From contig NZ_GL397214.1 of the NCBI RefSeq assembly GCF_000146675.1, forward strand, positions 711,568 through 745,918: a DNA stretch of 34,351 nucleotides, in the 5' to 3' direction. Positions within the stretch are counted from its first letter, which is position 1, and every line of letters starts with the position of its first letter. A model generated the notes under the pieces. That model worked only from the letters and a program-made list of their open reading frames with translations, was not told the origin of the DNA and ran no database searches. The position numbers and the translations under genes were made by a program. Source of the DNA: Hoylesella marshii DSM 16973 = JCM 13450 (GTDB lineage Bacteria; Bacteroidota; Bacteroidia; Bacteroidales; Bacteroidaceae). This document shows positions 1 through 34,351 of the stretch, one piece after another.

Positions 1-342
1 ACCTACAACTTATACCGAACACCAGGGATTATTGTGTCAAATTCTATCAGATAACATGGAAATACACCGATAAAAGATTATTATCTACTCAAAAAGTAAC
101 CTCCAGCGGCATCTTTTGGTCAAAAATATTCATTCTTCTAAGAGTGTATGGGTGAAAATTGAGAGGGTGGTCGGTTTTGCAGAGGTCTCGATATATGCGA
201 GTTCTGAGTAAGAGAATCTTACCGAATAGCCCCAAAAGAGCAGAAGACCTTAGGCTGGACTTACAGCCCAGATAACCTTATCCCTGATTCGCGTAATCTC
301 TCATGACCGATGGGAGTTTCGGGGTCGTAAAGTGACGATTGA

Positions 343-408
343 TAAGTCGGCATTCGTACTCCGTACAGATGGCGTTTGTACGTGGCACAGATGGCGTCTG
401 TACATGGA
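343..408. repeat. 22-bp tandem palindromic repeat, about 3 units
   Basis: The units at 365-386 and 387-408 match at 19 of 22 positions by hand alignment. A weaker unit (12 of 22) precedes them at 343-364. The last unit contains the inverted repeat ACAGA-tggcg-TCTGT. The 22-bp period and central palindrome match arrays of different sequence at about 4.75, 17.2 and 34.1 kb. Function unknown. Confidence 0.55.
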
Positions 409-524
409 CAGGTCGACAACCTTTCTCGCGACAAACAGTCATCGTGCAAAACGCAGACTGCACCACGTTTCCCAACAATCGTTAAATAATACCAATAAAG
501 CATGCACATATTAAAAGAAACAAC

Positions 525-532
525 TACCTTTG
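525..532 (+). promoter_or_regulatory. Probable -7 box (TACCTTTG) for rfbA operon
   Basis: TACCTTTG fits the Bacteroidetes -7 consensus TAnnTTTG and lies about 100 nt before the rfbA start. No good -33 TTTG is seen 19-20 bp upstream, so the call rests on one box. It would drive rfbA, the tyrosine kinase gene and the HAD gene. Confidence 0.45.
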
Positions 533-629
533 TGCATCATTTACAATAAGGAAGCATCCTTTTTGCTCCGCTCGCCTTGCCTTGAGCCATGCAGGCAATG
601 GAGTATTGTTATTATTAATTGCACCTTAT

Positions 630-1502
630 ATGAAAGGAATCGTATTAGCCGGTGGGTCGGGAACACGCCTTTACCCTATCACAAAAGGAGTCAGCAAACA
701 ACTGATTCCCATCTTCGATAAACCCATGATATACTATCCCATCTCGGTATTGATGCTGGCCGGGATACGAGAAATACTCATCATATCCACCCCCTACGAC
801 TTGCCGGGGTTTAAAAGGCTCCTCGGAGACGGGCGTGAGTTGGGTGTGACGTTCGACTATGCCGAACAACCTAGTCCCGATGGACTGGCACAGGCTTTCA
901 TCATCGGCGAACATTTCATCGGCACCGACAGTGCCTGCCTTGTATTAGGCGACAATATTTTCTATGGTGCCGGTTTCACAGGCATGCTGAAACGTGCGGT
1001 GAAAGATGCCGAAGAGCAGGGCAACGCCACGGTATTCGGATACTATGTGAATGACCCCGAAAGATACGGCGTGGCCGAATTCGACGAGCAGGGAAACTGT
1101 TTGAGCATTGAGGAAAAACCGCAGAAGCCCAAGAGCAATTATGCTGTGGTGGGGCTATACTTCTATCCCAACAGCGTGGTAAACGTGGCTAAACACATCA
1201 AGCCCAGCGCACGCGGAGAGTTGGAAATAACCACTGTAAACCAAGAATACCTGCAACGGGAAACACTCAAGGTACAGACATTGCAGAGAGGATTTGCATG
1301 GCTCGACACGGGCACCCACGACAGTCTTTCGGAAGCCAGCACTTTCATTGAGGTCATAGAGAAGAGACAAGGACAGAAGGTGGCATGCCTCGAAGAGATA
1401 GCTATGGACAATGGGTGGATAACCAAGGAAGATGTCAGAAGATTGGCCACACCCATGCTCAAAAACGGATACGGACAGTATCTGCTGAATATCTCCCAAT
1501 AA
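630..1502 (+). CDS. rfbA: Glucose-1-phosphate thymidylyltransferase RfbA
   Basis: This 290-residue enzyme joins glucose-1-phosphate and dTTP to give dTDP-glucose, the first step toward dTDP-L-rhamnose and related sugars for surface polysaccharides. The protein opens with the nucleotidyltransferase signature GGSGTRLYP (residues 8-16), followed by [11 protein letters not shown] and LGDNIFYG with the metal-binding Asp. The length is normal for the family. The frame is open 16 codons further upstream, but the conserved N-terminus MKGIVLAGG fixes the start at 630. It is the first gene of a three-gene + strand run, 64 bp before the tyrosine kinase. The usual partners rfbB, rfbC and rfbD are not in the window. 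Confidence 0.95.
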
Positions 1503-1566
1503 AAGAGGGAACTCATAGAAAAAAGAAAATCAAGTAGCATACAACAAGGAATTCAGTTATAAGAAT

Positions 1567-4053
1567 ATGACAGAAAACAATAACCCTGAAACAGGAACAA
1601 ACAAGACACGGGCTGAGAACAAATCACTCTTCGACCTCGGAGCCGTTTATACTGCACTTATCCTTAATTGGAAATGGTTTCTCATTTCATTGACACTCTG
1701 CCTGAGCCTCGTGGCCATTTACCTAAGGTATGCAACACCTGTGTACATGGTTGCTGTTAAATTGCTCATCAAAAACGAAGACAGCGGAAGACGGGCAAAC
1801 AACATACAGTATGCCTCCAATTTGGGTACGATGTCGAACTCTACCGGACTTGACAACGAGATGGAAATACTGAAATCGCATTCCATAGCTGAAGCTGCGG
1901 TGAGAGACCTCAAACTCTACGTTAATTACATTGCGGAGGGGAAAATAAAAGACAATCCTGTTTATAGGACAGAACCCGTCAGCGTGGATATAGATACGAC
2001 GCATCTGAACCGACTCGCATCGACTATCAGCCTTAGCATTACACGGGAGGACAACGCATACAATGTGAAGGGAGAATACTACGCTCCGACAGCACAGAAC
2101 AGGGAGGCGGGTATTTTCACCATCAACAAGACACTCCGCACCTTACCCGCAACCATTCAGACCCATGTGGGAACCCTCTCCTTTCAACAAAACGGTGTCT
2201 ACTCCATGCCCAACGGTTCTACGCTTCGTGTCTATGTATCACCGCCCAAAAGCATTGCCAACGGATATGCAGGCGGGCTCGGTGTAACGCAAACATCGAA
2301 GACAACCTCGATTGTCAGCCTCACCCTTACAGACCAAGTGCCGCAACGGGGCATGGACTACCTCAAACAGTTGGCTATCTGTTATAATCGGCAGGCCAAC
2401 GAAGATAAGAACGAGATAGCTGTGCGCACGGAAAGGTTTATCAACGAACGGCTGGAGAAAATAAACAACGAGCTGGGAAACACTGAAGGGCAGATTGAAA
2501 ACTACAAGAGGCGGAACAACATGACGCAACAGTCGAGCAACGCCGGTCTGGCCATGCAGAATACCGATGCTTATCAAAAGAAACTGTCGGATGCCAACAC
2601 GCAGCTTGCACTTCTCAACAACATGGAGAAATACATTGGCGAACCGGCTAATAGATACCAGACTTTACCCTCAAATATCGGGCTTTCAGACCAGACATCC
2701 AACGACCTCATCAGTAAATACAACGAGATTGTGCTGCAACGAAACCGACTGTTGCGCAGTGCCGCAGAGGGAAGTCCCATGGTTACTCCCCTGACAGCAC
2801 AGCTGAACGACCTGATGGCGGGTATCAAGCGTGCCATGGCACAATCAAGACGCGCCATGGAAATACAACGAAACGTCGTCGCCACAGAATATGGCCGTTA
2901 TGCGGGACAACTCCATCAAAGTCCCGAACAGGAGCGCATACTCACCCAGATAGGACGTCAGCAAGAGGTGAAATCGGGGCTGTATTTGATGTTGCTGCAA
3001 AAGCGGGAGGAGAACTCTATCTCGCTCGCTGCCACAGCCGACAAAGGCAGAATGATAGATACGCCCATCTATGCCGGACAAGTCAGTCCCAAATCTACCA
3101 TCCTTATCCTCATAGCTCTCGGTCTGGGGCTTGCTATACCCGCACTCATCATCTTCATCATCAGGTTTCTACGCTATAAGATTGAGGGACATGACGATGT
3201 GATGAAGCTGACCAAACTCCCCATACTCGCAGACGTGGCCATTGCCAGCGATACGGCAAAGACCAAAGCAGATATTGTGGTACACGAGAACAAGAATAAC
3301 CAGATGGAGGAGATATTCAGAAGTATGCGCACCAATTTGCAGTTCATCCTCAAAGAAAACGAGAAAGTGGTGATGTTCACATCCACTACATCGGGCGAAG
3401 GAAAGACTTTCAATGCCGCCAATCTCTCCGTCAGCTTCGCACTGCTTGGCAAGAAGGTGCTCCTGCTTGGCCTTGATGTGCGCCGTCCGCGTCTGGCCGA
3501 ACTCTTCCAACTGCACGACCATAAACACGGCATCACCAATCTGCTGGTGCATGACAATCCCACACAAGAGGAGCTCGACGCACAGATATTGCCGTCGGGT
3601 GTGCATCCGAACCTCGACCTGTTGTTGTCCGGCCCCATTCCGCCCAACCCCGCAGAGTTGCTCGCTCGACCATCGTTGGACAAGATTATGGACATGCTGA
3701 AAGAACGCTACGACTACATTCTCATCGACACTGCACCTGTGGGACTGGTTACAGATACCTTGCAAATCAGCAGGATTGCCAATGCCACCATATACATGTG
3801 TCGTGCCGACTATACGCAAAAGAACAGTTTCGACCTTATCAACACACTCGACGAAGAGAAGAAACTTCCCAAAATCTCTATTGTTATCAATGGTATCGAC
3901 ATGTCGAAGAAGAAGTACGGCTACTACTATGGCTATGGACGATACGGCAAATACGGACGTTACGGCAAATACGGTTACGGAAGCTACAGACACTACGGGA
4001 ACTACAGCTATAGCCACTACGGGAACAAAAACGACAACTCCATCAAACGATAA
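1567..4053 (+). CDS. Polysaccharide co-polymerase / BY-type tyrosine autokinase (Wzc family)
   Basis: This inner-membrane protein of 828 residues controls chain length and export of capsule or exopolysaccharide. An N-terminal Wzz domain starts with a TM helix (about residues 37-58). A long periplasmic part with coiled-coil character (about 290-480) follows, then a second TM helix (about 510-536). The cytoplasmic kinase has Walker A TSGEGKT (608-614), Walker A' ending in D637 (LLGLDVRRP) and Walker B ILIDTAP with D721. The C-terminus is an unusually tyrosine-rich tail (about residues 782-822, many Tyr alternating with Gly, Lys and Arg), the expected autophosphorylation cluster. In this family, cycles of tail phosphorylation control polymer length. 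The outer-membrane partner Wza is not in the window. Confidence 0.93.
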   Translation: MTENNNPETGTNKTRAENKSLFDLGAVYTALILNWKWFLISLTLCLSLVAIYLRYATPVYMVAVKLLIKNEDSGRRANNIQYASNLGTMSNSTGLDNEMEILKSHSIAEAAVRDLKLYVNYIAEGKIKDNPVYRTEPVSVDIDTTHLNRLASTISLSITREDNAYNVKGEYYAPTAQNREAGIFTINKTLRTLPATIQTHVGTLSFQQNGVYSMPNGSTLRVYVSPPKSIANGYAGGLGVTQTSKTTSIVSLTLTDQVPQRGMDYLKQLAICYNRQANEDKNEIAVRTERFINERLEKINNELGNTEGQIENYKRRNNMTQQSSNAGLAMQNTDAYQKKLSDANTQLALLNNMEKYIGEPANRYQTLPSNIGLSDQTSNDLISKYNEIVLQRNRLLRSAAEGSPMVTPLTAQLNDLMAGIKRAMAQSRRAMEIQRNVVATEYGRYAGQLHQSPEQERILTQIGRQQEVKSGLYLMLLQKREENSISLAATADKGRMIDTPIYAGQVSPKSTILILIALGLGLAIPALIIFIIRFLRYKIEGHDDVMKLTKLPILADVAIASDTAKTKADIVVHENKNNQMEEIFRSMRTNLQFILKENEKVVMFTSTTSGEGKTFNAANLSVSFALLGKKVLLLGLDVRRPRLAELFQLHDHKHGITNLLVHDNPTQEELDAQILPSGVHPNLDLLLSGPIPPNPAELLARPSLDKIMDMLKERYDYILIDTAPVGLVTDTLQISRIANATIYMCRADYTQKNSFDLINTLDEEKKLPKISIVINGIDMSKKKYGYYYGYGRYGKYGRYGKYGYGSYRHYGNYSYSHYGNKNDNSIKR

Positions 4054-4078
4054 CAAAACCCTTAACTACACAAGAACT

Positions 4079-4513
4079 ATGACCATTGCTGTAGACTTCG
4101 ACGGAACTATCGTTGAACATAAATACCCTGCGATAGGAGAAGAGATTCCCTTTGCCACGGAGACGCTCCGGATGCTGATAGCCGACCGCCATAAAGTCAT
4201 TCTGTGGAGCGTGCGCGAGGGAGAACTCCTTGAAGAAGCGGTAAAATGGTGCAAAGACCGTGGCGTGGACTTCTATGCCATAAACAAAGATTACCCTGAA
4301 GAAACGGAGGAACACAACAATCACTTCTCCAGAAAACTGAAAGCCGATCTCTTTATCGACGACCGTAACATCGGAGGCTTACCGGATTGGGGCACCATCT
4401 ATCAGATGGTCACACACGGAGATGTCTATGCCCAAACGCAGGGGGATCCGACCATGGGGTGGCATGGCAACCGAGACGGACAACCGAAGAAGAAACGTTG
4501 GTGGCCATTCTAA
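4079..4513 (+). CDS. Small HAD-like hydrolase, BT_0820-type
   Basis: A 144-residue protein starting MTIAVDFDGTIVE. The DFDGT segment is HAD motif I, with the nucleophile and acid/base aspartates at D6 and D8. A later LFIDDRNIGG segment supplies the acidic residues of motif IV. There is no cap domain, so it is a minimal member of the superfamily; substrate unknown. The frame is open far upstream inside the kinase gene, but the ATG at 4079 is 25 bp past the kinase stop and gives the conserved N-terminus. Its place at the end of the polysaccharide operon could suggest phosphate-ester removal in that pathway, or action on the tyrosine-phosphorylated kinase, but that is inference. The C-terminus ends in a basic, aromatic stretch, KKKRWWPF. 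Confidence 0.82.
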   Translation: MTIAVDFDGTIVEHKYPAIGEEIPFATETLRMLIADRHKVILWSVREGELLEEAVKWCKDRGVDFYAINKDYPEETEEHNNHFSRKLKADLFIDDRNIGGLPDWGTIYQMVTHGDVYAQTQGDPTMGWHGNRDGQPKKKRWWPF

Positions 4514-4727
4514 TCCCTATCCTTACTGATAACGGGAACATGCCGAAAAGCATTTTCCCTATCAAAACATTTATTTTAAGGAATATCATGTATCTTTACG
4601 GTGGTAATAAAGATTTTGAGGTGCTAAATCAAGTATTCATAAACAGACCATCCTCATTATATTATACTTACACTGTAGGTGCGATTAGACTTATAGGTAG
4701 GAGTAGATACTAGCACCTACGAGCAAG

Positions 4728-4812
4728 AGTGTTTAACACCTTTGGATGGGAGTGTAGTACACCTGTTCCTATAGGGCTTATACTATAAGTAGGGTTGGAC
4801 TTATACTATAAG
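4728..4812. repeat. Palindromic repeat array, about 23-bp spacing
   Basis: Four palindromes follow one another: GTGTTTAACAC (centre 4734), GTGTAGTACAC (4757), CTTATACTATAAG (4783) and CTTATACTATAAG (4806). Spacings are 23, 26 and 23 bp. The first unit, with flanking gcaagagtgtttaacacc, is the same sequence that is tandemly repeated five times at 17236-17350. It lies between convergent genes, so a role at transcript ends is possible. Function unknown. Confidence 0.6.
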
Positions 4813-5174
4813 GTAGAGCGTACAAGTAAATATAGTGAATGATACAATAAGGACTATTGAGACGCAGCTTGCTATGTTCTAAATTCGTCGAATTCACGTT
4901 AATTATGAACTTATGTTCTGCCCTTACTGCATATTGCTTTTTGAGAATAAGCCAGAGGCACTGCCTGTATATGTGGAAAAGTCAAGGCTGTTAGAATTAT
5001 TTGCATGCTAAACTTATCCCGAACTCGCGTATTCCTTATATCTCGTGAGGTGAAATCCTATTGTAAAGACAGTTGTCCTCTAACTATCCTGCGCCCCGTC
5101 CTTAGCCTTTTTCCCCCGATAAGCAACCGAATAACCGGCCGGCACTTCATCAATGAGGGAATAAGAACGCAGAT

Positions 5175-5217
5175 AAGAAGAAAACGTCCCCATGGTTGAG
5201 GTTTAACCATGGGGACG
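5175..5217 (-). terminator. Intrinsic terminator of the nqr operon
   Basis: A perfect 13-bp stem, CGTCCCCATGGTT (5185-5197) with its complement at 5205-5217, has a 7-nt loop. Read on the - strand it is followed by TTTTCTTC, as expected for a Rho-independent terminator. It lies 25 bp past the nqrF stop codon. Confidence 0.87.
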
Positions 5218-5241
5218 TATATAGCGAACGGAGATAACGGG

Positions 5242-6510
5242 TTATCCGAAATCGTCAAACATAATGCTTTCGCGTTCCACACCTAAATTGTAGAGCATGT
5301 TCTGCACAGCCTTGCTCATAGGCCCCGGACCACACATGTAATACTCGATGTCTTCGGGTGCTTCGTGGTCTTTCAGATAGGTGTTGTACATCACGTCGTG
5401 CACAAAACCTGCCGTATAAGGCACTCCTGCCTCATCGGCCTTGGGGTCGGGTCTGTCCAAAGCCAAATGGAAATGGAAGTTGGGATATTCCTTTTCCAAC
5501 TCGTGGAAGTCTTCAATAAAGAATGCTTCGCTCAAATTGCGCGCTCCGTAGAAATAATGCATCTTGCGGTCGCGGGTATGAAGTGTCTTCAACATGTGCA
5601 TAATCTGCGCGCGCAAAGGAGCCATTCCGGCTCCACCACCAACCCAAATCATCTCTTTTTTGCTGTCAAAGATGGGATGGAAGTCGCCATAAGGGCCACT
5701 CATCAACACCTTATCGCCAGGCTTTCGACTGAAGATATAGCTGGACGCAATACCTGTAGGCACGTCTTGGAATCCCACGGCGGGACGTGGTTTAAACGGA
5801 GGCGTAGCAATTCTCACCGTCAGTGTGATGCGGTCGCCCTCTGCGGGATAGTTGGCCATGGAATAGGCGCGAATGGTTGTCTCCGGATTATGCGCCTTCA
5901 ACGAGAAGATGTTGAAGTCTTTCCATGCCTTGATGTATTCTTCGCCGATGTCGTTCTTATCAAAATCTTTGTCATAATCTATACATTCGTAGGCGGGAAT
6001 GGTAATCTGCGCATACGAACCGGGTATGAAGTCCATGTGTTCTCCTTGGGGGAGTGCCACGACAAACTCTTTGATAAAGCTGGAAACGTTTTTGTTGGAG
6101 AGCACCGTACACTCCCACTCTTTCACACCAAGGATGCTTTCAGGCACCTTGATAGCCAAATCTGATTTTACTTTACATTGGCATCCTAATCGCCAATGGT
6201 CTTTTACTTCCTTACGGGTGAAGTGAGAACGCTCTGAGTCGAGAATCTCTCCTCCTCCTTCAATCACGCGAACCTTGCACTGTCCGCACGACCCCTTGCC
6301 TCCGCAGGCAGACGGAAGATGCACGCCGTTATCGTTGAGCGTAGTGAGCAAGCTGCTGCCCTGCTCTACAGTCAGTGTCTGTTCGTCATTGATGACGATG
6401 TTTACATTCCCACTGGGTGAGAGGTATCTCTTGGCTATCAGGAGCATTGCGACCAACAACAGGATGGTGATAAGGAATACTCCGACGCTAATGAATATGA
6501 ATTGTCCCAT
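5242..6510 (-). CDS. nqrF: Na+-translocating NADH:quinone reductase subunit F
   Basis: This 422-residue electron-entry subunit of Na+-NQR oxidises NADH and passes electrons via FAD to a [2Fe-2S] cluster. It begins with one TM helix (about residues 5-27). A plant-type ferredoxin domain follows with cluster cysteines C69, C75, C78 and C110 (spacing x5, x2, x31). The C-terminal reductase part has the FAD-binding RAYSMANYP segment and the nucleotide-binding VGGGAGMAPLR, and ends with the family-typical FDDFG. It is the last gene of the operon, 24 bp after nqrE, and is followed by a strong terminator. Confidence 0.96.
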   Translation of the reverse strand: MGQFIFISVGVFLITILLLVAMLLIAKRYLSPSGNVNIVINDEQTLTVEQGSSLLTTLNDNGVHLPSACGGKGSCGQCKVRVIEGGGEILDSERSHFTRKEVKDHWRLGCQCKVKSDLAIKVPESILGVKEWECTVLSNKNVSSFIKEFVVALPQGEHMDFIPGSYAQITIPAYECIDYDKDFDKNDIGEEYIKAWKDFNIFSLKAHNPETTIRAYSMANYPAEGDRITLTVRIATPPFKPRPAVGFQDVPTGIASSYIFSRKPGDKVLMSGPYGDFHPIFDSKKEMIWVGGGAGMAPLRAQIMHMLKTLHTRDRKMHYFYGARNLSEAFFIEDFHELEKEYPNFHFHLALDRPDPKADEAGVPYTAGFVHDVMYNTYLKDHEAPEDIEYYMCGPGPMSKAVQNMLYNLGVERESIMFDDFG

Positions 6511-6534
6511 TTCTGTGAATGATAAAACGTTGTA

Positions 6535-7161
6535 TTATAACTTTAAACCCGAGAAACACATCATTGCCATAGCCATCAGTCCTACGGTAATGAAAGTAAT
6601 ACCCAATCCCTGCAAAGGCTTCGGCACATCGCTGTATTGCATCTTTTCCCTGATGGCTCCCATAGCGATGATGGCAAGAGTCCACCCGAAGCCACTTCCT
6701 AAAGCATAAACCGCAGCATCTAATATACTGCCGATATACTGTGAGTTGGAAGGCTCCATGTTTATGCGTTGTTGCATAAAGAGACTTGCTCCCATAATGG
6801 CGCAATTCACGGCAATCAGCGGAAGAAAGATACCCAATGCGGCATATAACGATGGTGAATACTTCTCTACAGCCATCTCCACTAACTGAACGATGCCGGC
6901 AATGACAGCAATAAACAGGATGAAACTTAGATATGATAAATCAATGCCTTTAACCAGACAATCCGGCCCAAGCACTTTTGTCTGCAATAAGTAATTCACC
7001 GGAACGGTAACCAGCAATACAAAGGTTACAGCCAAACCTAATCCGAGGGATGTCTTGACATTCTTCGACACGGCCAAGAAAGAACACATGCCGAGAAAGA
7101 ATGCGAATATCATATTGTCCACAAATATGGAGCGTATGAATAAGTTTACCAAATGTTCCAT
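6535..7161 (-). CDS. nqrE: Na+-translocating NADH:quinone reductase subunit E
   Basis: An integral membrane subunit of 208 residues in the NqrDE/RnfAE family, with about six TM helices. Two conserved cysteines, C26 (GMCSFLA) and C120 (VNCAIMG), match those that with NqrD hold the intramembrane iron-sulfur centre. The frame is open 12 codons further upstream, but the family N-terminus [16 protein letters not shown] places the start at 7161. It sits 51 bp after nqrD. Confidence 0.95.
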
Positions 7162-7212
7162 TTTTATTGTTTTAGAACTTGAATCATTGTTATACAAATA
7201 GCCAGATAAACC

Positions 7213-7845
7213 TTACTTACTTTCCTCTTTATAGAAATATGCGCGGTGTATCCAAATCACACATCCCAAGAGTATAAGCGCCATAGCGGGCATCGTCATC
7301 ATGCCATTATTCACATAACCGGCTTCATAGAAGCTCTGCGGAATTATCTGAAAACCCAGCAGAGAACCTCTTCCAAAGAACTCCCTCAACGCACCTACTA
7401 CAATCAGAATAATGGCATATCCAAGTCCGTTGCCTATTCCGTCGAGGAAACTTGGCCACGGTTTGTTCATCATGGCAAAGGCTTCGAGGCGTCCCATGAG
7501 AATGCAATTGGTTATGATAAGCCCCACATAAACCGAGAGTTGTACGCTTACATCATATGCAAAGGCTTTGAGTATCTGACTAACAATAGTTACCAAGGCT
7601 GCCACGACAACGAGTTGCACAATAATACGGATGCGATTGGGTATCGTATTACGGACAAGTGAGATGATAACATTGGCAAAAGCCGTGATAATAGTTACGG
7701 CCAACCCCATCACTATCGAGGGTTTGAGTTGTGAAGTTACGGCCAATGCGGAACAGATGCCCAGCACCTGAATCATGATAGGGTTGTCTATGTTAAGAGG
7801 ATTGAGAAATACCTCCTTATTTGCTTTTGAAAACAGTTTGCTCAT
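7213..7845 (-). CDS. nqrD: Na+-translocating NADH:quinone reductase subunit D
   Basis: A membrane subunit of 210 residues and a homologue of NqrE, with about six hydrophobic helices. The paired cysteines C31 (LGICSALAV) and C114 (TNCILMGR) are the expected ligands of the iron centre shared with NqrE. The basic N-terminus before the first helix and the overall length are normal. It lies 18 bp after nqrC in the operon. Confidence 0.95.
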   Translation of the reverse strand: MSKLFSKANKEVFLNPLNIDNPIMIQVLGICSALAVTSQLKPSIVMGLAVTIITAFANVIISLVRNTIPNRIRIIVQLVVVAALVTIVSQILKAFAYDVSVQLSVYVGLIITNCILMGRLEAFAMMNKPWPSFLDGIGNGLGYAIILIVVGALREFFGRGSLLGFQIIPQSFYEAGYVNNGMMTMPAMALILLGCVIWIHRAYFYKEESK

Positions 7846-7863
7846 ATCAATAATACCTCCTGT

Positions 7864-8586
7864 TTATTTGGCTGTTAAAAAGTTCATGTAAGCAGCTAAA
7901 CAGCTGTGAAGCATATTCGTTACACCGTTGCAAGTCAATGTGGCACCTGTCACGGCATCAACCTGTGTACTGGGATCTTCCACCTTTTTAAGAACTGAGA
8001 GTGCAATGGCGGAATGTTCTTTGTTTAAAAGTTTCTTTCCTCTAAATTGATTTTGCCACTCCTTACTGTCCTTAATTTCCGCACCAAGACCGGCGGTCTC
8101 GCTTTCATGGGTAAAATATGCGCCATAGACAGTTTCTTTATCGGCATTGATGGCAATATATCCACTTATGCCGCCCCATAGCCCCATACCATATACGGGT
8201 ATGACATATTTCGTTTCACCGTCGACTTTGCACACATACAATGCCAATCGTCCGGCTTTGAAGTCTGCACTGTTCTGTTTAAAACCGGCATTTTCACCAC
8301 CTTTCGACCCTTTTTGCAATATCTTCCCTGCTTTGTCTATCACGTTGTCTGCTATGATAATGTCCTTATATTTGTTGTTTGCAGCCTCGTCGTCGAGTTC
8401 TCCGATATTCAAAGAATATAAGATTTGCTTCTTTTTATCCAAAGCGATGTTCGCTTCTTGCATGGGTTTAAAAGCCTGAAACACAAGTGCGAGAAGAAAT
8501 GCAACCACAACAACGATAATCACGGAGTATATGATTGTATATGAATTAGAGTTGGTGTTCAACTTCTTTTTCTTTCCATTTTCCAT
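7864..8586 (-). CDS. nqrC: Na+-translocating NADH:quinone reductase subunit C
   Basis: A 240-residue subunit with one N-terminal TM helix (about residues 17-38) and a periplasmic FMN domain. The flavinylation motif DAVTGATLT (about 210-218) is present; its threonine (T216) carries the covalent FMN in this family. That FMN is attached by ApbE, which is not in the window. The lysine-rich N-terminus fits the inside-positive rule. It is 7 bp after nqrB, so the two are probably co-translated. Confidence 0.94.
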   Translation of the reverse strand: MENGKKKKLNTNSNSYTIIYSVIIVVVVAFLLALVFQAFKPMQEANIALDKKKQILYSLNIGELDDEAANNKYKDIIIADNVIDKAGKILQKGSKGGENAGFKQNSADFKAGRLALYVCKVDGETKYVIPVYGMGLWGGISGYIAINADKETVYGAYFTHESETAGLGAEIKDSKEWQNQFRGKKLLNKEHSAIALSVLKKVEDPSTQVDAVTGATLTCNGVTNMLHSCLAAYMNFLTAK

Positions 8587-8593
8587 AGCTCAT

Positions 8594-9754
8594 TCACTTT
8601 TTAGCGGTTAAACGTTTCATCCTCTTGGAGATATTGCTTTGCACAACATAATAATCTATCAGTGGTGCAAGCATATTCATCAATAGAATCGCCAGCATCA
8701 TACCCTCGGGATAACCCGGGTTCATGACACGAATGATAATGGCTATCATGCCTATCAAGAATCCATAAATATACTTTCCTGTTTCCGTCCGTGCGGAGGT
8801 GACAGGGTCTGTAGCCATAAACACTGCGCCAAAGGCAAAGCCTCCCAATACAAGATGCTCATACCATGCTATAGGCGTAGTACCGATTGATGAGAAGATA
8901 AAGGCAGTCAATGCTCCGCCGAGGATAACACTCAACATGGTTCTCCATGAAGCAATACCCGTGAAAAGCAAAATAACCGCACCTATACCAATGGCAATTA
9001 CGCTGGTTTCTCCGATAGAACCCGGAATAAAGCCCCATATCATATCAGAAATGGAATAAGGTATATTCACGCCCTGAGCAATCATTCCAAGCGGAGTTGC
9101 TGCCGTAAATCCGTCTGGCAACGTGTTACCTAATCCTAAAATGGATTCGTTTGCAATCCAAACAGCATCTCCACTCATCTTTTGGGGATAGGCAAAGAAA
9201 AGGAACGCACGGGCAATGAGTGCGACATTAAAGATGTTCATACCTGTTCCACCGAAGATTTCTTTCCCGAAAATAACAGCAAAGGCAATGGCGATAACCA
9301 GCATCCAGATAGGACAGTTAATAGGAATAATCAGTGGGATGATGATGCCCGACACCAAATATCCTTCTTGTATTTCCTCTCCTTTCCATTGTGCCCAAGC
9401 GAACTCGATACCCAATCCGACAATATAACTTACGATAACCTTAGGTAAAACGGCAGCAAGGCCAAATGCGAAGATACTCCAGAATGAGGCATCGGCTAAC
9501 TTTCCTGCAACCAAATAGTTTTGGTATCCCACATTATACATACCAAAGAGTAAAGCAGGAAGTAAGGCTATGACAACAATACTCATAATGCGCTTCGAGT
9601 CAATGGAATCATGAATGTTCGTTCCTGTTTGGGAGGTTGCATTCGGAACATATAGGAATGTTTCAAAACCATCAAACACACTACGAAACGCATGTAGCTT
9701 CCCGTCCTTACCGAAAGCCGGTCGTATTCTATCAATATATTTTTTTAGAGACAT
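8594..9754 (-). CDS. nqrB: Na+-translocating NADH:quinone reductase subunit B
   Basis: A large membrane subunit of 386 residues with about ten TM helices. It forms part of the Na+ path and carries flavins. The segment DGFTAATPLG (about 214-223) corresponds to the FMN-threonine site, here T-A-A-T where other species have S-G-A-T. FMATDPVTSARTETGK (about 305-320) is another conserved family segment. It lies 18 bp after nqrA. The Thr/Ala substitutions around the flavin site are a mild variation. Confidence 0.95.
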   Translation of the reverse strand: MSLKKYIDRIRPAFGKDGKLHAFRSVFDGFETFLYVPNATSQTGTNIHDSIDSKRIMSIVVIALLPALLFGMYNVGYQNYLVAGKLADASFWSIFAFGLAAVLPKVIVSYIVGLGIEFAWAQWKGEEIQEGYLVSGIIIPLIIPINCPIWMLVIAIAFAVIFGKEIFGGTGMNIFNVALIARAFLFFAYPQKMSGDAVWIANESILGLGNTLPDGFTAATPLGMIAQGVNIPYSISDMIWGFIPGSIGETSVIAIGIGAVILLFTGIASWRTMLSVILGGALTAFIFSSIGTTPIAWYEHLVLGGFAFGAVFMATDPVTSARTETGKYIYGFLIGMIAIIIRVMNPGYPEGMMLAILLMNMLAPLIDYYVVQSNISKRMKRLTAKK

Positions 9755-9772
9755 AGTTCTTTCGTTGTTTGT

Positions 9773-11125
9773 TTATGAGTTTTCCTTTCGTAACATATCA
9801 AGTCCTTCTCTCACAATACGCTGAAGTTCCAACTTTGAAGAATCAACGAACTCCGCTAATGCGAAATCTTCCGGAGATATTTCATAGATACCTAACTGTT
9901 CCATTCTATCGATATCACCGGCAATGATAGCTTTAATCAGATATTCTCCATAAATATCCATCGGAAGAACCTTATCGTATTCACCACTCATAATGATATG
10001 TCGTTCTCCTCCTTTGATACGGGCATCTATGGAATATTCTTTTCTCTTGCCCATGAGCCAACTAAAATAGCTGCGCGATGTAGAGAACTGAGAGAAACGG
10101 GGCATTATCCATCCAAACATCTCATTGGCATTGTTTCCTTCGGGTATAGCAGTAATTTCTGATGTATATGCGCCTAAATAATCATCTTGTGAACTGATAC
10201 TGCCTGTCAATGGATTTCCTTGGATGATTCTAACCGATTGCTTACTGTTCAAACGGCCGTTCAAAATAGGTTGCAGGCTCTGCCCCACTCTTACTTCTGC
10301 ATAAGAAGGATTGGTTATTTCGCTACCGGCAATGGCAATTGTTCTCGTTAAGTCTACAATACCTTTATTAAATAGACGTCCGATAAAAATAACCGTCGTT
10401 GGGTCTACCGTCCAAATAAGTTCGCCTTTATTTACCGGATCTATATGATTAACTTGCACTCCCACATTACCGGCAGGACAAGGGCCGTCAAACACCGTTA
10501 TTTCAACATCCTTTGGTGCTGTCAAAACCGGAGATGTCTGGTGCTTCCCAATACCAAGATAGGTTTTTGCCACTTTAGACAAAGCCGTCAAACCGGTTTG
10601 GAAATCTTTTTCGTTACTTTCCAATTCATAGTCGAAATCACACGACAACGGCATGTCTCTCAATGCAGAAACAAAGATAGATTTCGGCTTTACATCAGCA
10701 TTTGCAGAGACGGCATAGGGCAATTGCTTAATCATTCCGAAGATGCCGGCATTCAGTAGTTTTTCCACCACTTCGTCTCCGGATAATAACTCCATAGCTT
10801 TTACGCCGTAAAAGCTAAACTCTTGCGTTGTATTAGCTATGAGTTTACACTGTAAAAGCTTTCTTCTTTCACCTCGCACGATAGCAGCGACAGTTCCGCT
10901 TACCGGTGATGCGAATTTCACATTTGGGTAATTCTTGTTTATAAACAATGTATCTCCGGCTTTTACACTATCCCCCTCACGTACCATTAGTTTGGGAACA
11001 ACTCCTATAAAGTCGGTTGGCTTAACCGCAAAATCATGAGTCGGTTCTAATAGCACTTTCTTTCGGTCAGCCCGTCCTTTCAGGTTGATGTCCAAGCCTT
11101 TACGCAACTTTATAACATTCGCCAT
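9773..11125 (-). CDS. nqrA: Na+-translocating NADH:quinone reductase subunit A
   Basis: A cytoplasmic-side subunit of 450 residues and first gene of the operon. It is recognised by the N-terminal IKLRKGLDINLKG stretch, the biotinyl/lipoyl-like region around residues 45-90 (VREGDSVKAGD, VKFASPVSGTVAA) and overall length. In the complex it contacts NqrB. The upstream 314-bp region is shared with the divergent tamB and contains a candidate promoter at 11283-11290. Confidence 0.95.
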   Translation of the reverse strand: MANVIKLRKGLDINLKGRADRKKVLLEPTHDFAVKPTDFIGVVPKLMVREGDSVKAGDTLFINKNYPNVKFASPVSGTVAAIVRGERRKLLQCKLIANTTQEFSFYGVKAMELLSGDEVVEKLLNAGIFGMIKQLPYAVSANADVKPKSIFVSALRDMPLSCDFDYELESNEKDFQTGLTALSKVAKTYLGIGKHQTSPVLTAPKDVEITVFDGPCPAGNVGVQVNHIDPVNKGELIWTVDPTTVIFIGRLFNKGIVDLTRTIAIAGSEITNPSYAEVRVGQSLQPILNGRLNSKQSVRIIQGNPLTGSISSQDDYLGAYTSEITAIPEGNNANEMFGWIMPRFSQFSTSRSYFSWLMGKRKEYSIDARIKGGERHIIMSGEYDKVLPMDIYGEYLIKAIIAGDIDRMEQLGIYEISPEDFALAEFVDSSKLELQRIVREGLDMLRKENS

Positions 11126-11282
11126 AAATCTTTAATTATCTGTTTGTCATGCCATATGATAGAATAAGGGCAAACGGTTAGTAAAACCTTTTTTATCTTA
11201 TTCTTATACCATATTATATATAGTTATTCTGCTATTTCAAAGTCTTAACCTTAAAAAGGTTTTTCTATGTTACTAATCGGTG

Positions 11283-11290
11283 CAAATATA
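11283..11290 (-). promoter_or_regulatory. Candidate -7 box (TATATTTG) for nqr operon
   Basis: Read on the - strand the sequence is TATATTTG, matching TAnnTTTG, about 158 nt before the nqrA start. A convincing -33 element is not visible at the right distance, so this is a moderate call. Confidence 0.4.
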
Positions 11291-11354
11291 TACAAAAAAT
11301 GACATAGTAAAGAGAAAAACAAATGATTTATTTCACTATGAATAGATTTTAATG

Positions 11355-11362
11355 TACTTTTG
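11355..11362 (+). promoter_or_regulatory. Candidate -7 box (TACTTTTG) for tamB
   Basis: TACTTTTG matches TAnnTTTG and lies 78 nt before the first possible TTG start of tamB. If it is the true promoter, the transcript starts near 11370, and the translation start must lie between there and 11440. Confidence 0.42.
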
Positions 11363-11439
11363 TCATCAAATTCATCAGTATCAAACTCTTTAAGCATATT
11401 GTCAGAGCTACGATATGGACGCTTCTTGGTCTGTATCTT

Positions 11440-14400
11440 TTGGTAATCGTATTACTCCAATTACCTGCGATACAAGGAGTAATAGGCTCTACCGTAAGCG
11501 ATTTATTGGAAGAAAAATTAGGGACGCAAGTCTATATCAAACATATTGACCTTGGATTTCTGAACCGATTGATTTTAGATGATGTGCTCATCTACGACCA
11601 AAAAGGGAAAAAAATGCTGAAGGCCTCGAGAATCTCTGTCAAGTTTGATTATCTTTCTCTTTCTCAAGGCCGGATATCTATTTCATCTGCCCAAATATTC
11701 GGATTAAAAGCCGATTTGTATAAAGAGACGGAACGAGCAGCCACCAACTTTCAATTCCTGTTGGATTCACTCGCTTCCAAAGACACCACTCAGCATACAC
11801 CAATTGATTTACACATCCATTCACTCATTGTGCGCAACGGTGCGGTTAAATACGACCGATGGGATATGCCTCGCTCTCGCACTTTCACACTTAACCATGT
11901 GGCAGCAATGAATATCAGTGGACATTTCATCTTAGATGTACTGACAGACGACTCACTGAATTTAAGCATAAAAAAACTCGCATTCAATGAGACATCCGGA
12001 CTATCTGTCAAATCTCTTTCATTAAAATTCATTGCAAACAAAACAAGTGCTTTGCTGGATGGATTTCATCTTTGCCTACCACGAACAGAAATAAAAATAG
12101 ATAAGGTGCAGGCAAATTACAGATGGATGGATGGAAAATTGTCGATACCCACTTTGCAATATAAAGCCATTCTCAAGGAATCGAAAGTGACGCCAGCCGA
12201 CTTTACCTTTCTGTCCGACACATTTCATTCCTTTATAACTCCTGTTTATATAAGCGCCACCTTGTCCGGTAGAGGCAGCTCGCTACATAGTCCTTTTTTG
12301 AACATTTATTCTCGAAACAAGCAAATCAACCTTCGCGCAAACGGTTCTATCAGTAATTGGGAAACAACCCCACGGTGGTTTGCATCTATTTCGGAATTGA
12401 ACATGAGTGCAGAAAGCATTCGATTCATCACAAAAAATCTGAATGGAAAAGCCATAGAGTTGCCTCCACATCTTACCCGATTGGGAAATGTTCATTTTAT
12501 CGGGAATATTGGAGGAATCGGAAAAGCCATAACAACAAGTGGAGTACTACGTACCGACGCAGGAAAAGCAAGCATCTCGCTATCATTAAAAGGAAAAGAG
12601 TTTGAAAGTAGGTTACACACCGAGGATTTGAATCTGAAGCGTATACTTGCTGATAATAAGTTCGGAAGTCTGTCTACCAACATTCTCATCAATGGGGTTT
12701 TGCGTTCTTCTGGCATACCTGACTTAACTGCCAAAGGAAATATCAGCAAGATAGACTACAATTCGCATACCTATCGTAACATTCATATTGACGGCACATA
12801 TCAGAAAGGAACTTTCAGCGGAGTCTTGTCGCTTGACGATACTCATGGAAACATTCATCTTTCCGGCCAATGCAACCTCTCTGCCCCTGTTCCTTCAGCC
12901 AATATGAAGCTGGCGGTAAGCGAGTTTAATCCACACGCATTGCAACTGACAGACAAATATAAAGACACGAAGTTTCGTTTCAACCTTGCTGCCGATTTCA
13001 AAGGAAAGTCTCTTAATCTCGCCGAGGGACAACTCGTTCTCCACGATTTCTCCATGGAGTCACCCACGAAGACTTATCAGTTTGCTACGCTGACAGTAAA
13101 AGCCGGCTATGAAAATAAAGAGCATTTCGTACAAATCAACAGCGATTTCGGCAATGCCGACCTCCGCGGTCATTACGACTTCACCACCTTGGTGCAGAGC
13201 TTTACCAATCTCGTAGGCAGCAAACTCCCCACTCTGCCGGGATTACCAAAGCAGACCCGCTCACGCAACAACAACTTTTCTATTACAGCCAACATTGAAA
13301 ACACCGAATGGCTGCAACAGCTTTTCGATATTCCTCTGACGCTTCACCAGCCAGCACATATAAAAGGGAAAATGAGCGATAAGGAGAAGAAACTCGACAT
13401 GACGCTCTCAATGCCGCAATTCTCTTACAAAGGCAACGACTTCGAACAAGGCTTTATTGATATCAAGACACCTAATGACACGTTAAAAACCGATATCCGA
13501 CTGAACAGAATAGAGTCCACGGGACATCGATTCGCCTATGATGTGCAACTCTCGGCCATCGGCAACAAGCTGAAATCTGTTATTAATTGGGACAATCGTC
13601 GCCAGCAGTCCTTCAAAGGACAGCTCAATGCCGAGACACAATTTTTCATGAATGCTGAAAGCCAACCGGCAGCACATACCAATGTACACATCTCCCACGT
13701 ATGGATTGGTGACACGGTATGGCAAATTCAACCTTCCGACATTGTCTACAGCAAAGACCGTCTTATCATCGACCACTTCTCTATCGAACACAATAAGCAA
13801 CACATCATCGTGAGCGGCAATGCCACGTCCAACGCAGCAGATTCCGTTACAATAGACCTCCAAGACGTTGATGTAAACTATATACTCAACCTCGTAAACT
13901 TCCACGCCGTCGAGTTCAGCGGGCTTGCATCGGGGCGCGCCGTCATTGCCTCTGTGCTGGATTCACCCGAGGCTCGTGCAAACTTGAAAGTAAAGAACTT
14001 TTGTTTTGAGAATGGACACATGGGCACACTCGACGCTCACGTCACTTGGAACAACACACAAGAACAAATAGATATCAACGCTGTAGCCGACGATCCCGCT
14101 GCTGCCGGCTCCACCATTATCCAAGGTTACGTGTCGCCAAAGCGCGACTATATCGACTTAGGCATCACTGCTCGACACACCCGCCTCGAGTTTCTGCAAA
14201 GTCTTTGTGGCAGCTTCATGCACAATGTCGATGCGCATGCCGACGGACAGGTACGCTTGTTCGGTCCGTTGAGCCACATCAACCTCACGGGTGAGCTTAT
14301 GGCCGACGGCACCATAGGCATCAAACCTTTGAACACAGTCTATACTCTCTCCCAATCCGTAGTACGTATGCGCCCCAACGAGATTGAATTCCCGCAAGAT

Positions 14401-15846
14401 ACCATTCGCGACCGAAATGGAAATATCGGCATCGTGGAAGGCATACTCCACCATCGGAATCTTACCCGGCTGTCATACGATTTGAACATTCATACACAAA
14501 ACCTCTTAGCCTACGATTTCAAAGACAATGGTACCCAAACTTTCTACGGCACGGTCTATGCCACCGGCGACTGCGCCATACACGGAGGGAGCGGAGAAAC
14601 AACTATTGACGTAAGCATGACCCCCGAGAGAGGTAGTTTCCTTGAATATGATGCAGATGCCGCCGCCAATATCGGTGAACAGGGATTCATTCATTGGAAA
14701 ACCCTGCAACCAACAATCCTTACCAATGAAACCTTCTCTCTGCAACCCAATAACGCTGCAGTCAGCCCATCGACCGAGCCGGAAGACATCCCCACCGACA
14801 TACGTCTCAATCTCCTCATCAACTGCACGCCTACGGCTACATTGCGCGTACTCATGGATAGACAATCGGGCGACTATATTGCCCTCAACGGCACCGGCAC
14901 CCTGCGAGCTTCGTACTACAATAAAGGAACCTTCGACATGTTTGGCAACTATGCCATCGACCACGGCATCTACAAACTGACCATACAAAATGTTATCAAA
15001 AAAGACTTCCATTTCCAAGAAGGCAGCACCATCGTCTTCGGAGGCGACCCCTACAATGCTGCCCTCAACCTCAAGGCACTCTACACGGTAAACGGCGTAA
15101 GCCTCTCCGACCTCAATATCGGACGCAGCTTCGCCAAAAACACCATCCGTGTAAACTGCATCATGAATATCAGCGGTACGCCCAAAACGCCCCTCATAGA
15201 CTTCAATCTTGACCTGCCAGCCGTCAATACCGACGTAAAACAGATGGTCTACAGCATCATCAACAGCGAAGAAGAAATGAACCAACAAGTGCTTTACCTC
15301 CTCAGTATCGGACGATTCTATACGCAAGGCAACAACAATGCCGATGAGAAAGCCACTCAACAGAGCCAGACCAGCCTCGCCATGCAGAGCATACTGAGCG
15401 GAACCCTGAGCCAGCAACTCAACAATGTGCTCAGTTCAGTCATCAATAACAGCAATTGGAACTTTGGTGCAAACATATCCACAGGTGATGAGGGATGGAA
15501 CAATGCAGAATATGAAGGTATGCTCAGCGGACGACTGCTCAACAACCGTCTCCTCGTAAACGGACAATTCGGATACCGCGACAACCCCAATGCTACTACG
15601 GGCTTCATGGGCGACTTTGACCTGCGATACCTCATCTACCCCAACGGAAACCTTGCCATCAAGGTCTACAACAAAACCAACGACCGCTATTTCACCCGCA
15701 ACAGTCTCAACACCCAAGGACTGGGCATCATTTGGAAAAAAGACTTCAACACGCTGCGCGACCTTTTCGGCGCTTCACGCAAGACCAACAAGAAAACCAA
15801 TAAAAAGAAAAAGCAGGAAACGAAAAAGAAACGCAGCAAGCACTGA
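11440..15846 (+). CDS. tamB: TamB / DUF490 family translocation and assembly module protein
   Basis: A very large protein of 1468 residues. It has an N-terminal membrane anchor, a long repetitive beta-rich periplasmic part, and a C-terminal TamB domain (about residues 1080-1440) containing the DMFGNYAIDHGIYKL-type segments typical of Bacteroidetes members. TamB-family proteins span the periplasm and serve outer-membrane lipid transport or protein assembly. The C-terminus ends in a strongly lysine-rich tail, unusual for the family. The start is uncertain: 11440 is a TTG that would cut the TM helix in half. In-frame upstream codons encode VRATIWTLLGLYLL, which completes the helix, but no ATG or GTG occurs back to the stop at 11350. 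Initiation at TTG or an ATT/ATC codon, or a sequence error, are all possible. Confidence 0.9.
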   Translation: MVIVLLQLPAIQGVIGSTVSDLLEEKLGTQVYIKHIDLGFLNRLILDDVLIYDQKGKKMLKASRISVKFDYLSLSQGRISISSAQIFGLKADLYKETERAATNFQFLLDSLASKDTTQHTPIDLHIHSLIVRNGAVKYDRWDMPRSRTFTLNHVAAMNISGHFILDVLTDDSLNLSIKKLAFNETSGLSVKSLSLKFIANKTSALLDGFHLCLPRTEIKIDKVQANYRWMDGKLSIPTLQYKAILKESKVTPADFTFLSDTFHSFITPVYISATLSGRGSSLHSPFLNIYSRNKQINLRANGSISNWETTPRWFASISELNMSAESIRFITKNLNGKAIELPPHLTRLGNVHFIGNIGGIGKAITTSGVLRTDAGKASISLSLKGKEFESRLHTEDLNLKRILADNKFGSLSTNILINGVLRSSGIPDLTAKGNISKIDYNSHTYRNIHIDGTYQKGTFSGVLSLDDTHGNIHLSGQCNLSAPVPSANMKLAVSEFNPHALQLTDKYKDTKFRFNLAADFKGKSLNLAEGQLVLHDFSMESPTKTYQFATLTVKAGYENKEHFVQINSDFGNADLRGHYDFTTLVQSFTNLVGSKLPTLPGLPKQTRSRNNNFSITANIENTEWLQQLFDIPLTLHQPAHIKGKMSDKEKKLDMTLSMPQFSYKGNDFEQGFIDIKTPNDTLKTDIRLNRIESTGHRFAYDVQLSAIGNKLKSVINWDNRRQQSFKGQLNAETQFFMNAESQPAAHTNVHISHVWIGDTVWQIQPSDIVYSKDRLIIDHFSIEHNKQHIIVSGNATSNAADSVTIDLQDVDVNYILNLVNFHAVEFSGLASGRAVIASVLDSPEARANLKVKNFCFENGHMGTLDAHVTWNNTQEQIDINAVADDPAAAGSTIIQGYVSPKRDYIDLGITARHTRLEFLQSLCGSFMHNVDAHADGQVRLFGPLSHINLTGELMADGTIGIKPLNTVYTLSQSVVRMRPNEIEFPQDTIRDRNGNIGIVEGILHHRNLTRLSYDLNIHTQNLLAYDFKDNGTQTFYGTVYATGDCAIHGGSGETTIDVSMTPERGSFLEYDADAAANIGEQGFIHWKTLQPTILTNETFSLQPNNAAVSPSTEPEDIPTDIRLNLLINCTPTATLRVLMDRQSGDYIALNGTGTLRASYYNKGTFDMFGNYAIDHGIYKLTIQNVIKKDFHFQEGSTIVFGGDPYNAALNLKALYTVNGVSLSDLNIGRSFAKNTIRVNCIMNISGTPKTPLIDFNLDLPAVNTDVKQMVYSIINSEEEMNQQVLYLLSIGRFYTQGNNNADEKATQQSQTSLAMQSILSGTLSQQLNNVLSSVINNSNWNFGANISTGDEGWNNAEYEGMLSGRLLNNRLLVNGQFGYRDNPNATTGFMGDFDLRYLIYPNGNLAIKVYNKTNDRYFTRNSLNTQGLGIIWKKDFNTLRDLFGASRKTNKKTNKKKKQETKKKRSKH

Positions 15847-15979
15847 CCAACCCTGTCGACAAGTCACTCTGAGAGACTGCTCTTTTCATCAAGCAAAAAG
15901 CTCCCGAGGAGCGATGGGGCACAAGCAGGCGGTATCTGAGAGATTTAACTATTTACGTGGGCGAACACTTCAACTCATT

Positions 15980-16010
15980 TTTGGGAAACAGAGAAAAAGG
16001 CGTAACTTTG
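15980..16010 (+). promoter_or_regulatory. Bacteroidetes-type promoter for dinB
   Basis: A TTTG (-33) at 15980-15983 and TAACTTTG (-7) at 16003-16010 are separated by 19 bp, the classic Bacteroidetes arrangement. The box ends 14 nt before the dinB ATG, so the leader must be very short. No obvious SOS-type operator is visible around it. Confidence 0.72.
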
Positions 16011-16024
16011 CGTGTACAACGCAG

Positions 16025-17116
16025 ATGGAATACCGCAAAATCATACACATCGATATGGATGCGTTTTTCGCTTCCGTGGAGCAGAGAGAACGTCCGGAGC
16101 TTCGGGGCAAACCCGTGGCCGTGGGATTCGATGGTCCTCGCGGCGTGCTCTGTACAGCCAGCTACGAGGCAAGACGCTTCGGAGTGAGGTCGGCGATGCC
16201 GGTAAAGAAAGCAAAACTACGGTGTCCGCAGCTAATCATCGTGCCGGTGAGACACTCGCTGTACAGAGAGATTTCCGAGCAAGTGCACGAAATATTCGGA
16301 CGATACACGGACTTGATAGAACCCCTGTCGCTCGACGAGGCTTTCCTCGATATCACCCACAACAAAAAAGGCATAGAGATGGCGGTAGATATAGCCAAAG
16401 AAATTAGGCAAAGTATTCGCGAAGAATTGCATCTGACAGCATCGGCAGGCATTTCGTACAATAAGTTTCTCGCTAAGATTGCATCAGATTTCCGCAAGCC
16501 CGACGGCCTCTTCGTGATTCATCCCGACCGTGCACTTGATTTCATTGCCCGTCTCCCTATCCATGATTTCTGGGGCGTTGGGTCGAAGACAGCTGCGGTT
16601 TTCCACAAGATGGGCGTGTTTGACGGTGCACAGCTGCGTGCATGTTCACGCAGACATTTAACGGAGGTGTTCGGAAAGGCCGGTGCCATGTACTACGAAT
16701 TTGCCCGAGGCATCGACCATCGCCCTGTTGTGACAGAACGGGAACGCAAGTCGGTGAGCTGCGAACAGACGTTTGAGGAAGACATTTATTCAAATTCAAC
16801 CGTGCTGATAGAACTTTATCACACGATGGAAGATTTGGTGCGCCGTCTCGAAAAAACCGGTTTTGAGGGACACACGCTGACGCTAAAGATTAAATACGGC
16901 GATTTCTCGCAGGTGACGCGCAGCATGACAACGGGCAAAACGCTACGCTCGAAAGCCGACATACTACCACGGGCAAAGCAATTGCTGAAAAGTATCTCGT
17001 GGTCGGTAGAGAAGCCCATTCGCCTCATAGGATTGGCAGTATCATCGCCGGAGCATGAGACAGGAAGCAGAGAATGGCAAGAGGGCAACCTGCCATTTGA
17101 GTTCCTCGAACAATAA
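16025..17116 (+). CDS. dinB: DNA polymerase IV (Y family)
   Basis: A 363-residue translesion polymerase. The N-terminal catalytic motif HIDMDAFFASVEQR supplies the metal ligand D10 and the steric-gate aromatic. SLDEAFLDIT (about residues 103-112) supplies the second acidic pair. A helix-hairpin-helix segment (GVGSKTAAVFHKMG) and the little-finger domain follow. The C-terminal QEGNLPFEF resembles a sliding-clamp-binding peptide. The frame is open back into tamB, but the ATG at 16025 gives the conserved MEYRKIIHIDMD start and lies just downstream of a good promoter. It converges with dnaG across a repeat-bearing spacer. Confidence 0.95.
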   Translation: MEYRKIIHIDMDAFFASVEQRERPELRGKPVAVGFDGPRGVLCTASYEARRFGVRSAMPVKKAKLRCPQLIIVPVRHSLYREISEQVHEIFGRYTDLIEPLSLDEAFLDITHNKKGIEMAVDIAKEIRQSIREELHLTASAGISYNKFLAKIASDFRKPDGLFVIHPDRALDFIARLPIHDFWGVGSKTAAVFHKMGVFDGAQLRACSRRHLTEVFGKAGAMYYEFARGIDHRPVVTERERKSVSCEQTFEEDIYSNSTVLIELYHTMEDLVRRLEKTGFEGHTLTLKIKYGDFSQVTRSMTTGKTLRSKADILPRAKQLLKSISWSVEKPIRLIGLAVSSPEHETGSREWQEGNLPFEFLEQ

Positions 17117-17155
17117 CCCTCAATCGGTCATGAGCGTATCGGTTGGTATTTATCC

Positions 17156-17221
17156 AAACATGTATAATGAGTTATACAAACGTGTATAATAAGTTATACA
17201 GACGTGTATAATGAGTTATAC
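17156..17221. repeat. 22-bp tandem repeat, 3 units, hairpin-forming
   Basis: Three units of exactly 22 bp (17156, 17178, 17200) each contain GTATAA-tgag/taag-TTATAC, a perfect 6-bp inverted repeat with a 4-nt spacer. A fourth, decayed unit (tcctgtgtatag) follows. The units differ at only a few positions, mostly outside the arms. Confidence 0.85.
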
Positions 17222-17235
17222 TCCTGTGTATAGTA

Positions 17236-17350
17236 GCAAGAGTGTTTAACACCTATAGGCAAGAGTGTTTAACACCCATGGGCAAGAGTGTTTAACACCC
17301 ATAGGCAAGAGTGTTTAACACCCATGGGCAAGAGTGTTTAACACCCATGG
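17236..17350. repeat. 23-bp tandem repeat, 5 units
   Basis: Five consecutive units of exactly 23 bp start at 17236, 17259, 17282, 17305 and 17328. Each has the core gcaagagtgtttaacacc with the palindrome GTGTTTAACAC; only two or three positions at the unit ends vary (tatag, catgg, catag). The same core occurs once at 4723-4740. Near-identity of the units suggests recent expansion or continuing homogenisation. Confidence 0.93.
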
Positions 17351-17465
17351 TAGATAGCAAATTATCCAAACGTGGGTAGATGCATCCTCTATTAAGATAG
17401 TAGATAAGTACGCTAATGAACTGATTGGAGATGATATAAGATTTGAGGTGTCATGCGGCGGGATA

Positions 17466-19397
17466 CTACAAAATAATGTTGGTTCCTAATTTTTTGGCCA
17501 ACAGATTTCTCATTTTTTGCAATTGGGTGTATTCTGGTAGTAGTGTTGCCATCTTCTCCGAGTCGTTGGCATGAAGGGTGATTTGTTGTTGCAGCGCGTT
17601 GAGCTGTTTTTCTATATAGTCTCTTCTGTAATCCAAGATAAGATGTTGTACCTGCTCGCGCAGCCGGGTCTCGTCTTGCTGTATCTGCCTGCTTTCGGAG
17701 AGTTGGAAGGGTTCCATGCCTAAGTTGCAGGCTGTTTGATTGACTTCGATGTCGGGGTGGCGCGTGAAGTATGACAGGGCAGTGAAATCGGCATGCTTGC
17801 ATCCTTCCACGGCTTCGCGCAATATTCTGTTGTAGATGGGATTCTGGAATGCGAGGTTGTCGCTGCTTAGGTCGTAGTCTATGTATTGCGCCACGGAGAG
17901 GTCGATGCTGCCGCCGTCTTCGGTCTCGATGTTGCGGAAGATGATTTTCTCGCCGTGGCGTATGACCATCTGGATGAGCATCTGCTCCACTTCGCGTGTC
18001 TGTCGCTGCGATTTGTCTACTTCAATCAGCAGTTGTGGGGTGGTGTTTGCGTGCTGTTCTCTGTTGCGGGTCTTTTCTTTCTCTTCGATGGTGCTGTGGA
18101 TGTAGCGGTTCATTGTGCTGATGAGCGTTTCTTCTTTGATGTTGAACCGCATGGCGCAGTCGTGGATGTAGGTTGCCCGCACGACGTGGTCGTGGATGAC
18201 GGCCACGCTTTTCACGATAGAGCTGATGGCTTCTGAGCGTTTGACGGGGTCGGTAACGCCTTGCAACAATAGGTGGGTTTTGAACTCGATAAAGTCGGTT
18301 TGGTGGTCTTCGATGTATTGTTTGAAGCTCTGTGCTGTATTGCGTTGTGCGAAGCTGTCGGGGTCTTCTCCGTCGGGCAGCAATAGGATTTTAACGTTCA
18401 TGCCTTCGGAGAGCAACATATCTGTGCCTCGCATGGCGGCATGGATGCCTGCTGCGTCGCCGTCATACAAAAGTGTGATGTTGGAAGTGAAGCGATGGAG
18501 CATGCGAATCTGATGCAAGGAGAGGGCTGTGCCCGAGTTGGCCACCACGTTTTGCAATCCGCATTGGTGCATGGAGATGACATCGGTGTAGCCTTCGACC
18601 ATGTAGACGCGGTCTTCTTTGGCAATGGCTTTCTTGGCTTGGAATATGCCGTAGAGTTCGCGTTCTTTGTGGTAGATGTCGGAGTCGGGAGAGTTTACGT
18701 ATTTCTGATTTACGCCTTTGGTGCGGGCATCCAAGACACGACCGCCAAAGGCTAATATCTTGCCGCTTAGCCCTATCCACGGGAAGATGGCACGGCCGGC
18801 AAAGCGGTCTATTAATTGGCCGTCGTCGCGGCGGTAGCAGAGTCCTGTCTTCAACAGGAAATCTTCCTGATATCCTTTCGACAATGCTGTCTTGGCCATC
18901 GCGCTGCGGTCGTTGAGACAGAAGCCGAGCTGAAAGCGGTTGATAATGTCGTCTCGGAAACCGCGTGAGCGGAAATATTGCATGCCGATAGCACGGCCGT
19001 CTACGTTGTTTAACAGGATGTCGTGAAAATACGAAGCTGCCCATTCATTTACGATGAACATGCTCTCGCGCTCATTCTGCTCTCGTTTCTCGTCGTCGGA
19101 GAGTTCCCTTTCGTGAATCTCGATGTGATATTTGTTAGCTAACCAGCGCAAGGATTCAGGATAGGTCATCTGCTCGTGCTCCATGATGAAGTTAACGGCA
19201 TTGCCGCCCTTTCCGCAAGAGAAACATTTGCAGATGCCGCGTGCCGGCGACACGTAGAACGACGGTGTCTTTTCATTGTGGAAAGGGCAAAGGCCTTTGT
19301 AGTTAGCCCCCGACTTGCGGAGACTGACGAACTCGGACACTACATCCACGATGTTGGCAGCATCCATAATTTTGTCTATCGTCGCACGGTCTATCAT
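17466..19397 (-). CDS. dnaG: DNA primase
   Basis: This 643-residue primase synthesises RNA primers at the replication fork. The N-terminal CHC2 zinc finger has C37, H40, C58 and C61. The TOPRIM catalytic core has VEGYTD and LLYDGDAAG. The C-terminal region (about 450-643) is the variable helicase-interaction part. Start MIDRATIDKIMDAANIVDVV is typical for the family. It is the last gene of a - strand series after DUF2461 (56 bp gap) and converges with dinB. Confidence 0.96.
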   Translation of the reverse strand: MIDRATIDKIMDAANIVDVVSEFVSLRKSGANYKGLCPFHNEKTPSFYVSPARGICKCFSCGKGGNAVNFIMEHEQMTYPESLRWLANKYHIEIHERELSDDEKREQNERESMFIVNEWAASYFHDILLNNVDGRAIGMQYFRSRGFRDDIINRFQLGFCLNDRSAMAKTALSKGYQEDFLLKTGLCYRRDDGQLIDRFAGRAIFPWIGLSGKILAFGGRVLDARTKGVNQKYVNSPDSDIYHKERELYGIFQAKKAIAKEDRVYMVEGYTDVISMHQCGLQNVVANSGTALSLHQIRMLHRFTSNITLLYDGDAAGIHAAMRGTDMLLSEGMNVKILLLPDGEDPDSFAQRNTAQSFKQYIEDHQTDFIEFKTHLLLQGVTDPVKRSEAISSIVKSVAVIHDHVVRATYIHDCAMRFNIKEETLISTMNRYIHSTIEEKEKTRNREQHANTTPQLLIEVDKSQRQTREVEQMLIQMVIRHGEKIIFRNIETEDGGSIDLSVAQYIDYDLSSDNLAFQNPIYNRILREAVEGCKHADFTALSYFTRHPDIEVNQTACNLGMEPFQLSESRQIQQDETRLREQVQHLILDYRRDYIEKQLNALQQQITLHANDSEKMATLLPEYTQLQKMRNLLAKKLGTNIIL

Positions 19398-19453
19398 TGC
19401 AGTTAGAAGAATAATATAGAAAATGAGGAGTGTGAGGGCAACATGAGAGATGA

Positions 19454-20161
19454 CTACTCATAGTCGTCAATCACGTCGTTCATGAAGTCTATCATGGGTT
19501 TCATGAGTTGGAGGATGCGTGCCATTTCGTCTTTCCATTGTTCGCCGGAAAAGAAGTCGTCGGGGACAACCGTCCAGCAGGCATAGTCTTTCATCTTTAG
19601 GTATTCCATGTGTTCGTAGTCGCGAGGAAATCCCTTGGGAGCAGTCTTCAGATGTTGTAGCCCGAAACCCTTGTCCGAGGGTCGGTCTGTCCATGTGCCA
19701 CCTGCCGGTCTGCCAAAGTATTTCACAAACTGTTTATTCTCCACACAATTGCGCCATTCGTCTATACGTGCCATGATTTCATTGCGGCAAGCTGTAAGAA
19801 TATTTGTTGGTAGGAAATAGGCACCACCCGCCAGCAGACAACGCCCCGGTTCTATGTGGAGGTAATAGCCGCCATGCAGACTTTTCTTTCCGCGTGCACT
19901 GATATAGGCACCGAGATGATTCTTGTAGGGGGACTTATCTTGCGAGAAACGCGTATCGCGATAGAAGCGGAAGCAAGCGTCTTTGGCTGTGATATGTGCC
20001 ACGCTTGGGTCGAACTCGGCAATACGGGCGATGGCTTGATTCACGCCTGCTTCAAATTCGGTTTTCATCGCGTGATATGCTTCTTTGTGGGCATGGAACC
20101 ATTCGCGGTTGTTGTGAGCTGAAATCTCTTTCAGGAAGTTGAGTATTAGCTGTATGTTCAT
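19454..20161 (-). CDS. DUF2461 / TIGR02453 family protein
   Basis: A 235-residue conserved protein of unknown function, recognised by the N-terminal HNNREWFHAHKEAYHAMK stretch and the central RFYRDTRFSQDKSPYKNHLG and GGYYLHIEPGRCLLAGG segments. No signal peptide or TM helix is visible, so it is probably cytoplasmic. It starts 24 bp after nth and is likely co-transcribed with it. No biochemical role is established that I know of. Confidence 0.9.
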   Translation of the reverse strand: MNIQLILNFLKEISAHNNREWFHAHKEAYHAMKTEFEAGVNQAIARIAEFDPSVAHITAKDACFRFYRDTRFSQDKSPYKNHLGAYISARGKKSLHGGYYLHIEPGRCLLAGGAYFLPTNILTACRNEIMARIDEWRNCVENKQFVKYFGRPAGGTWTDRPSDKGFGLQHLKTAPKGFPRDYEHMEYLKMKDYACWTVVPDDFFSGEQWKDEMARILQLMKPMIDFMNDVIDDYE

Positions 20162-20185
20162 TGTCCTTTCATTCTTTGACTGTGG

Positions 20186-20839
20186 TTACTTTTCCAATTT
20201 AGAGCCCTCTATGAGCTTTGGACAGACATCATTTAGGTCGCATTGTGCACACTTCGGATTACGACTTATGCATACATACCTACCATGGAGCAACAGCCAA
20301 TGATGCGCATCGGGGATGTCTTCTTGGGGAATATTCTTCATCAGTTCCTGTTCCACTTTCAATGGTGTATCAGCTGTTCGCGTCACAAGTCCCAATCGGT
20401 GACTTACTCTGTACACATGTGTATCTACCGCCATGGTAGCTTTTCCAAAAGCTACTGCTTGTATCACGTTGGCTGTCTTGCGTCCCACCCCGGGCAGTTT
20501 GATTAAATCTGTCAGTGTGTCGGGCACTTCACCTCCAAAGTCTTCAACCAACATTCGCGACATATCCACCATGTGGCGTGTTTTGGCATTGGGATAGGAT
20601 ACGCTCTTTACGTACTCTAATACTTCGTCATAATCGGCTTCGGCCATGGCTTTGGCATCCGGATAGGCTTTGAACAACGCCGGAGTGACTTGATTAATAC
20701 GCTTGTCGGTACATTGGGCACTGAGCAAGGTGGCGCAAAGTAATTGGAAGACGCTACCGAACTCCAACTCCGTGGTGACCCGTCCTGTTTTCTTCCGAAA
20801 ATAGTTGAGCACATACTCGTATCGTTGTTTTCTATTCAT
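20186..20839 (-). CDS. nth: Endonuclease III (DNA glycosylase/AP lyase)
   Basis: A 217-residue base-excision repair enzyme that removes oxidised pyrimidines. The helix-hairpin-helix LPGVGRKTANVI supplies the catalytic lysine K121. D139 lies in VDTHVYRVSHRLG. The C-terminal [4Fe-4S] cluster is complete: C190, C197, C200, C206 (spacing x6, x2, x5). An in-frame ATG exists at 20884. The start at 20839 is preferred because it gives the usual MNRKQRYEYVLNYF N-terminus and because a -7 box at 20848-20855 lies between the two. Confidence 0.95.
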   Translation of the reverse strand: MNRKQRYEYVLNYFRKKTGRVTTELEFGSVFQLLCATLLSAQCTDKRINQVTPALFKAYPDAKAMAEADYDEVLEYVKSVSYPNAKTRHMVDMSRMLVEDFGGEVPDTLTDLIKLPGVGRKTANVIQAVAFGKATMAVDTHVYRVSHRLGLVTRTADTPLKVEQELMKNIPQEDIPDAHHWLLLHGRYVCISRNPKCAQCDLNDVCPKLIEGSKLEK

Positions 20840-20847
20840 AACACATG

Positions 20848-20855
20848 CAAAAGTA
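20848..20855 (-). promoter_or_regulatory. Candidate -7 box (TACTTTTG) for nth
   Basis: On the - strand TACTTTTG matches TAnnTTTG and ends 8 nt before the preferred nth ATG, which would make the transcript almost leaderless. It supports the shorter nth start. No -33 element was confirmed. Confidence 0.42.
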
Positions 20856-20937
20856 ATCATTTTCACATGAAAACGAGGAATCATTCATAAGAAAAGCCTT
20901 GAGGTTGCAGGGTGGATGTAGGAGCGAGTCCGACGTT

Positions 20938-21825
20938 TCAGTATTTCAATCCTTTCAATATGTCGGCTATTTTCTGAAGCGTGGTCAGGCGGGTGGGTAC
21001 TAATGGCAATCGCAATACGTTTTCGATGAATCCCATCTCGTGAAGAAGCGCCTTTACTCCGGCGGGATTCCCGTCGACGAAGAGTAAGTTGTAAAGGTCG
21101 GTAAACTGATGATGAATGATTCGGGCTGCCTCAAATTCGCCGTTGAATTCCAAACGAATCATTCGCGAAAACTCTTTTGGCAAGGCATTACCGATGACGG
21201 AAATCACACCGACGGCACCACAGGCAATCATCGGAAAGGCAAGGGCATCATCACCACTTAGCACGTCGAAGTCATTGGGCTTATTTTTAATGATTTCGTC
21301 CACCTGTTCGAGATGTCCGCTGGCTTCCTTGATGGCCACGATATTTTCGCAGTCGTTGGCCAATCGAACGGTAGTTTCGGGTTGCAGGTTGATTCCTGTG
21401 CGACCGGGCACATTATACAAGACGACGGGTAGTTCCGTGGCTGCGGCGATGGTCTTGAAATGCCGATAAAGTCCTTCTTGTGAGGGTTTGTTGTAGTAAG
21501 GACACACGCTGAGTACTCCGCTAATACCGGTAAAGTCGCCCTGTTTGAGTTCCTCTACTACGGCTGCCGTGTAATTACCTCCACATCCCATGAGGATGGG
21601 TACCTGCCCTTTGACGTGTTCTACTACGAAACGCTTGATTTCTTCTTTCTCTTCGATGGAGAGACACGGTGTTTCACCCGTCGTAGCGAGTATGCAGAAG
21701 AAGTCTGCACCATGCAGTAGCTGGTATTCTATCAGCCGTTTCAGGGCTGCATAATCTACTTTACCCGCTTGTGTGAAAGGAGTAATCAGTGCGATACCGA
21801 GTCCGCGGAATATATTGTGTGCCAT
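20938..21825 (-). CDS. dapA: 4-hydroxy-tetrahydrodipicolinate synthase
   Basis: A 295-residue TIM-barrel enzyme that condenses pyruvate and aspartate semialdehyde in the lysine/diaminopimelate pathway. The Schiff-base lysine is K166 (IKEASG). The proton-relay residues are T48/T49 (TTGE), Y111 (CPYYNKPS) and Y137 (LYNVPGRTG). Length and start MAHNIFRGLGIALITPF are normal. It is separated from nth by about 100 bp and probably has its own promoter. Confidence 0.96.
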   Translation of the reverse strand: MAHNIFRGLGIALITPFTQAGKVDYAALKRLIEYQLLHGADFFCILATTGETPCLSIEEKEEIKRFVVEHVKGQVPILMGCGGNYTAAVVEELKQGDFTGISGVLSVCPYYNKPSQEGLYRHFKTIAAATELPVVLYNVPGRTGINLQPETTVRLANDCENIVAIKEASGHLEQVDEIIKNKPNDFDVLSGDDALAFPMIACGAVGVISVIGNALPKEFSRMIRLEFNGEFEAARIIHHQFTDLYNLLFVDGNPAGVKALLHEMGFIENVLRLPLVPTRLTTLQKIADILKGLKY

Positions 21826-21859
21826 AAAAGTATTTTGACTGGTAATGAAACCTTTTCTG

Positions 21860-21867
21860 CAAAGATA
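21860..21867 (-). promoter_or_regulatory. Candidate -7 box (TATCTTTG) for dapA
   Basis: TATCTTTG on the - strand fits TAnnTTTG and lies 35 nt before the dapA ATG. The -33 position has no clear TTTG. Moderate support. Confidence 0.45.
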
Positions 21868-21943
21868 ACGTAATAATTCGGATTTTCCGTTTGTCCTATC
21901 AAGATTTCGTACCCGTGCTTATCAAATTGCCTTGCAGAACGGG

Positions 21944-23116
21944 TTATTTATTCTGCACGCCACCGATATTTTGCGCCGAGTCGACTAAAAGACGAATCAG
22001 CCGATTACGGTACAAAAAGGTGTTGAAAGGTGATAGCCATCTTTCGGTATGTAACGTCCTGACCAGCATTGCCCGTACAAAATCGATACCGAGACAAAGG
22101 AAAAAGACCGCAAGACAGTAACCAATCATCACAGGAAGAAAACTCCATGATGTGATAAAGTCAGTCTGTGGGATAAAATACCACACCCATTGGCGAAGTT
22201 CGGTATGGTCGTGTATAAGATAAACACCCAACACATAAGGAGAGAGTCGAGCCACACCGTACCACAATCTTCCTTTTAACTTGAGTTTGATAAAGGATAT
22301 AAAGAGGCCTATGGAGATAAAGAAAGGCAGCCCGTTATAAGCTGTGGAGTAAGCAGAATACTTCATTTCGCCTCGCAGATAATGCAAATAATCGTATCCT
22401 GTACCACCTAAAAACAGCAAAAACAGGCCTATGAAGAATACAACAAGCCCCATTTTCATGGTGATTTTATGTTCTACACGCTTTATAAAGCCACCGGTGA
22501 GATATAGCAGAAGCATCATTGGGAGCGATGAACCGCCGATACCCATCACATCTCCGAAAGGAAAATGAATGGGGAAGTTCAGAAAACAAATCGATAATGC
22601 TACCAGAAGGAAGGCATATTGTCGATTGGAAAGTGGTCGAACCATCAGAGAGAGGAAGGGGGAAAGCAATAACAGACCTAAGTAGCAACTGATAAACCAA
22701 TAAAAATAAGGCGGTATCATCAATATCGATTTAGCGATACTTCGCAAAGAAGTGACATCCGTCAGCAGATAACAGGCTATCGTAATACCCACAAGATAAA
22801 AGAACGTGAGACACCATAGCCGCTCAATTTTCCGAAACATCACCTTATATCGGTCTATCAAAAAATAACCGGTAATCAGAATGTAGCAGTTAACAGCAGC
22901 AGAAGCGATTGAAAGCATTCCCTTAATACACAGAAAATTAAATACGGAAGTGCCCGTGGTAAGACTCAAACAGGGGGTATCGGGAAAAGAAATCTTCAGT
23001 CCGTGTATCAGAAAATGCCAGAAGACAATGAGTAACATCAACACAACCCGTAGCACATCTATATTCACATTACGCTTGTTCATCCTACTTGCAACCATCG
23101 TCTTATCGTTTTTCAT
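21944..23116 (-). CDS. Acyltransferase family 3 membrane protein
   Basis: An integral membrane protein of about 390 residues with around ten hydrophobic helices. The Acyl_transf_3 signature begins NIDVLRVVLMLLIVFWHFLIHG, with the conserved His in the first helix. Such enzymes move acetyl, succinyl or other acyl groups onto surface sugars or lipids; the substrate here is unknown. Several in-frame ATGs exist (23164, 23116, 23083). I chose 23116 because an agaagga sequence immediately precedes it, but 23083 gives the tightest family-like start. The gene is at the boundary between housekeeping DNA and the accessory island. Confidence 0.85.
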   Translation of the reverse strand: MKNDKTMVASRMNKRNVNIDVLRVVLMLLIVFWHFLIHGLKISFPDTPCLSLTTGTSVFNFLCIKGMLSIASAAVNCYILITGYFLIDRYKVMFRKIERLWCLTFFYLVGITIACYLLTDVTSLRSIAKSILMIPPYFYWFISCYLGLLLLSPFLSLMVRPLSNRQYAFLLVALSICFLNFPIHFPFGDVMGIGGSSLPMMLLLYLTGGFIKRVEHKITMKMGLVVFFIGLFLLFLGGTGYDYLHYLRGEMKYSAYSTAYNGLPFFISIGLFISFIKLKLKGRLWYGVARLSPYVLGVYLIHDHTELRQWVWYFIPQTDFITSWSFLPVMIGYCLAVFFLCLGIDFVRAMLVRTLHTERWLSPFNTFLYRNRLIRLLVDSAQNIGGVQNK

Positions 23117-23461
23117 TCCTTCTATTTTTACGTTTGGTTTTAGCGTCATCAAATGCAAAGCCAACCAGCGAGTGCAAAATTAATTAATATTTTTGTAGAA
23201 TACCTCTTTTGCAGTGTGAAAATTGAGCTTTGAGCTGTAAGCACTGAAACGAAGTTCGCTGTGCGAAGTAAAAGCAAAGTGTGACAGAATCGCACAAACG
23301 ATACGAGTTACGCCGAGAAAAGATTCAAGATATTTGTATCTTTCAGATAACCAATAAAATAAGAATGAATAATGGATAAATGGGTTACGACTTGGAAACG
23401 AGCGAGTTTCTTTCTCCTTCTTTATTCTGCAATGCCTCAAAGAACACTTAAATTGATTGTG

Positions 23462-23469
23462 CAAAGATA
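23462..23469 (-). promoter_or_regulatory. Candidate -7 box (TATCTTTG), leftward
   Basis: TATCTTTG read on the - strand fits the -7 consensus. It would give the acyltransferase a leader of about 340 nt. No clear -33 partner. Low to moderate support. Confidence 0.35.
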
Positions 23470-23715
23470 ATGCTTTTCTGATGAAAACAGTGTGCTTTTA
23501 CGGAAATAAATAGGAAACACACCTAAAAAATAATCACATACAAAGTCTAATGGGAGGAATTTGACGGGATTTTCAGCCTAATTATTAAGCCTGCAAAAAA
23601 TACCCAGAATCAACTCTTTTGCATTGCAAAATAAGAAAAATGAAACTTTTTGGAGAAAAATCCTCCGAAAAATTTGGCAGATTGAAATAATTTGCATAAT
23701 ATTGCACTTATAAAC

Positions 23716-23733
23716 ACAGAACAAACGTTCTGT
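23716..23733. promoter_or_regulatory. Palindromic operator upstream of tetR
   Basis: ACAGAAC-aaac-GTTCTGT is a perfect 7-bp inverted repeat with a 4-nt spacer, 23 nt before the tetR ATG. Position and shape fit an autoregulatory operator of a TetR-family dimer. Binding is inferred. Confidence 0.62.
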
Positions 23734-23756
23734 TCTAATTCTAGTATAATGAAATA

Positions 23757-24383
23757 ATGGAAAAACAAATAGATAAAGAAAGCATAAGCAAAAGGGACAT
23801 TATCCTTAATGAATCGTTCAGGCTGTTTCTGAAAAAAGGTTATGCAGCAGTATCATTTTCGGATTTAGTGGAAGCTACTGGCATTTCTCGTGGCAATATG
23901 TTCCATCACTTCAAGAATAAGGAGGATATATTCAATCATGCCGTTGATAGGTTTGTATTTGAATTCTTGACAAATGATGCTACAGACTTTCTTGAACTTA
24001 CAAGCTCTACACCATTAAAGGACTTCATTGATAATCGTGTAGAAAACATCGGTCGCCGTATGAAATCATTTTTTATAATGACAAAAGGCACAGTCACTCC
24101 TGCCAATTTCATGTCATTTATCTTGTATCTGAAAGACAACTATCCGGATTGGAAAGAGAAATTTCAAGAATACGAGAAAAGAAAGAGCCTTGAGTGGAAA
24201 GAGGTGATAGAGCTTGCCAAACAGAAAGGAGAGATTACTCAAACTGTGGAAACAGAAAAGATTATATCTTCCATTAGAAATATATATCTTGGATTGTCAT
24301 ACAGAAGTGCATTGAGCAGCCAACTTTCTATTTCCGAATTGAAAGAGCAAATATACACAATATACTATTTAATAACCAAATAA
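23757..24383 (+). CDS. TetR/AcrR family transcriptional regulator
   Basis: A 208-residue regulator with the classic N-terminal TetR helix-turn-helix: FRLFLKKGYAAVSFSDLV, then TGISRGNMFHHFKNKEDIF (about residues 22-60). The C-terminal ligand-binding domain is all-helical and not recognisable to a particular ligand. A palindromic operator lies just upstream. The ketoacyl synthase gene follows after 7 bp and is probably co-transcribed, so the regulator may control that gene and perhaps the downstream peptide operon. The ligand is unknown. Confidence 0.9.
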   Translation: MEKQIDKESISKRDIILNESFRLFLKKGYAAVSFSDLVEATGISRGNMFHHFKNKEDIFNHAVDRFVFEFLTNDATDFLELTSSTPLKDFIDNRVENIGRRMKSFFIMTKGTVTPANFMSFILYLKDNYPDWKEKFQEYEKRKSLEWKEVIELAKQKGEITQTVETEKIISSIRNIYLGLSYRSALSSQLSISELKEQIYTIYYLITK

Positions 24384-24390
24384 TATTCCT

Positions 24391-25527
24391 ATGGAAAAAG
24401 CAGCATATATCAATAGCGTATCGGCATATCTTCCTAATTCTCCCATCGCCAATGAGGATATGGAAGACTATATCGGAAAAATTGGTGGAAATCCGTCAAG
24501 GGTTCGTTCCATTGTCCTTAGACAAAATGGCATCAAAACGAGATATTACGGGTTGGACAAAAATCAAAGCCTAACACACTCGAATGCAGAATTGGCAAAA
24601 GAAGCCGTATGTGGGCTGTTTGAAAATGGAAATATTCCTGACGACTTGACCCTTTTGGCTTGTGGGACAAGCACACCCGATCAATTGCTTCCTTCCCATG
24701 CGTCTATGGTTCATGGAGAATTAGCCAACTATCCTATGGAAATATTTTCCTCTGCAGGTGTATGCCTTACCTCATTGCAGGCATTGAAAATATGCTATAG
24801 CAATATTCTTGCAGGACTGCATCAAAAAGCTGTATGCGTGGCATCAGAATTAACTTCACCTGCATTGGTATCCAAATTTTATGACCCGGAGTATGAAGCT
24901 ACACATGACAATCCTGACAAAGACCCTTATATGGCTTTTGAGAAGGATTTTATGCGATTTATGCTTTCTGATGGTGCAGGAGCGGTATTGGTGCAAGATC
25001 ATCCCGAAGGAATATGTCCTCTCAAAATCGAATGAGTCGATATGACTTCCTATGCCAACGAACTACCTACCTGTATGTTCATGGCATCAGAGTTGCAAGA
25101 AGATGGGCGGCTCAAAAGTTGGAAGGAGTTCTCTCCTAATGAGATTAAGGAACGTGCCGTGCTTGTTGGCAAACAGGACATTCGGCAGCTAAAGAAATAC
25201 ATCATCAAGTACTGGGTAGACCATATCGAAACCGTACTTGCCAAACATCATGTAAAAGCAGAAGAGATAGACTATATTATACCTCATGTATCATCAATGT
25301 TTTTCTATGAGAAATTAAATGACGAAATTGCTGCTCGTAACATTGCTCTGACAAAAGAGAAGTGGTTTACAAACCTTACTTCTGTAGGCAACATCGGTTC
25401 GGCTGCCATTTATGTCGGATTGGAAGAACTCATAAGGACAAAAGAAATTAAACGTGGAAACAAGATACTTCTTCTTGTACCGGAAAGTGGAAGGTTCTCG
25501 TATGGAACAGTGCTTCTATCTGTATGA
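24391..25527 (+). pseudogene. 3-oxoacyl-ACP synthase III-like gene interrupted by one in-frame UGA
   Basis: The reading frame codes for a FabH-like thiolase-fold enzyme of 378 codons, but codon 215 (25033-25035) is TGA. Homology continues in the same frame directly after it (VDMTSYANELPTC). Both halves look intact: the nucleophile C125 (SSAGVCLTS) is before the stop; the catalytic His (codon 299, IIPHVSSMF) and Asn (codon 334, SVGNIGSA) are after it. A TGG-to-TGA change would explain the break. The second half could restart at the ATG at 25042, but neither fragment alone would carry the catalytic triad. UGA is the normal stop of the radical SAM and ABC genes nearby, so global recoding is unlikely. 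Alternatives are programmed readthrough or a sequence error. It follows tetR by 7 bp. Confidence 0.8.
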
Positions 25528-25653
25528 TAGTTAGCCTCTGTATTTATGAAGTCCCTTGCAAGGAGTTTGTAAAAAACAAAAGAGAACGGAATAAGAATTA
25601 AAGAATAACTTGCATTTAGAAAAAATAAAAAACACAAGCTATTAGCTTGGAAG

Positions 25654-25674
25654 TTGCAGTTATCTGCAATGCAG
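25654..25674. promoter_or_regulatory. Overlapping palindromes in the leader of the peptide operon
   Basis: TTGCAG-ttat-CTGCAA (25654-25669) overlaps CTGCA-a-TGCAG (25664-25674) in the 239-bp spacer between the ketoacyl synthase and the precursor gene. It could be a regulator site or a transcript hairpin. No clear TAnnTTTG box was found in this spacer. Confidence 0.35.
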
Positions 25675-25766
25675 TAATTCCTACCGAATAACTCGGGAAA
25701 CTGTATGAAATAAAGGACGCGGATTCGAAAAGCGACATGAGTAGAATTATATAAACACTACTATCT

Positions 25767-26039
25767 ATGATAGAAAATGATTTTATCACCATTATTGATG
25801 GAATTGAAAATTTAGATTCTAACTTAATGGGAATGTTGCATGGAGGTCTTTCTAACAACATGAATGATTGCAATTGTGGCTCGGGAAATAGCAATACGGA
25901 ACAAACAGAACACGGTAGTAACGATTGTACTTGTGGATCAGCAAACAGTAACAAGATTGCAGCTCCTTCTGATTGCACTTGTGGGTCTGCAAATAGTAAT
26001 AGTGCACATTCAACAATAAGACAATTACAATTTGGATAA
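25767..26039 (+). CDS. Candidate RiPP precursor peptide with double-glycine leader and three Cys-X-Cys repeats
   Basis: A 90-residue peptide. Residues 1-27 form an acidic/hydrophobic leader ending LMGMLHGG, a double-glycine site of the type cut by C39 peptidases. The 63-residue core is rich in Ser, Asn, Gly and Cys and contains three copies of D-C-[NT]-C-G-S-[GA]-N-S-N at 34-43, 53-62 and 69-78, giving six cysteines (35, 37, 54, 56, 70, 72), and ends TIRQLQFG. The Gly and first Ser codons differ in all three copies (GGC/GGA/GGG and TCG/TCA/TCT), so the repeat is kept at protein level. It is followed by a terminator, then a radical SAM/SPASM gene and a C39 exporter. I infer a modified secreted peptide, possibly thioether cross-linked. 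I do not recognise a named family. Confidence 0.82.
   Translation: MIENDFITIIDGIENLDSNLMGMLHGGLSNNMNDCNCGSGNSNTEQTEHGSNDCTCGSANSNKIAAPSDCTCGSANSNSAHSTIRQLQFG
25866..26000 (+). repeat. Three 30-bp coding repeats in the precursor core
   Basis: Copies are at 25866-25895, 25923-25952 and 25971-26000, with start-to-start spacing of 57 and 48 bp. They encode nearly identical decapeptides while drifting at synonymous sites, which separates them from a recent slippage repeat. Confidence 0.85.
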
Positions 26040-26047
26040 TCTTTATT

Positions 26048-26098
26048 AGCCATATCGAATTAGTTGGATTTAGTCCTGTTGATTTGATATGGCTTTTT
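26048..26098 (+). terminator. Intrinsic terminator/attenuator between precursor and radical SAM gene
   Basis: A perfect 9-bp stem, AGCCATATC (26048-26056) with GATATGGCT (26086-26094), is followed by a run of T to 26098; the loop is 29 nt. It begins 9 bp after the precursor stop. It should end most transcripts there and let some continue, keeping peptide above enzyme. The 3' arm covers the ATG at 26089, which argues for the later ATG at 26113 as the true maturase start. Confidence 0.78.
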
Positions 26099-26112
26099 AT
26101 ATATTCTTAAAT

Positions 26113-27444
26113 ATGAGTGATTTTATTATTTCTAAGTATTGCATTCCTTTTTTATCATCAGATGAAAAAGCTTATTTTTATTTGTCAAACAACAATTCTC
26201 TACATAAAGTGAGTCGTAAAATTTATGACTCGGTCTGCGAATGTAAAAAAAATCCTTCTTCAATAAGCCGTATTCCAGAGAAGATTTTCCAAAAATTGAA
26301 AACAGTCAATATCATTACCACTGTTGAAGAAGAAACCAATTATTACCGTAAAATAAAGATGGATTATTTTATGGAAGTTTTCTCCCATCAAAAACTACTT
26401 TTAACAATAGCACCAACAAGCGATTGTAACTTTAATTGTCCTTATTGTTTTGAAGAGAACAAAAGACCCATAAGAATGTCTGATGCCGTAATTGAAAATA
26501 TAATTCTTTTTATAAAACGTTACAAACATCTTGAATATCTATATATTACATGGTATGGGGGAGAGCCGTTAATGGCAATAGATATTATAGAAAAAATTCT
26601 GAATAGAATTAGTATCGAGATACCAAATATTAAAATATCTCATCATTTCCTTGTTACAAACGGATATTTGATAAATGAAAAGATGCTTTCTCTTTTTTCC
26701 AAATATCCACTTAACTCAATTCAAATCACATTAGATGGCAATAAACCACGTCACGATAATTTGAGAAAACTAAAAAAAAGTGGGTTGGGAACTTTTGATA
26801 AAATAGTTAGAAATATTGACTGTATTTTGAAAAGCATGCCTAGTACGCAAATTTCTGTTCGCGTTAATCTTGACAAGGATAATGTTGGAGATTTTGAGAA
26901 TATCAGAAATGAGTTGCTTGAAAAATGGAGTTCTTATCCAAATATAACAATATATCCAGGCATATTACGAATAGAAGACACTGTAAACAAATGTATGGGA
27001 TGTCAATCTTTATTACACGATGACGTTCGAGATTTGTTTTATGGATTAACAGAAGCCGTCAATTTCTATCCTGTTTTACAAGGTAAAGGGTGTTCGGCAA
27101 CTCATCTAAACTCCTTTTTAATTGGTCCTTTAGGAGAGTTATATAAATGTTGGAATGAACTTGGAGATAGCAAGAAAATAATTGGTTATATTAACGATCA
27201 AGACTTCAAAAACAAAGATTTAATACGAAAATATGTATTATCAGCCAATTGTTTTGAAGATGAAAAATGTAAGGATTGCGAATTTATACCTATTTGCATG
27301 GGAGGATGCGCCTTTTATCGAATCAAGAATATGTTTGACAATGGGAATTTTGACATTTGCTCACTCTACAAAGATAACGGAGTAATAGAAAAATGTATTT
27401 GTTTACATTTGGATAAACTGAGGATTAAAACACCTTCTATCTGA
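26113..27444 (+). CDS. Radical SAM/SPASM peptide maturase
   Basis: A 443-residue enzyme expected to modify the upstream peptide. The radical SAM cluster motif CxxxCxxC is C105, C109, C112 (CNFNCPYCF), followed by YGGEP, which binds S-adenosylmethionine. The C-terminal SPASM domain is complete: C327, G-x4-C346, then C386-x2-C389-x5-C395-x3-C399 and C416, enough for two auxiliary [4Fe-4S] clusters. The first 80 residues could be a leader-recognition region of the PqqD/RRE type, but this is inference. The frame is open to an ATG at 26089, inside the terminator stem; MSDFIISKYCIPF at 26113 is preferred. The gene is strikingly AT-rich: two 60-base lines I counted (26521 and 26641) had 21 and 18 G+C. 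The chemistry is unknown; thioether formation is one possibility. Confidence 0.9.
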   Translation: MSDFIISKYCIPFLSSDEKAYFYLSNNNSLHKVSRKIYDSVCECKKNPSSISRIPEKIFQKLKTVNIITTVEEETNYYRKIKMDYFMEVFSHQKLLLTIAPTSDCNFNCPYCFEENKRPIRMSDAVIENIILFIKRYKHLEYLYITWYGGEPLMAIDIIEKILNRISIEIPNIKISHHFLVTNGYLINEKMLSLFSKYPLNSIQITLDGNKPRHDNLRKLKKSGLGTFDKIVRNIDCILKSMPSTQISVRVNLDKDNVGDFENIRNELLEKWSSYPNITIYPGILRIEDTVNKCMGCQSLLHDDVRDLFYGLTEAVNFYPVLQGKGCSATHLNSFLIGPLGELYKCWNELGDSKKIIGYINDQDFKNKDLIRKYVLSANCFEDEKCKDCEFIPICMGGCAFYRIKNMFDNGNFDICSLYKDNGVIEKCICLHLDKLRIKTPSI

Positions 27445-27462
27445 AATTTTAATATAATCTAT

Positions 27463-29772
27463 ATGCAAAGACTATTTTTGTTCGCGTTCATGGTTTGCAC
27501 ATTTAGCAACATAAATGCGCAGTATTCTATTATTGGAAAAGTCCTCATCGAGAATGGTGACACCCTTGAATCCAATGTAGAGCTGTACACCAAAAGCCAT
27601 ACGGTTGTCTCTGCCGTACAAACACAGAAAGGAATGTTTTCATTCTCAAATCTCGCAAAAAACAATTTTTATTATGTGGTTGCATCACATGTCGGATATA
27701 CTACTGACACAATAAAGATAGACCGCATAACAAAGGATCTGAACATTGGGACAATGTTCCTTAAAGACAGTCTTACTACGTTGGACGAAGTTACCGTTGT
27801 GGGAAGCAGCATAAGTTTTCAAAATGGAAGCAAGAGAATTTTCCCCAATGAATTTCAAAGAAACAGTCCTGACGCTATGGTTATGCTTGACAAGATGAAC
27901 CTGTCGAGGATTAATGTTGACCCACTAACAAAAAGCCTGACACTGAACGGTGGCGGAAGCGTTAAGACATTGCTTAACGGAAGGGAGGTATCAGCCGTTG
28001 AAATTGCTGCACTTTCCCCGGAAATTATACAGCGCGTAGAATACCACGACACGCCGGAAGCACGGTATGGCAATGCAGACGTGGTCTTGGATTTTATTAC
28101 CAAAAACGACCAAGTTGGCGCAAGGGTTTACCTTTCTTTGTGGCAGGGGCTTTTAACGAGTTTCGGAGAGGACTACATTTCCTTGAAATTCAACCGCTGG
28201 AACAGCCAGTTTTCATTAGACTACAATATGGCATACCGCAATTGGAAACACCTCAGCAGGGAATATGAAGAGGACTTTAATCTGCAAAATGAGAACTTTT
28301 CGAGAACCGAACTGGGGCATCCTGGACGATACAGATACGACAATCACAACGTACATTTCAATTACAACTATCAGGAGAACAAGAAAATAATTAACTTTTC
28401 ACTGGGGACAGCCATCCAAAATGCACCGTATAAAGAGTGGAACAGTGATTTGCACTATAAAGGGACAGCACTCAACTTATACGACAATGCGAAATCATCG
28501 GCCACAAATCCTTATTCGCAACTATATATACAGTTGCCCATAGGAGAAAATCAACTATATGTAATGAATCTCTCTGGTCAATACAACAAAGGGAAATACA
28601 ACCGTCTGTATCAGGAGGCAGACAACGAAAGTGAATCCAACCAATTCTGCAGTAATGTCCGTGAGATTCAAAAAGGCTATGCGCTGTCGCAATTATACGA
28701 GAACAGGCAGAATTGGGGAACTTTGACCATTGGAGCAAACTTCAACCAGCAGTTTACCAAAAGCGACTACAATTCAGTCCGAAACGATATGACACAGAAG
28801 CATCACACAGGCCAACGCCAGACCAACCTTTATTCTTATGCACAATGGGGAAAGGCATGGAGCGAACTTTATTGCCGAGTGGGCATTGGACTGAACCAGC
28901 GATGGATGCATGTGGGAGAACAAAAACAAAGCACCTTTACGATTCGTCCGATGCTATTCGTCCGTTATACCGTTTCTCCAAAAATCGAACTTCGTTATCA
29001 GGGGTCGGTCTCTAATATAATGCCTACACTTTCGGCTATTTCTGACTATTCACAGGATATAGATTTTATACAGATACAGCGAGGTAATCCTAATCTCAAG
29101 CCGCAGATTGATTTCTATAATGCGTTGGTATTCAATTATAAATTCACAAAAACAGCATTGGCTCTCTACTTGAATGAAACATATTCAAAGTCGCCAATCA
29201 TGGAATGCACATATCTGGATAATGAAAAGGTGGTCAGAACCATGGAAAATCACAAGAATTTTCAGAACTATAATGCGGAATTTGAATATGGAGGGCAGCC
29301 TTTTGGCAATCTGCTGTCGTTCAAAGTTTATACCGGCTTAAAATTTTATAAAAGCAATGGCAACCAATACACTCACCGCAAAACAATACCCTACTATGGG
29401 GGTCAGGTTTCTGTTTACTATAAACAATTCACTATGAGATGGCAGTTTCGCAAGAATGTGCAGGACAGGTTTTGGGGAGAAACGCTTTATCGGTATGAAG
29501 ACGGCCACATGTTGTCGTTTGGCTATCAGACAAATAAACTCAGCCTTTCTGCCGATGTGCTGAATCTGTTTTCTTTGAAGCATATTTCCGCACAAGAAAA
29601 CTATTCAAGCGTGGCTCCTTACAAACGCTATGAATATCTTGATGAAACAAGAAATCTTATACGTTTAAACCTTACGCTGAACCTATCGTATGGTAAAAAA
29701 TACAAGGAGGATTCAAAACGCATAAACAGCAACACAAGCAGTGAATCATCCGTCATTAAAGGAGAGAAATAA
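27463..29772 (+). CDS. TonB-dependent-receptor-like outer membrane beta-barrel protein
   Basis: A 769-residue outer-membrane protein. A signal peptide (MQRLFLFAFMVCTFSNINA, cut near residue 19-20) is followed by a carboxypeptidase-D-regulatory-like beta domain (about 22-100), a plug-like domain (about 108-215: LDEVTVVG, LLNGREVSAVEI, VEYHDTPEARYG) and a long barrel with alternating aromatic residues. This order matches the Bacteroidetes OMP_b-brl_3 group rather than SusC. It begins 18 bp after the radical SAM gene and ends 21 bp before the exporter, so it belongs to the peptide operon. It may pass the mature peptide across the outer membrane, take it back up, or give immunity; nothing in the sequence decides which. 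Confidence 0.88.
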   Translation: MQRLFLFAFMVCTFSNINAQYSIIGKVLIENGDTLESNVELYTKSHTVVSAVQTQKGMFSFSNLAKNNFYYVVASHVGYTTDTIKIDRITKDLNIGTMFLKDSLTTLDEVTVVGSSISFQNGSKRIFPNEFQRNSPDAMVMLDKMNLSRINVDPLTKSLTLNGGGSVKTLLNGREVSAVEIAALSPEIIQRVEYHDTPEARYGNADVVLDFITKNDQVGARVYLSLWQGLLTSFGEDYISLKFNRWNSQFSLDYNMAYRNWKHLSREYEEDFNLQNENFSRTELGHPGRYRYDNHNVHFNYNYQENKKIINFSLGTAIQNAPYKEWNSDLHYKGTALNLYDNAKSSATNPYSQLYIQLPIGENQLYVMNLSGQYNKGKYNRLYQEADNESESNQFCSNVREIQKGYALSQLYENRQNWGTLTIGANFNQQFTKSDYNSVRNDMTQKHHTGQRQTNLYSYAQWGKAWSELYCRVGIGLNQRWMHVGEQKQSTFTIRPMLFVRYTVSPKIELRYQGSVSNIMPTLSAISDYSQDIDFIQIQRGNPNLKPQIDFYNALVFNYKFTKTALALYLNETYSKSPIMECTYLDNEKVVRTMENHKNFQNYNAEFEYGGQPFGNLLSFKVYTGLKFYKSNGNQYTHRKTIPYYGGQVSVYYKQFTMRWQFRKNVQDRFWGETLYRYEDGHMLSFGYQTNKLSLSADVLNLFSLKHISAQENYSSVAPYKRYEYLDETRNLIRLNLTLNLSYGKKYKEDSKRINSNTSSESSVIKGEK

Positions 29773-29793
29773 TAATAATTTTTGATTTTAATA

Positions 29794-32010
29794 ATGAGTT
29801 TTGCAATAAAACGACAGCGAGATGCTATGGATTGCGGTCCTTCCTGTTTGGCGATGATAGCCAAACATTATGGACAGCAAGCTGATAAGGAGCAATTGCG
29901 GAAAATCTGTTCCTTAGGCAAAGAAGGTGTTTCTCTTCTTGGTATCAGCAAGGCTGCAGAAAACCTCGGTTTCAAGACCATTGGAGGACGTTTGAGTTTT
30001 GAAATGCTATACCAAGAGGATCCGATGCCTTGTATTATACACTGGAATCAGAACCATTTTGTCGTTGTCTATAAGATAAAAAAGCACAATAAAGGAAAAT
30101 ATACCGTATATGTAGCAGATCCGGGCAAGGGACTTGTTACCTATACCAAGGAGGAATTCTGCGAGCATTGGGTTAGTACCAAGACAAACGGTGAAGAAAA
30201 AGGTATTGTACTGCTCCTCGAGCCGACGGAACAATTCTATGCTCAAAACGATACGAAAGCAGTGCCGACTCAAAGGCGAGTGAAATTCCTCTGGAGCTAT
30301 CTCAAGAAATACAAGCGTTTTTTTACGCAACTCATTCTCGGTTTGTTACTCGGCTCACTCCTGCAACTTGTCTTCCCGTTCCTCACCCAAGCTATTGTAG
30401 ATACAGGTATAGGGGGAAAGGATGTCGGCTTTGTGTGGCTGGTGCTGCTGGCTGAGATGATGCTCCTCTTTAGCCGTACCGCCATTGACTTTATCCGCTC
30501 AAAGATACTCCTGCACATCTCCACCCGTATCAACATCTCGCTCATCTCAGACTTCTTCATCAAGCTGATGAAACTACCGATGAAGTTCTTCGATACCAAG
30601 CTGATGGGCGACCTTTTGCAACGCATTGAAGACCATCGCCGTGTTGAGCAGTTTCTTACCTCAAGCAGTCTAAGTCTGCTTTTCTCTTTCTTCACATTTC
30701 TGATCTTCGGTGTCGTTCTTGCTGTCTATAATCTCGGCATCTTCCTTGTCTTCTTGTTTGGGACATCGCTTTACGCAAGCTGGATAATACTCTTTCTCAA
30801 AAAGCGTAGACAGTTGGACTACAAATACTTTGAGCAGGCAGGGCGCAACCGTAATGTAACCTACCAACTCATAGGAGGTATGCAGGAAATCAAGCTGCAA
30901 GGATGCGAGCAGCGCAAACGTTGGGAATGGGAGGACGTACAAGCCGACCTGTTTAAGGTCAATCTGCAATCGCTCAATCTGCAACAAGTGCAACAGGCAG
31001 GAAGCATCACCATCAATGAGGTGAAGAACATCCTCATTACCGTACTTGCAGCCACAGCCGTAATACACGGAAATATGACACTCGGTATGATGCTGGCGGT
31101 ACAGTACATCATCGGACAGCTCAACAGCCCTGTGGAACAACTCATCCAGTTTATCTACTCATGGCAAGACGTAAGCATCAGCCTTGACCGCATGAACGAA
31201 ATCCACACCGAGACCAACGAGGAAAATGTCGAACGGACACATACCGCCTATACGGACAAGACCACCGAAGGACATTCCCTCACGATAAAAGACCTATTCT
31301 TCAAATATGATATCTACAGTCCGAAAGATATTCTCTCCGACATCAATCTCTCTATTCCCAACGGCAAGGTAACGGCAATCGTGGGAGCGAGTGGAAGCGG
31401 AAAGACAACGCTCGTAAAACTCCTTTTGGGATTCTATGAGCCATTAAACGGAAGTATTCAGATAGGCAATGCCAATTTGAGTGAATACAACCTCGGCTGG
31501 TGGCGAAGCCAATGCGGTGCAGTGATGCAGGAGGGATATCTCTTCTCCGATACCATTGCGAGAAACATCGCAATATCTGACGATGAACCCGACATCGAAC
31601 GTATTCGTCATGCTGCCCGTGTAGCAAACATCGCAGACTACATCGAAGCCCTTCCTTTGGCTTACAACACAATGATTGGACAAGACGGACAAGGTATCAG
31701 TCAGGGGCAACGGCAACGCATTTTGATTGCAAGGGTAGTCTATAAGAATCCGATGTTCGTCTTCTTGGACGAAGCCACCAATGCCCTAGATGCCAACAAT
31801 GAACGAGCCATTACTGAAAACCTTTCGGAGTTCTACAAGGGAAAAACCGTTGTCGTGGTGGCACACCGTCTTTCCACCGTCCGCAATGCCGACCAGATAG
31901 TAGTGCTTGACGAGGGCAAAATCACAGAAGTGGGTACACACGAAGAACTCACGTCCAAACGTGGCAAATACTTTGCCTTAGTGAAAAACCAATTAGAATT
32001 GGGTAACTGA
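29794..32010 (+). CDS. Peptidase-containing ABC transporter (C39 bacteriocin-type exporter)
   Basis: A 738-residue half-transporter that cuts a double-glycine leader and exports the peptide across the inner membrane. The N-terminal C39 peptidase has C14 (MDCGPSC), H88 (WNQNHFVVV) and D109 (VADPG). A six-helix membrane domain spans about 160-450. The ATPase domain has Walker A GASGSGKTT (531-539), signature ISQGQ (635-639, in place of LSGGQ) and Walker B with D659/E660 (FLDEATNALD). The frame is open to a TTG at 29782, but ATG at 29794 gives the usual MSFAIKRQRDAMDCG start. It matches the GG site of the precursor at 25767. The second half is visibly richer in G+C than the radical SAM gene. Confidence 0.95.
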   Translation: MSFAIKRQRDAMDCGPSCLAMIAKHYGQQADKEQLRKICSLGKEGVSLLGISKAAENLGFKTIGGRLSFEMLYQEDPMPCIIHWNQNHFVVVYKIKKHNKGKYTVYVADPGKGLVTYTKEEFCEHWVSTKTNGEEKGIVLLLEPTEQFYAQNDTKAVPTQRRVKFLWSYLKKYKRFFTQLILGLLLGSLLQLVFPFLTQAIVDTGIGGKDVGFVWLVLLAEMMLLFSRTAIDFIRSKILLHISTRINISLISDFFIKLMKLPMKFFDTKLMGDLLQRIEDHRRVEQFLTSSSLSLLFSFFTFLIFGVVLAVYNLGIFLVFLFGTSLYASWIILFLKKRRQLDYKYFEQAGRNRNVTYQLIGGMQEIKLQGCEQRKRWEWEDVQADLFKVNLQSLNLQQVQQAGSITINEVKNILITVLAATAVIHGNMTLGMMLAVQYIIGQLNSPVEQLIQFIYSWQDVSISLDRMNEIHTETNEENVERTHTAYTDKTTEGHSLTIKDLFFKYDIYSPKDILSDINLSIPNGKVTAIVGASGSGKTTLVKLLLGFYEPLNGSIQIGNANLSEYNLGWWRSQCGAVMQEGYLFSDTIARNIAISDDEPDIERIRHAARVANIADYIEALPLAYNTMIGQDGQGISQGQRQRILIARVVYKNPMFVFLDEATNALDANNERAITENLSEFYKGKTVVVVAHRLSTVRNADQIVVLDEGKITEVGTHEELTSKRGKYFALVKNQLELGN

Positions 32011-32011
32011 T

Positions 32012-32497
32012 ATGGAAAAACAGGAAAATAAACAGGAACGGAGTTTTGAGCTCCGCAGCGAAAAAGTACGCAGCATCGTGGGGCAGATACCCTCATCTCT
32101 CGTTCGTTATGGTATTACTGCCATAGGAGCTATTTTGCTTTTTCTGTTAGCCGTAGCCTATTTCCTGCCTTATAAACAAGTGTATTTGGGAACGGCTACC
32201 GTACACGGAGCAACAACCGCAACACCAGCGGACAGCACAGATATAACCATCTTATTAAAGTTCGAGAATAAACGCCCCGACAATGTAAACGGACAAATGA
32301 TTTATCTGCAATCTCCCTATAGAACGTTTGCCGGGCAGATACAGGACCTTTCTTCCGTCCGTGACACATTGGAGCGTCAGGAAGCCCTTTGCCGTTTCAA
32401 GGTAACTGAGATAAAATCTGTGGAAAACCAGACGGTAGATTTCCAGATAACTCGAACATCGGGCAATCTGCTGCAAAAAATGCTTGGGGGAATATAA
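32012..32497 (+). CDS. Short HlyD-like membrane protein (adaptor N-terminus only)
   Basis: A 161-residue protein starting 1 bp after the exporter stop. Residues 12-52 (ELRSEKVRSIVGQIPSSLVRYG, then one TM helix at about 33-52) resemble the N-terminus of Bacteroidetes HlyD-type adaptor proteins that pair with C39 exporters. The remaining 110 residues form a small periplasmic domain predicted to be beta-rich. The long coiled coil and biotinyl-lipoyl parts of a normal HlyD (usually 400 residues or more) are absent. No leftover HlyD sequence is visible downstream, so it may be a naturally short partner rather than a broken gene. Role inferred from position: exporter accessory or immunity. Confidence 0.72.
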   Translation: MEKQENKQERSFELRSEKVRSIVGQIPSSLVRYGITAIGAILLFLLAVAYFLPYKQVYLGTATVHGATTATPADSTDITILLKFENKRPDNVNGQMIYLQSPYRTFAGQIQDLSSVRDTLERQEALCRFKVTEIKSVENQTVDFQITRTSGNLLQKMLGGI

Positions 32498-32794
32498 TCC
32501 CATCACACATTCCTTATCTCTCTCGATAGTCAATGGTTAAACTCACTGCTTTTTCACTACTCTTTTCCTTGATTTATCGCTTGCCATATTCTCTTATTTT
32601 TGTTTTTCTAATCACGACTTTGGAGTGATTTAATCCTCCCTTCGGGGCAAGGGTCTTTGTGGTACAAATGGCAATTTGTGGTACAAAGACACACCTTGCT
32701 GATGTAGAAAATGGGATTATAAGCCCATGCCGTGTTACTGCATTCACTGAATACAGTAACTCAGCGTAGGCTTGCATTCGAGGAATGCAGTACT
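32498..32794. other. Convergent spacer with several inverted repeats
   Basis: No gene is visible between the exporter operon (+) and the DUF3408 gene (-). It contains AATCAC/GTGATT (32610-32630), CCCTT/AAGGG (32638-32653), a direct repeat of TTTGTGGTACAAA at 32656 and 32675 nested in an outer GTCTTTGT/ACAAAGAC pair, TTACTG/CAGTAA (32735-32759) and TGCATTC-gag-GAATGCA (32773-32789). None has a clear T-tail, so a terminator is likely but not identified. Confidence 0.5.
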
Positions 32795-33301
32795 TCAGAG
32801 TTTCCGCCATCTTTCCACATCATCTTTGTATTGGTCGAGATGTTCTCGAAGCACCTGCTCCACATATCCAGAAACGCTTGCTCCCTGCTCACCGATTTTC
32901 CTCACCACGAAGTCCAACTTTCGTTGGGTTTCCTCTGATACATACACGGCTTTGCGGTGGCTGTTGCGAAAGGGCTGGAGATATTTCCCCTGAAACTCGG
33001 ATAATTGCTTCCTGTCCTTTGTTTTTCCCATTCGTTGATAATTCTCTTCGATAGAAGTAGCCCTTTCCGTTGGTGACAACTCTGTTTCTTGATAGGACGG
33101 TTGAGAATAGTCCTTGTGGCTCTCCTTGTCATTTTGTTCCTCAACTTTAACAGGCTCAAATCTTTTCTTTTCCTCTTCATAATCTATCGGCTGGTCAAAA
33201 TCGGGCAACTCTTCGGGCTTGCGGAGCTTAACGCCATAATTGCCCATATCTCGAAGGGCTTGTTCCAGACGTTGTTTCCTTTGTTCATCTATTCTTGCCA
33301 T
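32795..33301 (-). CDS. DUF3408 domain protein of mobile elements
   Basis: A 168-residue protein whose C-terminal part (about 113-168: RKAVYVSEETQRKLDFVV, then GEQGASVSGYVEQVLREHL) is the DUF3408 domain, resembling a ribbon-helix-helix DNA-binding fold. The N-terminal half is highly charged and probably disordered. The family is found mainly in Bacteroidetes conjugative and mobilizable elements. Its start overlaps the end of the upstream HTH gene by 13 bp, showing translational coupling. Exact role unknown. Confidence 0.88.
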   Translation of the reverse strand: MARIDEQRKQRLEQALRDMGNYGVKLRKPEELPDFDQPIDYEEEKKRFEPVKVEEQNDKESHKDYSQPSYQETELSPTERATSIEENYQRMGKTKDRKQLSEFQGKYLQPFRNSHRKAVYVSEETQRKLDFVVRKIGEQGASVSGYVEQVLREHLDQYKDDVERWRKL

Positions 33302-33603
33302 AATTTCTTGGGTATTGCGTTATAATGTCTTTCGAGCATAGCTTGTATGTCGCTTTGCCTGTAAAGTATCTTGCCTCCGATTTTGCAGTAGGCTATCGTT
33401 CCGCTGTCCCGATAGTCCTGAAGTGTGCGGGTACTCAGACGTAACAGACTGCAAACCTCCTCGCCAGTGAGGTAAACCTCTCCGCCTAACATCGGTCGGG
33501 CTGTAGAACAATAACGCTCCAGTTTCTTCAAAGTACCCTCCATCAGTTGTGCAAACATCTGCATTTGAGGGTCTTGCTGTGTAATGATTTCATTCTCCGA
33601 CAT
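33289..33603 (-). CDS. Excisionase-like helix-turn-helix protein
   Basis: A 104-residue protein with a C-terminal MerR-like HTH_17 fold: YLTGEEVCSLLRLSTRTLQDYRDSGTIAYCKIGGKILYRQSDI (about 44-86). Such proteins act as excisionases or regulators in Bacteroides conjugative transposons, comparable in type to the small Xis proteins of CTnDOT. It is the middle gene of a - strand trio, 3 bp after the upstream HTH gene and overlapping the DUF3408 gene. Confidence 0.87.
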   Translation of the reverse strand: MSENEIITQQDPQMQMFAQLMEGTLKKLERYCSTARPMLGGEVYLTGEEVCSLLRLSTRTLQDYRDSGTIAYCKIGGKILYRQSDIQAMLERHYNAIPKKLWQE

Positions 33604-33606
33604 AAT

Positions 33607-33876
33607 TCATTCATTGTTTGCGTTCAGTAAATTTGTGATGTCACTCTCCTTGTAATAACATTTATGCCCAATGATGGAAAAGGGTATTCTGCCTGTATCC
33701 CGATAAGATTGCAGGGTACGTTTGCTGATGCCGAGTCTGCGACATACGGCTTCGTTGTCGAGCCAATCGTCCTTTTCGGGCGGATTGCCGATGAGTTGTT
33801 CGATACGATGAATAAAGTCTGCAAAGTCGGAGCTGTGCCGCTCCCACGCTTTGCGGTCGATGATAATGAGTTTCAT
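33607..33876 (-). CDS. Excisionase-like helix-turn-helix protein
   Basis: An 89-residue protein with the HTH_17 pattern WLDNEAVCRRLGISKRTL, then YRDTGRIPFSIIGHKCYY (about 38-74), paralogous to the next gene. It is the first gene of the trio and has a plausible promoter about 80 nt upstream. A pair of such HTH genes is a hallmark of the integration/excision module of Bacteroides mobile elements. The integrase would be expected upstream, beyond the window. Confidence 0.87.
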   Translation of the reverse strand: MKLIIIDRKAWERHSSDFADFIHRIEQLIGNPPEKDDWLDNEAVCRRLGISKRTLQSYRDTGRIPFSIIGHKCYYKESDITNLLNANNE

Positions 33877-33956
33877 TTCCTTGATTTTGTTTTGATTACT
33901 TTATTGTTACTCGGCAAACGAACTAATATGCAGTCCATTGCCGTACTTATTGAGTG

Positions 33957-33987
33957 CAAAAGTAAACCCTCGGAAGCACCGCTGCAA
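33957..33987 (-). promoter_or_regulatory. Promoter of the HTH/DUF3408 operon
   Basis: On the - strand, TTG (33985-33987) and TACTTTTG (33957-33964) are separated by 20 bp, fitting the Bacteroidetes -33/-7 pattern, with a leader of about 75 nt to the first HTH gene. Confidence 0.58.
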
Positions 33988-34045
33988 GAAATGAGGAAAA
34001 GCAGGGAAATAGAAGGAAGAGAAGAGAAGTTAGTCTATCAGTCAG

Positions 34046-34177
34046 AAAAGCTCCTAAGCTTTCATTAAAAAGCTCTTAAGCTTTTTGTAAATTACTTATA
34101 AGCTTTTGTCAGATTACTTATAAGCTTTTTATAGATTGCTTATAAGCTTTTCATAGAAAGCTCCTAATCTTTAAGCG
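34046..34177. repeat. 22-bp tandem palindromic repeat, 6 units
   Basis: Six units of exactly 22 bp start at 34046, 34068, 34090, 34112, 34134 and 34156 without indels. The common core is taagcttt, in most units as CTTATAAG or AAGCT-cttA-AGCTT palindromes; the last unit is decayed. The period matches the arrays at 343 and 17156, though the sequence does not. Confidence 0.88.
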
Positions 34178-34324
34178 CAAAGGCTGGTAGCTTTCCCCAT
34201 CAGATTTGGAGTCGCCGCAGAAAAACTCTTATGTTCTGTATAAGAATGGTATGATTGCGGTAATGAGAAGAGGTGCCGGTTCTTTCCTTTTATCACATAG
34301 CAATTATTCTCTCGACAGTTCGAT

Positions 34325-34350
34325 AGTTCGACAAATCGATATGTAGAACT
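34325..34350. repeat. Inverted repeat cut by the window edge
   Basis: AGTTCGAC (34325-34332) and GTAGAACT (34343-34350) form a near-perfect inverted repeat around aaatcgatat. A related agttcga word occurs just to the left (34317-34323). It could be part of a recombinase or relaxase site, but the sequence ends here. Confidence 0.35.
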
Positions 34351-34351
34351 A

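Follow-up and report, generated by a model that had tools for sequence, protein, structure and literature searches.

A candidate RiPP operon encoding a Cys-x-Cys repeat peptide, a radical SAM maturase and an export set on a mobile island of Hoylesella marshii

The operon and its repeat peptide

The window analysed here, a stretch of 34,351 nucleotides of the Hoylesella marshii DSM 16973 genome, holds five genes on the same strand, whose products are a peptide, a maturase, an outer-membrane barrel, a C39-type exporter, and a short protein resembling HlyD, as set out in the first-pass annotation. The precursor peptide (25767..26039, forward strand) has 90 residues, with a leader of residues 1–27 ending in LHGG, a core of residues 28–90, and a C-terminal LQFG; the leader/core junction reads LMGMLHGG/LSNN. 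The core comprises three C-x-C-G-x-x-N-x-N units, which in the window read D-C-x-C-G-S-x-N-S-N, confirming the GG leader and threefold repeat seen at first pass, with shuffling of the 63-aa core yielding three units in 0 of 200,000 trials and at least one unit in 249 of 200,000. When units are numbered from the first Cys (C1 x2 C3 G4 S5 [GA]6 N7 x8 N9), residue changes among the three copies are confined to positions 2 and 6, only synonymous differences occur at C1, G4, S5, N7, S8, and N9, and the codon is identical in all three at C3 and at the preceding Asp. The repeat is conserved at the protein level and not at the DNA level, and was absent from the output of Tandem Repeats Finder run on the sequence.

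The repeat-peptide family consists of 19 distinct precursors, among them a deletion variant (P0009). The two Cys and two Asn of each unit are fixed across the family, with the preceding Asp nearly invariant (41/49); the precursor at L053 retains C-x-C and one Asn, the second Asn being missing. Scans of NCBIfam and Pfam returned no model for the family or its core repeat, and none of five spellings of the motif occurs in the literature library searched, in agreement with the first-pass remark that the repeat matched no RiPP family the reader could name. Strong precursor matches were found in 1/395 genomes of the phylum, 3/398 of the genus, and 1/374 of the order sets, the organism's own genome being counted each time, whilst the weak matches (2, 3, and 4 genomes respectively; E 2e-5 to 0.006) added no further member among the frames listed, which covered all but G176, a 2697-aa frame outside the frame-by-frame inspection. 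GG-leader or sister precursors in G010, G363, and G1145 were left out of the family count. A tblastn search of plasmids with the peptide gave no match, and viral contigs searched with the maturase and the precursor alignment gave pattern matches and no relative. In all five assembled genomes with a strong precursor match, four Prevotella and Porphyromonas levii (maturase identity 53%), the precursor adjoins the maturase, and the pairing proposed at first pass stands, with homologous peptides beside related maturases (L005, L062, G026, G1160).

Directly after the precursor stop, a hairpin of 16 bp with a T run behind it (26048..26094, forward strand; −24.1 kcal/mol, z −6.8) resembles a terminator, with 0 of 200 shuffles equally stable. 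It is probably an attenuator, which would hold the precursor in excess over the enzyme. Hairpins are also predicted 3′ of the peptide in L005, L051, and L055, where no shuffle control was applied. A consensus terminator scan of the window, whose loop limit is 8, found 8 terminators against 6.5 expected and did not return this hairpin; a sigma-70 promoter scan was uninformative (23 found, 27.6 expected). The maturase start given at first pass, 26089, should be replaced by 26113, because the former falls within the hairpin and the latter matches most homologues.

The maturase and the predicted cross-links

The resulting 443-aa protein (26113..27444, forward strand) is a SPASM radical SAM enzyme by profile matches, motifs, and fold comparison, with scores above the cut-offs for Radical_SAM (74.3 against 29.5 bits) and the SPASM model TIGR04085 (53.2 against 27 bits). 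The cluster motifs reported as intact in the first reading are both present, with CxxxCxxC found as CNFNCPYC (residue 105 in 443-aa numbering) and seven SPASM-type Cys invariant in 27 sequences (C335, C354, C394, C397, C403, C407, and C424 in 451-aa numbering). Among the best 25 of 67 NCBIfam matches, the maturase falls below the cut-off of every RiPP-maturase model, and no substrate-defining cut-off is reached that would place it in a clade with another described substrate. The Clo7bot radical SAM model TIGR04334 gives the top score, yet at 199.7 against 600 bits; PapB NF047865 (114.5 against 340 bits), SCIFF TIGR03974 (88.3 against 425 bits), and the GG-Bacteroidales maturase TIGR04148 (48.1 against 300 bits) also stay short of their cut-offs. 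In the maturase tree, the clade comprises 12 rows, with precursors unseen for 7 of these and two labelled rows carrying tentative labels; a label test that treated those 7 as unlabelled required 4 changes, a number as low being reached in 60 of 500 shuffles, and for that reason it is weighed on neither side. Long branches were observed for L115 and L146, both outside the clade.

A structure model of the maturase (pLDDT 85.1) has as its nearest solved enzyme over the whole length 5wgg, the thioether maturase CteB. The type of bond cannot be read from the family, because anSME, whose alignment begins only at residue 101, gives an equally good match by Z (25.2), and the scores lie far under the RiPP-maturase cut-offs shown. 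An unlikely though credible alternative is that the enzyme forms sactipeptide-type links from Cys to the alpha-carbon, or carries out other radical chemistry such as C–C cross-linking or cyclopropane formation. Against this, the matches whose alignment extends over the N-terminal domain as well are those to CteB and TigE (aligned from residues 15 and 8 respectively, at the level of fold), with CteB having the higher Z of the two and the best Foldseek E-value, and Asn would be an acceptor bearing a functional group on its side chain, like the Asp, Thr, and Asn of non-alpha links described in the available text of PMC8326336.

Since two Cys and two Asn are fixed in every unit, thioethers from Cys sulfur to the Asn side chain are predicted, and we infer that the neighbouring maturase cross-links the peptide before the leader is cut off. 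Its putative N-terminal leader-binding (RRE-like) domain would hold the leader, and the two fixed Cys of each unit would be joined to the two fixed Asn, for instance nested (C3–N7 and C1–N9) or parallel (C1–N7 and C3–N9), giving up to six links per peptide (−12 Da). The invariant Asn could alternatively serve in folding or metal binding, and the nearly invariant Asp before the unit is an alternative acceptor that this scheme leaves unexplained.

Exporter, barrel, and mini membrane-fusion protein

The 738-aa exporter (29794..32010, forward strand), a C39 peptidase/ABC protein of the PCAT type, matches Peptidase_C39 (PF03412), ABC_membrane (PF00664), and ABC_tran (PF00005) above gathering scores and aligns over residues 4–731 with 4ry2, the solved structure of an ABC-type bacteriocin transporter; with its motifs complete, the description of an intact C39/ATPase exporter holds. 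We judge its start to be more likely ATG 29794 than the in-frame TTG 29782. By analogy with its family, the C39 domain would cut after GG to release a 63-residue core for secretion.

Upstream lies a 769-aa TonB-dependent-transporter-like outer-membrane barrel (27463..29772, forward strand), with an N-terminal carboxypeptidase-regulatory-like domain (CarbopepD_reg_2, below cut-off) and a plug, and with OMP_b-brl_3 (PF14905) above gathering. A profile of 16 such barrels matches the colicin I receptor, ferric enterobactin receptors, and the SusC N-domain, covering both plug and barrel regions of the solved receptors. An AlphaFold model of the barrel from a three-row alignment (pLDDT 29.3) was left unused. 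The last gene (32012..32497, forward strand) encodes a 161-aa mini membrane-fusion protein (MFP), or stub, without a match in Pfam or NCBIfam. Its N-terminal anchor is of HlyD type, with only positions 2–60 of the 433-position HlyD profile matched significantly; the C-terminal half has no significant HlyD match, and there is no space for the helical hairpin and lipoyl domains by which HlyD membrane-fusion proteins are defined.

Short forms of this kind recur in many loci, which argues against reading the "stub" of the first pass as a remnant. Barrels were scored within 1 kb upstream of the exporter and MFPs within 1.2 kb, with at least 290 aa taken as full length, limits that were set after the table had been inspected. 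At least 89 C39 places were found in 68 of 177 genomes (up to 6 candidates scored per genome, E up to 1e-120), of which 83 were examined (those outside being G286:C11, G293:C109, G256:C201, G288:C8, G293:C110, and G183:C54) and 14 of these dropped for contig ends, leaving 69 loci. Adding loci reached through the maturase gave 97 exporter frames, reduced to 94 rows by dropping three shorter than 350 aa (fragments of L090 and L091), and to 76 loci by dropping 18 more (16 contig ends, 2 duplicates). A barrel accompanied full-length HlyD in three of the 76 loci and a stub or no MFP in 18, with 46 loci having full-length HlyD and no barrel, and 9 of the 55 without an adjacent barrel having a stub (6) or no MFP (3) (Fisher p=3.1e-8). 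In the same order, the 69 exporter-found loci divide 3, 13, 45, and 8 (p=1.9e-6), and one locus per genome per cell gives 3, 11, 37, and 8 (p=5.9e-5), these statistics treating related genomes, which are not independent, as separate. Loci counted as without a barrel include L052 (barrel 2.9 kb off), L105, L116, and L124 (about 3.8–3.9 kb), and L168 (barrel downstream). At L100, a barrel lies downstream of a full-length HlyD.

Stubs thus accompany an adjacent barrel, and full-length HlyD mostly occurs without one, which suggests a dedicated outer-membrane route; the barrel would be the outer-membrane exit, replacing the HlyD hairpin/TolC route. The term "receptor" used at first pass accordingly seems misplaced, the co-occurrence pointing towards export. 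Were the product instead a metallophore, its C-x-C units (with Asp/Asn), modified or not, would bind metal and the barrel would re-import the loaded peptide. The C-x-C spacing is typical of metal ligands, importers are the nearest solved relatives of the barrel, and the barrel profile, plug included, matches those for ferric enterobactin and vitamin B12. This reading appears improbable, as the same barrel class adjoins exporters with unrelated precursors (L051, L059, L060, L096, and L107), the barrel tracks the absence of full-length HlyD, which fits export better, and no metal-handling family was found among the eight operon-region proteins scanned with NCBIfam and Pfam. Export of a GG-leader, three-unit peptide bearing Cys–Asn thioethers made by a CteB-like maturase, through the C39 exporter, mini-MFP, and barrel, is on balance the reading we hold probable.

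The mobile island and relation to known systems

The operon lies in a 14.5-kb integrative element of the tyrosine-recombinase type, of which 23309..34351 falls within the window, the end being at window-equivalent 37824 (G000:C1:749391). Downstream of the operon the element encodes, on the reverse strand and by profile match, a DUF3408 protein (32795..33301), an HTH_17 protein that is probably excisionase-like (33289..33603), and an HTH_17/MerR-like protein (33607..33876). Four genomes carry the island and a fifth has it in decayed form. Identity is 99.9% in P. denticola NCTC13067 and likewise 99.9% in P. conceptionensis, there from 25315 onward (the left end hidden by an assembly gap), whereas P. 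veroralis has 97% up to 34351 and 89% past that point; P. multiformis has two pieces only. Near-identical islands with the same operon stand at different flanks in different Prevotella species, bearing out the proposed mobile carriage.

A further reading, in which the operon is leftover cargo in decay or without function, is very improbable. P. multiformis has lost the peptide and the greater part of the maturase, P0009 carries its deletion, the exporter frame is broken in a P. levii contig, and the neighbouring darB is split in two pieces, but P. denticola NCTC13067 and P. conceptionensis keep all five genes open, with identities of at least 99.8%, P. veroralis keeps open frames for peptide, maturase, barrel, and exporter (the stub being unscored owing to a gap), the full-length maturase is 100% identical in records of three other species, and the repeats show synonymous drift. 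The sequence evidence supports reading the operon as a RiPP-type (radical SAM, GG-leader) set on a mobile island; this part of the first interpretation stands, with a repeat described by no model in the two family libraries, whilst "receptor", and "stub" in the sense of a remnant, find no support in that form.

A SPASM radical SAM maturase is shared with the ranthipeptide systems (PapA/PapB freyrasin, CteA/CteB SCIFF, and NxxcA), and the repeated Cys motif is like that of PapA, which has six CX3D (PMC9413430), with Asn known as an acceptor in NxxcA (PMC8326336). Unlike in ranthipeptides, the predicted Asn acceptors follow the C-x-C, each unit having two Cys and two Asn, and the operon is from Bacteroidota, with a barrel and mini-MFP and a maturase far under the PapB and SCIFF cut-offs. 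The TIGR04148/TIGR04149 maturase/target pair likewise combines a GG-leader peptide with a radical SAM enzyme, with TIGR04149 weakly matching 3 of 18 precursors (best E 0.0036) and not the window peptide at E 1. Bacteroidetocins, too, are GG-leader peptides of Bacteroidales that come with a peptidase ABC transporter, but their partner genes encode a TM protein and, in most cases, a thiol oxidoreductase, the accessible text mentioning no radical SAM enzyme (PMC6671954). Bacteroidales clusters BGC1–9 have GG precursors, a radical SAM enzyme in 8/9, a peptidase-containing transporter in 7/9, and an outer-membrane protein in several, all features shared with our operon, with no MFP found in BGC6–9 (PMC10352776). 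The text of that paper, figures and supplements aside, does not mention denticola, levii, TonB, or HlyD. Because this architecture has been described, what is new is the peptide family, together with the correlation bearing on export, and not the whole set. Tentatively, and with more doubt than confidence that it would hold in full, the operon may represent a new RiPP class in which every C-x-C-G-x-x-N-x-N unit carries two Cys–Asn thioethers, or six in the whole peptide. Its product would leave by a new kind of peptide exporter, a hairpin-less mini-MFP and the peptidase ABC transporter feeding an export-direction TonB-type barrel that replaces HlyD/TolC, with the whole set spread between Prevotella species on a self-contained island.

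The product may be a bacteriocin or a signal. The peptide offers a compact RiPP substrate with an internal control, its three unit copies, for Asn as a downstream radical SAM acceptor. Furthermore, it is a published question how the product is exported where a Bacteroidales RiPP cluster has a transporter and an outer-membrane protein yet no detected MFP (PMC10352776), to which a short HlyD-derived protein paired with an adjacent TonB-type barrel is a candidate answer.

A precursor family with its own maturase

All five genes proposed in the first-pass annotation, from the GG-leader peptide (25767-26039, + strand) through the SPASM radical SAM maturase, TonB-type barrel, and C39 exporter to the HlyD-like stub, were present at the positions assigned to them. 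The 63-residue peptide core carries three D-C-x-C-G-S-x-N-S-N units, an outcome seen in 0 of 200,000 shuffles of the core. Residues differ among the units at positions 2 and 6 only (first Cys = 1), with the other codons identical or synonymous, and the protein unit is therefore the thing conserved. The peptide stop is followed directly by a hairpin of 16 bp and then a run of T (26048-26094; −24.1 kcal/mol, z −6.8, 0/200 shuffles), and hairpins are also predicted, there without shuffles, after the peptide in P. levii and at loci L051 and L055. The maturase start originally assigned falls inside this hairpin and is not retained, with homologues mostly beginning at the equivalent of 26113.

Protein searches with the peptide returned 9 proteins at E up to 0.01 and 22, including those nine, at E up to 1. 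The family comprises 19 distinct precursors (the window's counted; fragments and deletion forms P0004, P0005, P0007, and P0009 omitted), with two or three units each and 49 units in total. Two of these are natural deletion forms: P0009 joins a leader to the maturase tail read in a different frame, and P0005 is a peptide of two units. Strong precursor matches in assembled genomes came from the window, P. veroralis (G026), P. conceptionensis (G1051), P. denticola NCTC13067 (G1160), and P. levii (G1159), with the maturase adjoining the precursor in all five; the Prevotella of this set are mouth bacteria. P. levii has the order peptide, maturase, barrel, and exporter (identities 43, 53, 45, and 54–61%), with the exporter frame broken on the contig examined. 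The window peptide matched no NCBIfam or Pfam model, 18 members had no covering NCBIfam model, and five spellings of the repeat were absent from papers in a literature text search. The precursor family is real and has a maturase clade of its own; the operon is of a known kind, and no description of the family was found in the libraries and papers searched.

At another locus (L075, G1145:C177), a related maturase containing one in-frame stop lies beside two neighbouring GG peptides, each with one C-x-C pair followed by two Asn.

Proposed cross-links

Excerpts of two papers name Asp, Thr and, in NxxcA, Asn as acceptors of known non-alpha thioether enzymes (PMC8326336), and describe PapB as tolerating nesting and variable spacing (PMC9413430). 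Since two Cys and two Asn are fixed in every unit, Asn is a known acceptor, and PapB tolerates nested and variable spacing, we infer that the core units carry Cys-to-Asn thioethers, which the maturase would form between the Cys and Asn of a unit. C39 domains cleave after GG, and that of the exporter would remove the leader there.

Barrel, stub, and export

C39 loci across the order Bacteroidales were collected with their neighbourhoods and classified by barrel (within 1 kb upstream of the exporter) and HlyD type (full-length, 290 aa or more), with these limits set after the table was seen. HlyD-like frames in the surveyed loci measured 54–94, 149–226, or 295–484 aa. A barrel directly upstream was accompanied by a stub (14) or no membrane-fusion protein (4) in 18 of 21 loci, and full-length HlyD occurred in 46 of the 55 loci without such a barrel. 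This association, in counts where related genomes are not independent, gave Fisher p values of 3e-8 over all loci, 1.9e-6 for survey loci alone (13/16 and 45/53), and 5.9e-5 for one locus per genome per cell. Stubs of several relatives match the first ~65 and last ~100 HlyD residues with the middle absent; in the window's stub, the N-terminal match alone is significant.

A portion of PMC10352776 describes Bacteroidales clusters with a transporter and outer-membrane protein, without a membrane-fusion protein, and poses their export route as a question. From the gene associations, we read barrel and stub as a route dedicated to export; the barrel might also take the product up. The profile built from 16 barrels has matches to TonB-dependent transporters, including the plug and SusC-type N-domain. 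Runs of three C-x3-C-rich GG peptides occur at two barrel/stub exporter loci (L096, 2459-3110; L107, 1654-2274), where no radical SAM gene was detected.

A mobile island and its exporter module

Shared island DNA runs 14.5 kb, from 23309 to window-equivalent 37824, with two tyrosine recombinases at its right end, beyond the window. Upstream of the peptide, a TetR gene (23757-24383) precedes two adjacent frames of a DarB-type ketosynthase of the dialkylresorcinol family (24391-25035 and 25042-25527; profile 1-212 and 217-376 of 377), likewise two frames in the P. veroralis and NCTC13067 copies. The NCTC13067 copy (L081) is 99.9% identical, with ~1 kb of extra DNA at about 3996-5024 of L081; that of P. 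conceptionensis is 99.9% identical from 25315 on, and that of P. veroralis 97%, dropping to 89% at the far end. P. multiformis (L006/L071) retains two pieces with an internal deletion, most of the maturase missing, and no precursor found. A GAYTACGCCCGCAA direct repeat is present at the ends of the NCTC13067 island. The window copy has another left flank, sharing TTACGCC alone, and its ends yielded no direct repeat of at least 9 bases. A 22-bp tandem array occupies 34047-34172, and alignments to other copies break nearby (34351-34420); neighbouring 22- and 23-bp arrays lie at 17150-17350.

The P. veroralis exporter-stub stretch shows 82–97% identity per 500 bases, compared with 96–100% over the remainder of 23309-34351. 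The window genome holds two further C39/barrel/stub loci with exporter identities of 91% and 88% (L089 and L090; G000:C1:544731-546941 and 555511-557391), one barrel being split and one exporter having two stops, and no radical SAM gene was detected at either. Taken together, the identity dip and these extra loci suggest that the exporter-stub module probably recombines with resident copies.
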